In this document: piece by piece, positions 1 to 64,000 of the stretch
Position numbering within the stretch: the first letter of the stretch is position 1
Layout: every line of letters begins with the position of its first letter
NCBI GenBank assembly: GCA_019801415.1
Contig: JAHVJD010000004.1
Span: 248,001-312,000 of the forward strand
DNA: 64,000 nt
Direction: 5' to 3'
DNA from: Nocardioides marinus
Lineage (GTDB): Bacteria; Pseudomonadota; Alphaproteobacteria; Rhodobacterales; Rhodobacteraceae
The notes under the pieces: model-generated
Seen by the model: the letters and a program-made list of their open reading frames with translations, nothing else
The model's database searches: none
What the model was told of the DNA's origin: nothing
Program-made: the position numbers and the translations under genes

Positions 1-270
1 CGCAGCCTGCTGGATCGGTCCGATCAGCGCCGGGTCGAGGCGTTGACGGCCATGTTCATGCGTTATGACTACCCGCCGCTGGAAGCGATGACGCGCGCCA
101 AGGTGCTCTACTACATGCAGATCGGCTACGACATGGCGGATCCCAACGAAAGCCATGCCCACCGGTTGGAGATGACGCCGGAATACCTGCGCGTATTCAC
201 CGGTCGTGAGCCGCTGCCGGAGGAACTGGAAGAGTTCGCCGCGTTTACCCGGCAGCACTGGGATATCTGA
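1..270 (+). CDS. TetR/AcrR family regulator, C-terminal fragment
   Basis: The window opens inside this gene; 89 codons are read in frame before a TGA. The residues (a run like RAKVLYYMQIGYDM followed by a helix ending in VFTGREPLPEEL) look like the ligand-binding C-terminal domain of TetR-family repressors. The DNA-binding half lies outside the window, so the family call rests on the tail alone. The gene is convergent with the oxidoreductase on the other strand and is followed at once by a strong hairpin. It could also be a short hypothetical protein with a TetR_C-like fold. Confidence 0.6.
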   Translation, partial: RSLLDRSDQRRVEALTAMFMRYDYPPLEAMTRAKVLYYMQIGYDMADPNESHAHRLEMTPEYLRVFTGREPLPEELEEFAAFTRQHWDI

Positions 271-276
271 CAGCAA

Positions 277-299
277 AACCGCCCCGGTCAGGGGCGGTT
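277..299 (+). terminator. Hairpin between convergent genes
   Basis: A perfect 9-bp stem (AACCGCCCC / GGGGCGGTT) with a 5-nt loop begins 7 nt after the TetR stop. It is flanked by AAAA on its 5' side, so it could end the leftward oxidoreductase transcript as well as the rightward one. Confidence 0.7.
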
Positions 300-339
300 C
301 GTCCAGGTTCACTTGCGCGCTGTGGCGCGGGCCGCAGCG

Positions 340-3300
340 TTATAGCGCCGCCAGTGCCTCGTCGGCTTCTTGCCGGACCTTTCGGGCGGCGCTGAGGCGC
401 ACGGGGCCATAGCCGCGGATTTCCATCGGCGCTTTCAGCACTTCCAGGCAGGCTTCGTGGTTCTGGCCGTCATATCGTGCGGCCACCTGTTCCAGCGCCT
501 GTTCATACCAGCGCAACAGGTCGCGGTGCAGCCGGGCTTCCTCGTGGTAGCCAAAGATGTTGAAGGCCGTGCCCCGCAGGCGCTTGCCCCGTGACAGCAG
601 GTCCATCAGCGGGCGCAACCAGGGGCCAAAGGCCCGCTTCACGGGGCGTCCGCGGGTATCGCGCTTCCATGTCATCAGCGGCGGGGCCAAGTGGTACTTG
701 ACGCTGAAGTCGCCCTCGAACTCTTCATTCAGCTGGTGCTGGAAGGTCTCGCTGGTCAGCAGCCGGGCAACCTCATACTCGTCCTTGTAGGCCATCAGCT
801 TGAACAGGGAGCGCGCTGCGGCGCGGGTCAGCTCATCGCGCACGTCTGTGGGTAGCGCCTTGCGGAAGCGTTCCAGCGTATCCGCGTAGCGCGCGGCATA
901 GTCACGGTCCTGATAACCGGTGAGGAAGGTCGACCGGCGGCCGATCAGCGCCTCCAGCGTCTCTTCCTTGGGCTTGGGCTCCTCGTAGTGGTCGGCGACC
1001 AGTTTTGCATCCACCGCCATGGCGCGGCCGATGGCAAAGGCCAACCGGTTCTTCTCGATGGCAACGCCATTCAGTTCGATCGCCTGGTCCAGCGCGCCCG
1101 CGCTCACCGGCACCAGCCCCTTCTGCCAGGCAAAGCCCAGCATCATCACATTCGCCAGAACCGCATCGCCCAGCAGCGTCTCGGCGGCCTCGTTGGCGTT
1201 GAAGCCTGACAGGTTCTGCGGCCCCACAGCGTCGGCGATGGTCTTTTCACGCACGCCCGCCATCAGGTCGGCATCGCGGCGCAGCACCAGATCGCCAGTG
1301 GGCATCTCGGCGCGGTTCAGCACCACCTTGGTCCCCGCCCGATAGTGGACCGAGGCCTTGGGCGCCGAGCTGACAACCACGTCGCAGCCGATCACCGCAT
1401 CCGCGCTCGCTTCGCCGATCCGCACCTGGTTCAGCGTCTCGGGGGCGTTCGACAGCCGGATGTAGCTCAGCACGGTGCCGAACTTCTGGGCGAAGCCGGT
1501 GAAGTCGAGCACGCTTGCGCCCTTGCCCTCCAGATGCGCCGCCATGGTGATCAGCGCGCCGACGGTGACAACGCCGGTGCCGCCGACACCGGTGACCAAC
1601 AGGTCGAACGGTGCCTCCAGCGACGGCAGGTCAGGCGCGGGCAGCTTGGCGGTCAGCCGTGCCGCATCCAGACCCGCGATCTTCTTCTTGCGGCGGGTGG
1701 CACCCTCGACGGTGACAAAGCTGGGGCAAAAGCCGTTCAGGCAGGAGAAGTCCTTGTTGCAGGTCGACAGGTTGATCTTGCGCTTGCGGCCAAACGGCGT
1801 TTCCTTCGGCTCTACGCTCAGGCAGTTGGATTCCACCGAGCAGTCGCCGCAGCCCTCGCAGACCAAATCGTTGATAAAGGCGAACCGCTTGGGGTCCTCC
1901 ATCTTGCCGCGCTTGCGGCGGCGGCGTTTCTCGGTCGCGCAGGTCTGCTCGTAGATCAGCACGGTCACGCCGGGGATCTCGCGCAGCTCGCGCTGCACCG
2001 TGTCCAGCTCGGCACGGTCGTGGAAGGTGGTGCCGGAGGGAAAATCGCTGCGGTGGAACTTGTCGATGTCGTCCGACACCAGCGCGATCCGCTCCACGCC
2101 CTCGGCGCGGCAGGTCTGGGCGATGCCATGCACCGAAACCGGCCCGTCCACCGGCTGGCCGCCGGTCATCGCCACGGCGTCGTTGTAGAGGATCTTGTAG
2201 GTGATGTTGGTGCCCGCCGCGACGGCCTGGCGGATCGCCAGCGACCCGGAGTGATACCAGGTGCCCTCGCCAAGGTTCTGGAACACGTGCTTGCCGCCGT
2301 TGAACTGCGACGCCACCGTCCACGGCACGCCCTCGCCGCCCATCTGCGCATAGCCCGCGGTGTCGCGGTCCATCCAGCTGGCCATCACATGGCAGCCGAT
2401 GCCGGAAAACGCCTTGGAGCCTTCGGGCAGCTTGGTCGAGGTGTTGTGTGGACAGCCCGAGCAGAAATAAGGCGTGCGGGTCGCGCCAGGCACGTTCAGC
2501 ACCTTGGGCTTCTCGGCGGTCAGCGCCGCGGCCTTGGCGGGCAGGTTTTCCTCCGGGAAGAACTTGTCCAGCCGTGCCGCCACGATCGGGGCCAGCATCC
2601 GTGGGCTCAGCTCACCAGTCCAGGGGATCAGCGGGTTGCCCTCGCTGTCATATTTGCCGACCATCTTTTCCGGCTTCTTGCCTGGCCAGTCATAGAAGTA
2701 TTCCTTGAACTGGCTCTCGATGATGCCGCGTTTTTCCTCGACGACCAGCACCTCCTGCTTGCCCTGCACGAAGGTCAGCGCGTCCTTGCGGTCGAGCGGC
2801 CAGACCATGCCGACCTTGTAGATGTCGATGCCCAGGCGGCGGCAAGCAGCCTCGTCCAGGCCGAGGAGCCGCAGCGCCTCCATCAGGTCGAGATGCCCCT
2901 TGCCGGTCGTGACAAAGCCAAAGCGCGCCTCGCTGATGTCATAGATCTTGCGGTCGATCGGGTTGGCCTCGGCAAAGGCGCGCACCGCGTCCAGCTTGGC
3001 CTGGATGCGGGTTTCGATCTCGGGGGAGGGTAGGTCGGCACGGCGGATGTGCAGGCCGCCGGGGTAGTCCGGTAGTTCAGGGTAGATGAACTGTCGATCC
3101 GGTTGCAGCTCGACCGAGCGTGCGCTCTCGACCGTTTCCGACACCGCCTTGAAACCGACCCAGGTGCCGGAATAGCGCGACAGCGCAAAGCCGTATTCGC
3201 CGAACGACAGGTATTCCGACACGTCGGCCGGGTTCAGCACCGGCATGAACCATGACAGGAAGGCCGCGTCCGACTGATGCGGCATCGAGGAGCTGACGCA

Positions 3301-3762
3301 GCCGTGGTCATCGCCGGCCACCACCAGCACGCCGCCCTTGGGGGAGGAGCCATAGGCGTTGCCATGCTTCAGCGCATCGCCCGAGCGGTCAACGCCCGGC
3401 CCCTTGCCGTACCACATGGAAAACACGCCCTCGACCTCGCAATGCGGGTCCAGCACCGCCTGCTGCGCGCCCAGCACGGCGGTCGCGCCCAGGTCCTCGT
3501 TGACGGCGGGCATGAATTTGATCCGGTTGGCCTTCATCCGGTCCTTGGCGCGCCAGAACTCCAGGTCGACCCCGCCCAAGGGCGAGCCGCGGTAGCCGGA
3601 GACAAAGCCGGCGGTGTTCAGCCCCGCGTTGCGGTCGCGGCGGGCCTGGTCCAGCATGATGCGGGCCAGCGCCTGGGTGCCGGTCAGGAACACCCGGCCC
3701 TGGGTCAGTTCATAACGGTCATCCAGCTTGTAGCTGCGGAAATCGTGGCTCAGCTTGGTCAT
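340..3762 (-). CDS. Fused indolepyruvate ferredoxin oxidoreductase
   Basis: This 1140-residue protein joins the thiamine-diphosphate alpha part, a ferredoxin part and the gamma part of the 2-oxoacid:ferredoxin oxidoreductase family in one chain. The family oxidatively decarboxylates aryl pyruvates, such as indolepyruvate from tryptophan, to aryl-acetyl-CoA. Visible features are an N-terminal pyrimidine-binding domain, the TPP-domain stretch with CSGCPHN near residue 440, and about residue 640 a cysteine-rich ferredoxin region (CEGCGDC, then CNKDFSCLNGFCP). The C-terminal half contains GVGGTGVVTVG, the gamma-subunit nucleotide-fold signature. The length is usual for the fused alphaproteobacterial form. 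An Lrp-type regulator is divergently transcribed, a common arrangement for this enzyme, and suggests amino-acid-responsive control. The exact substrate range (indole, phenyl or hydroxyphenyl pyruvate) is not visible. Confidence 0.93.
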   Translation of the reverse strand: MTKLSHDFRSYKLDDRYELTQGRVFLTGTQALARIMLDQARRDRNAGLNTAGFVSGYRGSPLGGVDLEFWRAKDRMKANRIKFMPAVNEDLGATAVLGAQQAVLDPHCEVEGVFSMWYGKGPGVDRSGDALKHGNAYGSSPKGGVLVVAGDDHGCVSSSMPHQSDAAFLSWFMPVLNPADVSEYLSFGEYGFALSRYSGTWVGFKAVSETVESARSVELQPDRQFIYPELPDYPGGLHIRRADLPSPEIETRIQAKLDAVRAFAEANPIDRKIYDISEARFGFVTTGKGHLDLMEALRLLGLDEAACRRLGIDIYKVGMVWPLDRKDALTFVQGKQEVLVVEEKRGIIESQFKEYFYDWPGKKPEKMVGKYDSEGNPLIPWTGELSPRMLAPIVAARLDKFFPEENLPAKAAALTAEKPKVLNVPGATRTPYFCSGCPHNTSTKLPEGSKAFSGIGCHVMASWMDRDTAGYAQMGGEGVPWTVASQFNGGKHVFQNLGEGTWYHSGSLAIRQAVAAGTNITYKILYNDAVAMTGGQPVDGPVSVHGIAQTCRAEGVERIALVSDDIDKFHRSDFPSGTTFHDRAELDTVQRELREIPGVTVLIYEQTCATEKRRRRKRGKMEDPKRFAFINDLVCEGCGDCSVESNCLSVEPKETPFGRKRKINLSTCNKDFSCLNGFCPSFVTVEGATRRKKKIAGLDAARLTAKLPAPDLPSLEAPFDLLVTGVGGTGVVTVGALITMAAHLEGKGASVLDFTGFAQKFGTVLSYIRLSNAPETLNQVRIGEASADAVIGCDVVVSSAPKASVHYRAGTKVVLNRAEMPTGDLVLRRDADLMAGVREKTIADAVGPQNLSGFNANEAAETLLGDAVLANVMMLGFAWQKGLVPVSAGALDQAIELNGVAIEKNRLAFAIGRAMAVDAKLVADHYEEPKPKEETLEALIGRRSTFLTGYQDRDYAARYADTLERFRKALPTDVRDELTRAAARSLFKLMAYKDEYEVARLLTSETFQHQLNEEFEGDFSVKYHLAPPLMTWKRDTRGRPVKRAFGPWLRPLMDLLSRGKRLRGTAFNIFGYHEEARLHRDLLRWYEQALEQVAARYDGQNHEACLEVLKAPMEIRGYGPVRLSAARKVRQEADEALAAL

Positions 3763-3817
3763 CTGCGAGAGTGTCCTTGCGCGCGTTCATATCTGAGCGG
3801 TAAGATAATCCTGATCC

Positions 3818-3832
3818 TTTGAAAAATTTTGC
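3818..3832. promoter_or_regulatory. Possible Lrp-type site in divergent promoter region
   Basis: Between the oxidoreductase and the Lrp gene there is an AT-rich core, TTTGAAAAATTTTGC, with the A-tract/T-tract dyad typical of Lrp/AsnC operators. It stands out from GC-rich surroundings. Assignment is by position and composition only. Confidence 0.3.
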
Positions 3833-3893
3833 CCCATTTACTGGAGTTTCGCTGATTTGTGGTCGGTTGTGCCAGAATGGGGGTGAAAACTGG

Positions 3894-4367
3894 ATGATTG
3901 GACCGAAAATGAAACTCGACGACAGGGACCGCCGCATTCTGAAGATGCTGCAGGAGGATTGCCGCATCTCGAACGCGGATCTGGCAGAGGCCGTGGGCAT
4001 GTCCTCGTCGGCGCTGTGGCGGCGGGTGCGCGCACTGGAGGAGGCCGGAGTGATCGAGCGCTATGGCGCCATCGTCAGCGCTCCGGCGATGGGGCTGGGC
4101 TTTGAGGCGCTGGTGCACGTGCAGCTGACCCGGCACGACCCGGAAAAACTGGTCGAGTTTATCCGCGCGGTCGAGACCAGCCCGCTGGTGCAGGAGTGTT
4201 ATGCGACCACTGGTCAGGCCGATTATCATTTACGGGTGCTGGCCCCGGACCTGGAGGCCTACAACCGGTTCCTGGAGGAATTTCTGTTTCGCCTGCCCGC
4301 AGTGGCAAGCGCGCAAACCAATGTTGTGTTGCGCACGATCAAGCGCGACCGTCCCCTGGTGCCCTGA
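3894..4367 (+). CDS. Lrp/AsnC family transcriptional regulator
   Basis: The protein has an N-terminal winged helix-turn-helix (KLDDRDRRILKMLQED, then ISNADLAEAVGMSSSALWRRVRALE) and a C-terminal RAM ligand-binding domain with the GQADYHLRV strand. The length, about 157 residues, is normal. I chose ATG 3894 because GGGGG at 3879-3883 gives a reasonable ribosome site. ATG 3909, starting MKLDDRD, is an alternative that fits family N-termini better but has no clear Shine-Dalgarno. Its divergent placement next to the oxidoreductase suggests that it controls that gene in response to an amino acid. Confidence 0.92.
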   Translation: MIGPKMKLDDRDRRILKMLQEDCRISNADLAEAVGMSSSALWRRVRALEEAGVIERYGAIVSAPAMGLGFEALVHVQLTRHDPEKLVEFIRAVETSPLVQECYATTGQADYHLRVLAPDLEAYNRFLEEFLFRLPAVASAQTNVVLRTIKRDRPLVP

Positions 4368-4438
4368 GCGGCGGATCCGCCCACCGGCGCTGCGCAGGCA
4401 TAACGGGCAACATCAGCGCCGTGGTTTATGCGACTTGA

Positions 4439-4831
4439 TTACAATGCCACGTATTTTATCCAGGCCCAGCCCATGGCGATATAGGTCAGTTGATGCAGCG
4501 CCTGGTCTGCCCCCATGGCCTGCCAGAACCGGGCCTGCTGGGGGTTCAGCTCCTTCATCTCGCAATAGCGTGCCTTGGCAAAGTCGATGTGGAAATGCAC
4601 GACCCACTCCAGCATTGCCAGCGGCAGGATGAAGCTCAGCGGGGAGCCGAACAGAGCAAAGACGATGATCGATCCGATCACATGCACCCCGGCATGCTGG
4701 GCGCGGCCCATGTGGACATAGGCACAGCGGCCGGACAGCATTTTTGACGTTTGCAGGAAGAAGTCGGCAAACATGTGCTTGACCTGCAGAGCGCAGAGCA
4801 GCAGCAGAACGGAACCGACAAATTCAGGCAA
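4439..4831 (-). CDS. DUF3307 membrane protein, TTG start
   Basis: This 130-residue protein resembles the DUF3307 family: an early hydrophobic helix (FVGSVLLLLCALQVKHMFADFFLQ), an HAGVHVIGS segment, and a third membrane stretch before a charged tail. The function of the family is unknown. The start decision matters. The frame is open back to an ATG at 4942, but the family begins just before the first membrane helix. A TTG at 4831 is preceded by a strong GGAGGTG site (complement of 4839-4845) at 7 nt, so TTG 4831 is preferred. A partial dyad CCAGC...GCTGG (4844-4864) overlaps that ribosome site. The gene is convergent with the Lrp gene. Confidence 0.75.
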   Translation of the reverse strand: MPEFVGSVLLLLCALQVKHMFADFFLQTSKMLSGRCAYVHMGRAQHAGVHVIGSIIVFALFGSPLSFILPLAMLEWVVHFHIDFAKARYCEMKELNPQQARFWQAMGADQALHQLTYIAMGWAWIKYVAL

Positions 4832-5015
4832 CGCAAAACACCTCCAGCAAGTGTACTTCGCTGGAACCTTACGGATTTTTTCCCTGCTGGCAAATGTTGT
4901 GACGTATGATGCCGCAACGGGATACGCGATTTTACTTGCCATTGCCTGTTCCCGTCAAACCGGGGTACCCCTATATGAGATCCTGACCAGCCGCCGCCAT
5001 TGATGGAGCCTTCCC

Positions 5016-8000
5016 ATCGAACGCTCTTTGTTCCGTTTCATCTGGAAATATTCGAAACGCGATCAGCTGGTTCTGCTGGTCGTCACCGCCTGTCTGTTTC
5101 CGCTGCTCTACCTGACGCTGGAGCTGCCCAAGCGCATCATCAACGATGCCATCGGCGCAGAGACCCAGACCATTGATGTGCTGGGCTACAGCGTCGACCA
5201 GCTGACCTTCCTGTGGCTGCTGTGCGGCGCCTTCCTGCTGTCGGTTCTGTGCCACGGCCTGCTGAAGATGCGCATCAACACCATGAAGGGCGTGCTGGCC
5301 GAGCGCATGTTGCGGCGGTTCCGCTACCAGCTGATTGGCCGGGTGCTGCGCTTTCCGCAGCCCTATTTCGAACGGGTTAGCCAGGGCGAGCTGGTCTCCA
5401 TGGTCACCTCCGAATCCGAGCCGATGGGCGGGTTGATGGGCGATGCGGTCAGCCAGCCGGTGCTTCAGGCCGGACAGATGCTGACGATTCTGTTCTTCCT
5501 TTTTCTGCAGAACTTCTGGTTCGGCATGGCGGCCATCGCGCTGATTCCGTTGCAGGGCTGGCTGATCCCGATGCTGCAGCGGCAGATCAACCTGCTGAAC
5601 AAGAAGCGGATCAAGCAGGTCCGCGCGCTGGCCACCGAGATCGGCGAAAGCGCCGCGGGTGCCTCGACACTGCGCATCAACGGCGGCTGGCGTTACCGGA
5701 TGGCCGTCATCACCGCCCGGCTGGGGCGGCTCTACGACATCCGCTTTGAGATCTACCAGAAAAAATTCTTCATGAAGTTTCTCAACAACTTCATTACCCA
5801 GCTGACGCCGTTCTTCTTTTACGCGGTGGGCGGCTATCTGGTACTGCAGGGCAAGGTGTCGCTGGGGGCGCTGGTGGCGGCGCTGGCCGCCTACAAGGAT
5901 CTGGCCTCGCCCTGGAAGGAGCTGCTGACCTATTACAATCAGACCCAGGACATGGCCCTGCGCTGGGAGGTGATCCTGGAGCGCTTCGCTCCGCCGGGCA
6001 TGGTGGACGAGACCCTGATGACGGGCGAGCCGGACGAGCTGGAGCATCTGAACGGGGATGTGGTTCTGGAGTCGGTCAATGTGCGCGACACCGACGGTAA
6101 TCTCGTCCTCGAGGATCTCAGCGCGACCTTCCCGGCCGGGCAGGTGGTCGGCATCGCGGCCCCCTCGGAGGAGGACCGCCGGGCCCTGGCCGAGCTGCTG
6201 ACCCGGGAAATCCTGCCGACCGCCGGTCGCGTGACGGTGGCGGATCGCGATCTGCGGGGGCTGCACCAGGCGACGATCGCGGCGCGCATCGGCTATGCCA
6301 CCTCGCGACCGGTGCTGTTCCAGGGCTCCTTCGGCGACAACGTTCTGATGCCGATGCGCCTGCGCCCACTGGGCGAAGGGCTCGACAGCAAGAAGCTGGA
6401 CATGGCGCAGCGGGCCGGCAACAGCCCGGACCCGTTTGATGCCCCCTGGCTCGACCCAAGCCTGGCAGGTTTCTCGAGCGAGGCGGAGCTGCGCGGGTGG
6501 TGGCTCAACCTGGTGGAGGGCATCGGCTCGGACACGGCCTTGTTCCGGCGCGGGATCGAACAGCGTTTCGAGGCGCTGGCGCACCCGGAGCTGGCCGAAC
6601 AGCTCACCGCCCTGCGCCCGACCTTCCGCCAGGCTGTCCGGGACGCCGGGCTCGAGGCCCATGTGCATTTCCTCGACCCTGACACCTATAACCCGACGCT
6701 TCCGGTGGTAGAAAACCTCGTCTTCGCCGCCAGCAGGGAGGCGCTGACCGGCGAGAATCTGCAGCGCCATGGCGAGTTCCTTCGCCTTCTCAAGCAGCTG
6801 GGCCTCGATGAGGGGCTAGTGGCCTTGACGCGCGATGTGGTCGAAATGCTGCGGCAGATCTTCGGCATGGATGGCACCGACCACCCGCTGTTCCGCAAGC
6901 TGGGCCTTGATGTCGCGGCCTACGAGGCTGCGCTGGCGCTGACCGAACGTCCCGGCGATGTCAGCGCAGCCGGGCTCAGCCGCGAAGAGCTGGCGCAGCT
7001 GCTGATCGTACCATTCACCATTTCTGCCGAACAGATCGGTCCGGCCTTCGGGGAGGATATGAAGGAACGTATCCTGAGCTACCGCCGCAGCCACGGCGAC
7101 AGCTTGCTGAAGGCCTTGCGCACCGGGTTCGAACCCTTCTCCGCGACGCGTTTCGCCCCCAGCCTGACGGTGCTGGAAAACGCGCTGTTCGGCAAGATAT
7201 CCGACAGCGCGGGCGGCAAGGGGGACGAGGTGCGCAAACTGGTCTCCGAGATCATGGTCCGCGAGGGGCTGCGCGATCAGGTGGTGGCGCTGATCTTTGA
7301 CATGCCGATCGCAGTGGGCGGGCAGGGGCTGGCCGCCAGTTTTGCCGAGCCGCTGGCCTTCTGTCGGGCCACCATCAAGCGGCCGGACATCCTGATCCTC
7401 GATTCCGCGATGGCGAGCTACGATCTGGAGACCCGCGTGGCGGTACACAACAATCTGCGCAAACTGCTGCCGGAGACCACGCTGATCTATCTCGCGCCCT
7501 CCTTCCAGAGTCCCGATGTCTTTGACGCCTATTTCGAGCTGCGACAGGGCCGTTTGGTCAGCGACAAGGTGCAGGCACCCGCGTCGGGCGACGGGGCGGG
7601 CAGCCAGGACCTTGCGCGCAAGCTGCGGGCGCTGGAACAGACCGAGCTGTTCTCCGGGCTGAACCGCCGCCAGTTGCGGCTGCTGGCCTTCGGTGCGCGC
7701 TGGTACGAGGCCGAGAAGGGCGAGACCGTGTTCCTCAAGGACGACGAGGCCTCGGACGGCGCCTATATGGTGCTGGAGGGCGAGGCGGGGCTGTACCTGC
7801 CACAGGACGGCGGCGAGGACCGGCTGGTCACCACGGTCGGCCCCGGCCGCCTGGTCGGCGAACTGGGCCTGATCCGGCAGGAACCGCGGGCGCTGAGCAT
7901 GGTGGCGGTCACCGATCTCAAATGCCTGCGCATCGGCGAGGAGGAATTCCTGGCCGTGGTCGAAAATGACGCCTCCACCGCGTTCAAGCTGTTGCAGGTG

Positions 8001-8024
8001 GTCGCGGGTTACGTCTCTAACTGA
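5016..8024 (+). CDS. ABC-exporter-like protein with degenerate ATPase and cyclic-nucleotide-binding domain
   Basis: About 1000 residues. Residues about 15-325 form an ABC exporter type-1 membrane domain. The nucleotide-binding domain that follows (about 345-840) is recognisable by position but lacks its catalytic motifs. The Walker A site reads VVGIAAPSEEDRRA (377-390) with no GK[ST]. The LSGGQ region reads GGQGLAASFAE (768-778). Walker B is DILILDS (791-797) with Ser in place of the catalytic Glu. The H-loop His is Pro 828. Roughly 300 residues are inserted between the two halves of the domain. The last 130 residues are a cNMP-binding domain that keeps the GEL (948-950) and downstream Arg (958) of the phosphate-binding cassette. 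No canonical start fits: ATC 5016 has GGAG 7 nt upstream, whereas TTG 5028 has none in range. It is probably a membrane sensor or non-hydrolysing ABC relative; function unknown. Confidence 0.85.
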   Translation: MERSLFRFIWKYSKRDQLVLLVVTACLFPLLYLTLELPKRIINDAIGAETQTIDVLGYSVDQLTFLWLLCGAFLLSVLCHGLLKMRINTMKGVLAERMLRRFRYQLIGRVLRFPQPYFERVSQGELVSMVTSESEPMGGLMGDAVSQPVLQAGQMLTILFFLFLQNFWFGMAAIALIPLQGWLIPMLQRQINLLNKKRIKQVRALATEIGESAAGASTLRINGGWRYRMAVITARLGRLYDIRFEIYQKKFFMKFLNNFITQLTPFFFYAVGGYLVLQGKVSLGALVAALAAYKDLASPWKELLTYYNQTQDMALRWEVILERFAPPGMVDETLMTGEPDELEHLNGDVVLESVNVRDTDGNLVLEDLSATFPAGQVVGIAAPSEEDRRALAELLTREILPTAGRVTVADRDLRGLHQATIAARIGYATSRPVLFQGSFGDNVLMPMRLRPLGEGLDSKKLDMAQRAGNSPDPFDAPWLDPSLAGFSSEAELRGWWLNLVEGIGSDTALFRRGIEQRFEALAHPELAEQLTALRPTFRQAVRDAGLEAHVHFLDPDTYNPTLPVVENLVFAASREALTGENLQRHGEFLRLLKQLGLDEGLVALTRDVVEMLRQIFGMDGTDHPLFRKLGLDVAAYEAALALTERPGDVSAAGLSREELAQLLIVPFTISAEQIGPAFGEDMKERILSYRRSHGDSLLKALRTGFEPFSATRFAPSLTVLENALFGKISDSAGGKGDEVRKLVSEIMVREGLRDQVVALIFDMPIAVGGQGLAASFAEPLAFCRATIKRPDILILDSAMASYDLETRVAVHNNLRKLLPETTLIYLAPSFQSPDVFDAYFELRQGRLVSDKVQAPASGDGAGSQDLARKLRALEQTELFSGLNRRQLRLLAFGARWYEAEKGETVFLKDDEASDGAYMVLEGEAGLYLPQDGGEDRLVTTVGPGRLVGELGLIRQEPRALSMVAVTDLKCLRIGEEEFLAVVENDASTAFKLLQVVAGYVSN

Positions 8025-8053
8025 ACCCGGTTGAGGCTGGGCCGACGCCGGGC

Positions 8054-9286
8054 CTATTCCGCCTCTGGCGGCGCCCCGCCGACAAAGGCGTTGCCATTGG
8101 CATAATCGCAGGGCGCTTCCTGCATGTTGAGATGCAGGTCCGAGCCGGTGAACGGATGGGCGCGGGCCAGCTCCTCGTCCACCTCGATGCCGAGGCCCGG
8201 CGCATCCGGCGCGGTGACAAAGCCGTTCTCGACCCGGATCGAGCTTTTGATCAGCTGGTCGTGGAACGGCGTTTCGATGGTTTCCAGCAGCAGGATATTC
8301 GGGATCGAGGCCGCCAGATGCACATTGGCGGCCCATTCTACCGGCCCGGCATAGAGATGCGGCGCCATCTGCGCATTGAACACCTCGGCGATGGCGGCGA
8401 CCTTCTTCATCTCCCAGATGCCGCCGGCCCGGCCGAGGGCAGGCTGCAGGATTTCCGCGGCCCCCGCGCGCAGGATGGCGGCAAACTCCGCCTTGGTGGT
8501 CAGCCGCTCGCCGGTGGCCACGGGGATGCGCACGTCGCGCGCCACGCGGGCCATGTCCTCAACGGCATCGGGTGGTGTCGGCTCCTCGAACCACAGCGGT
8601 GCATAGGGCTCCAGCGCCTGGCCCAGCCGGATCGCGCCCGCGGTGCTGAACTGGCCATGGGTGCCGAACAGCAGGTCCGCGCGATCGCCCACCGCCTCGC
8701 GGATCGCCTTGCAGAATTTCACCGACAGGCTGATGTCGGACATCGCAGGCATATGGCCGCCGCGCAGCGTGTAGGGGCCGGCGGGGTCGAATTTCACCGC
8801 CGTGAAGCCCTCGGCCACTTTCTGCGCTGCCGCTTCCGCCGCCATTTCGGGCGAGGTCCAGAAGGCGCTGATGTCATGCTGCGGCAGCGGGTAGAGATAG
8901 GTATAGGCGCGGATGCGGTCGTTCATCCGCCCGCCCAGCAGCGCATGCACCGGGCGGCCACGGTGCTTGCCCAGGATGTCCCAGCAGGCGATCTCCAACC
9001 CGGAAAACGCGCCCATGACGGTCAGATCGGGGCGCTGGGTGAAGCCCGAGGAATAGGCGCGCCGGAACATCAGCTCAATGTTTTCCGGGTTCTCCCCTGC
9101 CATGTGGCGCTCGAACACGTCGCGGATCACATGGGCCATCGCGCCGGGCCCGACCGAGGAGGCATAGCATTCGCCCCAGCCGGTGATGCCACAGGCGGTG
9201 GTGATCTTCACCAGGATCCAATAGCGCCCGCCCCAGCCGGGGGCAGGTGGGGCGGTGACGATGATATCCAGGTCCTGCAGCTTCAT
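8054..9286 (-). CDS. Enolase-superfamily (mandelate racemase/muconate lactonizing) enzyme
   Basis: 410 residues with the N-terminal capping domain and a (beta/alpha)7-beta barrel. Visible elements are VKFDP (general-base Lys region), FGTHGQF, WFEEP, TGERLTTK and APHLYAGP. In acid-sugar dehydratases of the ManD/GalD type the third barrel strand carries an Asp two residues before the His (DxH); here the position reads G-T-H. The Glu ligands in WFEEP and TGERL are present. The family abstracts a proton alpha to a carboxylate; dehydratase, racemase or cycloisomerase activity is possible and the substrate is not evident. The ATG lies 3 nt past the stop of the preceding hypothetical gene, after an alcohol dehydrogenase, which suggests a sugar-acid or aromatic-acid catabolic operon. 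Confidence 0.85.
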   Translation of the reverse strand: MKLQDLDIIVTAPPAPGWGGRYWILVKITTACGITGWGECYASSVGPGAMAHVIRDVFERHMAGENPENIELMFRRAYSSGFTQRPDLTVMGAFSGLEIACWDILGKHRGRPVHALLGGRMNDRIRAYTYLYPLPQHDISAFWTSPEMAAEAAAQKVAEGFTAVKFDPAGPYTLRGGHMPAMSDISLSVKFCKAIREAVGDRADLLFGTHGQFSTAGAIRLGQALEPYAPLWFEEPTPPDAVEDMARVARDVRIPVATGERLTTKAEFAAILRAGAAEILQPALGRAGGIWEMKKVAAIAEVFNAQMAPHLYAGPVEWAANVHLAASIPNILLLETIETPFHDQLIKSSIRVENGFVTAPDAPGLGIEVDEELARAHPFTGSDLHLNMQEAPCDYANGNAFVGGAPPEAE

Positions 9287-9289
9287 GGT

Positions 9290-9658
9290 CTAGCGCTCCG
9301 ATGCGGCGTCAAAGGCGCCGAGCTCGCGGTTCAGCTCCTCGATGGCGAATTGCGGCGTGAAAAAGGTCACATCCGCTTCGCCGCCGCTCTCCATCACGAC
9401 CTCGATCCCGAACTCTGCCGGGGCGCCGTCAAAGGCGCCTTCGATCTGCCAGCGGCGGCGCTGATGCAGGTCCAAGTGGGGCAGGGCGGTGGCGATCTCC
9501 TCCGCCAGCCCCTCCGGCAGGCCAAAGCGCGGGTTGTTCGCGAGCCGGGTCAGAAACGGCGCGATTTCGACCACCGCAAACAGCATCGAGGTTTCGGACG
9601 TTGCCGCGGTAGGCTTCACCGCCTCGGGCTTGAACAGGCTGGTCAGGAATTTCAGCAC
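9290..9658 (-). CDS. Conserved hypothetical protein, 122 aa
   Basis: I do not recognise this protein. It begins MLKFLTSLFKPEAV, has no signal peptide or membrane helix, and contains a central mixed alpha/beta stretch (FGIEVVMESGGEADVTFFTP) with an acidic, Glu-rich C-terminus. It is tightly placed between the Zn-dependent alcohol dehydrogenase and the enolase-superfamily gene on the same strand, so it is almost certainly translated with them. Codon use matches its neighbours. Confidence 0.7.
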   Translation of the reverse strand: MLKFLTSLFKPEAVKPTAATSETSMLFAVVEIAPFLTRLANNPRFGLPEGLAEEIATALPHLDLHQRRRWQIEGAFDGAPAEFGIEVVMESGGEADVTFFTPQFAIEELNRELGAFDAASER

Positions 9659-9697
9659 GGCGCGGGCTCCGCTGTCTTGGGTGTCGTTCGTCGGGTG

Positions 9698-10786
9698 TCA
9701 GTCGAAGACAATCACATTGCGCTTGGCACTGCCAGTCCTGGTGTCGGCAATCGCCTCGTTGATCTGCTCCAGCGTCCAGCGGCCCGAGATCAGCTCGTCC
9801 AGTTTCAGCCGCCCCTGCTGGTACAGGTCGATCATCCAGGGAATGTCGCGCTGGATCACCACGTCGCCCATCTTGGAGCCGATCAGCCCCTGGCCCACCG
9901 CGGCCAGCACCACCGGTTCATAAGCGGCCTTGGCGCCGGAATGCGGCATGCCGATCATCACCGCGCGGCCGCCGCGCGCCAGGTAGCGCGGTGCCTGCTC
10001 ATAGGCGGGGATGGCGCCGACGGTGATCAGCACCGCATCGGCGCCACGCCCGCCAAGCGCCGCTTGCGCGGCCTTCCACGGCTTGTCCTCGGTTGCCAGC
10101 ACGCCATGGGTGGCGCCAAACTCGCGGGCGATCTCCAGCTTCTCGGCGCTCATGTCCACGGCGACGATGCGGCGCGCCCCGGCGATGCGCGCGCCCTGGA
10201 TGGCGTTCAGCCCGACGCCGCCCGCGCCGATCACCACCGCGTCCTGGCCGGGCCGCAGCTGTGCGGCGTTGACCACCGCGCCGACCCCGGTGATCACCCC
10301 GCATGAGACCAGTGCCGCGGCGTCGCGGGGCATATCCGCGGGGATCTTCACGATCTGGCGCTGATCCACCACCACCTTCTCGGCAAAGGCGCCGCAGGCC
10401 ATGGCCTGCTCCAGCGTGCCACCATCGGCGGTCTTCAAGGGGCCGTTGACGGTGTCATGGGGTGTTTCGCAGATCGTCGGCTTTCCGCCTGCGCAGCTGG
10501 GGCAGCTGCCGCAGCTGCGGATCAGTGTGACCACCACCGCATCGCCTTCGACGAAGCCCTGCACGCCCGCGCCCACGGCACTGACGATGCCCGCGGCCTC
10601 ATGCCCGTAGACGGCCGGCAGATGGCCGCCCCAGGCGCCGTCGGCAAAGGAAATGTCGCTGTGGCAGATCGCAACCGCGTCCAGCGTCACCTCCACCTCG
10701 CCCATGGCGGGCGGGGCCAGCAGCACCTCCTCGATCACCAGCGGGGCGCCGAATTCACGGCAGACGGCGGCTTTGATCTTCTGCAT
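9698..10786 (-). CDS. Zn-dependent alcohol dehydrogenase (MDR family)
   Basis: 362 residues of the medium-chain dehydrogenase/reductase family. The catalytic zinc site is visible as CHSD and GHEAAG, and the structural zinc site as CGSCPSC followed by C at TIC. The Rossmann motif is GAGGVGLNAIQGA with an acidic residue (VAVDMS) favouring NAD. Overall it resembles class III-like or aryl-alcohol dehydrogenases. It is the first gene of a three-gene leftward group and lies about 105 nt after pcaB, separated from it by a hairpin. Its alcohol substrate is not evident. Confidence 0.92.
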   Translation of the reverse strand: MQKIKAAVCREFGAPLVIEEVLLAPPAMGEVEVTLDAVAICHSDISFADGAWGGHLPAVYGHEAAGIVSAVGAGVQGFVEGDAVVVTLIRSCGSCPSCAGGKPTICETPHDTVNGPLKTADGGTLEQAMACGAFAEKVVVDQRQIVKIPADMPRDAAALVSCGVITGVGAVVNAAQLRPGQDAVVIGAGGVGLNAIQGARIAGARRIVAVDMSAEKLEIAREFGATHGVLATEDKPWKAAQAALGGRGADAVLITVGAIPAYEQAPRYLARGGRAVMIGMPHSGAKAAYEPVVLAAVGQGLIGSKMGDVVIQRDIPWMIDLYQQGRLKLDELISGRWTLEQINEAIADTRTGSAKRNVIVFD

Positions 10787-10849
10787 GATCTGTCTCCCTG
10801 ATTTTCAGGCAGGGTGGCGCGGGGCAGGGGCGCGCATCAAGCCGGAAAG

Positions 10850-10887
10850 TGCCGCGGCTGCCGCTTTTACGCAGCGGCACCGCGGCA
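10850..10887 (-). terminator. Intercistronic hairpin after pcaB
   Basis: A long stem (TGCCGCGG/CCGCGGCA plus TGCCGCT/AGCGGCA, one bulged C) lies a few nt after the pcaB stop. On the minus strand the downstream run is only CTTTCC, so it may be a weak terminator or an mRNA-stabilising element separating pcaDB from the alcohol dehydrogenase group. Confidence 0.5.
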
Positions 10888-10892
10888 CGTGG

Positions 10893-12239
10893 CTATTTTT
10901 TGCCCTCTTCGGCCAGCGCAGCCGCCTGCGCGGCGAACCGCTGCGCCTCGGCCGGGGCCTGGCCCAGCTGACGGGCCGGATCAAACAGCCGCGCTATGTC
11001 CAACGCGGGATAGTCGCGCGCCGCCAGCTGCCGCAGCGGCGTTCCGCTGTTCCGCGCCTCGCGGCACAGCGCTTTCACGGCGGCCTGCGCGTCCGGGCGT
11101 GACATCTGCTCGGCCAGGGCAAAGCTCAGCGCCTCGGCGTGGATCATGTCCAGCCCACCGCCGACAGCGGCCTGCATGGCATCGGCATTGGGGCGAAGAC
11201 CCGCGCAGAGCGCCTTGCCCGTCGCCGCGGCGCTGGCGGCCCCCAGAACGATCTGCGGCAGGCACATCCATTCGGTGAACCAGGCCGCGCCGTCGCGCTG
11301 ATGCTGCTGCAGGGCCGCGCCTTGCAGCACCGCCATCAGACCGCTGCCCTGCCGCGCCAGTGCCACCAGTGCCGAGGGCACCACCGGGTTCTGCTTCTGC
11401 GGCATGGTCGAGGACGCGCCGGCCCCGCCCAAAGTGATCTCGCCGATGCCGCTTTGGACCAGCGCGGTGCAATCCTCGCCGATCTTGCCGAAGGCCAGCG
11501 TGACCCGCATCAGCCAGTCGGCGATGCGCAGCACCGGGGTGCGGTCGGTGTGCCAGCTGCGGCCGGGATCGGCCAGCGCCAGCCCGCGCGCCACCGCCGC
11601 GCGCAGTTCCGCCGGTTGCGCCCCCAGCGCCGAGGCGGTGCCCGCCGCCCCCGACAGGGACACCAGCAGGCAGGTTTTGCGCAGTTCTGGCAGCTCTGCC
11701 AGCAGGTTGGCCAGCGGCGTGCCCCAGCCCGCCGCCACCGCGCCAAAGCTGGTGGGGGTGGCATGCTGGCCATAGGTGCGCGCCGCCATCGGCAGCGCGG
11801 CGTGGTCCCCGGCCAGCTGCCCAAGCGCGGCAACGGCGCTGCGCACATCAGCCTCGACCAGCGCCAGCGCCTGGCGCAGCCGCAGCATCAGCGCAGTGTC
11901 CATGATGTCCTGCGAGGTGGCCCCCCAATGCACGTATTGCGCGTGCTCGGGGGCTTTCATCTCCTCGCGGAAGGCAGCGACCAGGCCCGGCACCGGCACG
12001 CCGTTCTGGCCCGTGGGCCGCTTCAGAACGCCCGGGTCCACCGCGATCTCGACCACCGCGCGGCCGATCGCGGCGGCGCTTTCCTGCGGGATCACCCCGG
12101 CTTCGCCCTGCGCCTTGGCCAGCGCGCCTTCGACCAGCAGCATCGCGCGCACTTCGGCACTGTCGGAAAACAGCCGCCCCGCCTCGCCGCAATTGAAAAG
12201 CCCGCCGTAAAGCTGGCTGTCGAATACCGAGCCTGCCAT
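10893..12239 (-). CDS. pcaB: 3-carboxy-cis,cis-muconate cycloisomerase
   Basis: 448 residues of the fumarase/aspartase superfamily. The diagnostic signature GASSTMPQKQNP is at about residues 274-285, and the family active-site stretches QYVHWGATSQDIMDTA and TYGQHATP are present. PcaB lactonises 3-carboxy-cis,cis-muconate in the protocatechuate branch of the beta-ketoadipate pathway. It follows an alpha/beta hydrolase (stop and start share one base, TGATG) and pcaD in one transcription unit. The usual pcaQ, pcaC, pcaH and pcaG are absent from the window, so this may be a second, partial copy of the pathway. Confidence 0.9.
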   Translation of the reverse strand: MAGSVFDSQLYGGLFNCGEAGRLFSDSAEVRAMLLVEGALAKAQGEAGVIPQESAAAIGRAVVEIAVDPGVLKRPTGQNGVPVPGLVAAFREEMKAPEHAQYVHWGATSQDIMDTALMLRLRQALALVEADVRSAVAALGQLAGDHAALPMAARTYGQHATPTSFGAVAAGWGTPLANLLAELPELRKTCLLVSLSGAAGTASALGAQPAELRAAVARGLALADPGRSWHTDRTPVLRIADWLMRVTLAFGKIGEDCTALVQSGIGEITLGGAGASSTMPQKQNPVVPSALVALARQGSGLMAVLQGAALQQHQRDGAAWFTEWMCLPQIVLGAASAAATGKALCAGLRPNADAMQAAVGGGLDMIHAEALSFALAEQMSRPDAQAAVKALCREARNSGTPLRQLAARDYPALDIARLFDPARQLGQAPAEAQRFAAQAAALAEEGKK

Positions 12240-12949
12240 CAGAACGCCTCCGCGATACGTGTCATCAGATCCGCCAGCCCCGCCGGGTCGGCAAAGAAGG
12301 GCGAGTGTGAGGCCGCCATGTCGAACACCCGGTCCGCGGGCAGGGCAGAGGCCATCTGCGCCTGATACTCCGGCGGGATCACCCGGTCTTCGGAGCAGCG
12401 GATATAGGCTTTGGCCACGCTGTCAAACCGCGCCCCCAGATGGACAGGCGTGTCCTGCGGCGGGATCGGCTGCGCACAGAGATTGTCAAGCGCAAAACGC
12501 ACCGTCTCCGGCGGGCAGTCGTGATAGAACAGTTCCGGCGCATGCTCGGCCACGAAGCTGTAGGCGCTGCCCTCCGCGTTCTTCTCGGTGGCACCGCCGA
12601 GCGTCTGGCGCGGCCCGGCTTGGCGCATGCCGATCAGCGACAGCCCGCTGACGGGGATATAGCTGCACAGGTAGATCAGCCCGCGCATCCGCTCCGGCGC
12701 GGCCTCGGCAGCGGCAGAGATCGGAACACCGGCCCAGGAATGGCCCAGCACGATGCGGTCGGGGGCGCAGGCGGCCAGCACGGCATCGGTGGTTTCCGCC
12801 AGCGTGACCGTGGCCGGGTCGCGCCCGTCGCCGTGGCCGGGCAGGGTGATGGCATGGGCAGTATGGCCGCGGGTCTCCAGCGCCGGGATCAGGTCGCGCC
12901 AGCACCACGCACCGTGGCAGGAGCCGTGAACAAGCAGAAAATCAGCCAA
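12239..12949 (-). CDS. Alpha/beta hydrolase (small esterase type)
   Basis: 236 residues with an alpha/beta-hydrolase fold: oxyanion strand FLLVHGSCHGAWCW, nucleophile elbow GHSWAG, a candidate acid in the SEDRVIPPE region and a His in AASHSPFF. The sequence resembles the plant-methylesterase-like (SABP2/MenH-like) group rather than PcaD. It overlaps pcaD upstream by 8 nt and abuts pcaB downstream, so translational coupling is likely. A role in freeing an acid from an ester before ring-cleavage products are processed is an inference only. Confidence 0.85.
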   Translation of the reverse strand: MADFLLVHGSCHGAWCWRDLIPALETRGHTAHAITLPGHGDGRDPATVTLAETTDAVLAACAPDRIVLGHSWAGVPISAAAEAAPERMRGLIYLCSYIPVSGLSLIGMRQAGPRQTLGGATEKNAEGSAYSFVAEHAPELFYHDCPPETVRFALDNLCAQPIPPQDTPVHLGARFDSVAKAYIRCSEDRVIPPEYQAQMASALPADRVFDMAASHSPFFADPAGLADLMTRIAEAF

Positions 12950-13733
12950 TGTGTCCGGTCTCCTTCAGAAAGGCGCTCAGCCGGTCGGCGTATTCGTCCG
13001 GCTGTTCAACGCAAGGGATATGGCCCGCGCGGCGGATCAGGTGGAACTGGCTGCCGGGGATCAGATCCACGGTCTCGCGCACCAGATCGGCGGGGGTCGA
13101 GCCGTCCTCGGAGCCCGCGATGCCCAGGCAGGGCAGGCGCAAGCCGCTGGTGGGCGTGTAGAAATCGGTGCCCGCAATGGCGGCGCAGCAGCCGGCGTAG
13201 CCCTCGCGCGATTGCTGCACCAGCATGTTGCGCCACAGCTGCAGGTCTGGCTTGGCGCGGAAATCGCGCGCAAACCAGCGTTCCATCACGCTGTCGGCCA
13301 GGGCCTCGACGCCCTGTTCCCGCACTGCCGCGATGCGCTGCTGCCACATCTCGGGCGTGCCGATCTTGGCGGCGGTATTGGACAGCACCAGCGCGCGCAC
13401 CATGTCCAGCCGCTTGACCGCCAGCCCCTGGCCGATCATGCCGCCAACGGACAGGCCGACGAACAGCGCATCGCGCACCTCCAGCTGGTCCAGCAGACGC
13501 TCGGCATCGCGCACCAGCGCGCCCATGGAATAGGGGCCGGGCGGGCAGGAGGACAGGCCATGGCCGCGCTTGTCGTAGCGGATGATGCGCAGCCCCCGCG
13601 GCAGGCGGGCAATGACGGCGTCCCAGACCCGAAGGTCGGTGCCGAGGGAGTTTGCAAATACGATGGGCGCGCCGTCCGGGTCGCCGTCAATGCGGTAGTG
13701 AAGCTGGACATCGCCCAGGTCTGCAATCTGCAT
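12942..13733 (-). CDS. pcaD: 3-oxoadipate enol-lactonase
   Basis: 263 residues of the alpha/beta hydrolase fold with features typical of PcaD: VFANSLGTDLRVWD, YDKRGHGLS, nucleophile elbow GLSVGG and C-terminal GHIPCVEQP with the catalytic His. PcaD opens beta-ketoadipate enol-lactone to beta-ketoadipate. I prefer ATG 13733 because GAGG lies 6 nt upstream; an ATG at 13745 is also in frame. It heads a pcaD-hydrolase-pcaB unit. In roseobacters pcaD normally heads pcaDCHGB; pcaC, pcaH and pcaG are not here. Confidence 0.85.
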   Translation of the reverse strand: MQIADLGDVQLHYRIDGDPDGAPIVFANSLGTDLRVWDAVIARLPRGLRIIRYDKRGHGLSSCPPGPYSMGALVRDAERLLDQLEVRDALFVGLSVGGMIGQGLAVKRLDMVRALVLSNTAAKIGTPEMWQQRIAAVREQGVEALADSVMERWFARDFRAKPDLQLWRNMLVQQSREGYAGCCAAIAGTDFYTPTSGLRLPCLGIAGSEDGSTPADLVRETVDLIPGSQFHLIRRAGHIPCVEQPDEYADRLSAFLKETGHIG

Positions 13734-13823
13734 GCTGTGCCTCATGTTCGAGTTTGCCGCACTCTATCCGCGGCGGCAGTGCAAGGTAAAGCAACCGGGC
13801 CCGGTGCCTGCGACAACGCCGCT

Positions 13824-15023
13824 TCAGCCGTGCAGCGCCATATGGGCCATGATCTGCCCGTGGTCCGAGGCCAATTTGTTATAGGGCGCCTCGGGGTGGC
13901 TGCCATCGGTCAGGTGGTCGTTCAGCACGCTGTAATACTGCATCTCCCCGATCGCGCCGGGCCAGCTGGGGTCGAAATGGCGCGACATGTAGATCTGGTC
14001 GATGCTCTCATGCACGCCGCCAAAGGCGGTGGTGTAGACCACGTCGCGCAGGGATTTGCGCAGGAACATCTTCTCTGCCGAGCGCAGCCGCACCCGGTCG
14101 ATGTCCTCGCGGATCTGGGCGTCCTCCGCCTCGCTGTAGCGGTCGCCGCCGTGGCGGGCGTCATGGCGCAGCATCCAGGCATAGTTGCGGAACGGCACCT
14201 CGCCCGAGATGATCTCGCTGCTGACCGCATGTTCGCCATCGTTGAAATCGCCGAGCACCATCACCGGGCGGCCCTGCTCCAGCTCGTCCAGCACGGCGCG
14301 GCGCAGCACCCAGGCCTCGCCCATGCGGCGCAGCGCGGCGCGCAGCGACCCCAGCGCGCGCCCGGCCGCGTCATAGGCTGTCAGCACGGTTTCGGGCGGA
14401 TAGGCAGCGCCCTGCGGGGTGATGTATTCGCCCAGCTTTGATTTCAGGTGGCAGTTGAACACGCTGATGACTTGCCCGCCGACCGGCACCCGCACCTTCA
14501 GGATCGGGCGCGACAGGCGGCGCAGAGTGTAATAGCCAGCCTCTTCGTCGTCGCCGCCGAGGCTGGCCATGGGGATGTCGAGCGGCTGCTCAAGTTCCTG
14601 GATCACCTCCGGCGCGCCGTCAAAGCCGAACCGTGACAGGATCGCCAGGCCGGGGCGGCGGTGGCCCGGCTCGCCGCTGTCGTTGATGTTGGGCGCAAAG
14701 GCCAGCGCCGCGCTGCCATAGCTCTCATAGGCCAGCTTGCGGAAAATCGCCTTGCGGTGATAGCGCTTGGAGGGGGCGGGGATGCTGGCGGCATTGGCTT
14801 CGGCGCCGCGGCGGTCGGTCTCGGCGATCACCTCGCGCAGCGGCTCTTCCTCGAAGATCTCCTGAAAGCCGACGATGTCGGCATTCAGTGTCAGCAGCTG
14901 GTCTGCCAGCCAGTCGGCTTTCCACGCGTATTCCTCGGGCGTGTAGCTCTGGAAGCGGTAATACTCGCGCTCCGGCCCGATCAGGTTCTTCACGTTGAAC
15001 GAGGCAATGGTGAAACGCGTCAT
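13824..15023 (-). CDS. Endonuclease/exonuclease/phosphatase family protein
   Basis: About 399 residues of the EEP superfamily (DNase I-like, AP endonuclease-like, sphingomyelinase-like). Visible elements are an N-terminal FTIASFNVKNL with the Asn of the active site, QEIFEE (metal Glu), FNCHLKSK, GDFNDGEH and a C-terminal ASDHGQIMA with the catalytic Asp-His. ATG 15023 is chosen because GGGGGG lies about 5 nt upstream; a longer frame begins at 15083 without a ribosome site. No signal peptide is seen. Nuclease versus phosphodiesterase activity cannot be decided from sequence. Confidence 0.85.
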   Translation of the reverse strand: MTRFTIASFNVKNLIGPEREYYRFQSYTPEEYAWKADWLADQLLTLNADIVGFQEIFEEEPLREVIAETDRRGAEANAASIPAPSKRYHRKAIFRKLAYESYGSAALAFAPNINDSGEPGHRRPGLAILSRFGFDGAPEVIQELEQPLDIPMASLGGDDEEAGYYTLRRLSRPILKVRVPVGGQVISVFNCHLKSKLGEYITPQGAAYPPETVLTAYDAAGRALGSLRAALRRMGEAWVLRRAVLDELEQGRPVMVLGDFNDGEHAVSSEIISGEVPFRNYAWMLRHDARHGGDRYSEAEDAQIREDIDRVRLRSAEKMFLRKSLRDVVYTTAFGGVHESIDQIYMSRHFDPSWPGAIGEMQYYSVLNDHLTDGSHPEAPYNKLASDHGQIMAHMALHG

Positions 15024-15079
15024 GTCAGCCCCCCCTTGGTCCCTTGGCCGCCGTCGCCGGGTGTCGCGGCGGTCAGATG

Positions 15080-16057
15080 TCAACCATAGCGCGTCAGCGC
15101 CTCGCGAAACAGCTCAGGATCGACATTGCCGCCGGTGACCACCGCGATCACCGCATCGCCGTCGATCGCATCGCCATGGAACAGCGCCGCCGCAAGGGAG
15201 GCCGCGCCGCCCGGCTCCAGCACGATCTTCAGCCTCAGGAAGGCCAGCGCCATGGCCTGCATCGCCTGATCCTCGGTGATGACAAGGCCCGCGCCGCAAT
15301 GCGCCTCCATAATCGGAAAGGTGATCTCGCCGGGTGCGGGCGTCAGGATCGCGTCGCAGATCGACCCCGACGGCGCCGGGTTGCTGCGGATCTCTCCCGC
15401 CGCCAGAGAGCGGGCGACGTCGTCGAACCCCTCCGGCTCCACTGGCCGCACCCGAAGCCCCGGCGCGCGCGCCGCCAGCGCCAGCGCCACGCCGGACGAC
15501 AGCCCGCCGCCGCCGCAGTTTATCAGCACGTCGCCCTCGGTCACGCCTTCGACGGTGGCCTGTGCGGCGATTTCCAGCCCGCAGGTGCCCTGGCCGGCGA
15601 TCACCTCCGGCTCGTCGTAGGGTTTGATCAGCGTCAGCCCGCGGGTCTCGGCATGGCTCGCGCCGACCGCCTCGCGGCTTTCGCCGCCCGTTCTGTCATA
15701 CAGAACCACCTCGGCCCCCAGCGCGCGGGTATTGTCGATCTTCAGCTTGGGCGCATCGGCGGGCATCACGATCACCGCGGGCGCGCCATGGGCGCGGGCC
15801 GCCGCGGCCACGCCCTGCGCATGGTTGCCGCTGGAATAGGCGATCACCCCGCGCGCCAGTGCTTCGCGCGGCAGGGCCGAAACCGCCGCCCAGCCGCCGC
15901 GGAACTTGAAGGAGCCGGTGTGCTGCAGGCACTCCGCCTTGACCAGCACGCGGCGACCGGCGATCTCGTCCAGAAAGGGCGAGGACAGCAGCGGCGTCAC
16001 CCGGGCATGGCCCTGCAGCCGTTCGGCGGCGGCTTCGATCATGGCGATTGAGGTCAT
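15080..16057 (-). CDS. Threonine/serine dehydratase-like PLP enzyme
   Basis: 325 residues of PLP fold type II. The Schiff-base Lys is in TGSFKFRGG, the Asn-rich phosphate region in SSGNHAQG and the Gly loop in CGGGGLSSG. These match catabolic threonine/serine dehydratases without a C-terminal ACT domain. The start, ATG 16057, overlaps the stop of the upstream alpha/beta hydrolase (ATGA), so the two are coupled. Likely product is 2-oxobutanoate or pyruvate plus ammonia. Members of this group also act on hydroxyaspartate, so substrate is open. Confidence 0.88.
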   Translation of the reverse strand: MTSIAMIEAAAERLQGHARVTPLLSSPFLDEIAGRRVLVKAECLQHTGSFKFRGGWAAVSALPREALARGVIAYSSGNHAQGVAAAARAHGAPAVIVMPADAPKLKIDNTRALGAEVVLYDRTGGESREAVGASHAETRGLTLIKPYDEPEVIAGQGTCGLEIAAQATVEGVTEGDVLINCGGGGLSSGVALALAARAPGLRVRPVEPEGFDDVARSLAAGEIRSNPAPSGSICDAILTPAPGEITFPIMEAHCGAGLVITEDQAMQAMALAFLRLKIVLEPGGAASLAAALFHGDAIDGDAVIAVVTGGNVDPELFREALTRYG

Positions 16058-16887
16058 TGGGCTTGCTCCAGCACGGAATGGATCAGGGCGAGCGCCTCTG
16101 GCTCGTCGAGGAAGGGCACATGGCCGCGGTTGGCGAGCTCCACCGCCTGCAGGTCGGGCAGGCGGCGCTGCATCTCCAGGTATGTCGCATGGCTGAGGAT
16201 GTCGGAATGGGCGCCGCGGATGACGCCGCAGGGCAGGCCCTCCAGCGCCAGGAACAGCGGCCACAGATCCGGGGCGGGCCCGGCCTCGGCCTGCGCCAGA
16301 AGCGCGTCGCGCAGGCGCGGATCGTACCGCAGCTGCAGCCCGTTGGGACCTGCGTCATAGAAGGCCTCGACCTCTTCGCGCCAGCGCGCCTGCGGCACAT
16401 CGGGAAAGGCCGGGGCCATCACCGCCTCCAGTGCGGCGGCCGCCTGTGCGTGGGTCTTGGCCGCGGGGCGGAAACCGACGTAGTCCATGATCCGTCCGAT
16501 GCCGTCTGCCGGGATTTCCGGTCCGATGTCGTTCAGCACCACCGCCAGCAGCCGCGCATGCGCGGTGGCGGCCAGGGTCATCGCCACCAGCCCCCCGCGC
16601 GAAGTGCCAAGGACCGCAGCCTGCGCCAGGCCCAAGTGGTCCAGAAGCTCCACCGCGTCCTGGGATTCGCGCAGGACATTGTAGGTCATGAAATCCGCAG
16701 CATGGTCTGAACGGCCGCGCCCGCGCGCATCCAGCGTGATCATCCGGTAGCGCCCGGCATGGGGGGCAAAGTAGCGGAAATCGCGGCTGTCGCGGGTCAG
16801 CCCGGCTAGGCACAAAAGCGGCAGCCCGCTGCCGCCCGTGTCGGTGTAATAGAGCGTCAGCCCGTCCGAGGTCTCGAAAAACGGCAT
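16054..16887 (-). CDS. Alpha/beta hydrolase
   Basis: 277 residues, alpha/beta-hydrolase fold. Elements seen are LYYTDTGGSGLPLLCLAGLTRDSRDF (oxyanion region), LDARGRGRSD, nucleophile elbow GTSRGG, and GHVPFLDEPEAL with the catalytic His near the C-terminus. The subfamily resembles 3-oxoadipate enol-lactonase-like and haloperoxidase-like hydrolases. It lies 5 nt from the haloacid dehalogenase stop and overlaps the dehydratase start by 4 nt, so three genes form a leftward unit. Substrate unknown. Confidence 0.88.
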   Translation of the reverse strand: MPFFETSDGLTLYYTDTGGSGLPLLCLAGLTRDSRDFRYFAPHAGRYRMITLDARGRGRSDHAADFMTYNVLRESQDAVELLDHLGLAQAAVLGTSRGGLVAMTLAATAHARLLAVVLNDIGPEIPADGIGRIMDYVGFRPAAKTHAQAAAALEAVMAPAFPDVPQARWREEVEAFYDAGPNGLQLRYDPRLRDALLAQAEAGPAPDLWPLFLALEGLPCGVIRGAHSDILSHATYLEMQRRLPDLQAVELANRGHVPFLDEPEALALIHSVLEQAQ

Positions 16888-16892
16888 CGCGC

Positions 16893-17579
16893 TCAGCCCC
16901 GCGCCAGATCGGGGATCGTGGTCAGGTCGCTCAGCTCATGCGCCGGTTTCCACGGCATCCGGTCGACCGGCTCACCGGCGCGGTTCACCCAGGCGGTGAC
17001 AAAGCCATAACCGGAGGCTCCTGCCGCATCCCAGCCGTTGGAGGAGACGAACAGCACCTCCTCCCGCGCGCAGCCAAAGCGTTTTCCGACCAGGTCATAG
17101 ACGCGGGCGTCGGGCTTGAAGATGCCGACGCTTTCGACCGACAGCACGTCATCCAGCACCTCTGCCAGCCCCGCCGACTGCACCGCCCCGTCCAGCATCG
17201 CGGGCGAGCCGTTGGACAGGATCGCGGTGTTCAGCCCGGCGTCCTTCAGCGCGCGCAGCATGGCGGGTACCTCGGGGTAGGCCTGCAACTGCCAGTAAAG
17301 ATCCAGCAGCCGCTGGCGCAGGGCTGGGTCGCCGTCCAGGCCGGTGGCCTCCAGCGCCCAGTCGAGCCCGTCCTGCGTCACCTCCCAGAAATCGGTATGG
17401 GCATCGGTGATCGCCCGCAGCCAGGTGTATTGCAGCTGCTTCAGCCGCCAGTGCTGCGCCAGCTCGGCCCAGCGGTCCTGCAGCCGGGAAAACTCCGGTT
17501 CTGCCGCGGCCTGACGGGCGGCGGCGCTGACGTCGAACAGGGTTCCGTAGGCGTCAAAGATGCAGGTTGTGATCGGCAT
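16893..17579 (-). CDS. Haloacid dehalogenase type II
   Basis: 228 residues of the HAD superfamily, (S)-2-haloacid dehalogenase type. The nucleophile Asp is in FDAYGTLFD, followed by LSNGSPAM (Ser/Asn), KPDARVYD (Lys) and SSNGWDAAGA (second Asn-Asp pair), all of which match L-2-haloacid dehalogenases that convert 2-haloalkanoates to 2-hydroxy acids. Start ATG 17579 gives the usual N-terminus MPITTCIFDAYGT. It is first of a unit with a hydrolase and a dehydratase. A general HAD phosphatase role cannot be excluded, but the SNGW motif favours dehalogenase. Confidence 0.88.
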   Translation of the reverse strand: MPITTCIFDAYGTLFDVSAAARQAAAEPEFSRLQDRWAELAQHWRLKQLQYTWLRAITDAHTDFWEVTQDGLDWALEATGLDGDPALRQRLLDLYWQLQAYPEVPAMLRALKDAGLNTAILSNGSPAMLDGAVQSAGLAEVLDDVLSVESVGIFKPDARVYDLVGKRFGCAREEVLFVSSNGWDAAGASGYGFVTAWVNRAGEPVDRMPWKPAHELSDLTTIPDLARG

Positions 17580-17739
17580 GAAATCCTCCGCTATGGTTGC
17601 CAGCCGGTGGCTCGCGGCGACAGTGGCACGAAGCACGCAACAGGGCAAAGCGGATAATTGTACCGGATACGGGTTTACATCAGGGCCTCAGCCTTTAGGC
17701 TGCGCGGCTTTGACACCCTATACCTGGACAGGAGATCCC

Positions 17740-18168
17740 ATGACCGAGGTCAAGAACGGCGACACAGTGCGCATCCATTACACCGGCAAGCTGACGGACG
17801 GCACCGTCTTTGACAGCTCCGAAGGGCGCGACCCGCTGGAGTTCACCGTTGGCAGCGGTCAGGTGATCGCGGGCATGGACGCCGGTCTGACCGGCATGTC
17901 CGTAGGCGAAAAGAAGACGCTGGAAATCGCCTGCGCCGACGGCTACGGGCCGGTCAACCCCGATGCGCGCCAGGAAATCCCGCGTGAAGGCATCCCGGCG
18001 GATATCCCGCTGGACCTGGGCACCCAGCTGCAGATGCAAAGCCCCGAGGGCCACGTGCTGCCGGTGACCGTGGTCGATGTGACCGAAGAGACGGTGACGC
18101 TGGACGCGAACCACTTCCTGGCCGGCAAGGACCTGGTGTTCGAAGTCGAGCTGGTCTCGGTGAACTGA
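17740..18168 (+). CDS. FKBP-type peptidyl-prolyl isomerase, SlyD-like
   Basis: 142 residues. The FKBP domain is split by an insert-in-flap domain, as in SlyD: VRIHYTGKLTDGTVFDSSEGRDPLEFTVG, GQVIAGMDAGLTGM and a central flap (PDARQEIPREGIPADIPLDLG), returning to DLVFEVELVSV. It lacks the His/Cys-rich metal tail of E. coli SlyD. A clear AGGAG at 17729-17733 supports ATG 17740. It assists cytosolic protein folding. It is monocistronic and divergent from the dehalogenase unit. A GGCGGG/CCCGCC hairpin follows at 18188-18204 without a T-run. Confidence 0.92.
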   Translation: MTEVKNGDTVRIHYTGKLTDGTVFDSSEGRDPLEFTVGSGQVIAGMDAGLTGMSVGEKKTLEIACADGYGPVNPDARQEIPREGIPADIPLDLGTQLQMQSPEGHVLPVTVVDVTEETVTLDANHFLAGKDLVFEVELVSVN

Positions 18169-18321
18169 ACCCTGACGCACGGCGGAAGGCGGGGCGCTCC
18201 CGCCCATTGCGGTGCAATCCCGGGGGATTGCCTCCTCATCGGTTGGGCCCGGCGCCGTCTGCGGCGGCGGGTCTTTTTCTGCTCCCGCATTGCCCGAAAC
18301 CCCGGGGGCGGATTGCCGATA

Positions 18322-18939
18322 TCAGGTGTGCGCGGCCGTCGCCTGGGGCTGTGCCACCAGGGCAGCGATGCCCTCAGCCGCCGTTGCGGCAAAGCGCATC
18401 AGGCTCTCCCGTTCGTTCCCGGCGCGTGCCCGGATGCCCAGCGAGTGCAGGGTTGCGGATGCCAGAGCGGATGCGGCCTCCAGCGACGGCGGATCAGCCT
18501 GCGGCGCGCATCGGGCCAGCAGGCGGTGTAAGAAGCCGTCATTTGAAGCGATCTGTTCAAACAGGCGGGCGCGGATTTCGGGATGCGTCGGGGCCTCTGC
18601 CGCGGCGGTGGTGAAGACCAGGCAGCCGCGGCCTCCTTCCCCATCCAGGTAGATGTCCAGCGCCGTCTCGAACACCTGTGTGAGTGCTGTGTGCGCAGAT
18701 GATGCGCCGCCGGTCACCACCTCCAGCTGCTGCCGGATGCCCGCGGCAAAGTCCTCCATCGCGCCCAGGAACATCTGTTCCTTGCTGCCGAAGGCGGCGT
18801 AGAGGCTGGGCCGCACCAACCCGGTCGCCCGCGCCAGATCATCCAGCGAGGTCGCTGCATAGCCCTTGGTGCGGAAGCAGTCGACGATCGCCGAGCGCAC
18901 CTCCGCTTCGACGAACTTGCGCGGACGACCGCGGCTCAT
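18322..18939 (-). CDS. TetR/AcrR family transcriptional regulator
   Basis: 205 residues. N-terminal TetR helix-turn-helix: SAIVDCFRTKGYAATSLDDLARATGLVRPSLYAAFGSKEQMF, then a TetR_C ligand domain containing GGRGCLVFTTAAEA, a feature of the AcrR/NemR-like subgroup. It overlaps the HD-domain gene upstream by 4 nt (ATGA), so the pair is cotranscribed and the regulator probably controls that enzyme and itself. A dyad overlaps the promoter upstream of the HD gene. Confidence 0.9.
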   Translation of the reverse strand: MSRGRPRKFVEAEVRSAIVDCFRTKGYAATSLDDLARATGLVRPSLYAAFGSKEQMFLGAMEDFAAGIRQQLEVVTGGASSAHTALTQVFETALDIYLDGEGGRGCLVFTTAAAEAPTHPEIRARLFEQIASNDGFLHRLLARCAPQADPPSLEAASALASATLHSLGIRARAGNERESLMRFAATAAEGIAALVAQPQATAAHT

Positions 18940-19568
18940 TCCGGGAAATCCGCTTCGTGCAGCATGTCGCAGAAATGCGGCACCGCAAAACCCGGCACGT
19001 TGCGCTGGGCAATATCAGCGCCAAAATTGTGCAGCGCGGTCATCGGCTTGCGGGCATAGACCCGGCTCAGTGCATCTTCCATGGCCCGTTTGAACCCCAG
19101 CCGCGGATAGGCGTCAAGCACCTGCTCCATCACCTCGGGCGTGACCTGGCTGTGCGGCAGCACGCCCACATCCATGGCGGCGCCGATCTGCACCAGCGCC
19201 GCCTCGGGTGATTTCTTCTGCGGGATCGAGAAGGTGGTGTGCAGCGCAATCGCGTCCCAGACACGGTCGATGCGGGACTGTTCGACGTTCTGGCGTGCAA
19301 GGAAGGCCGCCGCGGCCTCGGCACCGTCGATCTCGAAGCGGTCGTCGCCCTGGTAGGTCTCTGTCAGTCCGAGGTCATGCAGCATGGCGGCCACATAAAA
19401 CAGCTCCGGGTCGTATTGCATCTGCGATTGCCGCGCTGCCAGCGCGCCGAAAGCATAGGTGCGGCAGACGTGGTTGTAGAGAAACGGCCGACTAGCCATG
19501 CGCGCCATCTCGGCGGCGGCGGTGCAAAGCGCGGTATCGGGAATGCAAATGTGGTCGCTGAGGCCCAT
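18936..19568 (-). CDS. HD-domain hydrolase (cyanamide hydratase-like)
   Basis: 210 residues with an HD metal-phosphohydrolase core: a metal His in NHVCRTYAFG, then FYVAAMLHDLGLTE (HD motif), a third His in IALHTT and an Asp in AAMDVG. The arrangement resembles the cyanamide-hydratase / HDIG-like small HD proteins of alphaproteobacteria and fungi (Ddi2/Ddi3). It is first in a two-gene unit with a TetR regulator, which suggests induction by a small toxic molecule. Cyanamide, isonitrile or nucleotide substrates are all conceivable. Confidence 0.8.
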   Translation of the reverse strand: MGLSDHICIPDTALCTAAAEMARMASRPFLYNHVCRTYAFGALAARQSQMQYDPELFYVAAMLHDLGLTETYQGDDRFEIDGAEAAAAFLARQNVEQSRIDRVWDAIALHTTFSIPQKKSPEAALVQIGAAMDVGVLPHSQVTPEVMEQVLDAYPRLGFKRAMEDALSRVYARKPMTALHNFGADIAQRNVPGFAVPHFCDMLHEADFPE

Positions 19569-19597
19569 GTCTAAATCCTGTTGAGGTGGCTTTCGGG

Positions 19598-19625
19598 TAT
19601 TTATATGCGATTCGGTACATAAATA
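19598..19625 (-). promoter_or_regulatory. Candidate TetR operator / promoter of HD-TetR unit
   Basis: An inverted repeat TATTTAT (19598-19604) and ATAAATA (19619-19625) with a 14-nt spacer lies about 30 nt upstream of the HD gene. On the minus strand it contains TATAAA, a likely -10. This is the expected place for autoregulation by the TetR protein encoded in the same unit. Confidence 0.4.
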
Positions 19626-19664
19626 AAAGCACCCCCTGGGCCGGGGCAGTGGCGGGCAAAAGAA

Positions 19665-19686
19665 AAGGCGCCCCGAAGGGCGCCTT
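19665..19686 (-). terminator. Rho-independent terminator of the fab cluster
   Basis: On the minus strand a 9-bp stem AAGGCGCCC/GGGCGCCTT closes on a stable TTCG tetraloop and is followed by TTCTTTT. It lies 29 nt after the fabI stop. Confidence 0.9.
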
Positions 19687-19714
19687 GTCAGAATTGGCTA
19701 TTGAAGACCGTGCT

Positions 19715-20506
19715 TTACAGGTGGTCCTGTTGCGGCATCCCCAGCACGTGGAAACCGCCGTCCACGCGGATGATCTCACCGGTCGTGTAGGCGCCCGCAT
19801 CCGAGGCCAGGTAGACCGCGGTGCCGCCCACCGCCTCCAGCGTCGCGTTGGAGCGCAGCGGCGCGTTCTGCTCGGTGTGCTTGTAGGTCTTGCGCGCGCC
19901 GCCGATGGCTGCGCCCGCCAGCGTCTTCATCGGGCCGGGGGAGATCGCGTTCACCCGGATGCCGTCGGGGCCGAGGTCGTTGGCCAGATAGCGGGTGGCA
20001 CTTTCCAGCGCGGCCTTGGCTACGCCCATGACGTTGTAGTTCGGGGTGACCCGGTTGGAGCCGCCATAGGTCAGCGTCAGCAGGGTGCCGCCGTTTTCCT
20101 GCATCATCGGATAGGCGCGCCGCGCCACCTCGATGAAGGAATAGGCGGAGATATCCATCGAGTTCTTGAAGTTGGCCCGGCTGGTGTTGATGAAACGGCC
20201 GGTCAGCTCGGTCTTGTCGGAATAGGCGATGGCGTGGACCAGGAAGTCGATCGTCGGCCAGCGGGCGCTCAGCTGGTCGAACGCCACATCAAGAGAGGCA
20301 TCATCGGTCACGTCCACATCGACCATAAAGTCGGACCCGACGCTGGCGGCCAGTGGCTCCAGGCGTTTGCCAAAGGCCTCGCCCTGGTAGGTAAACGCCA
20401 GTTCGGCGCCGGCATCGGCCATCGCCTTGGCAATGCCCCAGGCGATGGAACGCTCGTTGGCCACACCCATGATCAGGCCGCGTTTGCCGCTCAGCTGTCC
20501 AGCCAT
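19715..20506 (-). CDS. fabI: Enoyl-ACP reductase (NADH)
   Basis: 263 residues of the short-chain dehydrogenase fold, FabI type: GVANERSIAWGIAKA (cofactor loop), the Tyr-X6-Lys catalytic pair in NYNVMGVAK, and the Pro-rich substrate loop SPGPMKTLAGAAIG. It reduces enoyl-ACP in the last step of each fatty-acid elongation cycle. It follows fabB by 6 nt in the fabA-fabB-fabI order that is standard in Rhodobacteraceae, and a strong terminator ends the unit. Confidence 0.96.
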   Translation of the reverse strand: MAGQLSGKRGLIMGVANERSIAWGIAKAMADAGAELAFTYQGEAFGKRLEPLAASVGSDFMVDVDVTDDASLDVAFDQLSARWPTIDFLVHAIAYSDKTELTGRFINTSRANFKNSMDISAYSFIEVARRAYPMMQENGGTLLTLTYGGSNRVTPNYNVMGVAKAALESATRYLANDLGPDGIRVNAISPGPMKTLAGAAIGGARKTYKHTEQNAPLRSNATLEAVGGTAVYLASDAGAYTTGEIIRVDGGFHVLGMPQQDHL

Positions 20507-20512
20507 TTTCTG

Positions 20513-21742
20513 TTATCCTTTGTACTTGCTCAGGACCATGGAGCCATTGGTGCCGCCAAAGCCGAAGCTGTTGGTCATCACCGAATCCAGACCGGCGTTT
20601 TCCACCAGATCGGTGGCGATCTCGCCCGGCAGGATGCCATCGGCGAGGGTGTCGACATTGATCGACGGGGTGATGAAATCCTTGTCCAGCATCAGCAGGC
20701 AGAAGATCGCCTCCAGCGCGCCGGCCGCCCCCTGCGCGTGGCCGGTCATCGACTTGGTCGAGGAGATCGGCGGCACCTTGCCTTCGCCGAAGACGCGGCG
20801 GGCGGCTTCGACCTCACCCACGTCGCCCACCGGCGTCGAGGTGCCATGCGCGTTGATGTAATCCACCTTGCGGCCTTCGGGCAGGGTCTGCAGCGCCAGG
20901 CGCATCGCGCGCTCGCCGCCTTCGCCCGAGGGGGCCACCATGTCATGCCCGTCGGAAGTCGCCGCAAAGCCGGTTACCTCGGCGTAGATCTTGGCGCCGC
21001 GCGCCAGCGCGTGCTCCAGCTCCTCCAGCACCACGATGCCGCCGCCGCCGGAGATCACGAAACCGTCGCGGTCCTGGTCAAAGGCGCGGGAGGCCTTCTC
21101 CGGCGTGTCGTTGTATTTCGAGGACATCGCGCCCATGGCGTCGAACAGGCAGGACAGGGTCCAGTCCAGCTCCTCGCCGCCGCCGGCGAACATCACGTCC
21201 TGCTTGCCCATCATGATCTGCTCGGCGGCGTTGCCGATGCAGTGCAGCGAGGTCGAGCAGGCCGAGGTGATCGAGTAGTTGATGCCCTTGATCTTGAAGG
21301 CGGTCGCAAGGTTCGCCGAGATCGTCGAGGACATGCACTTGGGCACCGCGAAGGGGCCGATGCGCTTGGTGGCGCCGGATTTCAGCACCGTCTGATGTGC
21401 CGTGAACATGGCCGAGGTCGACGGCCCGCCCGAGCCTGCAACCAGGCCGGTGCGCTCGTTCACGACCTGGGATTCGTCCAGGCCAGCATCGGCAATCGCC
21501 TGTTGCATGGCGATATGGGCATAGGCGGCCCCAGCCCCCATGAAGCGCAGGGTGCGCTTGTCCACATGCTCGGCCACGTCGATCTTCAGCGTGCCCGCCA
21601 CCTGGCTGCGAAAGCCATGTTCCGCCATTTCGGGGCTGGCAACGATGCCGGATTTGCCCGCTTTCAGCGAGGCGGTGACTTCTTCGGCATTGTTCCCGAT
21701 GGAGGAGACGATCCCCAATCCGGTGACGACGACGCGGCGCAT
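20513..21742 (-). CDS. fabB: Beta-ketoacyl-ACP synthase I
   Basis: 409 residues, thiolase fold. The nucleophile Cys 162 is in [12 protein letters not shown], and the two catalytic His in [12 protein letters not shown] and SMTGHAQGA. This is the FabB/FabF family. The position immediately after fabA indicates FabB, which extends the cis-3-decenoyl intermediate for unsaturated fatty acid synthesis. The length is usual. Confidence 0.95.
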
Positions 21743-21787
21743 TAGCGTACTCCTGTTTCTGTGCGGTTGGTCTCGTGCGAAAGCGGC

Positions 21788-22297
21788 TCAGCTTTCGGAC
21801 AGGGCCACCTTCATGTCCTTGACCTGATAGATCACTTCACCATCCGCTTCGACGATGCCATCGGCAACGCCCATGGTCAGGCGGCGGGTCTGCACGGCCT
21901 TGGTGAAGTTGATGCGATAGGTCAGCATCTTGCGGTCCGGGCGTACCATTCCGGTCAGCTTGACCTCACCCACACCCAGCGCATAGCCGCGGCCTTTCCA
22001 GCCGCGCCAGCCCAGGTTGAAACCGGTCAGCTGCCACAGCCCGTCAAGGCCCAGGCAGCCCGGCATGATCGGATTGCCGGGGAAGTGGCAGTCAAAGAAC
22101 CACAGGTCCGGGGTGATGTCGAATTCGGCGACCACGTGGCCCTTGCCGTGCTCGCCGCCGTCACCGGAAATCTCGGTGATACGGTCCATCATCAGCATCG
22201 GCGGGGCCGGCAGCTGGGCGTTGCCCGGCCCGAACAGCTCTCCCCGTGCGCATTTCAGCAAATCTTCCTTGTCAAAACTGCTGGGGTAATCGGCCAT
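21788..22297 (-). CDS. fabA: 3-hydroxydecanoyl-ACP dehydratase/isomerase
   Basis: 169 residues, hot-dog fold. The active His is in [12 protein letters not shown] and the Asp in [10 protein letters not shown], which are FabA-specific. FabA dehydrates 3-hydroxydecanoyl-ACP and isomerises the trans-2 to cis-3 double bond, the branch point for unsaturated fatty acids. It is the first gene of the leftward fabA-fabB-fabI unit, and it is divergent from irr. Confidence 0.96.
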
Positions 22298-22438
22298 TCG
22301 GATCTGTCTCCCGCCATTTGGGTCTGGTATTTATATCTGGCCCCCTGTAGCACCCGGCCTCAGGGTCCTGCAAGAGGACGCTGGGTCACTTCCTGCGCTC
22401 AATCTGCCACAGACGGGCGGGAAAACGACGCGGAACTG

Positions 22439-22484
22439 CAAATGAATTTCATTTGAAATACCCCCGAAGGTGCTCCTATATATA
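22439..22484 (+). promoter_or_regulatory. irr promoter with Fur-family operator
   Basis: A perfect 17-bp palindrome CAAATGAA-T-TTCATTTG (22439-22455) has the 8-1-8 geometry of Fur-family boxes. It overlaps a -35-like TTGAAA (22453-22458), which is followed after 18 nt by TATATA (22477-22482). The transcript would start shortly before the irr ATG. This fits repression by Irr itself or by another Fur-family protein; the core resembles Fur boxes more than the published ICE/Irr box. Confidence 0.6.
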
Positions 22485-22513
22485 CGGTCAGCAACGCGAT
22501 GCAGGAACTGCTC

Positions 22514-22930
22514 ATGACGCCAAACAGCGAAGAAGTGGCCACACGCTGGCTGACCAATGCCGGTCTGCGCCCGACCCGGCAGCGGGTGGCGCTGGCCGAA
22601 TTGCTGGTGGGGGACGGCAAGCACCGCCACATCACCGCCGAGAGCCTGTTTGAAAGCGCCCGCAAGAAGGGCGCGGCAGTGTCTCTGGCCACCGTCTACA
22701 ATACCCTGCGCGCCTTCTGCGATGCCGGGGTGTTGCAGGAAATCCCGCTGGACGGTTCCAAAAGCTACTTTGACACCAATACCCACGACCACCCTCATTT
22801 CTTCTGGGAGGACGAAGGCCGCGTCAGCGACGCGCCCGCCCAGGACCTCGTGATCAAGAAACTGCCGGAAGCGCCCGAGGGGATGGAGATCGCCTCAGTC
22901 GACGTGGTGATCCGGCTGCGCAAGGTCTGA
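22514..22930 (+). CDS. irr: Iron response regulator Irr (Fur family)
   Basis: 138 residues of the Fur family: an N-terminal winged helix (RPTRQRVALAELLV, LATVYNTLRAFCDAGVLQEI) and the short C-terminal domain with the His-rich HDHPHFFWEDEGR that marks alphaproteobacterial Irr. Irr represses or activates iron and haem genes according to haem status. ATG 22514 is preferred since AGGA lies 7 nt before it; ATG 22499 is in frame but has no ribosome site. Irr next to fabA is a conserved arrangement in this family of bacteria. Its 3' end overlaps the convergent LysR gene by 36 nt. Confidence 0.92.
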   Translation: MTPNSEEVATRWLTNAGLRPTRQRVALAELLVGDGKHRHITAESLFESARKKGAAVSLATVYNTLRAFCDAGVLQEIPLDGSKSYFDTNTHDHPHFFWEDEGRVSDAPAQDLVIKKLPEAPEGMEIASVDVVIRLRKV

Positions 22931-23827
22931 GCGGTCGCGGCGCAGAGCGCGCAGAAGCACCGCATGCGCCCGGGCGGATGTCGAGGTTTCGGGCTGTGAC
23001 GCATGGCTGGCCAGAATCACCGGCTCCTGTGCCTGCCGATCGCGGATCGGCACCGCATGAAGCGGTCTTCCGTCATAGCTGATGTTGCCCGGCGGCAGGC
23101 TGTAGCTGATGCCGACACCTTCGCCATTGGCGGCGAGGCTACGCAGCAACTCCAGCGAGCCCGCCCGATGCGCAATGCGTGGCACCAGCCCCTGCGCCCT
23201 GAACAGCCCCAGCATATGCTGCACCGACAGCCCCTCCTGTGACAGCACCAGCGGCTGGTCTGCCAGCTCCGCCAGCGTCAGGCTCTGGCGCTGTGCCAGC
23301 GGATGCTGCGGCGGCACCAGCACATGCGGCGCCAGCCGGTCCAGCTCGCTGCGGCTGAAACTGGCGTCCAGCCCAAGGTCATAGGTGATCGCCAGATCCG
23401 CCTCGCCCGCACTCAGAGCCGCGATCAGCGGCTGGAAGGCGCAGCTGTGGTGGCGGATCTCCACTTCCGGTAGCGCCTGGCGCAGCGCTTTCAGCGCCGG
23501 GGCCAGCAAAAACGGCGCCAGATCCGCAAAACACAGCAGCGTCAGCCGCTGCGGGGCCGAGGTGGCGGCGCCGGGATCTTCCAGCTGCGCGGCCTGCTCC
23601 AGCAGCTGTTCGGCGCGATCGGCAAACTGCCGTCCCTGCGGCGTCAGCGCCAGCGCCGCGCCGCGGCGGCGCAGGAACAGCTGATGGCCCAGATGCGCCT
23701 CGATCCGGGCCAGCGCCGCCGACAGCGCAGGCTGACTCACATGCAGCGCTTCGGCCGCCGCAGACAGGCTGCCATGGCGGGCGACCGCACAAACATATTC
23801 GTAGTGGCGCAGGGTAAGGTATAACAT
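22895..23827 (-). CDS. LysR family transcriptional regulator
   Basis: 310 residues. N-terminal LysR helix-turn-helix (HYEYVCAVARHGSLSAAAEALHVSQPALSAALARIEAHLG) followed by a periplasmic-binding-protein-like effector domain. It is divergent from a phytanoyl-CoA-dioxygenase-family gene 100 nt away, its likely target. A 10-bp palindrome AAGGTACCTT (23835-23844) lies just upstream of its start. Its C-terminus overlaps the end of irr by 36 nt on the opposite strand. Confidence 0.93.
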   Translation of the reverse strand: MLYLTLRHYEYVCAVARHGSLSAAAEALHVSQPALSAALARIEAHLGHQLFLRRRGAALALTPQGRQFADRAEQLLEQAAQLEDPGAATSAPQRLTLLCFADLAPFLLAPALKALRQALPEVEIRHHSCAFQPLIAALSAGEADLAITYDLGLDASFSRSELDRLAPHVLVPPQHPLAQRQSLTLAELADQPLVLSQEGLSVQHMLGLFRAQGLVPRIAHRAGSLELLRSLAANGEGVGISYSLPPGNISYDGRPLHAVPIRDRQAQEPVILASHASQPETSTSARAHAVLLRALRRDRSDLAQPDHHVD

Positions 23828-23926
23828 GGATCGAAAGGTACCTTAGGCAGATATGATTTGAAACTATGCCAGTCCGCGCGGCAGATAAAGGCATCACGAA
23901 TAGCGATACCAACAGCGGAGACAGCC

Positions 23927-24724
23927 ATGGTCCACCCCCTCATCACCCCGGAACACGTCCAACGCTACCAGCGCGACGGCGTCGTGCTAATCCGCGGATT
24001 GTTCGCCGAACAGGTTGAGCTTCTGCGCGCCGGCGTGGGTGCCAACATGGACGATCCCGGCCCCTATGCCTCGAACAACGAAAAGGCGGGGCAGACCGGC
24101 CGTTTCTTTGACGACTACTGCAACTGGACCCGGATCCCGCAGTTCCAGCAGGCGATCGAGCAGTCCCCGGTGGCCGAGGTCGCAGCCGACCTGATGCAAT
24201 CGTCAACGGTGCAGATGTTCCACGACCACGTGCTGGTCAAGGAACCGGGCACCTCGATGGCAACCCCCTGGCATCAGGACGGGCCCTATTACTTCGTCGA
24301 GGGCCAGCAGACGGTCAGCTTCTGGTCCCCGCTGGACCCGGTCAAAGAGGCCACCCTGCGCTGCGTCGCGGGCTCCCACAAATGGGAAAAGGAGGTGCTG
24401 CCGACCCGCTGGGTGTCCGAGGCGGACTTCTTCCCGGACGAGGGCCAGTACATGGCGGTGCCGGACCCGGATGCCGAGGGCATGACGGTGCTGGAATACG
24501 AAATGGAGCCGGGCGATGCGGTGGCCTTCAACTACCGCACCCTGCACGGCTCGCGCGGCAACACCAGCACCAGCCGCCGCCGGGCGTTCTCACTGCGGCT
24601 GGTGGGCGATGATGCGCGCTACGTCGAGCGCCCGGGCCCGACCTCGCCGCCGTTTCCCGGCCACGACATGCAGCCCGGCCAGCGCCTGCGCGAGGATTGG
24701 TTCCCGGTTCTCTTGCAGCGGTAA
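23927..24724 (+). CDS. Phytanoyl-CoA dioxygenase (PhyH) family protein
   Basis: 265 residues, Fe(II)/2-oxoglutarate dioxygenase of the PhyH family. The iron facial triad is visible as HQD in TPWHQDGPYYF and the His of TLHGSRGN, and the 2-oxoglutarate Arg is in RRRAFSLRL. The start ATG 23927 gives MVHPLITPEHVQRYQRDGVVLIRGLF, a normal N-terminus. The substrate is unknown; relatives hydroxylate small amino acids, ectoine or phosphonates. It is controlled presumably by the divergent LysR. Confidence 0.9.
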   Translation: MVHPLITPEHVQRYQRDGVVLIRGLFAEQVELLRAGVGANMDDPGPYASNNEKAGQTGRFFDDYCNWTRIPQFQQAIEQSPVAEVAADLMQSSTVQMFHDHVLVKEPGTSMATPWHQDGPYYFVEGQQTVSFWSPLDPVKEATLRCVAGSHKWEKEVLPTRWVSEADFFPDEGQYMAVPDPDAEGMTVLEYEMEPGDAVAFNYRTLHGSRGNTSTSRRRAFSLRLVGDDARYVERPGPTSPPFPGHDMQPGQRLREDWFPVLLQR

Positions 24725-24743
24725 CTACCCTGACCGCGAAGGG

Positions 24744-24765
24744 GAGGGGGCGTTGCCGCCCCCTC
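24744..24765. terminator. Hairpin between convergent PhyH and tonB
   Basis: A 9-bp stem GAGGGGGCG/CGCCCCCTC with a TTGC loop lies between the two convergent stops. No T-run follows on either strand, so termination strength is uncertain. Confidence 0.5.
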
Positions 24766-24804
24766 TCGGACCCTTGGGTGTGGATGGCAGCGGCGCGTCG
24801 GGCT

Positions 24805-25635
24805 TCACCTGACAAACTGGATCGGCAGGGTAAAGCTCATCTGTGTCAGGCGCAGCTTCTTTGGGGCCGCAGGGAAGCGTCCGGCACTTCGCACGGCCGC
24901 CAGTGCCGCCTGGTCCAGCGTCGCATTGCCCGAGGAACGGACGATGCGGCTGTTCAGCAGCTGGCCGTTGCGGGCCACGGTGAGGTCCACCAGCACCGTG
25001 CCGGCCCCCTTGCCGCGCGGCGTGCGACGCGCCACGCGGGCACGGATCTTGGCACCCCAGACATGTTGCAGCTTGGTCTGGCGTCCCGCGTCTGCCGTGG
25101 CCGCCTGCGCCCCGCCCGCCTGTCCGGCATGGGCCCCGCCGCCTGAACCGGCAGACTTTTGCTCGGCCCGCCCGGCGGAGGTCTGCGCGGCCGGTTGGCC
25201 CTTTGGCTGCGGCCTGGGCGCAGGTTTGGGGCGCGGTTGCGGCTTTGGTTCGGGTTTGGGCTCGGGCTTGGGTGGCGGAGGAGGCGGGGGCGGCGCGGTG
25301 TCCGCCTGCGGTGCTTCCGCCCGTTGCGGCTCGCTCAGGGCGATGAGCGCTGCGGCGCGCGGCGTCCGGGCCAGATCGAATTGCGGCAGTGCGGGCGATT
25401 GCGGCTGCTGCAGCGGCTCGGCCATCTCGGTTTCGAGCGTCGCTTGGGTCTCGGGCGGGCGTTCCCAGGCGTCCACCATTTTGGCAATCGTCTCCGGCGC
25501 CGCCTGGATCGAGACCATGGCCTCGCCACCTGAGCCGCTGGAGGCGGCACCGCTCTCGGGGGCGCTGCTGAACAGCGTGATGTGAATCACCCCCGCAATG
25601 GCGGCAAAGATGATGGGTTCGACGATTCGTTTCAT
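24805..25635 (-). CDS. tonB: Energy transducer TonB
   Basis: 276 residues: one N-terminal membrane helix, a long periplasmic linker with a poly-Pro stretch and Pro-Lys/Pro-Glu repeats (about residues 115-150), and a C-terminal TonB domain with GTVLVDLTVARNGQLLNSRIVRSSG and LDQAALAAVRSAGRFP. It carries proton-motive-force energy from ExbB/ExbD to outer-membrane receptors. Start ATG 25635 overlaps the exbD stop by 4 nt. It is last in a leftward iron-uptake unit. Confidence 0.93.
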   Translation of the reverse strand: MKRIVEPIIFAAIAGVIHITLFSSAPESGAASSGSGGEAMVSIQAAPETIAKMVDAWERPPETQATLETEMAEPLQQPQSPALPQFDLARTPRAAALIALSEPQRAEAPQADTAPPPPPPPPKPEPKPEPKPQPRPKPAPRPQPKGQPAAQTSAGRAEQKSAGSGGGAHAGQAGGAQAATADAGRQTKLQHVWGAKIRARVARRTPRGKGAGTVLVDLTVARNGQLLNSRIVRSSGNATLDQAALAAVRSAGRFPAAPKKLRLTQMSFTLPIQFVR

Positions 25636-26015
25636 GGCTGACGCACCACCAGTTCCGCGTGGCTCAGGCCCGCTTCCGCCAGCTGTCGCAGGATTCGGGC
25701 AAGGGCGCTGGCTTCCAGCTGCGCATCCGCGCGCAGTTGCACCTTGGCGGCGTCGGCACTGGCGGCGGCCAGCGTGGCCAGGGCCGCGTCGCCCTCGTGT
25801 CCGCCATAGTGCAGCCTGCCGTCGGCGCGGATGAACAGCACCGGCTCGGCCTCCGGCTCGCTTTCCAGTGCCGCGTCGGGCGGGGTGACCTCGAATGGTT
25901 CCGGCTCGGCCAGTCGCGAGGTCATCAGGAAGAAGATCAGCAGCAGGAAGACCACGTTGATCATCGGCACGATGCTTTCGCCGCGCGGTCGGCGGGGTGG
26001 GTCGCTCAGGTCCAT
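25632..26015 (-). CDS. exbD: Biopolymer transport protein ExbD (second copy)
   Basis: 127 residues with one N-terminal membrane helix carrying the conserved Asn/Asp region (SIVPMINVVFLLLIFFLM) and a small periplasmic domain. In ExbD the proton-carrying Asp lies early in this helix; here the position reads PMINVVF, with Asn where the neighbouring ExbD has PMIDVVF. It may therefore be the non-conducting partner of the pair. It overlaps tonB by 4 nt. Confidence 0.88.
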   Translation of the reverse strand: MDLSDPPRRPRGESIVPMINVVFLLLIFFLMTSRLAEPEPFEVTPPDAALESEPEAEPVLFIRADGRLHYGGHEGDAALATLAAASADAAKVQLRADAQLEASALARILRQLAEAGLSHAELVVRQP

Positions 26016-26025
26016 CGGCGCCTCC

Positions 26026-26403
26026 TCATTCCACCAGGACGAAATTGGTCAACCCTGCCTGCCGCAGCAGGGTGGTGACATCGGTGATCCGCTGCAGGTT
26101 GGCCCCGTCGCGGCCGCGCAGGATCAGCATGTCGGCGGGCGATGTCATCAGCGGTGCCAGCGCCTGGGTCAGGTTCTTGTCCGCAACCGGCACGCCGTTC
26201 ACATCCAGGTTGTTCGCGCCAATTCCAATCAGCCGGGGCGGCCCGTCGTAGGAGCCGCCCTGGCCCGCCAGCGGCAACTGCAGCACCGCGTCCGAGCCGA
26301 AGCGTGAAGCCAGCATGAAGAACACGAGGAGCAGAAAGACCACGTCGATCATCGGCGTCAGGCTGGGCTTGCGCCGCCGCCGCGGGGCTTGGGTGAACTG
26401 CAT
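26026..26403 (-). CDS. exbD: Biopolymer transport protein ExbD (first copy)
   Basis: 125 residues starting MQFTQAPRRRRKPSLTPMIDVVFLLLVFFMLA. The helix holds the proton-relay Asp (PMIDVVF) expected in ExbD, followed by a periplasmic domain. ATG 26403 is chosen because the family begins just before this helix. It lies 4 nt after exbB. Two tandem ExbD proteins after one ExbB is seen in some alphaproteobacterial siderophore-uptake loci. Confidence 0.92.
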   Translation of the reverse strand: MQFTQAPRRRRKPSLTPMIDVVFLLLVFFMLASRFGSDAVLQLPLAGQGGSYDGPPRLIGIGANNLDVNGVPVADKNLTQALAPLMTSPADMLILRGRDGANLQRITDVTTLLRQAGLTNFVLVE

Positions 26404-26407
26404 GGGA

Positions 26408-27403
26408 TCACTCGGCCGCCAGCTGCAGGTGCGGCTGTTCCCGGGCGACGAAGATGCGTGTGGCACTGTCCTCGATGTCCTGGCGGATGCGGGCGATCAC
26501 CGCCTCGAACCAGGTCAGCGCCGCGGAGGCGGGAATCGCCACCGCCATGCCCGCAGCGGTGGTCAGCAGCGCCTCCCAGATGCCGCCGGCCAGCAGCGCC
26601 GGGTCCGCCTTGGAACCCGCCGCCTGCAAGGCCTGGAAGGCGGCGATCATGCCCAGAACCGTGCCGAGAAGACCCAGGAGCGGCGCGATGGTGGCGATCA
26701 GCTCCAGCGCGCCAAGGCCGATGCTGGCGCTGGCCAGATGCAGCTTGGCAACGCGGGCGGTTTCCTCGCGGGCGCGGTTTTCGGGCAGGGTCGCGCTGGC
26801 GGTCAGCGCGGCGGCGACAACGCGCGAACGGATGCCGATGCGGCCCTTGACGATGGCTAGCGCGGCCTCGGCATCGCCGCGTTCAAAGGCGGCCACGGCC
26901 TTGCCCGCCTTGCCGCGCGACCAGGCACCGATCAGCGCCAGTCGCCAGATCTTCCACAGGATCAGTGCCAGCGTGATCACCGACAAAGCCGCGATCGCCC
27001 AGATCGAGGGGCCGCCGTCACGCAGGAACTTCAGCGCTTTGGCGGTGGCATTGCTGGCCATTTCCGTCAGCTCGTCCTGCCGCGTCACGGTCGCGGGCGC
27101 TTCGGCGCTGGCTGGCGAAGCCTGCTGCGGCGGCGTTTCCCTGACCGGCGCGGCCTCTTCCGTCGCTGTGGGCGCGGCGGTCTCTGTCGCGGCCTGCGCC
27201 GGTGGGGTTGGGATCAGCGGCGTCGGTGCCGCCGCATCGGCGCCATCGCCGGGCAGCAGCGGTTCGGCCCCCGGTGCTTCGAGTGCGATGAAAGGGACCG
27301 GCGGTGCAGCCGGTGCGCCCTGAGGATCCTGTGCCTCCTGCGCCAGTACCGCCGGGACGCTCATCACAAGGGCGGCGAGGGCTGCGGAAATACGAAGGGT
27401 CAT
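26408..27403 (-). CDS. exbB: ExbB / MotA-TolQ-ExbB proton channel protein
   Basis: 331 residues. A signal peptide ([22 protein letters not shown]) and an Ala/Pro-rich periplasmic segment of about 110 residues precede the MotA/TolQ/ExbB core: a membrane helix near residues 150-170, then IGLGALELIATIAPLLGLLGTVLGMI and GIWEALLTTAAGMAVAIPA. The long N-terminal extension is typical of alphaproteobacterial ExbB. Start ATG 27403 overlaps the upstream gene's stop (ATGA). With the ExbDs it forms the stator that drives TonB. Confidence 0.92.
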   Translation of the reverse strand: MTLRISAALAALVMSVPAVLAQEAQDPQGAPAAPPVPFIALEAPGAEPLLPGDGADAAAPTPLIPTPPAQAATETAAPTATEEAAPVRETPPQQASPASAEAPATVTRQDELTEMASNATAKALKFLRDGGPSIWAIAALSVITLALILWKIWRLALIGAWSRGKAGKAVAAFERGDAEAALAIVKGRIGIRSRVVAAALTASATLPENRAREETARVAKLHLASASIGLGALELIATIAPLLGLLGTVLGMIAAFQALQAAGSKADPALLAGGIWEALLTTAAGMAVAIPASAALTWFEAVIARIRQDIEDSATRIFVAREQPHLQLAAE

Positions 27404-28452
27404 GGCTTGCTCCAATAAGCTGCGATGTAGTGGGTGGCGGGGTCGGCCTGGGCGTCTTTGACCGCCGTCCGCACCGGTTGCGTTTGGGATTTTTCGGCGG
27501 CGAACCACAGGAAGTGGTCGCGGTGTTCCGGCCACGCCGCCAGCGCCAGTTCGGTCAATGCATCGCCCTGACGCCGGTCCAGCCAGCGCAGGGTGATGCC
27601 TGCGGGTGGGGTGAGCGGATAGCCGCAGTCCGCGCCGCCATCGGCCTGCAGCACCGCCGCGCCGCTGGCGTCCGCAGGCAGGCTGTCCAGAATGCGCGCG
27701 ATGGCGGGCAGGGCGGTTTCATCCCCGTACAGCAGTATCTTGCGCGCATCAGGGATGCCGCCGCCGCCGGGTCCGGCAATGGCCAGCCGGTCACCCGGCC
27801 GGGCGCGGTTGGCCCATTCCGTTGCGCGGCCCCCCTCATGCACGAAGATGTCGAACGCCATCTCGCCGCTCTGGTGGCAGATTTTGCGGGTGGTATAGAC
27901 CGGCCGGTGCAGCGCCATCTCTCCCTTGGGCCAGATGGTGGCGCCGTTCTCGCCCAGCCGCGGCCACTCCGGCGTTTCGCAGTCAGAAGGCGGTAGCAGC
28001 AGGCGAAAGTGAATGGCATCGTCCTGAAATCCGGAGAAGTCGTCGCCCTTGATTGTCACCCGCAGAAAGCTGCGCCCCAGCGGTGCGACCGACTGCACGG
28101 TGGTGAAATGCACGTTCGGCGGCACCGCGCCTGCGGCCTCGCCGCCCTGCCAGCGCAGGGTCTCGGCCGCCTGCGGCTGCAGCCCGCGCAGCTGTTCGAC
28201 GAAACTGTCCTGCAGCATCTGCAGCCGGTCGGGCAGGGCAGCGCGCAGCCGTACCTCGCAGCCCTCCGCGCCCGCTTCGGCCTGTAGGCGGCCGAAATCG
28301 CGCACCTCGACAAGGATCCGCTGCGCGCTGTCTTCCAGTATCTCCAGCTCGTACACCTGCGCCTGCTGCCGCATCGTCCCGGCCAGGGCGGCAAAATCCA
28401 GCCCTGCTAGCGTGGCGCGGGTCTCCAGTGTGAACGTCGGGCTGATTGTCAT
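27400..28452 (-). CDS. Siderophore-interacting protein (ferric-siderophore reductase)
   Basis: 350 residues in three parts: an N-terminal DUF2218-like domain (about 1-100), a FAD-binding SIP domain ([50 protein letters not shown]) and a C-terminal NAD(P)H-binding SIP domain ([18 protein letters not shown]). The family uses NAD(P)H and FAD to reduce ferric siderophores in the cytosol. The DUF2218-SIP fusion is common in alphaproteobacteria. It is first of the leftward unit with exbB, two exbD and tonB, so iron release and outer-membrane energisation are co-expressed. Confidence 0.92.
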
Positions 28453-28614
28453 TCCGGGCCTTCCCTGCTGCCAGCAAAGCCGCAGGAGCCAAGCGGCGCG
28501 GCGCAGCCGGGGCCGGGTCATCCTGTCAGCTGTTCGATTGTGCGTGGCTGGGCGCGGCGGCGGGACATGCGGGCCGGGGCCGTAGCTGGAAACGCGCCAT
28601 GCGGCGCATCGCTG

Positions 28615-28643
28615 CGCCTAAAATAACCGAGTTCTTTTGTCAA
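28615..28643 (-). promoter_or_regulatory. Possible promoter of the siderophore/TonB unit
   Basis: In the 302-nt space between the siderophore-interacting protein and rimO (28453-28754), the minus strand shows a consensus -35 TTGACA (28643-28638) with a poor -10 (TAGGCG) 17 nt downstream. A short dyad TTCTT...AAGAA (28632-28646) overlaps the -35 and could bind an iron regulator. On the plus strand TATATG near 28742 may serve rimO. I see no gene in this stretch. Confidence 0.3.
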
Positions 28644-28754
28644 GAAACTTGTCGCCAGAGGCCACCCCGCTGCTGCCCCCTGCATGGCTGCCATGCCGCC
28701 GCGGCAGCAATTCTTTCGTTCCCAAAGCCCGCGCCGCGCGCTATATGCGCGCGC

Positions 28755-30173
28755 ATGACCAGTGACGCGCCCAGCAACCCGCCCAGCCTCCGCCCCGACC
28801 TTGCGCCGCAGCCGCAGTTCCGCGAGGCGCCCCGTGACGGCCAGCCGACTCTCGGCATGGTCTCGCTTGGCTGCCCCAAGGCGCTGGTGGACAGCGAGCG
28901 CATCCTGACCCGCCTGCGCGCCGAGGGCTATGGCATCTCGCCCGATTACGCGGGCGCCGACGCGGTGATCGTCAACACCTGCGGTTTCCTGGATTCGGCC
29001 AAGGCCGAAAGCCTCGAGGCGATCGGCGAAGCGCTGAAGGAGAATGGCAAGGTGATCGTCACCGGCTGCCTCGGCGCCGAGCCGGATTATATCCGCGAAC
29101 ATCACCCGCGAATCCACGCCGTCACCGGCCCGCACCAGTATGAGCAGGTGCTGGACGCGGTGCATTCCGCGGTGCCGCCCAGCCCGAACCCCTATGTGGA
29201 TCTGTTGCCTGCGGCGGGGGTGAAGCTGACCCCGCGCCACTTCAGCTATCTGAAGATTTCCGAGGGCTGCAACCACAAGTGCAAGTTCTGCATCATCCCC
29301 GACATGCGCGGCAAGCTGGCCTCGCGCCCGGTCCACGCCGTGCTGCGCGAAGCGGAGAAGCTGGTCGAGGCCGGTGTGCGCGAGCTCCTGGTGATTTCGC
29401 AAGACACCTCGGCCTACGGTCTGGACCGCAAGTATTCATCCCACCCGTGGAAGGGTGAGGAGGTGCGCAGCCATATCCAGGACCTCAGCCGCGAGTTGGG
29501 CAAGCTGGCCCCTGCCGAGGACCTCTGGGTGCGGCTGCACTATGTCTACCCGTATCCGCATGTGCGCGAACTGATCCCGCTGATGGCGGATCCGGACAAT
29601 GCGCTGCTGCCCTATCTGGATATCCCCTTCCAGCACGCCCACCCGGACGTGCTGCGCCGCATGGCACGGCCCGCGGCAGCGGCGAAAACGCTGGACGAGA
29701 TCCGCAACTGGCGCGAGACCTGCCCGGACATCACCCTGCGCTCGACCTTCATCGTCGGCTACCCCGGCGAGACCGAGGCGGAGTTCCAGCATCTCTTGGA
29801 CTGGATGGATGAGGCGCAGCTGGACCGGGTCGGCTGCTTCAAATACGAAAACGTCGACGGCGCGCGCTCCAACGACCTGCCGGACCACGTCCCGGAGGAG
29901 GTGAAGCAGGAGCGCTGGGAGCGCTTCATGGAGAAGGCGCAGGCCATCTCCGAGGCCAAGCTGGCGGCCAAGGTCGGCCAGACTTGCCAGGTGATCGTCG
30001 ATGATATCGACGAGGATGGCATCGCCACCTGCCGCACCAAGGCCGACGCGCCGGAGATCGATGGAAACCTGTTCATCGATGAGAACACCGAGGGGCTGCA
30101 GGTCGGCGATCTGGTCACCGTGACCGTGGACGAGGCCGGCGAATACGACCTCTGGGGTGCCCGCGCCGAGTGA
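28755..30173 (+). CDS. rimO: Ribosomal protein S12 methylthiotransferase
   Basis: 472 residues. An N-terminal UPF0004 domain binds the auxiliary [4Fe-4S] cluster (Cys in SLGCPKA, VNTCGF and VTGCLG), followed by a radical SAM domain with the CNHKCKFC motif and a C-terminal TRAM domain. RimO adds a methylthio group to Asp 88 of ribosomal protein S12. ATG 28755 is chosen as the natural N-terminus; the frame is open far upstream but without family similarity. It is monocistronic, followed by a strong terminator. Confidence 0.96.
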
Positions 30174-30202
30174 GGCGCAGACGTAACCGCCTGATTTTAT
30201 TG

Positions 30203-30233
30203 AACCGGCCCGCTCAGTGCGGGCCGGTTTTTT
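30203..30233 (+). terminator. Rho-independent terminator of rimO
   Basis: An 11-bp stem AACCGGCCCGC/GCGGGCCGGTT with a TCAGT loop is followed by six T. Confidence 0.95.
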
Positions 30234-30277
30234 CGTCGGACGGTGCCCTTGCAGAAACCACTGGCTTTTTGCGGCGA

Positions 30278-30295
30278 TATAGTTGACACTGTCAA
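30278..30295 (+). promoter_or_regulatory. marR promoter and operator
   Basis: A near-consensus -10 TATAGT (30278-30283) runs directly into a perfect 13-bp palindrome TTGACA-C-TGTCAA (30283-30295), which ends 5 nt before the MarR ATG. The site would cover the transcription start, fitting autorepression by the MarR protein. The short leader has no Shine-Dalgarno, so the mRNA may be nearly leaderless. Confidence 0.55.
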
Positions 30296-30300
30296 TTACC

Positions 30301-30753
30301 ATGACAGATGACCGTTTTCAGCTTCACAACTCCCTGGGCTACCAGATCACCATGCTGGCGCGGGTGATCGAACGCCGGTTCGAACAGCGCATCGCCGACT
30401 ACGGGCTGACCCGCCCGATGTGGTGCGTGCTGCTGGCGGCCGGGCAGGAGGGGCTGCACAGCCCGTCCGAGATCGCCGATTTCATCGGGATCGACCGCAC
30501 CGCCACCTCGCGCACCTTGCGCAAGATGGAGGAGCGCGGCTTCATCACCCGCGGCAGCGGCGATGGGGACGGGCGCTCGATCCATGTCACCCTGCGCGAG
30601 CGTGGCAAGCAGGCATTGGAGGCGGTGCTGCCGATGGCGCAGGAGAACGCCGCGCATTTCGAGGCCAAGCTGACCGAACAGGAGCTGGCGCAGCTGCGCG
30701 CCGCCGCCGCCAAGCTGCTGCGGGACGAGCCGCGCATCGTACCGAAACTCTGA
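30301..30753 (+). CDS. MarR family transcriptional regulator
   Basis: 150 residues. MarR winged helix: LTRPMWCVLLAAGQEGLHSPSEIADFIGIDRTATSRTLRKMEERGFITR, followed by the wing (GDGDGRSIHVTLRERGKQAL) and a C-terminal dimer helix. MarR proteins usually respond to small phenolic or aromatic ligands. The reductive dehalogenase starts 38 nt after its stop on the same strand, so the two are cotranscribed and the regulator is probably the sensor for the halogenated substrate. The start has no Shine-Dalgarno; a palindrome sits just upstream. Confidence 0.92.
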   Translation: MTDDRFQLHNSLGYQITMLARVIERRFEQRIADYGLTRPMWCVLLAAGQEGLHSPSEIADFIGIDRTATSRTLRKMEERGFITRGSGDGDGRSIHVTLRERGKQALEAVLPMAQENAAHFEAKLTEQELAQLRAAAAKLLRDEPRIVPKL

Positions 30754-30791
30754 CCCGCTCCCCCCCAGCGAACGAACCGCAAGGAAGAATC

Positions 30792-33700
30792 ATGGGCAAA
30801 CTGTTTTCCTACCGCAACCGGCCGGTGCATCTGGGCGCCTATCCGATGGAAACTCTGGCGCGGCAGGCTGCCGCTGAGGGGCTGGAGGCGGTCCCGGTGC
30901 GGCCCCAGACCGCCTTCCGCCGCCCCGGGGCGCCGCTGTCGATCGTCAACGCGATGCGCGACTACCAGGCAATGCTGGATGCCACCCGCGAGGGGCTGGT
31001 CAAACGCGAGCGCGCCGAAATCCCAAGCGACCCGCAGGAGCGCAGCGATCATCTGAAGGCCTTTGGCTATTTCTGCGATGCGTCCATCGTCGGCGCCTGC
31101 GCAGTGCCGCCGTCGGCCTGGCTGGACACGCCGCTGGCCAACCCGGACGTGGACGCGCTGGCCGAGGCGCTGCGCAGCAAGCAGACCAAGACCTTTGCCT
31201 CGGGCATCGACGCGGTGATGGCCACCTTGCGCGAAACCATGGATGCGCCGCCCGCCAGCTGCCGTCATCACGGCCATGCGCTGGTGTTCCTCTATGAATT
31301 TCCCCGTGACCCCGAACCGGGCGAAGACGGCACCGACTGGCTGGCGGACGCACAGGACCAGCGCGCCTGCCTGCGCGCGGCGGAAACCGTGGTGACGCTG
31401 GCCAGCTACATCCGTCTGCTCGGCTGGGAGGCCCGCGCCCATACCGGCGCGGCGACCGATGTTCACCTGGCGCAGCTCGCGGTGCAGGCGGGGCTGGCCG
31501 CGTTTGAGGATGGCGAACTGGTGAACCCCTTCCTCGGCCGCCGCTTCGGCATCGCCGCGGTAACCACCACGCTGGAACTGGCCCACGACCTGCCGCTGGT
31601 GCCGGGGCAGACGCCGGGGCTGGGCTATCGCTTTGGTCTCGGCCGCCACGCCAAAAGCGCCGCCACCCGCGACCCTTATGCCAAGCGCCGCTTCAAGGAT
31701 GGCCCGCACCCGTTCGAGACCCTGAAGCGTGTTGACGATCCCACCACCTATATCGACGAGGTGAACGTCGCCCGCGTCCCAAAACGCGCCGACATGTTCG
31801 CCCGCACCCTGTTCGGCGACCTCGGCAAAGGCCCGCAGGAGGCCGCCAAGAACGGCAACTACGTGCGCAAGTCGTCCTCGGCTTTTGCCTTCCGCTTCTC
31901 GCTGGCGGCCTTCGTGCTGCTGCAGGACGGCGAGGTCGCGCCAGAGGTGCATCCCTCCGCCGCCGACTCCGCCCGCAACGCCGCCAATATCAAGGCCACT
32001 GCCTATTTCCTCGGCTGCGATGCGGTGGGCATCTCGCGCTGCCCGGACTGGGCCTATTATTCCCATGACGCGGCAGGCGAAAAGCTGGACCCCTACCACA
32101 AGAACGCCATCAGCATCATCATCGATCAGGGGCACGAGACGATGGATGGTGCGTCGGGCGACGACTGGATCGCCTGCGCGCAATCGATGCGCGCCTATCT
32201 GCGGTTCTCGCTGCTGGGCGGGGTGATCGGCCAGCAGATCCGCAACCTCGGCTATTCCGCCCGCGTGCATTCGGTGATGGACGGCGAGGTGCTGCAGCCG
32301 CCCTTGCTGCTGCTTTCGGGTCTGGGCGAGGTCTCCCGCATCGGCGAGGTGATCCTGAACCCCTTCCTCGGCCCGCGCCTGAAATCCGGCGCGATCACCA
32401 CCAACCTGCCGATGGACCACGACAAGCCGGTGGATTTCGGCCTGCAAAAATTCTGCGAGGCTTGCAATAAATGCGCCCGCGAGTGTCCGTCGGGGGCCAT
32501 CACCGCCGGGCCGAAGCTGATGTTCAACGGCTACGAGATCTGGAAATCCGACAGCCAGAAATGCACCACCTACCGGGTCACCGTCCCCGGCGGCGCCATG
32601 TGCGGGCGCTGCATGAAGACCTGCCCGTGGAACCTCGAAGGCCTGTTCGCCGAGGCCCCGTTCCGCTGGGCGGCAAGGAACGTCCCGGGCAGCGCGCCGC
32701 TATTGGCGAAACTCGACGATGCGCTGGGCAACGGTGAAGTGAACCCCGTCAAGAAATGGTGGTGGGATCTGGAGATGGAGGACGACGGCGCCTACCTGCC
32801 GTCGAAACACCCGGTCAATGCGCGCAAGCTCTCCAAGGACCTGGACCTGAAGTACGAGGATCAGACCCTGGCGGTCTACCCCGCGCCGCTGGCGCCGCCG
32901 CCCTACGCCTGGCCCGCGCCGATGGACCGCGAGGCGGGGATCGCGGCCTATGAGAACATGATAACGGCGGAAGAACACAAACGCCGTCGTGCCGCAGGCC
33001 AGCCGCACGAGCATGTCTATACCGCCGATCAGGGCGACGCGCCGGTGATGCGGGTCAGGCTGTCCAAGGTCGAGCACATGACCGATGCGGTGACCAAATA
33101 TGAATTCTCCATGCCCGACGGATCGCCCCTACCTGCCGCAACGGCCGGCGCCCACATCGACGTGGTCGTCGCGCCGGAATACTTCCGTCAGTACTCGCTG
33201 TCGGGCGACCCTGCCGACACCTCGAAATACCAGATCGCGGTGCTGCGCGAGGACGCGGGGCGCGGCGGCTCGCGCCTGCTGCACCGCATCTTCGAGGAAG
33301 GCCGCATGGTGTTTGTCTCCAAGCCCATCAACCACTTCTCGCTGCACGAGGATGCCGAGAAATCCTACCTGATGGGCGGCGGTATCGGGGTCACCCCGAT
33401 GATCGCCATGGCCCACCGCCTGCACGCGCTGGGGCGCGATTTCGAGTTCCGCTACTCCTGTTCCAAACGGGCCAATGCGGGCTTCCTCGCGGACCTCAGG
33501 CAGGTGCCTTGGGCCGACAAGGTGCATCTGCATTTCTCCGACGAGGGCAGCCGCGTGGATCTGGCAGAGGTGCTGCAATGGGCACCCGGCCGCCATGTCT
33601 ACACCTGCGGGCCGGACGCCTACATGCAGGCGGTTCTGGACACCGCCCGGGCCAACGGCTTCCCGGAGGAAAACCGCCACATGGAATATTTCTCGGTGCC

Positions 33701-33989
33701 GGAACAGCCCGAGTATGAAAACCACGACTTCACCCTGAAGCTTGCGAAAACGGGCCGCGAAATCGTGATCCCCGCCGACAAATCCGCAACCGACGTGCTG
33801 GCCGAGGCGGGCATCCATGTCGATGTAAAATGCTCGGACGGGATCTGCGGGGTGTGCAAATGCGGGCTGCTCTCGGGCGAGGCCGAGCACCGCGATTTCG
33901 TCCTGTCCAACAAGCAGCGCGAGCGTGCCATCATCCTCTGCCAGTCCCGCGCGGCGGAGCCGGGCGGCGTGCTGGAGGTGGATCTCTAA
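30792..33989 (+). CDS. Self-sufficient reductive dehalogenase (cobalamin, 2x4Fe-4S, flavin, 2Fe-2S)
   Basis: 1065 residues. Residues about 90-290 are a degenerate copy, and about 395-550 the main copy, of the cobalamin-binding nitroreductase-like fold of reductive dehalogenases. Two [4Fe-4S] motifs follow: Cys 555, 558, 561, 565 (CX2CX2CX3CP) and Cys 591, 604, 607, 611. The C-terminal 330 residues are a phthalate-dioxygenase-reductase-like module: RQYSLS (799-804), GGGIGVTP (862-869), CGP at 939, and a plant-type [2Fe-2S] with Cys 1014, 1019, 1022 and 1050. This is the layout of catabolic, NAD(P)H-dependent enzymes such as BhbA and NpRdhA, which dehalogenate halophenolic acids. No Tat signal or RdhB anchor is present, so the enzyme should be cytosolic. 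AAGGAAG before ATG 30792 fixes the start, although the frame is open into marR. Confidence 0.93.
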   Translation: MGKLFSYRNRPVHLGAYPMETLARQAAAEGLEAVPVRPQTAFRRPGAPLSIVNAMRDYQAMLDATREGLVKRERAEIPSDPQERSDHLKAFGYFCDASIVGACAVPPSAWLDTPLANPDVDALAEALRSKQTKTFASGIDAVMATLRETMDAPPASCRHHGHALVFLYEFPRDPEPGEDGTDWLADAQDQRACLRAAETVVTLASYIRLLGWEARAHTGAATDVHLAQLAVQAGLAAFEDGELVNPFLGRRFGIAAVTTTLELAHDLPLVPGQTPGLGYRFGLGRHAKSAATRDPYAKRRFKDGPHPFETLKRVDDPTTYIDEVNVARVPKRADMFARTLFGDLGKGPQEAAKNGNYVRKSSSAFAFRFSLAAFVLLQDGEVAPEVHPSAADSARNAANIKATAYFLGCDAVGISRCPDWAYYSHDAAGEKLDPYHKNAISIIIDQGHETMDGASGDDWIACAQSMRAYLRFSLLGGVIGQQIRNLGYSARVHSVMDGEVLQPPLLLLSGLGEVSRIGEVILNPFLGPRLKSGAITTNLPMDHDKPVDFGLQKFCEACNKCARECPSGAITAGPKLMFNGYEIWKSDSQKCTTYRVTVPGGAMCGRCMKTCPWNLEGLFAEAPFRWAARNVPGSAPLLAKLDDALGNGEVNPVKKWWWDLEMEDDGAYLPSKHPVNARKLSKDLDLKYEDQTLAVYPAPLAPPPYAWPAPMDREAGIAAYENMITAEEHKRRRAAGQPHEHVYTADQGDAPVMRVRLSKVEHMTDAVTKYEFSMPDGSPLPAATAGAHIDVVVAPEYFRQYSLSGDPADTSKYQIAVLREDAGRGGSRLLHRIFEEGRMVFVSKPINHFSLHEDAEKSYLMGGGIGVTPMIAMAHRLHALGRDFEFRYSCSKRANAGFLADLRQVPWADKVHLHFSDEGSRVDLAEVLQWAPGRHVYTCGPDAYMQAVLDTARANGFPEENRHMEYFSVPEQPEYENHDFTLKLAKTGREIVIPADKSATDVLAEAGIHVDVKCSDGICGVCKCGLLSGEAEHRDFVLSNKQRERAIILCQSRAAEPGGVLEVDL

Positions 33990-34132
33990 GGGGCTGCCCC
34001 CGGCAGCCAGCGGCGCAGTTTCCCGCACGAGGGAAATAATCAGAATTTGTGCCCGCGCCCGGATCACCTCCGGCGCGGTGCGCGCTCGGGCTTGCCGGGC
34101 GCGGGCAGGGATGCTATGCGCTCCGTCAGTTT

Positions 34133-34147
34133 TGTTATGATATAACA
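34133..34147. promoter_or_regulatory. Zur-like box upstream of COG0523 GTPase
   Basis: A 15-bp dyad TGTTAT-GAT-ATAACA lies 14 nt before the ATG. Perfect 6-bp arms and the AT-rich core match the Zur operator pattern, and COG0523 GTPases are common Zur targets. A near-identical site precedes zinT (39374-39388). Confidence 0.75.
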
Positions 34148-34160
34148 TAAAGGGTCTGGC

Positions 34161-35363
34161 ATGACGGACAACAGGCTGCCGGTGACGGTGCTTTCCGGCT
34201 TTCTTGGGGCGGGCAAGACAACGCTGCTCAACCACGTTCTGAACAACCGCGCGGGCCGCCGGGTGGCGGTGATCGTCAACGACATGAGCGAGGTGAACAT
34301 CGACGCGGACCTGGTGCGCGGTGATACCGAACTGTCGCGCCAGGACGAGAAACTGGTGGAAATGACCAACGGCTGCATCTGCTGCACCCTGCGTGATGAC
34401 CTGCTGCAAGAGGTCCGCCGCCTCGCCGCCGAGGGGCGCTTTGACTACCTCCTGATCGAAAGCACCGGCATTGCCGAGCCGCTGCCGGTCGCCGCGACCT
34501 TCGATTTCCGCGACGCCGAGGGCAACAGCCTGTCGGATGTGGCGCGGCTCGACACGATGGTGACGGTGGTGGACGCGGTCAACCTGCTCAGGGATTTCTC
34601 CAGCCATGACTTCCTCAGCGACCGTGGCGAAAGCCTGGGCGCAGAGGATGACCGCACCCTGGTCAACCTGCTGACCGACCAGATCGAATTTGCCAATGTC
34701 ATCATCCTCAACAAGGTCACCGATGCGGGGCCGCACCAGACCCAGGCCGCGATCACGGTGATCAAGGCGCTGAACCCCGATGCCGAGATCATCCAGACCG
34801 ACCATTCACAGGTCGACGCCAGCCGCATCTTCAATACCGGGCTGTTCGATTTCGACCGGGCGCATGAACACCCGCTCTGGGCCAAGGAGCTCTACGGCTT
34901 CGAACATCACGTTCCGGAAACCGAGGAATACGGCATCTCGTCCTTTGTCTACCGGGCCCGTCGCCCCTTTGACCCGGCGCGGATCCACGCGACCCTGAAT
35001 GGGGACCTGCACGGGGTGATCCGCGCCAAGGGGCATTTCTGGATCGCCAGTCGCCCCGACTGGGCGGCGGAATTTTCGCTGGCGGGGGCGATGTCCTCGG
35101 TGCGGCCGATGGGGTTGTGGTGGGCCGCGGTGCCGACCGAACGCTGGCCGAGCCATCCCGAGGCGCGCAGCGAATTCCTGCGCAACTGGGATGAAACCTG
35201 GGGTGACCGCCGCCAGGAACTGGTGTTCATCGGCGCGGGCCTGAACCCGGAGGCGTTGCGCGCGCAGCTGGATGCCTGCCTGATGCCGGAAGCCGCGCCG
35301 GGTCTGGACCCGGCCTGGGCCACACTGGAAGACCCGTTCCCGGCCTGGCGGCGCAATGGCTGA
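34161..35363 (+). CDS. COG0523 (CobW-like) GTPase, probable zinc chaperone
   Basis: 400 residues of the G3E family: Walker [10 protein letters not shown], the metal-binding CXCC in [11 protein letters not shown] (about residue 70), ESTGIAEP, and NKVTD for guanine recognition, with a C-terminal CobW_C domain. COG0523 members insert or distribute metals; the low-zinc clade (ZigA/ZNG1-like) is Zur controlled. The Zur-like palindrome right upstream favours that role over cobalamin synthesis. It overlaps the DUF6525 gene by 8 nt. Confidence 0.9.
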
Positions 35364-35625
35364 CCGTCGTCCGCGCCGCAACCTCAACTCGACCCTGCGC
35401 CGCCGCCGCAGGGTCGGGGACCCGATGCAAGCCTATGATGCCCTGCCAGCGCCCCTGCGCCGCTGGCTGGCCTCGGCCTGCCTGCCCTGGAGCCCGGCCT
35501 CGGCGCTGCGGCTGTGGCGCAAGGCCGGCGGCGCGCGCGACCCGGCGGCGGCGCTGGCCCGACTGGACGCCGCGGAACAGGCCATGTTGCGCCGCGATGC
35601 GCAGGTGTGGCAGGGCAGGGGATAA
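35356..35625 (+). CDS. DUF6525 family protein
   Basis: 89 residues, very basic: an Arg-rich N-terminus ([16 protein letters not shown]) then [33 protein letters not shown], the conserved DUF6525 core of Rhodobacteraceae. Function unknown. The start overlaps the COG0523 stop by 8 nt (ATGGCTGA), so the two are translationally coupled and may share zinc control. Confidence 0.8.
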
Positions 35626-35637
35626 CCCTCTGCCCCC

Positions 35638-35666
35638 TTGCGCTGGACCGGGAATCCGCCTATACG
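35638..35666 (+). promoter_or_regulatory. Predicted rpsA promoter
   Basis: TTGCGC (35638-35643) and TATACG (35661-35666) are separated by exactly 17 nt, 13 nt after the DUF6525 stop. Transcription would start near 35673 and give a leader of about 177 nt before rpsA. Confidence 0.6.
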
Positions 35667-35672
35667 CGCGCT

Positions 35673-35820
35673 GTCGAGACAGGACGGCCAACGTCCGGGT
35701 GACATGTCTGAGCAGGGCTGGGGACTACCTCGGCCCTTTGTGTTTGTTTGATCGGACATGTTCCGGGCCACGTTCTTGACTGGCTAACCAAGACCGGCGG
35801 AGACAACCGCCCGGCCAGAA
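35673..35820 (+). promoter_or_regulatory. Structured rpsA leader RNA, possible attenuator
   Basis: Several helices can be drawn by eye. There is a 5-bp hairpin GGACG/CGTCC (35682-35696). An 11-bp helix pairs 35701-35711 with 35752-35762. Inside it a 10-bp hairpin AGGGCTGGGG-ACTA-CCTCGGCCCT (35714-35737) is followed by the T-rich TTTGTGTTTGTTTG, like an intrinsic terminator. AGACA (35677-35681) can pair instead with TGTCT (35705-35709), which would break the 11-bp helix. A further stem-loop (GGCGG/CCGCC closed by CTGGC/GCCAG, 35780-35818) ends 31 nt before the ATG. Autoregulation of S1 or attenuation is an inference. Confidence 0.55.
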
Positions 35821-35849
35821 AACCGTTAGTAAAGGAAACCTGAGACCTC

Positions 35850-37529
35850 ATGGCTCAAAACGCATCGATGGAGGAATTCGAAGCCCTCCTGAACGAAAGC
35901 TTCGAAATGGACACTCCGGACGAAGGTTCGGTTGTCAAAGGCAAAGTGCTGGCGATCGAAGCCGGCCAGGCCATCATCGACGTCGGCTACAAGATGGAAG
36001 GCCGCGTTGATCTGAAAGAATTCGCAAACCCCGGCGAAGCGCCCGAAATCTCTGTCGGCGACGAAGTCGAAGTGTACCTGCGCGCGGCTGAGAACGCCCG
36101 TGGCGAAGCCGTCATCTCCCGCGAGATGGCCCGCCGCGAGGAAGCCTGGGACCGCCTGGAAAAAGCCTACGCAGACGATCAGCGCGTCGAAGGCGCGATC
36201 TTCGGCCGCGTCAAAGGCGGCTTTACCGTCGATCTCGGCGGCGCCGTGGCCTTCCTGCCCGGCTCGCAGGTTGACGTCCGCCCCGTGCGCGACGCAGGCC
36301 CGCTGATGGGTCTGAAGCAGCCGTTCCAGATCCTGAAGATGGACCGCCGCCGTGGCAATATCGTTGTTTCCCGCCGTGCGATCCTCGAGGAATCCCGCGC
36401 CGAGCAGCGCGCCGAAGTCATCGGCAACCTGTCCGAAGGCCAGGCAGTGGACGGTGTCGTCAAGAACATCACCGAATACGGTGCGTTTGTTGACCTCGGC
36501 GGCGTTGACGGCCTGCTGCACGTCACCGACATGGCATGGCGCCGTGTGAACCACCCCTCCGAGATCCTGTCGATCGGCGAAACCGTCAAGGTTCAGGTCA
36601 TCAAGATCAACAAGGAAACCCACCGTATCTCCCTGGGCATGAAGCAGCTGCAGGAAGACCCGTGGGATCTGGTTGGCGCCAAGTACCCGCTGTCCTCCGT
36701 GCACAAGGGTCGCGTCACCAACATCACCGATTACGGTGCATTTGTTGAGCTGGAGCCCGGTGTCGAAGGTCTGGTCCACGTCTCTGAGATGTCCTGGACC
36801 AAGAAGAACGTGCACCCCGGCAAGATCGTCTCCACTTCGCAGGAAGTCGACGTCATGGTTCTGGAAATCGACGGTGCCAAGCGCCGCGTGTCCCTGGGCC
36901 TGAAGCAGACCATGCGCAACCCGTGGGAAGTCTTTGCTGAGACCCACCCGGAAGGCACTCAGGTCGAAGGCGAAGTCAAGAACATCACCGAATTCGGTCT
37001 GTTCATCGGCCTCGAAGGCGACATCGACGGCATGGTTCACCTGTCCGACCTGTCCTGGGACGAGCGTGGCGAAGACGCGATCCAGAACTACCGCAAAGGC
37101 GACGTGGTTCAGGCCGTTGTCTCCGAAGTGGACGTCGAGAAAGAGCGTATCTCGCTGTCGATCAAAGCCCTGGGCGGTGACAAGTTCGCCGAAGCCGTGG
37201 GCGGCGTGAAGCGTGGCTCCATCGTGACCGTTGAAGTGACCGCGATCGAAGACGGTGGCATCGAAGTGGAATACGAAGGCATGAAGTCCTTCATCCGCCG
37301 CTCCGACCTGGCCCGCGACCGTGCCGACCAGCGCCCCGAGCGTTTCTCGGTTGGCGACAAGGTCGACGTCCGAGTCACCAACGTCGACTCCAAGACCCGC
37401 CGCCTGGGCCTGTCCATCAAGGCGCGCGAGATCGCGGAAGAAAAAGAAGCAGTCGAGCAGTATGGCTCCTCGGATTCCGGCGCATCGCTGGGCGACATCC
37501 TGGGCGCCGCTCTGAAGTCGGGCGACTAA
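35850..37529 (+). CDS. rpsA: 30S ribosomal protein S1
   Basis: 559 residues with six S1 RNA-binding repeats in tandem, each with the GxVxxIxxxGAFVxLxxGxxGLxHxS pattern (for example KNITEYGAFVDLGGVDGLLHVTDMAW and TNITDYGAFVELEPGVEGLVHVSEMSW). S1 unfolds and recruits mRNA to the 30S subunit. The ribosome site AAAGGAAA precedes ATG 35850. The gene has its own promoter and a long leader, and ends in a strong terminator. In related genomes rpsA is followed by ihfB; here a metal block intervenes. Confidence 0.98.
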   Translation: MAQNASMEEFEALLNESFEMDTPDEGSVVKGKVLAIEAGQAIIDVGYKMEGRVDLKEFANPGEAPEISVGDEVEVYLRAAENARGEAVISREMARREEAWDRLEKAYADDQRVEGAIFGRVKGGFTVDLGGAVAFLPGSQVDVRPVRDAGPLMGLKQPFQILKMDRRRGNIVVSRRAILEESRAEQRAEVIGNLSEGQAVDGVVKNITEYGAFVDLGGVDGLLHVTDMAWRRVNHPSEILSIGETVKVQVIKINKETHRISLGMKQLQEDPWDLVGAKYPLSSVHKGRVTNITDYGAFVELEPGVEGLVHVSEMSWTKKNVHPGKIVSTSQEVDVMVLEIDGAKRRVSLGLKQTMRNPWEVFAETHPEGTQVEGEVKNITEFGLFIGLEGDIDGMVHLSDLSWDERGEDAIQNYRKGDVVQAVVSEVDVEKERISLSIKALGGDKFAEAVGGVKRGSIVTVEVTAIEDGGIEVEYEGMKSFIRRSDLARDRADQRPERFSVGDKVDVRVTNVDSKTRRLGLSIKAREIAEEKEAVEQYGSSDSGASLGDILGAALKSGD

Positions 37530-37557
37530 TCGCCCGGCCTCACGGCTGACAAAACTG

Positions 37558-37585
37558 AGCCCCGCAGGAAACTGCGGGGCTTTTT
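37558..37585 (+). terminator. Rho-independent terminator of rpsA
   Basis: A 10-bp stem AGCCCCGCAG/CTGCGGGGCT with a GAAA tetraloop is followed by five T. Confidence 0.95.
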
Positions 37586-37630
37586 CATTGGCGCGCAGCG
37601 TTGGCTGATCGCGCGGTTCGGGCGGCTGTG

Positions 37631-38020
37631 TCAGGCGTCCTGCAGCTCGGCCAGCATCGGGCAGGATACATTGCCGCTGGCGCAGTTGCGGGTCAGTTCC
37701 TGCAGCGCTGCCTCCAGGCGTTCCAGCTCGGTGATCTTGCGGCGGACTTCCGCAATATGCCCCTCGGCCAGTGCCTTGACCGCCGGGCAGTCGTCGCTGC
37801 CTTGCTCGGCCAGATCCAGCATCGTCTTGGCATCCGCCAGTGAGAACCCCAGCGCCCGGCACCGTTTCAACAGCCGGAGCCGCCCCACGTCGCGGGCGGT
37901 GTAGAGCCGCCGGTTGTTCGCCGCCCGGGCAGGCTTGGGCACGATGCCTTCGCGCTCATAATAGCGGATCGTCTCGATGCCGACGCCGCTTTGGCGGGAG
38001 GCTTCTCCAATGGCGATCAT
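37631..38020 (-). CDS. merR: MerR family metal-responsive regulator
   Basis: 129 residues. N-terminal MerR helix-turn-helix (IGEASRQSGVGIETIRYYEREGIVPKPARAANNRRLY), a dimer helix and three Cys placed as in mercury MerR: Cys 78, Cys 113 and Cys 120, with GNVSCPMLAELQ resembling the Hg-MerR tail. The metal loop between the last two Cys is two residues shorter than in Tn501 MerR. ATG 38020 fits the family. It is divergent from a MerT-like gene across an operator with the MerR-type 19-nt spacer. Hg(II) is the likely ligand; Zn or another thiophilic metal is possible. Confidence 0.87.
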   Translation of the reverse strand: MIAIGEASRQSGVGIETIRYYEREGIVPKPARAANNRRLYTARDVGRLRLLKRCRALGFSLADAKTMLDLAEQGSDDCPAVKALAEGHIAEVRRKITELERLEAALQELTRNCASGNVSCPMLAELQDA

Positions 38021-38033
38021 CTCTCTTTCCCGC

Positions 38034-38064
38034 TTGCTCCTGTAGTGACTACAGGAAGTATACC
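38034..38064 (+). promoter_or_regulatory. MerR-type promoter (19-nt spacer) with operator
   Basis: TTGCTC (38034-38039), a 19-nt spacer and TATACC (38059-38064). The dyad TCCTGTAG-TGA-CTACAGGA (38038-38056) fills the spacer. An over-long spacer holding the dyad is the hallmark of promoters that MerR proteins activate by untwisting DNA. It drives the MerT-like and GDCCVxC genes. Confidence 0.85.
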
Positions 38065-38107
38065 TGCCGTCACGGCTTGCAGCAAATCCACGCGGAAAGG
38101 GCGGCAG

Positions 38108-38431
38108 ATGCAGACATACCTGAAGCTCAGCTACCTTGGTTCGTCCTCGGCGCTGCTGGCGGCGACCTGCTGCGTTCTGCCGATGCTGCTGATGTTGCTG
38201 GGGATCGGCGGCAGCGGGCTGGCGGTCTTTGGCCTGCTGGCCGCGGCCAGCTATCCCGTGCTGGTCCTGTCGACCGCGCTGCTGCTGGTCGCCGGATGGC
38301 TGGCGCATCGCCGCGCAACCGCGGCGCGGCTGCGATGGTGGCTTGGCGGCAGCGCCGCGCTGACCGCCATCGCCTGGCTGATCGCGCTGAACGAAAGCCG
38401 GATAAACGATTACCTGATTATGCAGATGTGA
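38108..38431 (+). CDS. MerT-like mercuric transport membrane protein
   Basis: 107 residues with three hydrophobic helices. The first contains a vicinal Cys pair, ATCCVLP (Cys 21-22), as in the first helix of MerT, which passes Hg(II) across the inner membrane. The cytoplasmic second Cys pair of classical MerT is not seen. No periplasmic MerP follows. ATG 38108 is preceded by AAAGGGCGGC. It is expressed from the MerR-type promoter and followed after 4 nt by the GDCCVxC gene. Confidence 0.75.
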   Translation: MQTYLKLSYLGSSSALLAATCCVLPMLLMLLGIGGSGLAVFGLLAAASYPVLVLSTALLLVAGWLAHRRATAARLRWWLGGSAALTAIAWLIALNESRINDYLIMQM

Positions 38432-38435
38432 GCCG

Positions 38436-38654
38436 ATGACCGAGCAACCGATCGAATTGCAAAGCACCCTGACCTGCCCCGAATGCGGCCATGCGCAGAA
38501 GGAAACCATGCCGACCGAGTCGTGCCAGTGGTTCTATGAATGCACGGCCTGCCAGACCATCCTGAAGCCGCAGCCGGGCGATTGCTGCGTGTTCTGCTCT
38601 TATGCCACCGTCCCGTGCCCGCCGGTGCAACGAGGCGGCGGCTGCTGTGGCTGA
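38436..38654 (+). CDS. GDCCVxC domain protein
   Basis: 72 residues with 12 Cys: CPECGH, ECTACQ, the family motif GDCCVFCSY, VPCPP and a terminal GGCCG. The family is a small putative metal-binding protein often next to mer genes. It probably receives or buffers thiophilic metal. Its mate in this operon is the MerT-like transporter. No merA reductase is found in the window. Confidence 0.85.
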   Translation: MTEQPIELQSTLTCPECGHAQKETMPTESCQWFYECTACQTILKPQPGDCCVFCSYATVPCPPVQRGGGCCG

Positions 38655-38687
38655 CCACGGGAACCGGCCCGGATCAGCCCTGCGGCG

Positions 38688-39350
38688 TCAGTGCGCCAGC
38701 ATTTCGTGCAGGATCTCCTCGCCGCTCATCGAGGCGGGGTAATAGGTCGGCCAATTGGTCAGCTCCTTCAGCACCTCGGCGCGGTCATCGCCCCAGTAGA
38801 GGTGGTAGTGATCCACCTTCTCCGGCGCGATGCGATGGTCGCTGAACTGGATATAGCCGGGGGCCGCCGCATCACCGCTTTCCTTCCGGAAGATGTAGCG
38901 CACCCCACGGTTGCCCTTCCTGTAGCTCAGCACTTCGTAGCCGTCCGAGACATAGGTGCCGCTGACGCTGCCCGCATCGCTGGTGAACGTGACGGTTTGC
39001 CCGTCGATGCGGATGGCATGCGTGTCGGTGCCATAGCCTATGGTGTAGTAGGCGCGGTACTCCTCGACTGTTTTGTCGCCATGGGCGGCGCGGTCTTCGA
39101 GCACCGGGTCAAGCGTGCCGTCCTGCAGGTAAGGGAACACCGACTGCCAGTCGCCCTCCCAGTCGGACAGCGGACGCGGCTGGATCTGGCTGTCCTCGAA
39201 ATAGCCCTCGTAGATGCGCTTTTCGGCCTCGGTCTGTTCATGGCCGTGGTCGTGGGAATGGGTCTTGGCGGCCATGGCGGGCAGGGCGGTGGTCAGGAAC
39301 AGGGCCGCGGCGGCCAGCGCGGGCAGAGAGGTCAGTCTGGTCTTGGTCAT
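38688..39350 (-). CDS. zinT: Periplasmic zinc-binding protein ZinT
   Basis: 220 residues. A signal peptide (about 1-27, ending PAMAA) is followed by a His-rich stretch (KTHSHDHGHEQTEAEKRIYEGYF) and the ZinT lipocalin-like domain with DWEGDWQSVFPYLQDGTLD and the metal His cluster KVDHYHLYWGDD. ZinT binds zinc in the periplasm and hands it to ZnuA. The start is preceded, 24 nt upstream, by a Zur-like dyad. Its orientation makes it convergent with the mer-type genes. Confidence 0.94.
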   Translation of the reverse strand: MTKTRLTSLPALAAAALFLTTALPAMAAKTHSHDHGHEQTEAEKRIYEGYFEDSQIQPRPLSDWEGDWQSVFPYLQDGTLDPVLEDRAAHGDKTVEEYRAYYTIGYGTDTHAIRIDGQTVTFTSDAGSVSGTYVSDGYEVLSYRKGNRGVRYIFRKESGDAAAPGYIQFSDHRIAPEKVDHYHLYWGDDRAEVLKELTNWPTYYPASMSGEEILHEMLAH

Positions 39351-39373
39351 TGGATCACCCTATCGATTCGGAA

Positions 39374-39388
39374 TGTAATAACATAACA
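39374..39388. promoter_or_regulatory. Zur-like box upstream of zinT
   Basis: TGTAAT-AAC-ATAACA has the same 6-3-6 layout as the site at 34133-34147, with one arm mismatch. It lies 24 nt upstream of zinT. ZinT is a classic Zur target, so two matching dyads in front of two zinc genes support a Zur assignment. Confidence 0.72.
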
Positions 39389-39664
39389 ATTGCTGGTTAG
39401 GCCCATTCCCGCAGCTCTGCAAGGGGGGCAGAGCGGGCAGATTGGCCCGAATCATGCAGCGCGGCGTTGTATCCAGCTTTGTCCAATGCCGCATTGCGGC
39501 GGCGAAATGCCGCCCGAAAATTGGCGGTGCGGCGTTGAAAACCTGCGCATTGGTGGTGGAATACCCGGCCTCCGGTGCGGCATTTTGTTCCCCCGCCACT
39601 GGATTTTTCCTATACTCTCAGAATAATAGCCGAAACAACACGGTGATCTGGGAGGAAACAGACC
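39389..39664. other. Intergenic region with short GCCGCAT-type repeats; ihfB promoter
   Basis: No gene is seen between the zinT control region and ihfB. GCCGC-ATT-GCGGC (39488-39500) is a small dyad, and the words AATGCCGC, GCGGCGTTG and its near copy GTGCGGCATT recur several times between 39455 and 39585. Close to ihfB, TATACT (39611-39616) is a good -10; the -35 is unclear. GGAGGAAA precedes the ihfB ATG. Confidence 0.45.
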
Positions 39665-39949
39665 ATGATCCGCTCTGAACTCATTCAGAAGATTGCAGAC
39701 GAAAACCCGCACCTGTATCAGCGGGACGTAGAGAGGATCGTGAACACGGTGTTCGAAGAGGTGACCAACGCCATGGCCCGCGGTGACCGGGTCGAATTGC
39801 GCGGCTTTGGGGCCTTTTCGGTCAAGAAGCGGGATGCCCGCGTCGGTCGCAACCCGCGCACCGGTGAAACGGTCAATGTTGAAGAAAAACATGTGCCGTT
39901 CTTCAAGACGGGTAAACTCTTGAGGGACCGCCTGAACGGGAAAGCCTGA
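39665..39949 (+). CDS. ihfB: Integration host factor subunit beta
   Basis: 94 residues of the HU/IHF family: [30 protein letters not shown], then the DNA-contact arm [13 protein letters not shown] with the intercalating Pro. The C-terminus [13 protein letters not shown] is IHF-beta-like. It bends DNA at promoters and recombination sites. The stop shares a base with the lapA start (TGATG). Confidence 0.95.
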
Positions 39950-40299
39950 TGCGTTACATTCGCTACGCGGTTCTTGCGGCCCTGGCCATTGTGCTGGTGT
40001 CGGTGTCTCTGGCCAACAGCGCGGTGGTGCAGCTTCGGCTGATGCCGGACGCGCTGGCCGATCTCTTCGGCTTCAACCACGGCATCGCGCTGCCGCTGTT
40101 CGTGGTGGTTCTGGGCGGCGTCGGGGTCGGCCTGATCATCGGCTTCCTCTGGGAATGGATCCGCGAGCACAAGCACCGCAGCGAAGCGGCGCAAAAAGCG
40201 CGGGAGGCCCGCAGGCTCGACCGCGAGGTGAAGCGGCTGAAAAAGCAGAAACACGAAGGCAAGGACGAGGTTCTCGCGTTGCTCGACGACGCAGGCTGA
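39949..40299 (+). CDS. LapA / DUF1049 family membrane protein
   Basis: 116 residues. Two membrane helices (about 5-22 and 43-66) are followed by a charged coiled coil (EHKHRSEAAQKAREARRLDREVKRLKKQK). The LapA (lipopolysaccharide assembly protein A) domain family takes part in LPS assembly in E. coli. It sits between ihfB (1-nt overlap) and trpF (6-nt gap), as in most Rhodobacteraceae. Confidence 0.87.
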   Translation: MRYIRYAVLAALAIVLVSVSLANSAVVQLRLMPDALADLFGFNHGIALPLFVVVLGGVGVGLIIGFLWEWIREHKHRSEAAQKAREARRLDREVKRLKKQKHEGKDEVLALLDDAG

Positions 40300-40305
40300 C
40301 CGGTC

Positions 40306-40959
40306 ATGTCTGATATCCGGGTCAAGATCTGCGGTCTGAAGACGCCGCAGGATGTGGCGGCTGCCGCCGCCGCGGGGGCAGCCTACGCGGGCTTTGTGTT
40401 CTTTGCGAAATCGCCGCGCCACGTCACGATCGCCGAGGCCGCGGCGCTGGCGATCGATGCGCCGGTCGGCCTGTGCAAGGTGGCCCTGACGGTCAATGCC
40501 ACCGACGCCGAGCTGGATGCCATCACGGATGCGGTGCCCCTGGACATGCTGCAGCTGCACGGCAAGGAAGCTCCGCAGCGTGTCGCGGAGGTGCGCGCGC
40601 GCTATGGTCTGCCGGTTATGAAAGCGGTGGGCATCGCCGATGCCTCCGACCTGCCGCAGATTGCGGAATACGAACAGGTCGCTGACCAGCTGCTGATCGA
40701 TGCCAAGCCCCCCAGGGACGCGGTGCTGCCGGGCGGCAACGGCCTTGCCTTTGACTGGCGGCTGTTGGCGGGGCGCAAGTATTGGCAGAAACCCTGGATG
40801 CTGGCGGGTGGCCTGACCCCCGACAACGTGGCCGAGGCCATTCGCATGACCGGCACGCGCCAGGTCGATGTCTCCTCCGGTGTCGAAAGCGCACCGGGGC
40901 AGAAGGACGCCGCCCTGATCGACGCCTTCACCAAGGCGGCCATCGCCGCCCGCGGCTGA
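40306..40959 (+). CDS. trpF: Phosphoribosylanthranilate isomerase
   Basis: 217 residues, TIM barrel. KICGLK at the N-terminus holds the catalytic Cys, and [15 protein letters not shown] near the end forms the phosphate site; [14 protein letters not shown] precedes it. TrpF catalyses the third step from anthranilate to tryptophan. trpB follows after a 510-nt gap that contains a hairpin repeat. Confidence 0.96.
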
Positions 40960-41007
40960 CCGGGCGGGCAGTTGGTCGGCGACAGTGCGCGGGTAGGCTT
41001 TGGATTT

Positions 41008-41066
41008 GAGTATTTGGGGAAAGATGAAGGCACAAGCCCCGGGTCTTCATCTTTCTGAAAATACTC
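41008..41066. repeat. REP-like palindromic repeat unit
   Basis: Arms GAGTATTT (41008-41015) and AAAGATGAAG (41020-41029) pair with CTTCATCTTT (41045-41054) and AAATACTC (41059-41066), around a GC-rich loop. The symmetrical layout with a small internal loop is like the dispersed palindromic repeats of roseobacter genomes. It may also act as a trpF transcript end. Confidence 0.65.
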
Positions 41067-41468
41067 ATTGCTCACCCTGGCGCCAATCCGGCTCCCCGGG
41101 TGTTGCGCACAGGGCGTGCGCCCCTCTCATGCGATTTTAAGCCCGGTCAGCCACACTGCCTCCCGATCGCGATCATCGCCGGGCCTGACACCCCCGGCAT
41201 CCAGGAACAGGGCCCCCGCGGCAGGGGGCACGCAGAGACAACGTTTAGCGTGCGGGCGGATACGCCCGTCCCGCCTCCGCCCCCGTGGCGGCGCCGCCAT
41301 CCTTGACAGCACCCTATAGTACGGACGGCAACCGGCAGGATCAAAAACCTCGGCGACACTGGCAGAGCAGCGCCCCGTGCCAGGTGGTCGCGCTTGCGCA
41401 ATCCCCTTTACCAAGCCCCCGCCGCGCTATAGTCAAGGCTGGCACGGCGAAAGCGAGAGGGAACACCC
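41067..41468. other. Intergenic region before trpB
   Basis: About 400 nt with no convincing gene. A TATAGT (41428-41433), 30 nt before the trpB ribosome-binding region, is a likely -10; CTTTAC 16 nt before it could be the -35. A TTGACA lies near 41303 but its only nearby -10 is 6 nt away. I find no leader peptide with Trp codons, so there is no visible trp attenuator. Confidence 0.4.
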
Positions 41469-42728
<1,260 letters not shown>

Positions 42729-42752
42729 GCCTGCCGGGTACGGCAAAGGAAC

Positions 42753-42776
42753 AGGCGCCCCGCGGGGCGCCTTTTT
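42753..42776 (+). terminator. Rho-independent terminator of trpB
   Basis: An 8-bp stem AGGCGCCC/GGGCGCCT around CGCG, followed by TTTTT. Confidence 0.92.
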
Positions 42777-42814
42777 CGTCTCTGATCAGCGGTTTGCCAG
42801 ATCCCGACCGGGGG

Positions 42815-43135
42815 TTACGCCTCGTGCAGTACGGTTTCGAACCCTTCGAACTGCGGGTGCCCCATGATCGGGCTTTCGCCCTCGCGCTTGCCCGCGTTGC
42901 GGTGCGACGCGCGGAATTGTTCGGATTTGGTCCAGGCCTCGAAATCTTCGCGGCTGTCCCAGACCACGTGGCTGGAATAGAGCCGGTGATCCGCGGCTTC
43001 GGGGCCTTTCAGCAGGCGGAATTCGCGAAAGCCGGGCACTTCCTTCAGGCGGCTTTCCCGCGATGCCCAGATGGATTCGAAATCAGCCTCGCGGCCAAGG
43101 CGGATCTTGAAGCGGTTCATGGCAATATAGCCCAT
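42815..43135 (-). CDS. Antibiotic biosynthesis monooxygenase-domain protein (HmoA-like)
   Basis: 106 residues, dimeric ferredoxin-like alpha/beta barrel. MNRFKIRLGREADFESIWASRESRLKEVPGF, then a central strand LYSSHVVWDSREDFEAWTKSEQFRASHR, is close to IsdG/HmoA-like haem-degrading monooxygenases of alphaproteobacteria, including the Asn near the N-terminus and the Trp in the second half. Haem degradation is plausible, but general ABM function cannot be excluded. It is monocistronic. Confidence 0.82.
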   Translation of the reverse strand: MGYIAMNRFKIRLGREADFESIWASRESRLKEVPGFREFRLLKGPEAADHRLYSSHVVWDSREDFEAWTKSEQFRASHRNAGKREGESPIMGHPQFEGFETVLHEA

Positions 43136-43256
43136 GCAGGGTGCCTCCTCGGGGTGGTCAGTCTCGGAACGAAGGCTGGCAAGGCAGGCGAGGGATCCGG
43201 CGGGCTGGCTTGCATGTGGACTTACGGCAGTGCCGCCGACAGGTCAATGCAGCGGC

Positions 43257-43634
43257 TCAGGCGGGGTCGGCGGCATAGGATTGCAGGATGCGCATCGGCA
43301 CGATGTCGAGCGCCCGCAAGTGGGTCGCCTCCAGGTTCACCTGCGGTGCGCAGCCCTCATCCGCCGCCTGCAGGAACCGCGCGGCACAGAGGCACCAGCG
43401 GTCGCCGGGTTTCAGCCCGGCGAAATTGAACTCGGGCCGCGGGGTCGACAGGTCGTTGCCGACATATTTGGAAAAGGCCAGAAATTCGGCCGTCATCACC
43501 ACGCAGACGGTGTGGCTGCCCTGGTCCTCGGCGCAGGTGTTGCAGTGGCCGTCGCGGAAAAAGCCGGTCAGCGGCGCGGTGGAGCAGGGGGCCAGCGGGC
43601 CACCCAGAACGTTGATGCTGGTCTCTTTTTGCAT
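43257..43634 (-). CDS. DUF2237 family protein
   Basis: 125 residues. Conserved features of DUF2237 (COG3651) are NVLGGPLAPCSTAPLTGFFRDGHCNT, GSHTVCVVMTAEFLAFSK, GNDLSTPRPEFNFAGLKPGDRWCLCA and HLRALDIVPM. Several invariant Cys suggest a metal or redox site, but no function is established. It lies alone between the ABM gene and ychF on the same strand. Confidence 0.88.
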   Translation of the reverse strand: MQKETSINVLGGPLAPCSTAPLTGFFRDGHCNTCAEDQGSHTVCVVMTAEFLAFSKYVGNDLSTPRPEFNFAGLKPGDRWCLCAARFLQAADEGCAPQVNLEATHLRALDIVPMRILQSYAADPA

Positions 43635-43771
43635 GATGCGGCCCCGTGATCTGCGGATGAGGATGACTCTAGCGCGATTGCTGGCGGACGCCCGGATTTT
43701 CCGCGCGCCGCCGCCATCATGGCAAAGCCGGGGCCGCGGTCAATCCCCGCTGAGGGTCGGTTGCGGGGCGC

Positions 43772-43807
43772 AAAAGAAAACCGCCTGCCAAGGGGTTGGC
43801 AGGCGGT
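43772..43807 (-). terminator. Rho-independent terminator of ychF
   Basis: On the minus strand a 12-bp stem ACCGCCTGCCAA/TTGGCAGGCGGT with a CCCC loop is followed by TTTCTTTTG, 24 nt after the ychF stop. Confidence 0.93.
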
Positions 43808-43830
43808 GAGCTGTCACGTTTCGGGGCGCT

Positions 43831-44928
43831 TCAGGTGTTGAACAGGAAGTGCAGCACATCGCCGTCCTTGACGATGTAGCTCTTGCCTTCGGCGCGCATC
43901 TTGCCCGCTTCCTTGGCGCCCTGTTCGCCGTTGCAGGCGACGAAATCCTCATAGGCGATGGTCTCGGCGCGGATGAAACCCTTTTCGAAATCGCCGTGGA
44001 TCACGCCCGCCGCCTGCGGTGCCGCGGTGCCCTGGCGGATGGTCCAGGCGCGGGCTTCCTTGGGGCCGACGGTGAAGTAGGTCTCAAGGTGCAACAGGTC
44101 GTAACCCGCGCGGATCAACCGGTCGAGGCCCGCCTCTTCCAGCCCCATTTCCTCCAGGAACATCTGCGCCTCTTCCGGGTCGAGCTGGCTGATCTCTTCC
44201 TCGATCTGGGCGGAGATGATCACGTGGCTGTTGCCCTGCGCCGCCGCCATTTCGGCGACCTTGGCGGAATGCGCGTTGCCCTCCACCGATTCCGACTCGC
44301 CGACGTTGCAGACGTAGAGCACCGGCTTGGTGGTCAGCAGCTGCAGCATCTTCCAGGCCTTGGCGTCTTCGGCGTCGACCTCGACCAGGCGGGCGGGTTT
44401 GCCGTTTTCCAGCATCTCCTGCGCGGCGGCCAGCAGGCGGTCCTGCTGCTGGGCTTCCTTGTCGTTGCCCTTGAGCTTGCGCACCAGGTTGGCACGGCGT
44501 TTCTCGATGCTTTCGAGGTCGGCCAGCATCAGCTCGGTCTCGATCACCTCGGCATCAGCCACCGGGTCGACGCGGCCGTCCACATGGGTCACGTCGCCGT
44601 CCTCAAAGCAGCGCAGCACGTGGGCGATGGCGTCGGTCTCACGGATGTTGGCGAGGAACTGGTTGCCGAGGCCCTCCCCCTTGGAGGCGCCTTTGACCAG
44701 ACCCGCAATATCGACGAAGGTCATCCGGGTCGGGATGATCTGCTTGGACTTGGCGATTGCCGCCAGCTTGTCCAGCCTTGCGTCCGGCACCGCCACTTCG
44801 CCCACGTTGGGCTCGATGGTGCAGAACGGAAAGTTGGCCGCCTGCGCCGAGGCGGTTTTGGTCAGCGCGTTGAACAGCGTCGATTTACCCACGTTGGGCA
44901 GGCCGACGATTCCCATTTTAAAGCCCAT
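43831..44928 (-). CDS. ychF: Redox-regulated ATPase YchF
   Basis: 365 residues of the Obg-related YchF family: G1 [10 protein letters not shown]3 [17 protein letters not shown], the NxxE-type specificity region (VCNVGES) that favours ATP, a coiled coil, and a C-terminal TGS domain. YchF binds ribosomes and is linked to oxidative-stress responses. AGGAGG lies 6 nt before ATG 44928; longer in-frame starts have no family similarity. Confidence 0.95.
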
Positions 44929-45153
44929 ACCGGCCTCCTGATACCACTTGGGAGCTGCTTCTAGGCAGCAATCGACGTGCGTGCAAGGCACCTGTGCCGG
45001 GCAGGTGTGCCACTTTTGCCATCTGTGCACCTGTTCACAGACAGCCTGCAACGCAAGGCAGCATAGAGGGGTTCAGATATCGCAAGCAAAGCCGTATCTC
45101 TGGGCGGCGTAAAGCTGCCGACAAGCGGCATGTAATGATCGAGGGGCTTGATA

Positions 45154-45648
45154 ATGAAAAAAGCGGCTGTGTTGGCGGCGGTCTTGTCGACCGCAGCTCT
45201 GCCTGTGGCGGCACAGGAAGTGACATTGGGCGTGGGGTACTCCGACTATCACCGCGAGATCGCCGAGGATGGCGCGATCGTCTCGCTGGAATATCTGCAC
45301 GCGCCGTTTCACCAGCGTGGCCGACTGTCGGCGCGCTTTGGCGCGACGCTGGACGTGCAGGAGACCGGCGATGTCTTTGCCGGCGTGGGGATCAGCGGTG
45401 TGTATGACCTGAAGAACGACTGGTTCATCGAGACCAGCGTGATGCCCGGTGCCTATCACGACAGCTCGCCGGAGAATGATCTGGGGTCGGCTTTCGAGAT
45501 CCGCAGCCTGCTGGCGGTGGGCAAGCGATTCCAGAACGGCAAGGCCGTGTCGCTGGCGATCAGCCACAAATCCAACGCCTCGACCGCTGACGAGAATCCC
45601 GGCGTGAACTCCTTGACGCTGCGCTGGCATATCCCGCTCGGCCGCTGA
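45154..45648 (+). CDS. Acyloxyacyl hydrolase (PagL-like lipid A deacylase)
   Basis: 164 residues. A signal peptide (MKKAAVLAAVLSTAALPVAAQ) precedes an outer-membrane beta-barrel-like sequence ending in a short hydrophobic strand with C-terminal Arg. The PagL active motif is visible as HKSNAS (His and Ser). In P. aeruginosa PagL the catalytic Glu lies 12 residues after the Ser; here that place reads Asn (NPGVN), so the acid may differ. PagL removes the 3-O-acyl chain of lipid A. The start is ATG 45154 with GAGGGG upstream. Confidence 0.78.
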   Translation: MKKAAVLAAVLSTAALPVAAQEVTLGVGYSDYHREIAEDGAIVSLEYLHAPFHQRGRLSARFGATLDVQETGDVFAGVGISGVYDLKNDWFIETSVMPGAYHDSSPENDLGSAFEIRSLLAVGKRFQNGKAVSLAISHKSNASTADENPGVNSLTLRWHIPLGR

Positions 45649-45730
45649 GAGCGCTAGCCAGGCTGCGCGGGATTGATTTCCCGCGCAACATTCGGCACAC
45701 CGGGGCGGACAGATTTCAAAAGGCCCGCCC

Positions 45731-46522
45731 ATGACCCGTATTGATGCCAAATTCGCCGAACTGAACGCCGCCGGCAAGAAAGCCTTTGTCACCTATGTGA
45801 TGGCGGGTGATCCGGATTACGATACCTCGCTGGAGGTGGTGAAGGGGCTGCCGGGCGCCGGGGTCGACATCATCGAACTGGGCCTGCCCTTTACCGACCC
45901 GATGGCCGACGGCCCGACCATCCAGCTGGCCGGCCAGCGGGCCCTGGACGGCGGCATGACGCTGGAGCGCACGCTGCAGCTGGCGGCCGACTTCCGCAAG
46001 ACCGACGACACCACCCCGATCGTGCTGATGGGCTATTACAACCCGATCTACAACCGCGGCGTGGACACGTTCCTGGCGGATGCCAAGGCGGCGGGCATCG
46101 ACGGTCTGATCGTGGTGGACCTGCCGCCCGAGGAAGACGAAGAGCTGTGCATTCCGGCGCAGAAGGCGGGGCTGAACTTCATCCGCCTGGCCACCCCGAC
46201 AACCGACGACGCACGCCTGCCCAAGGTGCTGCAGAACACCTCCGGCTTTGTCTATTACGTCTCGATCACCGGCATCACCGGCGCGGCCGAGGCCGAGGCC
46301 GGTGACGTTGGGCCCGAGGTTGCCCGCATCAAGGCGGCCACCGATCTGCCGATCATCGTGGGCTTTGGCATCAACACGCCGGAGAAGGCGGAGAAGATCG
46401 CCTCGGTCGCCGATGGCGCGGTGGTGGGCAGCGCCATCGTGAGCCAGATCGCCTCCGGCAAGTCGACGGAAGAGGTGCTGGCCTTCGTGAAGTCGCTCGC
46501 TGACGGCGCGCACAGAGGCTGA
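45731..46522 (+). CDS. trpA: Tryptophan synthase alpha chain
   Basis: 263 residues, TIM barrel. The catalytic Glu is in [19 protein letters not shown], the Asp in VVDLPPEE, and the phosphate loop is GFGINTPE. TrpA cleaves indole-3-glycerol phosphate and passes indole to TrpB. It is 3 kb from trpB and has its own short leader, so coordinate expression must rely on separate promoters. Confidence 0.97.
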
Positions 46523-46543
46523 GCCTTTCGACAGCAGAGCTGA

Positions 46544-46606
46544 GGGCAGCGCCCGACCCTGGGCGGGTGCGAAGCGCCCTCCCGTGGGGAGGGTCGGGCG
46601 CTGCCC
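46544..46606. repeat. Long inverted repeat, REP-like
   Basis: A perfect 17-bp inverted repeat GGGCAGCGCCCGACCCT (46544-46560) and its complement (46590-46606) encloses a GC-rich 29-nt loop that itself contains GGGCG/CGCCC. It lies 21 nt after the trpA stop. The stem resembles dispersed repeats in Rhodobacteraceae and could stabilise the trpA 3' end. Confidence 0.65.
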
Positions 46607-46654
46607 GGCGTGCCGCCGGACACAGCATGCAAAGACCGGCATGTCTGATCGAAT

Positions 46655-46680
46655 AGCCGCACCAATGGGTGCGGCTTTTT
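46655..46680 (+). terminator. Rho-independent terminator after trpA
   Basis: A 9-bp stem AGCCGCACC/GGTGCGGCT with an AATG loop and five T. Confidence 0.92.
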
Positions 46681-46728
46681 GCGTTTTCAGCCTGCAGCAA
46701 AGGCGCCATTGATTTTGATCGCCGGGAT

Positions 46729-46747
46729 TGGTAAAGAAATTTTACCA
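46729..46747 (+). promoter_or_regulatory. Inverted repeat upstream of lldD, possible operator
   Basis: TGGTAAA-GAAAT-TTTACCA, perfect 7-bp arms, ends 22 nt before the GTG start. TGGT...ACCA half sites recall GntR-family (LldR/PdhR) operators, although the spacing here is wider than in those. Confidence 0.4.
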
Positions 46748-46769
46748 GATTAAGGCGGGAGAATGGCCG

Positions 46770-47936
46770 GTGCCGGTAATCACGAATATCAACGACCTCA
46801 AGCGCATCTATGAACGCCGCGTGCCGCGGATGTTCTACGACTATGCCGAAAGCGGCAGCTGGACCGAGCAGACCTTCCGCGAGAACACCTCGGATTTCGA
46901 GAAGATCCGCCTGCGCCAGCGGGTTGCGGTGGACATGTCCGGGCGCTCGACCGCGAGCCAGATGATCGGTCAGGACGTGGCGATGCCGGTGGCCTTGGCA
47001 CCGGTGGGGCTGACGGGCATGCAGCACGCCGACGGCGAGATCAAGGCAGCGAAGGCGGCGGAAGCGTTCGGCGTGCCCTTCACGCTGTCCACCATGTCGA
47101 TCAACTCGATCGAGGAGGTGGCCGAGGCTACCTCCAAGCCTTTCTGGTTCCAGCTTTATACCATGAAGGACGAGGATTATATCCGCCGCCTGATCCAGCG
47201 CGCCAAAGATGCGCAGTGCTCGGCGCTGGTGATCACGCTGGACCTGCAGATCCTCGGCCAGCGCCACAAGGACCTGAAGAACGGCCTGTCGGCGCCGCCG
47301 AAGCTGACGCCGAAAACCATTGCCAACCTGATGACCAAATGGGCCTGGGGCCTCGAGATGCTGGGCGCCAAGCGGCGCAACTTCGGCAATATCGTCGGCC
47401 ATGTGAAGGGCGTCTCCGACACCTCGCAGCTGGGCGCCTGGACGGCCGAGCAGTTCGACCCCTCGCTGGACTGGGGCAAGGTCGAAAAGCTGATGGAGAT
47501 GTGGGGCGGCAAGGTGATCCTGAAGGGGATCTTGGATGCCGAGGACGCGCGCATGGCCGCCAAGCTGGGCGCGGATGCGATCGTGGTGTCGAACCACGGC
47601 GGGCGGCAGCTGGACGGCGCGCTGAGTTCGATCCGCATGCTGCCGGAGATCGTCGATGCGGTCGGCGGCGACGTCGAGGTGCATCTGGACAGCGGCATCC
47701 GCTCTGGTCAGGACGTGCTGAAGGCGCTGGCGCTGGGGGCGACCGGCACCATGATCGGCCGGGCCTTTGTCTATGGCCTCGGCGCGATGGGGCAAAAGGG
47801 CGTCAGCACCGCGCTGGAAGTGATTCGCAAGGAGTTGGACACCACCATGGCGCTGTGCGGTGAACGCCGCGTGCAGGATCTCGGCCGCCATAACCTCCTG
47901 GTGCCGGAGGATTTCGGCGGGCGCTGGCAGCAATAA
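46770..47936 (+). CDS. lldD: L-lactate dehydrogenase (FMN alpha-hydroxy acid oxidase family)
   Basis: 388 residues, TIM barrel of the FMN-dependent alpha-hydroxy acid dehydrogenase family: VPRMFYDYAESGSW, LAPVGLTGM, catalytic His in VVSNHGGRQLDGA, and FMN phosphate loop DSGIRSGQDVLKALALGA. GTG 46770 is selected because GGGAG lies 8 nt upstream and the length then equals that of LldD. It oxidises L-lactate to pyruvate, passing electrons to quinone. Related mandelate or glycolate activity cannot be ruled out. Confidence 0.9.
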   Translation: MPVITNINDLKRIYERRVPRMFYDYAESGSWTEQTFRENTSDFEKIRLRQRVAVDMSGRSTASQMIGQDVAMPVALAPVGLTGMQHADGEIKAAKAAEAFGVPFTLSTMSINSIEEVAEATSKPFWFQLYTMKDEDYIRRLIQRAKDAQCSALVITLDLQILGQRHKDLKNGLSAPPKLTPKTIANLMTKWAWGLEMLGAKRRNFGNIVGHVKGVSDTSQLGAWTAEQFDPSLDWGKVEKLMEMWGGKVILKGILDAEDARMAAKLGADAIVVSNHGGRQLDGALSSIRMLPEIVDAVGGDVEVHLDSGIRSGQDVLKALALGATGTMIGRAFVYGLGAMGQKGVSTALEVIRKELDTTMALCGERRVQDLGRHNLLVPEDFGGRWQQ

Positions 47937-48063
47937 TGCTGCTGCGGGGCAGGGCCGGACGGCTTTGCCCCTTCCCAAAGCCTGCGTTCCGGTCTATAGG
48001 CACGGCTTCACGCGGGGTGACAGCCTTGGAGGCACCCCGCCCTAGACATATTGGAGAATAGAC

Positions 48064-48693
48064 ATGGCAAAAGAGATTCCTGATCTCGTAGCCGAAGTAC
48101 GTGCGGGGACGGGCAAGGGCGCCGCTCGCGCAGCTCGCCGCGCAGGCATGGTTCCCGGCGTTGTGTACGGTGGTGACGTGGATCCGGTTGCGATCCAGAT
48201 CCCGTTCAACGAGCTGCTGAAAAAGCTGAAAGCCGGCCAGTTCAAGTCCACCCTGTGGAACCTGAAAGTGGAAGGCCAGGACGACGTGCGCGTGATCTGC
48301 CGCGACGTTCAGCGTGACGTGGTCAAGGACCTGCCGACCCACTTCGACCTGATGCGCCTGCGCCGCACCTCGAAAATCAACCTGTTCATCCCGGTTGAGT
48401 TCGTGGGCGAAGAAGCCGCTCCCGGCATCAAGAAGGGCGGCGTTCTGACCGTCGTTCGCCCCGAGGTGGAACTGGTTGTGACCGCCGGTGACATTCCGGA
48501 GAAGATCACCGTCGACCTGACCGGCCTGAACATCGGCGATGTTATCACCATCTCCTCGATCGAGCTGCCGAACGGCACCAAGCCGACCATCGACCGCGAC
48601 TTCGTGATTGCCAACATCTCCGCACCTGCGGGCCTGGCCGCTTCCGATGACGAGGAAGCCGAAGGTGAAGAAGGCGAAGCCGCCGAAGCATAA
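48064..48693 (+). CDS. rplY: 50S ribosomal protein L25/general stress protein Ctc
   Basis: 209 residues. N-terminal L25 5S rRNA-binding domain ([25 protein letters not shown]) plus the C-terminal CTC beta domain with [31 protein letters not shown], ending in an acidic tail ([15 protein letters not shown]). The long Ctc form is usual in alphaproteobacteria. Ends in a strong terminator. Confidence 0.96.
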
Positions 48694-48723
48694 GCATCGC
48701 ACCCTGGTATCAGGGTCTGCTGC

Positions 48724-48754
48724 ACGGGCTCCCGTTTCGGGAGCCCGTTTTTTT
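48724..48754 (+). terminator. Rho-independent terminator of rplY
   Basis: An 11-bp stem ACGGGCTCCCG/CGGGAGCCCGT with a 3-nt loop and seven T. Confidence 0.95.
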
Positions 48755-48851
48755 ATGCGCAATCGGTGGCCCGGCGTCGCGGCAATTGACATTTTCCCGC
48801 GGCACTGTCCCTCTGGCGCCGGGCGTCAGCAGTATTTCTTTGGGGGCAGGG

Positions 48852-50093
48852 ATGGCGGATTACGATATGGTGATTGCCGGCGCCGGGATCATCGGCGTTT
48901 CCTGTGCGCTCTGGGCGCGCATGCGGGGCTTGCGGGTGCTTCTGGCGGATCCGAACCCGCCGGGCAGTGGCACCAGCTCCGGCAATGCCTGCACCTTGGC
49001 GACCTATGCCTGCCTGCCGGTGAATGATCCCTCGGTGCTGCGCAGCCTGCCCAGCCTGATGCTGTCCGGCGACAGCCCGCTGGGGGTCTCCTACGCCCAC
49101 GCGCTGAAGAACCCGCGCTGGATGCTGGCGTTCCTGGCCAATTGCCGCGTTGCGCCGTCGGCGCGGATCGCCGGGCACCTAGCGGCGCTGATGGCGCAGG
49201 CCGACGACGGCCTCGACCCGCTGATCGAGGCGGCGGGCGCGCAGGATCTGGTGGAAGCTCGCGGCCAGCTGAACATCTGGTCGACCGCCGCCGGGGCCGC
49301 CGCCGCCGAAGCCGGGCTGCAACGTCGGCGCGCGTTGGGGGTTGCTTGGCGAGAGGTCTCGCCGCGCGAGGCCCAGGCGATGGAGCCGGGTCTGAAATTG
49401 CCGATCCAGCGTGCGGTGCATTTCCACCAGGCCCGCCATCTGCGCAACCCGCAGGCGCTGATTGCGCGGATGCACCAGAGGTTCAGCGACCTCGGCGGCA
49501 GCAGCATGACGGCGCCGGTCGAGGCTGTTCAGGCCGGGCAGGACCGGGTGACGGTGACGGTGGACGGCCAGCGCCTGAGCGCCGATCACGCGGTGATCGC
49601 GGCCGGTGCCTATTCCGGCCGGATCCCCGGCGCGGGCACAGCCGATCTGCCGCTGGGCACCGAGCGGGGCTACCACCTGATGTTTCAAGGTGAAGCGCAC
49701 AGGGTGACCCGCCCGGTCGGCTGGGCCGAGGGCGGATTTTACGCGGTGCCGCACGCCGACGGGCTGCGGCTGGCGGGCACGGTGGAGATTGCGGGCCTCG
49801 ATGCGCCGGTCAACCGGCAGCGGCTCGACTACCTCGCGCGTCGCGGGGCGGAGATGCTGGGACCGCTGCCCGCGCCCTCCAGCGAGTGGCTGGGCCGCCG
49901 CCCGACGATGCCGGATTCGCTGCCGGTGCTGGGCCACAGCGCGCGGTCGCCGCGGCTGCTCTATGCCTTTGGCCACCAGCACGTGGGGCTGACGCTGGGC
50001 GGGCTGACCGGGCGGCTGATCGCGGACCTTGCGCAGGGGCGCGATCCGGGGCTGGATCTGGCGCCCTTTGCCGCCAGCCGCCGCTACGCCTGA
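48852..50093 (+). CDS. FAD-dependent oxidoreductase (DadA/D-amino-acid dehydrogenase-like)
   Basis: 413 residues of the DAO family. The N-terminal dinucleotide motif is VIAGAGIIGVSCALWA, followed by the substrate-domain HPQ-type stretches (RPTMPDSLPVLGHS, FGHQHVGLTLGGLTGRLIADL). ATG 48852 follows GGGGCAGGG. The family deaminates D-amino acids or oxidises secondary amines. It is alone between rplY and pth and has no visible racemase or transporter partner. Confidence 0.87.
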   Translation: MADYDMVIAGAGIIGVSCALWARMRGLRVLLADPNPPGSGTSSGNACTLATYACLPVNDPSVLRSLPSLMLSGDSPLGVSYAHALKNPRWMLAFLANCRVAPSARIAGHLAALMAQADDGLDPLIEAAGAQDLVEARGQLNIWSTAAGAAAAEAGLQRRRALGVAWREVSPREAQAMEPGLKLPIQRAVHFHQARHLRNPQALIARMHQRFSDLGGSSMTAPVEAVQAGQDRVTVTVDGQRLSADHAVIAAGAYSGRIPGAGTADLPLGTERGYHLMFQGEAHRVTRPVGWAEGGFYAVPHADGLRLAGTVEIAGLDAPVNRQRLDYLARRGAEMLGPLPAPSSEWLGRRPTMPDSLPVLGHSARSPRLLYAFGHQHVGLTLGGLTGRLIADLAQGRDPGLDLAPFAASRRYA

Positions 50094-50170
50094 TCCGCCG
50101 TCAGCTCTGGATTTCGCGGGCCAGATAGGGCATCACCTTGGGTCACGGAAAACACAAGCGGGCAGACCCC

Positions 50171-50869
50171 ATGAAACTCTTTGTCGGCCTTGGCAATCCC
50201 GGCCCGAAATACGAACGCAACCGCCACAACATCGGCTTCATGGCGCTGGACCGGATCGCCTCCGATCACGGCTTCAGCCCATGGAAGGCCAAGTTCCAGG
50301 CGCTGGTCTGCGAGGGCAGCCTCGGCGGCGAGAAGGTGCTGCTGCTGAAGCCGCAGACCTTCATGAACCTCTCCGGCCAGTCGGTGGGCGAGGCGATGCG
50401 GTTCTACAAGCTGACGCCGGCCGATGTGACGGTGCTGCATGACGAGCTGGATCTGGCGCCGGGCAAGGCGCGGATCAAGCAGGGCGGCGGCCATGCGGGC
50501 CACAACGGGCTGCGCTCGATCCATTCGCACATCGGGGCGGATTATGGCCGGGTGCGGCTGGGCATCGGCCATCCGGGCCACAAGGACGCGGTGGCGGGCT
50601 ACGTGCTGCGCGATTTCCCCAAGGCGGACGAAGGCTGGCTGGACGATCTGATGCGCGGCATCTCCGACGGCGCGGCAGATCTGGCCCGCGGCGACGGCGG
50701 CAAGTTCATGAACGCGGTGGCACTGCGGGTGGCCCCGCCGCGCAGTTCCACCACCAGGCCCAGGGGCGAGGCCAAGGATGGCGGCACTGCCAGCGCCAAA
50801 CCCGCCAAGGAAGAGCCCGCCGCCGACACCCGCTCCGCGATGGAACGGCTGCTGGACAAATTCAAGTGA
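50171..50869 (+). CDS. pth: Peptidyl-tRNA hydrolase
   Basis: 232 residues. GLGNPGPKYERNRHNIGF carries the catalytic Asn and His; HDELDLAPGKARIKQGGGHAGHNGLRSI holds the second active-site region. The C-terminal 45 residues form a Lys/Ala-rich extension beyond E. coli Pth. It recycles peptidyl-tRNA dropped by ribosomes. rplY just upstream and pth is a frequent pair; here a DadA-like gene intervenes. Confidence 0.96.
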   Translation: MKLFVGLGNPGPKYERNRHNIGFMALDRIASDHGFSPWKAKFQALVCEGSLGGEKVLLLKPQTFMNLSGQSVGEAMRFYKLTPADVTVLHDELDLAPGKARIKQGGGHAGHNGLRSIHSHIGADYGRVRLGIGHPGHKDAVAGYVLRDFPKADEGWLDDLMRGISDGAADLARGDGGKFMNAVALRVAPPRSSTTRPRGEAKDGGTASAKPAKEEPAADTRSAMERLLDKFK

Positions 50870-50889
50870 CACGCCAGGAGGCACCACAG

Positions 50890-51810
50890 ATGGTTAAGCT
50901 GATTATCGACACCGATCCGGGCATCGACGATGCCATGGCGATCTTCTATGCCGTCGCGGCGCCGGATATCGAGCTTTTGGGGCTGACCACGATCTTCGGC
51001 AATGTGACGACGCCGATGGCGACCCGCAACGCGCTGCGCCTGCTGGAGGCCGCGGGGCTGGATGCGCCGGTGGCGCAAGGCGCGGAGGCACCGCTGGTGC
51101 TGCCGCCCTTTACCCCCTCGGCGCATGTGCACGGGGCCGAAGGTTTCGGCGACATTCCGGCGGCCGACCCCAAGGCCAAGCCGCTGGAGGAGGACGCCGC
51201 CGATTTTCTGTGCCGCATGGCGCGCGAGCACAAGGGCGAGCTGGTGGTCTGCCCGGTCGGCCCGCTGACCAACATCGCCCTGGCGATGCAGCGCGATCCG
51301 GATTTCATCGAGAACGTCAAAAGCATCGTCATCATGGGCGGCTCGCTGGAGGAGGGCGGCAACATCACCCCCCACGCCGAGGCCAATATCTACCACGATC
51401 CCCATGCGGCGGATGTGGTCTGCAGCGGTGGTGACAAGGTGGTCTTTGTCGGGCTGGACGTCACCCACCGCATTCTCTGCGTGCCCGAGGATTTCGCCGC
51501 CATCGCCGCCAGGTCGCCGCGTCTGGGCGGCATGCTGCAGGAGATGTCGCATTTCTACATCAAGTTCTACCTTGAGGTCGCCGGTCTGAACGGCTGCTCG
51601 CTGCACGATCCGGCGGCGGTGATCGCCTGCACCCACCCGGAGCTGTTCGGCAAGCGCCAGCTGCCGCTGCGCGTCTCCTGCGAGGGGGAGACCTCGGGCG
51701 CGACCCTGGCTGCCGAAGACAGCGGCCGCGCGCCGGTCAACGTCTGCATGACGGTTGAGGCCGATGCGGTGAAAAACCTGTTCCTGGAACGGCTGGCACT
51801 GCTGCCCTGA
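50890..51810 (+). CDS. Nucleoside hydrolase (inosine-uridine preferring type)
   Basis: 306 residues. The signature DTDPGIDDAMAIFYA binds the catalytic Ca2+, with VGPLTNIALA and ITPHAEANIYHDPHAA following, and HDPAAV near the end. It hydrolyses ribonucleosides to ribose and base. AGGAGG lies 9 nt before ATG 50890. It follows pth by 20 nt. Confidence 0.93.
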   Translation: MVKLIIDTDPGIDDAMAIFYAVAAPDIELLGLTTIFGNVTTPMATRNALRLLEAAGLDAPVAQGAEAPLVLPPFTPSAHVHGAEGFGDIPAADPKAKPLEEDAADFLCRMAREHKGELVVCPVGPLTNIALAMQRDPDFIENVKSIVIMGGSLEEGGNITPHAEANIYHDPHAADVVCSGGDKVVFVGLDVTHRILCVPEDFAAIAARSPRLGGMLQEMSHFYIKFYLEVAGLNGCSLHDPAAVIACTHPELFGKRQLPLRVSCEGETSGATLAAEDSGRAPVNVCMTVEADAVKNLFLERLALLP

Positions 51811-51879
51811 GCGGCGTCCCAATGGCAGGACATCCGCGTGGTCTGGACCTGCGCGGATGTTCCAGGCTGAACAGAAAAT

Positions 51880-51915
51880 GCCCTGCCGGTCCGCGTTGGT
51901 ACGGGCTGGCAGGGC
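51880..51915 (-). terminator. Terminator of the TRAP unit
   Basis: GCCCTGCC (51880-51887) pairs with GGCAGGGC (51908-51915); on the minus strand it is followed by ATTTTCTG. A second stem ACATCCGCG/CGCGGATGT (51830-51860) may serve the convergent nucleoside hydrolase. Confidence 0.55.
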
Positions 51916-51961
51916 GAGAGTTTGCGGGCCGCCCGATCGGGGGCCGCCCGCGACAGGGAGA

Positions 51962-53242
51962 TCAGTCGAGGTAACCGGTCAGCGCCAGCGAGACCTCGGG
52001 CACATAGGTGACCAGCAAAAGGATCACGGCCAGCACGCCGATGAACGGCAGGTTGGTGCGCGAGGTTTCCCAGATCCCCGCCTTGGCAATCGAGCAGGAG
52101 GTGATCAGCACCGAGGCAACCGGCGGCGTCTGCTGGCCGATGGCGAGGTTCAGCGTCACCATGATGCCGAAGTGGATCGGGTCGATCCCCACCGCGTTGA
52201 CCAGCGGCATCACCACCGGCACCACCAGGATGATCGCCGCCGCACCGTGCAGGAACATGCCCAGCACCAGCAGCAGCAGGTTCAGCAGTGCCAGCACGAT
52301 CAGCGGGTTGGTGGTGACCTCGGTGATTTCCGCCGCCAGCGTCTGCGGCACCTGCGCCTGGGTCAGGAACAGCCCCAGCGCCGCCGAGGTCGAGACCAGC
52401 AGCATCACGATGCCGGTCTGGCTGACGCCCTCCAGCATGGTCTTGCGCAGGCGGGACACGTCAAGGTCACGGTAGACGAACAGGCCGATCACCAGCGCTG
52501 CCAGCACCGCGAGTCCTGCGCCCTCGGTCGCGGTGACGAGGCCCGAAAAGATGCCGCCGAGGATGATGACCGGCATGGTCAGCGCCCAGAAGGCTTCCTT
52601 GAAGGTCTTCCAGACGTAGCCGAGGTCGAAACCTTCGGCGCGCGGCAGGTCATAGCGCACCGCCAGCACCCAGGTGACCAGCATCAGCAGGAAGGCGCCC
52701 AACAGGCCCGGCACCACGCCGGCCACGAACAGCTTGATCACCGAGGTCTCGGCGATGGCGCTATAGAGGATCATCGGGATTGACGGCGGGATGATGATGG
52801 CCAGCGAGGCGGAGGAGGAGGTGATCGCCGCTGCGAGCGTGCGCGAATAGCCGCGCCGCTTCATCTCGGGGATCAGCACGGTGCCGGTGGCGGCCACGTC
52901 GGCCACCGCCGAGCCGGAGATCTCGGCAAAGACCATCGACACGCCGATGTTGACCATGCCGAGGCCGCCGCGGATGAAGCCGATCAGCGCGCTCACGAAG
53001 TTGATGAGCCGCAGCGAGATGCCGGAGGTGTTCATCAGGTTGCCCGCGAGGATGAACAGCGGGATCGCGATCAGCGGAAAGGAGGTGGAGCCGGAGTAGA
53101 GCTTGATCACCATGTCGTTGAGCGCATCCGGCCCGGAGGTGAGCAGGAAGCCCCCCATCGACACCACGCCGATGGCCACCGCGATCGGCACGTTGATGAG
53201 GATCAGCGTGATCAGGGCAACCGTGGTCAAAAGCAGGATCAT
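51962..53242 (-). CDS. TRAP transporter large permease subunit (DctM)
   Basis: 426 residues with about 12 membrane helices; the DctM family is shown by LFILAGNLMNTSGISLRLINF, VADVAATGTVLIPEMKRRGYS, IIPPSIPMILY and the C-terminal NLAIGQQTPPVASVL. It forms the Na+-coupled transport channel with DctQ. Overlaps dctQ by 4 nt. By position it imports the acid sugar catabolised by the divergent genes at 55-60 kb. Confidence 0.95.
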   Translation of the reverse strand: MILLLTTVALITLILINVPIAVAIGVVSMGGFLLTSGPDALNDMVIKLYSGSTSFPLIAIPLFILAGNLMNTSGISLRLINFVSALIGFIRGGLGMVNIGVSMVFAEISGSAVADVAATGTVLIPEMKRRGYSRTLAAAITSSSASLAIIIPPSIPMILYSAIAETSVIKLFVAGVVPGLLGAFLLMLVTWVLAVRYDLPRAEGFDLGYVWKTFKEAFWALTMPVIILGGIFSGLVTATEGAGLAVLAALVIGLFVYRDLDVSRLRKTMLEGVSQTGIVMLLVSTSAALGLFLTQAQVPQTLAAEITEVTTNPLIVLALLNLLLLVLGMFLHGAAAIILVVPVVMPLVNAVGIDPIHFGIMVTLNLAIGQQTPPVASVLITSCSIAKAGIWETSRTNLPFIGVLAVILLLVTYVPEVSLALTGYLD

Positions 53243-53802
53243 TTCAGGCCTTCCTTCTGGGCAAGTGCGGCGGTTTCGGCCTCGGCCTCGGCGATGGCCT
53301 GCTCGATCTCGGCGTGCTCGGGGTCGATGCCGTCAGCCGCGGCGCGCAGGGCGCGGGGCAGGGTCAAGAGGGTGCCGAGGATCATGATGACGGAGGCAAT
53401 CGGGATCACCGATTGCACGATGTCCAGCGTCATCCAGCGCAAGGACAGTAGCGAGTCCCATTTCGCCACCGCCAGCACCGCATTGCCGTACCAGGCGACG
53501 ACGGCGAAATAGGTGATGACCAGCAGTTCGGAAAACAGCGCCAGCGCCACCGCCAGATGCCGCGGCAGCGCGGTGACGATGCCGGAGAACCCCATGTGCT
53601 GGCGCAGAAACACCGCATAGGCGGCGCCGAAATAGGTCAGCCAGGCCAGCAGCACGCTGGCGATTTCATCATACCATGCGGGGGATGCCCCGAGATAGCG
53701 CATGGTGGTCGCGTAAACGACGGACACTGCCAGGATCACCAGCAGCAACAGGCAAATCGTCTCGATGGCTCGTAAAAGTATGCGCTCGATCAGTGCGATC
53801 AT
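53239..53802 (-). CDS. TRAP transporter small permease subunit (DctQ)
   Basis: 187 residues with four membrane helices: IERILLRAIETICLLLLVILAVSVVYATTMRY, AWYDEIASVLLAWLTYFGAAYAVFLRQHMG. The C-terminus is an acidic coiled tail (EHAEIEQAIAEAEAETAALA). ATG 53802 follows GGAGG at 5 nt. It is the small DctQ partner. Confidence 0.92.
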   Translation of the reverse strand: MIALIERILLRAIETICLLLLVILAVSVVYATTMRYLGASPAWYDEIASVLLAWLTYFGAAYAVFLRQHMGFSGIVTALPRHLAVALALFSELLVITYFAVVAWYGNAVLAVAKWDSLLSLRWMTLDIVQSVIPIASVIMILGTLLTLPRALRAAADGIDPEHAEIEQAIAEAEAETAALAQKEGLK

Positions 53803-53824
53803 GCCCACCTCCAGTCTTGTAGTT

Positions 53825-53852
53825 GCCCCGGCCGGGCATGCCGGGCCGGGGC
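53825..53852 (-). terminator. Intercistronic hairpin between dctP and dctQ
   Basis: GCCCCGGCC pairs with GGCCGGGGC, nearly perfect to the centre. There is no T-run. Such hairpins after dctP often protect the 5' mRNA so that the binding protein is made in excess over the permease. Confidence 0.55.
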
Positions 53853-53862
53853 GTTGGATTTG

Positions 53863-54843
53863 TTACTTGGCCAGGTCCTGGGCGCGCTGCACCAGCGCAT
53901 CGCCGCCGGGAACCTGGGTGGCGAAGGCCTCGTAGATCGGCGCGGAGGCGGCGATGAAGGCGGATTTGTCGGCCTCGTTCACCTCGACCCCGGCGGCGCG
54001 GACTTTCTCGACCAGCTCGTTGTCGGCGGTTTCCCCCTGGGCCAGCGCCCAGTCCTGCACCGAGGCGGCGACGTCGGACACGGCGGTCTGGACCTCGGCG
54101 GGCAGCTTGGCCCAGGTCTCGGCGCCGGTTGTCAGATAGGTGGGCGAGTAGACGTGGCCGGTCAGGCTCAGGTAGCCCTGCACCTCCTGGAAGTTGGCGC
54201 CGACGATGTTGGTCAGCGGGTTTTCCTGGCCGTCCATGGTGCCGGTCTGCAGCGCGACGAAGACCTCGGAGAAGGACATCGGGGTGGGGTTGGCGCCCCA
54301 TTCCTTGAACATCGACACCCGCCATTCAGACGAGGGCGTGCGGATTTTCAGCCCTTCGAGGTCGGCCGGGGTGTTGATGGGGCGGGCGCTGTTGGTGATC
54401 TGGCGAAAGCCGTTCTCCCAGGTCGACAGCACTTTCAGGCCTGCCTTCTCGGCCAGCGGCGCAAGATCGGTCTGAACGATCTCGGCGTCGATGGCTTTCA
54501 GATGGGCGCGGTCCTGCACCAGGAACGGCATGTCGAACAGGGCAAATTCCGGTGCCACGTTGGTCATGATCGAGGAGATCAGGGTGAAGTCGACGGTGCC
54601 CAGACGCAGCCGTTGCATCAGCTCCTTTTCGTTGCCGAGTTGGGCATCAGCGTAGAATTCCACCTTGTGCGCGTCCCCCAGGCGGTTTTGCAACTCCTCG
54701 GCAAAGCGGGCGGCGCTTTTGCCCTGCAGGCTGTTCGAGGCGGCGCCGACGGCCACGATGTAAGTGTCCGCCGCGGCGGGCACGGCGATGGTCAGCGTCG
54801 CGGCGGCGAGGCTCGCGCTCAGGGTCTTCTTCAAGGTTTTCAT
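53863..54843 (-). CDS. TRAP transporter substrate-binding protein (DctP)
   Basis: 326 residues. A signal peptide (MKTLKKTLSASLAAATLTIAVPAAA) is followed by a DctP-fold protein: KVEFYADAQLGNEKELMQRLRLGTVDFTLIS, the conserved Arg of carboxylate recognition near LKIRTPSSEWR, and TMDGQENPLTNI. It captures an organic acid in the periplasm for DctQM. ATG 54843 follows AGGAGAC. It is the first gene of dctPQM, divergent from the acid-sugar genes. Confidence 0.94.
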   Translation of the reverse strand: MKTLKKTLSASLAAATLTIAVPAAADTYIVAVGAASNSLQGKSAARFAEELQNRLGDAHKVEFYADAQLGNEKELMQRLRLGTVDFTLISSIMTNVAPEFALFDMPFLVQDRAHLKAIDAEIVQTDLAPLAEKAGLKVLSTWENGFRQITNSARPINTPADLEGLKIRTPSSEWRVSMFKEWGANPTPMSFSEVFVALQTGTMDGQENPLTNIVGANFQEVQGYLSLTGHVYSPTYLTTGAETWAKLPAEVQTAVSDVAASVQDWALAQGETADNELVEKVRAAGVEVNEADKSAFIAASAPIYEAFATQVPGGDALVQRAQDLAK

Positions 54844-54982
54844 GATGTCTCCTCCGGTGTGTTTGGAACGTCCTGCCGCATCCGCGACGCCGTCTTGGGG
54901 TGTTTGTACAGGGCAGACGCATCTGGCGGAAAGCCGCGTTTCTGCGCTGCGCCGCCTCCTCCTCGTTTTTTGGCGCTTTAGC

Positions 54983-55032
54983 ATTTTGGCATTCCAAAAT
55001 ACCATTACCATGTTACAACAGATGTCAACATG
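54983..55032. promoter_or_regulatory. Candidate GntR operators in divergent TRAP/catabolic promoter
   Basis: ATTTTGG-CATT-CCAAAAT (54983-55000) is a perfect 7-bp dyad whose core TTGGCATTCCAA is close to the UxuR/ExuR (FCD GntR) box TTGGTATACCAA. A second dyad CATGTT-N12-AACATG lies at 55009-55032. They sit between dctP and the dehydratase, in an AT-rich gap, and the FCD-type GntR gene at 57185 is the obvious ligand-responsive regulator. Confidence 0.6.
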
Positions 55033-55099
55033 ATTCGTGTCCCGGCCGGTGAGACCCGGCCCCGGACACGCCACCAAGTGAGAGAAAGAGGAGCCCTGA

Positions 55100-56275
55100 A
55101 TGACCAAGATCAAATCTGTCCGAACCCGTGTCTGGAGCTGGAAGGGGCCGACGGTTCCGCCTGCCGGGAACTTTTGCACCAACGCCTCGGACGCGCTGTG
55201 GATCAAGGGCGACGCGATGGAGTCCTTTCGCTTTCACCAGTGGCTGACCTGCGAGGTGGAGACCGAGGATGGCACCATCGGCATCGGCAATGCGGCGCTG
55301 GCGCCGCGGGTGGTGAAACAGGCGATCGACGAATGGTATGCGCCGCTGGTGATCGGTGAGGATCCCTTTGACTACGCCTACCTGTGGGAAAAGATGTACC
55401 GCCGCAGCCATGCCTGGGGCCGCAAGGGCATCGGCATGACCGCGATCTCGGCGATCGACATCGCGATCTGGGACCTGATGGGCAAGCTGACCGGCAAGCC
55501 GGTGTTCAAGCTGTTGGGCGGGCGCACCAAGGAAAAGATCCCGGTCTACTACTCCAAGCTCTACTCCGGCTCGGTTGACTCGATGCAGGCCGAGGCCGAG
55601 GAGGCGATGAAGAACGGCTATACCGGCTATAAGACCCGGTTCGGCTTTGGCCCCAAGGACGGCATGGCGGGCATGCGCGAGAACCTGAAGCGGGTCGAGG
55701 CGCTGCGCGAGGTCATCGGCTACGACAAGGACCTGATGCTGGAATGCTACATGGGCTGGAACCTGGACTACGCCAAGCGGATGCTGCCCAAGCTGGCCAA
55801 GTATGAGCCGCGCTGGCTGGAAGAGCCGGTGATCGCTGATGACGTGGCGGGCTATGCCGAACTGAACGCGATGAACATCGTGCCGATCTCGGGGGGCGAG
55901 CATGAATTCTCGGTCATCGGCTGCGCCGAGCTGATCAACCGCCGCGCCGTCAGCGTGCTGCAGTATGACACCAACCGCGTCGGCGGCATCACCGCGGCGC
56001 AGAAGATCAACGCCATTGCCGAGGCGGCGCAGATCCCGGTGATCCCGCACGCCGGGCAGATGCACAACTATCACCTGACCATGGCCAACGTGAACTGTCC
56101 GATCGCCGAATACTTCCCGGTGTTCGACGTCGAGGTCGGCAATGAGCTGTTCTACTACATCTTCGAGGGCGACCCGGAGGCCGTGGACGGCTTCTTGCAG
56201 CTGGACGACGACAAGCCGGGCCTTGGCATCGAGATCACCGACAAACACCTGCACAACTTCGAGATCACAGAATGA
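55100..56275 (+). CDS. L-rhamnonate dehydratase-like enolase-superfamily enzyme
   Basis: 391 residues, mandelate racemase/enolase fold: [13 protein letters not shown] (Lys region), [10 protein letters not shown] (first metal position, Glu rather than the Asp of E. coli YfaW), RWLEEP, SGGEHEF and [13 protein letters not shown] (catalytic His). These segments are those of the rhamnonate dehydratase subgroup. It probably dehydrates a sugar acid to a 2-keto-3-deoxy acid. Because the next gene looks like 2-keto-3-deoxyarabonate dehydratase, the true substrate may be a pentonate. AGGAG precedes ATG 55100. Its stop overlaps the next start (ATGA). Confidence 0.9.
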
Positions 56276-57183
56276 CCACATATTCCGGTATCTGGCCCGT
56301 CGCACCGACCCCGTTCCACCCGGACGGCACGGTGGATTACGAGGGCATGAAACGCGTCATCGACTGCATGGTCGATCAGGGCAGCGATGGCATCTGCATC
56401 CTGGCCAATTTCTCCGAGCAGTTCCTGATCACCGACGAGGAGCGCCGCAAGCTGACCGAGGTGTCGCTGGCGCATATGGCAGGCCGGCTGCCGGTGATCG
56501 TCACCATCAGCCACTATGCCACCCAGATCGCGGTGGCGCGGGCGCAGCATGCCAAGGATCATGGCGCGGCCATGGTGATGATGATGCCGCCCTACCACGG
56601 CGCGCTGCTGAAGGGCTCGGCCGAGCAGACGTACGAGCAGTTTGCCCGCGTGGGCGAGGTGGGCCTGCCGATCATGGTGCAGGATGCGCCCCTCTCCGGG
56701 GTTGATCTGCCGGTGCCGCTGCTGGTGCGGATGGCGCGCGAGATCGAGATGGTGAAGCTGTTCAAGATCGAATGCCCCCAGGCCGCGGCCAAGCTGCGCG
56801 ATCTGGTGGCGGCGGGCGGCGATGCCATCGAAGGCCCGTTCGACGGGGAGGAGGCGATCACCCTGCTGGCGGATCTGGAGGCCGGTGCGACCGGTGCCAT
56901 GACCAGCGCGATGATCCCCGATCAGATCAAGCCGGTGCTGGATCATTTCGCCGCCGGCGATCTGGATGCGGCCACCGCGGCCTATGCAAGGGTGCTGCCC
57001 GCGGTGAACCATGAAAACCGCCAATGCGGCTTCCGCTCTGCCAAGGCGGCGATGGTCGAGGGCGGCGTGATTGCCTCGGATTTCTGCCGCCACCCCATCG
57101 CGCCATTGCATTCGCAGACAAAGGAGGCTCTTTTCCGACTGATCCGGCCGCTGGATCCGGTGGTGCTGAAATGGGGCAAATGA
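56272..57183 (+). CDS. 2-keto-3-deoxyarabonate dehydratase-like (DHDPS family)
   Basis: 303 residues, class I Schiff-base TIM barrel. The usual GTTGE motif is ANFSEQF, the Tyr-containing loop reads VQDAPLSG, the Schiff-base Lys is in LFKIECP, and [22 protein letters not shown] and NHENRQCG follow. I recall these segments from Azospirillum L-2-keto-3-deoxyarabonate dehydratase, which yields 2-oxoglutarate semialdehyde; that comparison is from memory. An aldolase role on a 2-keto-3-deoxy-rhamnonate-type substrate is the alternative. It is coupled to the upstream dehydratase. Confidence 0.85.
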
Positions 57184-57184
57184 C

Positions 57185-57892
57185 ATGAGCAAGAAGGCTG
57201 AAATCTCCGACCTGGACACCAGTGAACTGGCCCTGGCGCGCCCGCGTGCCACGTTGGTCGAGATTGCCGCCGACAAGCTGCGCGAGCTGATCCTGCTGGA
57301 GAAGCTGCCCGCCGGGGCGCATATCTCGGAGCGCGATCTGGCGGCGGCGCTGGGCATCAGTCGCACGCCGCTGACCAAGGCGCTGACCATTCTGGAGCAG
57401 GACGGGCTGATCGAATACTCGGTCACCCGCCGCCCGCAGGTGGCCAATCCGCCGATCCGCGAGATCGAGGAAAACCTGGTCGTCATGGGTGCGCTGGAGG
57501 CGCTCGCGGGCGAGCTGGCCTGTGCCAGCATCACCGAGGAGGAGATCGCCAAGGTGATCGACTGCCAGCAGCGGATGGAGGCCGAGGACGGCAGCCTGAC
57601 GCCGCTGGAATCCTTCCGGCTGGACATGGAACTGCATGAGACCATCGTGCAGGCCAGCCGCAATGCGCCGCTGATCGACACCCATCAGAAATACAACGCG
57701 CGCCTGTGGCGGGCGCGTTTCCAGTCTTCGCAGCGCCAGTCCGGCCGCGAGCAGACCTTTGCCGAACACCGGGCAATCGTCGACGCGCTGAGCCGGCGCG
57801 ATGCCAAGACCACCTCAACCGCCCTGCGCCGCCATCTGGCCTCGGCTGTGACCAACATCAGAAACGCCCTGCGCGACGAGCGCCAGGGCTGA
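57185..57892 (+). CDS. GntR family regulator (FCD subfamily)
   Basis: 235 residues. N-terminal GntR winged helix (LRELILLEKLPAGAHISERDLAAALGISRTPLTKALTILEQDGLIEY) and C-terminal FCD all-alpha effector domain (LEALAGELACASITEEEIAKVI; metal His near FRLDMELHETIV). FCD regulators bind sugar acids and similar carboxylates. The start is one base past the previous stop. It should control both the TRAP and catabolic promoters. Confidence 0.93.
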   Translation: MSKKAEISDLDTSELALARPRATLVEIAADKLRELILLEKLPAGAHISERDLAAALGISRTPLTKALTILEQDGLIEYSVTRRPQVANPPIREIEENLVVMGALEALAGELACASITEEEIAKVIDCQQRMEAEDGSLTPLESFRLDMELHETIVQASRNAPLIDTHQKYNARLWRARFQSSQRQSGREQTFAEHRAIVDALSRRDAKTTSTALRRHLASAVTNIRNALRDERQG

Positions 57893-57907
57893 CGAAACGG
57901 AGTAGAC

Positions 57908-58915
57908 ATGTCCCCAAGGATTGGACTCATCCCCGGTGACCCCAGCGGCATCGGGCCGGAACTGGTTGCCCGGCTGCTGGCCGAGGACTGCATCGCAGAA
58001 GCCGATGTGCTGCTGATCGGCGACCGCCATGTGTTTGAACTGGGCCAGGCGCAGGCCGGGCTGTCCCACGAGATGACGGCGGTGGATGCCGCCACCACGG
58101 ACTGGATCAGGGTGGACGGGCTGGCGCTGCACGAAATGCAGACCCTGACGCCGGACGAGGTGGTGCTGGCCGAAAGCACCGAGGCCTCGGGCCGCTCGAC
58201 CCTGCGGGTGCTGGATCAGGCGCTGGACTTCGTGCAGCAGGGGGTGATCGACGCGATCGTCTTTGCGCCCTTCAACAAGGCGTCGATGCATATGGCCGGG
58301 ATCGGCCATTCGGACGAGCTGCACTACATGGCCGAAAAGCTGGGCGTCAGCGGCTATATCTCGGAGCTGAACACGCTGGACGGCATGTGGACCAGCCGGG
58401 TGACCAGCCATATCGCGCTGAAAGACGTGGCGGATGCCATTGACGCGCACCGCATCGAGGAGGCGACCCATCTGATTGACCGCACCCTGCGCCGGGCCGG
58501 CTATGCGCGGCCGCGCATCGCGGTGGCGGCGCTGAACCCGCATGCGGGCGACGGCGGCAACTTCGGCCGCGAGGAGATCGACGTGATCGAACCGGCAGTG
58601 GCCCGCATGGCGGGCGGCCAGATGGCGGTGACCGGGCCGCTGCCGTCGGACACGGTGTTCCTGAAGGTGACCCGCGGCGAGATCGACGCGGTGGTGACCA
58701 TGTATCACGACCAGGGCCAGATCGCGCTGAAGCTGTTGGGGTTTGACCGCGGGGTGACGGTGCAGGGCGGGCTGCCGGTGCCGGTGACCACCCCGGCGCA
58801 TGGCACCGCCTTTGACATCGCGGGCCGCGGCGAGGCGGACGTGGGCGCCACCCGCGCCGCGTTTGAGATCGCCTGCAAGATGGTCAGCAACTGGGAACAG
58901 GAGAGCGCGGCATGA
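57908..58915 (+). CDS. PdxA-family dehydrogenase
   Basis: 335 residues of the 4-hydroxythreonine-4-phosphate dehydrogenase family: IGLIPGDPSGIGPELVARLL, TSRVTSHIALKDV (metal His), LNPHAGDGGNFGREE, MYHDQGQIALK, and GTAFDIAGRGEADVGATRAAFEIA. PdxA takes part in vitamin B6 synthesis, but the PdxA2 branch dehydrogenates phosphorylated sugar acids such as 4-phospho-threonate. Location inside a sugar-acid operon favours a PdxA2-type catabolic role. The DUF1537 kinase that usually supplies the phosphate is not in the window. Confidence 0.86.
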   Translation: MSPRIGLIPGDPSGIGPELVARLLAEDCIAEADVLLIGDRHVFELGQAQAGLSHEMTAVDAATTDWIRVDGLALHEMQTLTPDEVVLAESTEASGRSTLRVLDQALDFVQQGVIDAIVFAPFNKASMHMAGIGHSDELHYMAEKLGVSGYISELNTLDGMWTSRVTSHIALKDVADAIDAHRIEEATHLIDRTLRRAGYARPRIAVAALNPHAGDGGNFGREEIDVIEPAVARMAGGQMAVTGPLPSDTVFLKVTRGEIDAVVTMYHDQGQIALKLLGFDRGVTVQGGLPVPVTTPAHGTAFDIAGRGEADVGATRAAFEIACKMVSNWEQESAA

Positions 58916-60423
58916 GCTTTGAACCGCATGGCAAACATCTGATCGCGGGCGAGTGGATCGCCCACAGCGAGACCTTCCGCTCGGTGCCCGCGAGCGGCCC
59001 GGCGCATGCCTTCAGCCGCGGCACCCCGGCGCTGGTGGAACAGGCCTGCGAGGCCGCCGAGGCGGCGTTCTGGAGTTACGGGTACAGCAGCCGCGCCGAG
59101 CGCGCCGCCTTCCTCAACGCCATCGCTGACGAGATCGCGGCCCGCGGCGACGCGATCACCGAGATCGGCTGCCAGGAGACCGGCCTGCCGCAGGCGCGGC
59201 TGGAGGGCGAGCGCGGCCGTACCACCGGCCAGCTACGGTTGTTTGCCCTGCATATTCTGGACGGTGCCTATCTCGACCGCCGTCACGACGAAGCTCTGCC
59301 GGATCGCGCCCCCTTGCCGCGTCCGGATCTGCGCATGGTGCAGCGCCCGATCGGCCCGGTTGCGGTGTTCGGCGCGTCGAACTTCCCGCTGGCCTTCTCT
59401 ACCGCGGGCGGCGACACGGCGGCGGCGCTGGCGGCGGGCTGCCCGGTGGTGGTCAAGGGCCACTCCGCCCATCCCGGCACCGGCGAGATCGTCGCCGAGG
59501 CGGTGCATGCGGCGGTGCAGAAATGCGGCATGCCGGCCGGGGTCTTCTCGCTGATCCAGGGCGGCAAGCGCGATGTCGGCCAGGCGCTGGTGCAGCATCC
59601 CTTCATCAAGGCGGTGGGCTTTACCGGCTCGCTGGCCGGGGGGCGGGCGCTGTTTGACCTCTGCGCGCAGCGGCCCGAGCCGATCCCCTTCTTCGGTGAG
59701 CTGGGCAGCGTCAACCCGATGTTCGTACTGCCCGCGGCCGCGGCCGCCCGCGGCGCCGAGATCGGCGCGGGCTGGGCGGCCTCGCTGACCATGGGGGCAG
59801 GGCAGTTCTGCACCAACCCCGGCGTTGCCGTGGTGCCCGCGGGGGCGGCAGGCGATGCGCTGGTGCAGGCCGCCGCCGCCGCGCTGGAGCAGGCGCCGGA
59901 GCAGGTCATGCTGACCGACGGCATCGCGCAGGCCTACCGCGACGGCAAGGCGCGCCTTGACGCTGCGGAGATGGTGCGCCCGGTGCTGGTCACGGACAGC
60001 GCGGGGCGCTGCGCGCGGCCCAACCTCTATGAAGCCACGGCCGAGTCCTACCTGCAGGACCACAGCCTGGGCGAGGAAGTCTTTGGCCCGCTGGGGCTGG
60101 TGGTTCGGGTGGCGGACGCAGGCCAGATGGAGACCCTGGCACGCGGGCTGGAGGGTCAACTGACCGTGACCCTGCACATGGACGAGGGCGACACCGATGC
60201 CGCCCGTGCGCTGTTGCCCATCGCTGAACGCAAGGCCGGACGGGTGCTGGTCAACGGCTTTCCCACCGGGGTCGAGGTGGCTGACAGCATGGTGCATGGC
60301 GGGCCTTACCCGGCCTCGACCAATTTCGGTGCCACCTCGGTCGGCACGCTGTCGATCCGGCGTTTCCTGCGCCCGGTGTGCTATCAGAATCTGCCGGAGG
60401 CGCTGCTGCCTGCGGATCTGTGA
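58912..60423 (+). CDS. Aldehyde dehydrogenase (2-oxoglutarate semialdehyde dehydrogenase-like)
   Basis: 503 residues of the ALDH superfamily: cofactor segment VFGASNFPLAFSTAGGDTAAALAAG, Glu in FFGELGSVNPMFVLP, and catalytic Cys in MGAGQFCTNPG. The GASNFPLAFS and GELGSVNP forms are those of NADP-dependent 2-oxoglutarate semialdehyde (2,5-dioxopentanoate) dehydrogenases. It would convert the product of the DHDPS-family enzyme to 2-oxoglutarate. Overlaps the PdxA-like gene by 4 nt and ends the unit before a terminator. Confidence 0.92.
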   Translation: MSFEPHGKHLIAGEWIAHSETFRSVPASGPAHAFSRGTPALVEQACEAAEAAFWSYGYSSRAERAAFLNAIADEIAARGDAITEIGCQETGLPQARLEGERGRTTGQLRLFALHILDGAYLDRRHDEALPDRAPLPRPDLRMVQRPIGPVAVFGASNFPLAFSTAGGDTAAALAAGCPVVVKGHSAHPGTGEIVAEAVHAAVQKCGMPAGVFSLIQGGKRDVGQALVQHPFIKAVGFTGSLAGGRALFDLCAQRPEPIPFFGELGSVNPMFVLPAAAAARGAEIGAGWAASLTMGAGQFCTNPGVAVVPAGAAGDALVQAAAAALEQAPEQVMLTDGIAQAYRDGKARLDAAEMVRPVLVTDSAGRCARPNLYEATAESYLQDHSLGEEVFGPLGLVVRVADAGQMETLARGLEGQLTVTLHMDEGDTDAARALLPIAERKAGRVLVNGFPTGVEVADSMVHGGPYPASTNFGATSVGTLSIRRFLRPVCYQNLPEALLPADL

Positions 60424-60450
60424 TCTGCGGTCAGTCGGCCACGAAAGGGG

Positions 60451-60480
60451 AAGGCCCGCGCAGTCTGCGCGGGCCTTCTT
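60451..60480 (+). terminator. Terminator of the acid-sugar operon
   Basis: A 12-bp stem AAGGCCCGCGCA/TGCGCGGGCCTT with a 3-nt loop is followed by CTTCTTC. Confidence 0.82.
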
Positions 60481-60591
60481 CATGTTCATCGGGGCGGCAC
60501 TGCGCAGTGTCCCTCGCAGGGGGTGCGAGCCTTCGGGAAACACCGGGAAATCCACGTGTTTGCAGGCGACAAAGAAAATTGAAAAAACGCC

Positions 60592-60620
60592 TTGTCTCTC
60601 CGGGCGGTGGGTCATATACG
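60592..60620 (+). promoter_or_regulatory. Promoter of tRNA-Ser
   Basis: TTGTCT and TATACG are 17 nt apart. The -10 ends 7 nt before the mature tRNA 5' end. Confidence 0.75.
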
Positions 60621-60627
60621 GGTCAGC

Positions 60628-60717
60628 GGAGACGTGGCCGAGTGGTCGAAGGCGCTCCCCTGCTAAGGGAGTAGGCGGGAAACCGTCTCGAGGGTTCGAA
60701 TCCCTTCGTCTCCGCCA
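60628..60717 (+). tRNA. tRNA-Ser (anticodon GCU)
   Basis: A 90-nt class II tRNA. The acceptor stem GGAGACG pairs with CGTCTCC, the anticodon loop CTGCTAA shows anticodon GCU, and the T arm contains GGTTCGAATCC. A long variable arm (TAGGCGGGAAACCGTC region) is typical of tRNA-Ser. Discriminator G and CCA are encoded. It reads AGC/AGU. Confidence 0.97.
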
Positions 60718-60786
60718 TAAATCATTGATTTTCATGTGTACTATGGCGTCGCTCGGATGAGCCGCGGTCGATTTGGCGTGTCACGT

Positions 60787-60811
60787 CGTTCCCGGGTGGA
60801 AGCCGGGAACG
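60787..60811. terminator. Hairpin between tRNA-Ser and the Lrp gene
   Basis: CGTTCCCGG/CCGGGAACG with a 7-nt loop lies between the tRNA and the convergent Lrp stop. It lacks a T-run, so a terminator role is uncertain. Confidence 0.35.
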
Positions 60812-60862
60812 TCAGCATCCGCAGGTTGGGCACGGCGCAAGGGCGAGCAGTGCCGGGGCGTC

Positions 60863-61324
60863 TCAGGCGGGGGCGACGGGCAGGGCGAACCCTGCCTTCA
60901 CGCGATCCATCACGGCACTGGTTCTGAACTTCAGGACGTTCTCGTCGGCAAAGAAATGACGGCGGGTGAAGGCTTCGTAATCGGCCATGCTTTCGGCCGA
61001 AAGGATCAGGACAAAATCAGAGTCGCCGGTGACGTAGTAGCATTGCATCACTTCCGGTGCGGCGACCATGCGGGCCTTGAAATCGTCGATGTCGCCGAGC
61101 CGTTCGTTCTGCAGGGAGACCTCGACGATCAGCAGGAGCTCCCTGCCGACGGATTTCGGCTCGAGGATGGCGATCTCGGCTTCGATGATCCCCGAGGCGC
61201 GGAGCTTGGCGAGCCGTTTGCGGCAGGCGTCCGGGGACAGGCCGACGGTGGTCGACAGGGCCTCGGCCGTCAATCGGGCGTTGCCCTGAATGGCATTGAG
61301 AATGAGCGCGTCGAATCTGTCCAT
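60863..61324 (-). CDS. Lrp/AsnC family transcriptional regulator
   Basis: 153 residues. Winged helix (MDRFDALILNAIQGNARLTAEALSTTVGLSPDACRKRLAKLRASGII) plus RAM domain (CYYVTGDSDFVLILSAESMADYEAFTRRHF). It is divergent from the PLP/M24/racemase-family genes at 61500 and is likely their amino-acid-responsive regulator, as with the Lrp genes found beside ectoine-utilisation and other amino-acid catabolic clusters. Confidence 0.92.
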   Translation of the reverse strand: MDRFDALILNAIQGNARLTAEALSTTVGLSPDACRKRLAKLRASGIIEAEIAILEPKSVGRELLLIVEVSLQNERLGDIDDFKARMVAAPEVMQCYYVTGDSDFVLILSAESMADYEAFTRRHFFADENVLKFRTSAVMDRVKAGFALPVAPA

Positions 61325-61499
61325 CTCGCGAGAGTGTCCGAAATTCGGCCTCAGGGGAAGCTGTGACTGGCCTTCGATCCGAACTTCGTCCCTGTGAGCT
61401 TATCCTGGTCCTGATATCGGCGCAGATTGGGTGGAATGATCCGATTAAGATCCGGCCCGCGCTGATATGCTGACCGTCAGGAAATCAGGGGGCGTATCC

Positions 61500-62540
61500 A
61501 TGGCAAACATCCTGCAGAACCCGTGGCGCGGCAGAGGGCTTGATCTGAAGGCCCCGATGCCGAGCGTTGAGGCGCAGTCGGTGCTGGAGCTTCTCGGCCG
61601 TTGCCCGGCCTATGCGGCGACGCCGCTGTTCGCCGTGCCGGAACTGGCCAGACGGGCGCAGGTTTCGGAGGTCTGGCTGAAGGACGAACGCGACCGCATG
61701 GGGCTGGGCAGTTTCAAGGCGCTGGGTGCGGCCCATGTCATCGCGCGCGCGGCGGCGGCCCGTGGCGGCGACATCAAGCACGCGCTTGCCGACCGCTGTT
61801 TCGTGACTGCCAGTGCCGGCAATCATGGGCTGTCGGTTGCGGCGGGCGCGGCGCAGTTCGGCGCGCGGGCGATTGTCTATCTTGCGACAACCGTGCCCGA
61901 CAGTTTTGCCGATCGGCTGCGGGCCAAGGGGGCGGAGGTCGTCGTCGAAGGCGCGGATTACGCTGCCAGCATGGCGGCGGCCGAGGCCGCTGCCGAGGCG
62001 CACGGCTGGACGCTGCTGTCCGACAGTTCCTGGCCCGGCTATGTCGACCTCCCCGGCCAGGTGATGCAGGGCTATCTCGCGCTCGCCGCCGAGGTGACTT
62101 CGCAACTGGCGGAGCCGCCGACGCATATTCTGCTTCAGGCCGGAGTGGGCGGCTTGGCGGCGGCCGCTGCTGCCTGGTTCCGCCACACATGGGGGCGCGC
62201 GCCGCAGATCATCGTTGTGGAACCCGACGCGGCACCGGCGCTGATCGAAAGTATCCGCGCAGGCAGGGTCGTTGAAACGCAGGGACCGGTGTCCGCGATG
62301 GGGCGGCTTGATTGCAAGACTCCTTCGTTGATCGCGTTGAATGGGCTGGCGCGGGATGCGGATGTTTTCGTCACCCTCTCAGAGGCCGAAGCGGCGGAGG
62401 GCATTGCCGCGCTTGCCGACTGCGGGGTGGCCACCTCGCCCTCGGGCGGGGCCGGGTTGGCGGCAATGCTGGCCGGGCTGGAGATCGGTGCCGAGGCACG
62501 GGTGCTGGCCATCCTCAGCGAAGGGGCGACGGATGACTGA
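61500..62540 (+). CDS. Diaminopropionate ammonia-lyase-like PLP enzyme
   Basis: 346 residues, PLP fold type II. Elements matching diaminopropionate ammonia-lyases are YAATPLFAVPELARRAQVSEVWLKDERDRMGLGSFKALGAA (with the Schiff-base Lys), TASAGNHGLSVAAGAAQFGA, LSDSSWPGY and QAGVGGLAAAAA. It is about 50 residues shorter than E. coli DpaL. The reaction is probably beta-elimination of an amino acid with release of ammonia. ATG 61500 follows GGGGGCG. It overlaps the M24 gene by 8 nt (ATGACTGA). Confidence 0.85.
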   Translation: MANILQNPWRGRGLDLKAPMPSVEAQSVLELLGRCPAYAATPLFAVPELARRAQVSEVWLKDERDRMGLGSFKALGAAHVIARAAAARGGDIKHALADRCFVTASAGNHGLSVAAGAAQFGARAIVYLATTVPDSFADRLRAKGAEVVVEGADYAASMAAAEAAAEAHGWTLLSDSSWPGYVDLPGQVMQGYLALAAEVTSQLAEPPTHILLQAGVGGLAAAAAAWFRHTWGRAPQIIVVEPDAAPALIESIRAGRVVETQGPVSAMGRLDCKTPSLIALNGLARDADVFVTLSEAEAAEGIAALADCGVATSPSGGAGLAAMLAGLEIGAEARVLAILSEGATDD

Positions 62541-63693
62541 GCGATCGCTGATCTTTCCTGCGGCAGAGTACCGCTCCCGCCTGCGGCGCTTGCAGGCGCA
62601 GATGGCGCAGGAGGACCTGGATGCGCTGCTGCTCAGCTCGGCGGCGGATGTGTTCTATACCACGGGCTTCCTGACCCGGTTCTGGGAAAGCCCGGCCCGT
62701 CCGTGGTTCGTGGTGATCCCGCGTGAGGGAGACCCTGTTGCGGTCATTCCCGCGATCGGCGCGGAGCTGATGGGGCGGACCTGGGTGTCCGAAATCCGGA
62801 CCTGGAACGCGCCGGATCCGGAGGATGACGGGGTTAGCCTGCTCACGCAGACGCTGCTGGACCTGACACCGCGCAAGGGGCGTGTCGGGTTGCCGATGGG
62901 GTTGGAGACCCATCTGAGGATGCCGCTTGCGGATTATCACCGCCTTGTCGGCCTCTTGGGTGACAGGCAGGTGGTGGATGCGACCCGGGCTGTCCAGCGC
63001 GTGCGCGAGATCAAGTCCCCGGCAGAGGTGGACCGGATACGCGCGACTTGCGCGATTGCCGCCCGGGCTTTTGCCCGGGTGCCGGAGTTCGCGCAGGCCG
63101 GGCAGGGGCTGGACGCGGTTTTCCGCGCCTTTCAGGTCGCGCTGCTGCAGGAGGGAGCGGATTGGGTCAGCTATGTCGCCGGAGGCGCCGGTGCCGGTGG
63201 CTATGGCGATGTGATCTCGCCCGCAACAACCCATCCCCTGACCCGCGGAGACATACTGATGCTGGACGCGGGGGCCGTGCGCGACGGCTACTTCTGCGAC
63301 TTTGACCGCAACTATTCGGTGGGTCCTGCCAGCGCCTCCGCCCGGCGCATGCACGAGGCGCTGTGGGAGGCAACGGAGGTCGCGCTCGACGCCCTGCGGC
63401 CGGGCATGCGGGCTGCGGACGTTCACCGGCTGATGGCAGAGGCGCTGCGCAAAAAGGGGTTTGAGCCCGCCAGCGGTCGCCTTGGCCATGGGCTGGGGGT
63501 TACGCTCACGGAATGGCCCTCCTTCACGCCGCAGGATGTGACGGAGCTGCGCGAGGGCATGGTGCTGACGCTTGAGCCGGGGGTGTTCGGCCCGGATGGG
63601 GTCGGGCTGGTGCATGAGGAAAACATCGTTCTGGGTGCGCAAGGGGCCGAGCTTCTCTCGCCCCGTGCGCCCTATCATCTGCCGGAGATCTGA
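62533..63693 (+). CDS. M24 family metallopeptidase (Xaa-Pro dipeptidase/ectoine hydrolase type)
   Basis: 386 residues: an N-terminal creatinase-like domain and a C-terminal pita-bread domain. All five metal ligands are visible: Asp and Asp in LDAGAVRDGYFCDFD, His in LGHGLGV, Glu in LEPGVF and Glu in VHEENI. M24 enzymes of this type cleave Xaa-Pro or act as EutD/DoeA on ectoine-like amides. The setting (Lrp, PLP lyase, racemase family) suggests opening of a modified amino acid. ATG 62533 overlaps the previous stop. Confidence 0.9.
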   Translation: MTERSLIFPAAEYRSRLRRLQAQMAQEDLDALLLSSAADVFYTTGFLTRFWESPARPWFVVIPREGDPVAVIPAIGAELMGRTWVSEIRTWNAPDPEDDGVSLLTQTLLDLTPRKGRVGLPMGLETHLRMPLADYHRLVGLLGDRQVVDATRAVQRVREIKSPAEVDRIRATCAIAARAFARVPEFAQAGQGLDAVFRAFQVALLQEGADWVSYVAGGAGAGGYGDVISPATTHPLTRGDILMLDAGAVRDGYFCDFDRNYSVGPASASARRMHEALWEATEVALDALRPGMRAADVHRLMAEALRKKGFEPASGRLGHGLGVTLTEWPSFTPQDVTELREGMVLTLEPGVFGPDGVGLVHEENIVLGAQGAELLSPRAPYHLPEI

Positions 63694-63694
63694 C

Positions 63695-64000
63695 GTGTCC
63701 CATTTCCACTGTGACCTCTCTGATAGCCCGCTGCCGCGACTTGGGGTGCTGGTGCTGGAGAATGATGAAACGCTTGAAGAGGACCTGCGCCGGATCTTCC
63801 CGCCGGAGGTCGCGCGCCTCCACGTGAGCCGGGTTCCCTCACGCGCCGAGCTGAATCCCGAGACCTTGCAGGCGATGGAGGCCACCATTCCGGCGGCGGC
63901 CGATCTGTTGCCGAAAGCGCCGCGCTATGCTGCGGTTGGATATGGCTGTACCTCGGGCGCGATGATGATCGGGGCGGACCGGGTGCAGGAATTGGTGTCG
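63695..64000 (+). CDS. Asp/Glu racemase-family protein (maleate isomerase/EutA-like), partial
   Basis: 102 codons are read from GTG 63695 to the window end. The N-terminus LPRLGVLVLENDETLEEDLRRIFPPEVARLHVSRVPS and the Cys in AVGYGCTSGAMMIGADRVQ match the Asp/Glu racemase superfamily branch that includes maleate cis-trans isomerase, arylmalonate decarboxylase and EutA. The first catalytic Cys is present; the second lies beyond the window. GGAG is 8 nt before the GTG. It follows the M24 stop by one base. Confidence 0.82.
   Translation, partial: MSHFHCDLSDSPLPRLGVLVLENDETLEEDLRRIFPPEVARLHVSRVPSRAELNPETLQAMEATIPAAADLLPKAPRYAAVGYGCTSGAMMIGADRVQELVS

Follow-up and report, generated by a model that had tools for sequence, protein, structure and literature searches.

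A gene in the window (the whole 64,000-nucleotide stretch of DNA analysed here), rdhA, encodes a protein of a known enzyme type that is common in its bacterial group. We put at roughly 90% the probability that RdhA is a cytosolic, NAD(P)H-driven, cobalamin-dependent catabolic dehalogenase of ortho-halophenols, of the RdhA-PDOR layout and under MarR control. As predicted from its sequence, the protein unites an RDH domain with the Tyr/Lys/Arg set, two [4Fe-4S] clusters, a vestigial core copy and a PDOR module, and has neither a Tat signal nor a membrane segment. Both the self-sufficient layout and the vestigial second core were already in the literature; the palindrome before marR and the differences in the ring pocket are additions of the present analysis (Table 1).

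Table 1. Features of the marR-rdhA locus, numbered by position in the window.
Feature	Position	Strand	Basis
TTGACACTGTCAA, a palindrome immediately ahead of the marR ATG, proposed as MarR operator	30283..30295	.	genome-wide uniqueness, conservation
marR, 150-aa winged-helix regulator, proposed repressor of marR and rdhA; ATG at 30301, stop at 30751-30753	30301..30753	+	Pfam, sequence
rdhA, probable self-sufficient catabolic reductive dehalogenase, 1065 aa; frame intact from ATG to TAA	30792..33989	+	frame, Pfam, NCBIfam, solved relatives, alignment, fold
Vestigial copy of the cobalamin core, residues 80-269; Tyr/Lys replaced by Cys193/Gly253	31029..31598	+	hhalign, alignment, TIGR02486
Active cobalamin-binding core, residues 392-547, with Ser465, Met466, Tyr469, Lys531	31965..32432	+	alignment, hhalign
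Two [4Fe-4S] motifs, CEACNKCARECP (555-566) and CGRCMKTCP (604-612), with Arg595 in between	32454..32627	+	Pfam, alignment
Flavin/NAD(P)H reductase module, residues 754-968; RQYSL 799-803, GGIGVTP 863-869	33051..33695	+	NCBIfam, solved relatives, fold
[2Fe-2S] ferredoxin domain, residues 986-1054; Cys1014, 1019, 1022, 1050	33747..33953	+	Pfam, alignment

Domains, catalytic residues and class of RdhA

The first-pass annotation had read a single chain in which a cobalamin core is joined to two [4Fe-4S] clusters, a flavin/NAD(P)H reductase and a [2Fe-2S] domain, and NCBIfam, Pfam and solved relatives bear this out. RdhA scores 189.4 bits against the NCBIfam RDH model TIGR02486 (curated cut-off 160.35) and is the only RDH above the cut-off in a profile search of the whole genome. 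Pfam places Fer4_7/Fer4_16 at 555-614 and Fer2 at 986-1054 and returns no dehalogenase or flavin/NAD domain at E 0.001, so the dehalogenase and flavin/NAD calls rest on NCBIfam and solved relatives. The closest of these by sequence is NpRdhA (4RAS, 6ZXU; E about 1e-159), and residues 752-1059 match phthalate dioxygenase reductase (2PIA, E 9.8e-55); by fold, NpRdhA again ranks first, and phthalate dioxygenase reductase comes next, matching the C-terminal part (5.2e-27). Confidence in the AlphaFold model is too low around the cofactors for distances to be read from it (mean pLDDT 72.9, with residues 558-622 below 50).

The active site appears complete. NpRdhA residues F291, S422, M423, Y426, K488 and R552 align with F336, S465, M466, Y469, K531 and R595 of the window protein (237 of 507 aligned residues identical), and S465, M466, Y469, K531 and R595 are invariant in all 93 aligned homologue rows, as are the seven cysteines of the two [4Fe-4S] motifs. 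The Tyr/Lys pair that was to be located by alignment is thus kept as Tyr469 and Lys531, and BhbA has the same catalytic residues. The suggestion that part of the N-terminal half is a second, vestigial core also held: hhalign pairs residues 80-345 with core residues 380-553 at 99.5% (E 7.6e-23), against at most 0.1% for three control pairings, and TIGR02486 gives 33.3 bits on the vestigial stretch, from which the Tyr/Lys pair is gone.

The same annotation had likened the layout to that of BhbA and NpRdhA, which is right for the first and half right for the second. BhbA (Comamonas sp. 7D-2 plasmid pBHB, WP_015585978.1) is 50.6% identical across the full window RdhA and has the same full-length architecture. 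NpRdhA (from Nitratireductor pacificus) shares the core, the vestigial domain, the Fe-S motifs and the six active-site residues, but it lacks a fused reductase and, according to PMC10463259, needs separate partners; BhbA and JtRdhA are therefore the full matches. An NpRdhA-type protein without a reductase is ruled out here by the reductase module at 754-1065.

RdhA might instead be a respiratory reductive dehalogenase, a terminal electron acceptor enzyme with which it has the RDH domain in common. We consider this extremely improbable, however, given the fused NAD(P)H reductase, the duplicated core and the apparent lack of an export route. A pattern scan found no Tat-type motif in RdhA, as had been claimed (the crude pattern matches 2 of 93 homologue rows, L038 and L083), and the highest 19-residue Kyte-Doolittle mean is only 1.28, which argues against a membrane helix. 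The respiratory assignment was rejected on these two scans, and the identified neighbours of rdhA (RimO-like, marR and ZigA-like) include no anchor gene, the basis on which we regard the anchor as absent. That RdhA is an epoxyqueuosine reductase (QueG), or a QueG-like tRNA enzyme with extra domains, would likewise be very surprising. The cobalamin class III superfamily is shared, and RdhA weakly matches the QueG model TIGR00276, but its 26.2 bits fall far below the cut-off, which is 200; the genome has a distinct QueG (436.8 bits) on contig C3, away from the rdhA contig, and RdhA carries the complete dehalogenase Tyr/Lys/Arg set. We therefore rejected the QueG identity that had been named as the alternative and return to the catabolic dehalogenase.

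Related debrominases and the probable substrate

We take Jhaorihella thermophila, the source of JtRdhA (WP_104007082), to be a roseobacter. In the published report (PMC10463259), purified JtRdhA, produced in E. coli carrying the BtuCEDFB plasmid for B12 uptake, carries out NADPH-dependent debromination of phenolics, functions in air, uses bromo- and iodophenols efficiently and enables E. coli W to grow on 3-bromo-4-hydroxyphenylacetate. The same text describes a marine alphaproteobacterial host, a protein without Tat, a duplicated core, two [4Fe-4S] clusters and a PDOR fusion, all as in the window, and catalytic residues that, as given there, are those of window RdhA. The two differ in that JtRdhA has known biochemistry, whereas window RdhA is known from sequence. 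By analogy with this characterised enzyme, the proposal that brominated phenolics are the target gains support.

A second roseobacter debrominase, Ros_A3X954 of Roseobacter sp. MED193, debrominates 2,6-dibromophenol and similarly lacks a Tat signal, but its Fe-S motifs lie at 283 and 337 and it is oxygen-sensitive (PMC13101508). The MED193 homologue of window RdhA (L052) is 68% identical, with its Fe-S motif at 557; we rejected Ros_A3X954 as a published orthologue, as its Fe-S motif is missing from the 19 kb L052 locus.

Published relatives provide the probable chemistry, electron path and role of the vestigial half. NAD(P)H would donate a hydride to the flavin of RdhA, and cobalamin would then receive single electrons by way of the [2Fe-2S] domain and both [4Fe-4S] clusters. 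The ortho-halogen of the bound phenol, most likely bromine or iodine, would be released as halide, with a proton supplied by Tyr469 with the help of Lys531 and Arg595, and the phenol product could enter standard routes of aromatic metabolism (the genome contains pobA and hmgA, and also cobN). The dead N-terminal core copy may stand in for the partner subunit of dimeric relatives.

Which phenol is preferred may differ from the known cases, because the ring pocket does. M335, Y357, C462 and V495 are unlike their counterparts in both NpRdhA and BhbA (F/S/S/A in the latter), and V358 differs from NpRdhA as well. These differences could be taken to mean that the natural substrate is not a halophenol but, for example, a compound with a different phenolic or heteroaromatic leaving group, and that dehalogenation is a side activity. 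The window holds no recognised catabolism-linked neighbour of rdhA, and retention of the gene by 160 of 395 family genomes is, in our opinion, wide for a niche substrate. Such a substrate nevertheless seems unlikely to us: every one of the 93 rows keeps the residues that bind the halophenol and donate the proton, marine JtRdhA has the same architecture and is efficient on bromo- and iodophenols (PMC10463259), and marine bromophenols are abundant (PMC13101508, discussion). For the strain itself, we infer halophenols as the substrate class.

MarR and the candidate operator

marR lies on the same strand as rdhA and 38 bases upstream of it, and its product matches Pfam PF01047 (2.4e-12, 47 bits; gathering score 24.6). 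The palindrome before it occurs once in the 3.89 Mb genome, and of 42 unique marR upstreams 38 keep it with two mismatches or fewer. These upstreams are not independent, since 11 come from one closely related set (the window, nine Leisingera and one MAG), and the shuffle controls for them preserve base composition only. Among 60 other family genomes, 4 carry an operator-like pattern ahead of an ATG, at five places in all; at one of these places the frame that opens is MarR-like. Uniqueness and conservation together suggest that marR-rdhA is a self-regulated unit, and the conserved candidate operator supports MarR control of the pair. MarR bound to the palindrome would repress marR-rdhA, and an aromatic ligand, presumably phenolic and plausibly the RdhA substrate, would release it; binding, repression and inducer are what we infer from this arrangement. 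No promoter was recognised between 30000 and 34400 in a scan for the sigma-70 consensus.

With the window MarR as tblastn query (E 1e-5), 36 of the 80 named loci show a MarR gene next to rdhA and the other 44 show none, although diverged neighbours may be missed because this was the only query, and 2 of the 80 have fewer than 600 bases upstream. The sections of PMC10463259 consulted describe no MarR switch for JtRdhA. In Dehalococcoides, a MarR-type gene (Rdh2R) likewise accompanies RDase genes and is reported as a negative regulator (PMC6299228 and PMC7755780); its host, unlike that of the window, is an obligate organohalide respirer, and the MarR likeness is one of regulator type. The regulator and candidate operator offer a testable local switch and a route to the natural inducer, and therefore probably to the natural substrate too.

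Spread and genomic setting

The first-pass annotation had spoken of a few known enzymes with this architecture, but the family-wide count shows that it is not limited to a few: 160 of the 395 sampled genomes, the window's own included, match rdhA. A reductive debrominase type with complete catalytic residues, oxygen-tolerant in JtRdhA (PMC10463259), is thus encoded in many genomes of an aerobic-type marine family. We tentatively propose, at somewhat less than even odds for the whole, that marR-rdhA is an old, portable, self-regulating Rhodobacterales debromination cassette, operator-repressed and with its pocket tuned to another organobromine. First, a dedicated aromatic-sensing MarR may repress a possibly leaderless marR-rdhA transcript through TTGACA-N-TGTCAA. 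Second, marR and rdhA may travel between loci together. Third, the roseobacter pocket (M335, Y357, C462, V495) may be tuned to some natural organobromine of the sea that is not 3,5-dibromo-4-hydroxybenzoate. Were all this true, debromination would be widespread among aerobic marine bacteria, and inducible.

The surroundings of rdhA are of a different kind from those of BhbA, whose gene sits on a conjugative plasmid among genes for protocatechuate dioxygenase and for transporters. Within the window, Pfam and NCBIfam searches recognised no catabolic gene beside rdhA, and the neighbouring genes give no clue to the substrate. A defence role for the locus was rejected, PADLOC returning no match. 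The neighbouring CobW/G3E gene at 34161-35363 was considered as a partner supplying cobalamin and rejected: its match is to ZigA, a zinc metallochaperone (598.6 bits, just below the curated cut-off of 600), it has a Zur-like palindrome, and of the 86 loci examined, the window included, only 9 contain its cluster. Across rdhA loci, with neighbours clustered from the frames of a crude open-frame caller, the commonest setting is between HAD phosphatase, DUF3572-like and PleD-like genes, which were named by eye from sequence without a family search and which we take to be housekeeping.

Enzyme architecture and catalytic residues

The self-sufficient architecture, core duplication, NADPH use and debromination of such enzymes are already in print (PMC10463259), and bhbA homologues are described as widespread in the Roseobacter clade (PMC13101508). 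The addition of the present work is modest and regulatory: a predicted marR-rdhA operator. The first-pass annotation had proposed a dehalogenase core, two [4Fe-4S] motifs, a flavin/NAD(P)H reductase and a [2Fe-2S] domain in one chain, and NCBIfam, Pfam and solved relatives bear this out. Pfam at E 0.001 recognizes Fer4 and Fer2 domains and no others; the dehalogenase and reductase parts are assigned from NCBIfam and solved relatives. By sequence, the best solved relative is NpRdhA of Nitratireductor pacificus (main stretch 159-741), and residues 752-1059 are closest to phthalate dioxygenase reductase and fused P450 reductases. With the predicted AlphaFold model as Foldseek query, NpRdhA entries rank first, followed by phthalate dioxygenase reductase; because its mean pLDDT is 72.9 and it is poor near the cofactors, we take the model for fold alone.

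Features of the rdhA locus and its surroundings
Feature	Position	Strand	Basis or setting
rdhA frame, intact, 1065 residues	30792-33989	+	open-frame translation
rdhA dehalogenase-core-like stretch, N-terminal	residues 80-269		profile comparison
rdhA core proper	residues 392-547		NCBIfam, solved relatives, alignment
rdhA two [4Fe-4S] motifs	residues 555-566 and 604-612		Pfam, alignment
rdhA flavin and NAD(P)H-binding module	residues 754-968		NCBIfam, solved relatives
rdhA [2Fe-2S] domain	residues 986-1054		Pfam, alignment
marR	30301-30753		38 bases before rdhA
Perfect palindrome TTGACACTGTCAA	30283-30295		upstream of marR
Palindrome TGTTATGATATAACAT	34133-34148	+	before ZigA-like GTPase gene
ZigA-like GTPase gene	34161-35363		downstream of rdhA
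Two-mismatch copy of TGTTATGATATAACAT	39373-39388	-	before zinT
zinT	38688-39350

Alignment with NpRdhA (237 of 507 aligned residues identical) matches its F291, S422, M423, Y426, K488 and R552 to F336, S465, M466, Y469, K531 and R595 of rdhA, thereby locating the catalytic Tyr and Lys/Arg at Y469, K531 and R595. All but F336 of these six, together with seven cysteines of the two [4Fe-4S] motifs, are identical in 93/93 rows of an alignment that comprises the window, the best 80 of 157 loci, seven further genome loci (three with an upstream region identical to one of the 80) and five plasmid loci; F336 is likewise found in all 93 rows. Loss of the Tyr/Lys pair, or activity only of the epoxyqueuosine reductase (QueG) kind, had been named as grounds for doubting a dehalogenase. 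The pair is present, and a QueG reading is rejected: rdhA scores 26.2 bits against a QueG cut-off of 200, and a separate QueG of 436.8 bits lies on another contig. The cut-off of the reductive dehalogenase model (NCBIfam TIGR02486) is exceeded in the genome by the rdhA frame alone. Pattern and hydropathy scans found neither a Tat-type motif nor a membrane helix in the protein; a respiratory enzyme is rejected on these scans, which agree with the cytosolic location first suggested. The neighbours identified, a RimO-like gene, marR and the ZigA-like gene, are not anchor genes.

The suspicion that part of the N-terminal half is a vestigial second core also holds. When profiles of residues 80-345 and 380-553 are compared, the probability is 99.5% (E 7.6e-23), against 0.1% or less in three control pairings, and the dehalogenase model matches the N-terminal half weakly (33.3 bits). 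The N-terminal half is without the proton-donor pair, since its counterparts of Tyr469 and Lys531 are Cys193 (Cys in 81/93 rows) and Gly253 (Gly in 86/93). PMC10463259 describes for catabolic dehalogenases a vestigial duplication that imitates the interface through which respiratory enzymes dimerize.

Substrate pocket

JtRdhA of Jhaorihella thermophila has the same architecture. According to PMC10463259, its fastest debromination is of 3,5-dibromo-4-hydroxybenzoate and 3-bromo-4-hydroxyphenylacetate; iodophenols are also substrates, and chlorinated compounds act as inhibitors. By analogy, the window enzyme would be expected to prefer bromo- and iodophenols as well. Its ring pocket has M335, Y357, V358, C462 and V495; the corresponding residues are F, F, P, A and N in NpRdhA and F, S, V, S and A in BhbA of Comamonas sp. 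7D-2. Among the 93 rows, M335 recurs in 71, Y357 in 86, C462 in 73 and V495 in 90. Since these residues differ, the native substrate may be other than the hydroxybenzoates of the soil enzymes. However, the changes near the second bromine site of JtRdhA are termed minor and conservative (same source), and 3,5-dibromo-4-hydroxybenzoate is nevertheless the best substrate of JtRdhA. In the genome, cobN, pobA and hmgA each score above their cut-offs; judged from these three genes alone, cobalamin synthesis and use of debrominated phenols by the host appear plausible.

A predicted operator upstream of marR

The pattern of the palindrome that precedes marR, TTGACANTGTCAA, has no second place in the 3.89 Mb genome. 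Forty-five co-directional marR upstream regions, with the divergent locus L093 omitted, left 42 after removal of three duplicates. The site is perfect in 20, has at most one mismatch in 30 and at most two in 38, whereas in composition-preserving shuffles about 0.2 on average come within two mismatches; four loci (L020, L025, L058 and L090) lie beyond two mismatches. In half of the set (21/42), the spacing from the beginning of the best site to the start codon is identical. There is thus good evidence, of a comparative kind, that the palindrome is a conserved operator. We infer that MarR would bind it, repress, and answer to an aromatic compound. Control of rdh genes by MarR proteins has precedent in Dehalococcoides (PMC7755780 and PMC6299228); no published account of a marR-rdhA operator in roseobacters was found in a search that covered subscription journals little.

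Because the site stops a few bases upstream of the ATG, a leaderless marR transcript is possible, but a scan of 30000-34400 found no sigma-70 consensus promoter. Elsewhere, the pattern followed by ATG occurs at five places, spread over four of 60 further genomes of the family; one, in the genome G003, opens a MarR-like frame and the other four do not. These five sites count against exclusivity of the pattern to marR-rdhA.

MarR adjoins rdhA at 36 of the best 80 of 157 loci. On an 86-row tree the MarR label requires 8 changes, where shuffled labels average 28.6, so it is clustered yet has seen several gains or losses. At 13 of the 44 loci without a MarR match (L033, L039, L044-L046, L049, L053, L057, L063, L067, L070, L078 and L080), rdhA is directly preceded by a TTGACA...TGTCAA dyad with 22 bases between its arms, a candidate for a different promoter or operator arrangement.

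Distribution, locus history and neighbouring genes

Counted at E 1e-100 or better with its own genome included, rdhA has matches in 17/21 genomes of the genus, 160/395 genomes (145/351 genera) of a family sample at least 90% complete, and 111/195 of an order sample. Among the matches listed, the majority cover the whole query; partial ones include residues 3-564 in genome G514 and 2-871 in G300. A match over residues 153-1065 in a further genome (G511:C4:98902-101649) has an internal stop and is possibly a decayed copy. The best 80 of 157 loci come mostly from Rhodobacteraceae or Roseobacteraceae; the nearest among them, nine Leisingera and one MAG, are 85-88% identical and group with the window in the tree (11 rows, support 100). 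Locus L042, on a MAG contig titled Pimelobacter (Actinomycetota), has an rdhA that adjoins Maritimibacter in the tree, and is probably a misassigned metagenome contig.

Gene names in this paragraph are read from sequences, except where a family search backs them. Of the 85 loci at which an rdhA frame was called, at least 44 have a HAD-phosphatase-like gene, at least 36 a PleD-like gene, at least 38 marR and at least 22 both HAD and marR, all lower bounds since flanks are short in some. G003 has no rdhA match at E 1e-100, and its locus (L117, 2612-8084) retains the HAD gene, a marR of 46% identity preceded by a perfect site, and DUF3572-like and PleD-like genes; it appears to be the ancestral site lacking rdhA, with loss as the simplest explanation. 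Other frames follow marR there, one START/SRPBCC-like by eye. At the window locus and the ten loci closest to it, no HAD-like neighbour was found. The window's pair sits between the ZigA-like gene downstream and, upstream, a RimO-like gene with radical SAM and TRAM domains (Pfam). Given the G003 surroundings and these differing settings, marR-rdhA seems to be an old pair able to move together.

Elsewhere in the window, a MerR-family regulator (37631-38509, -) and a small membrane protein, MerT-like by eye (37991-38431, +), lie on opposite strands in frames that overlap as called here, both with provisional starts; the latter has no Pfam match. An ExbB-like gene, two ExbD genes and a siderophore-interacting protein (25632-28521, -) probably form an iron-uptake cluster. 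The ZigA-like GTPase gene and zinT are likely a Zur-controlled zinc pair: the first is preceded by the palindrome and the second by its two-mismatch copy, presumably Zur-type sites, and although the query was drawn from the GTPase site, the copy before zinT is an independent match.
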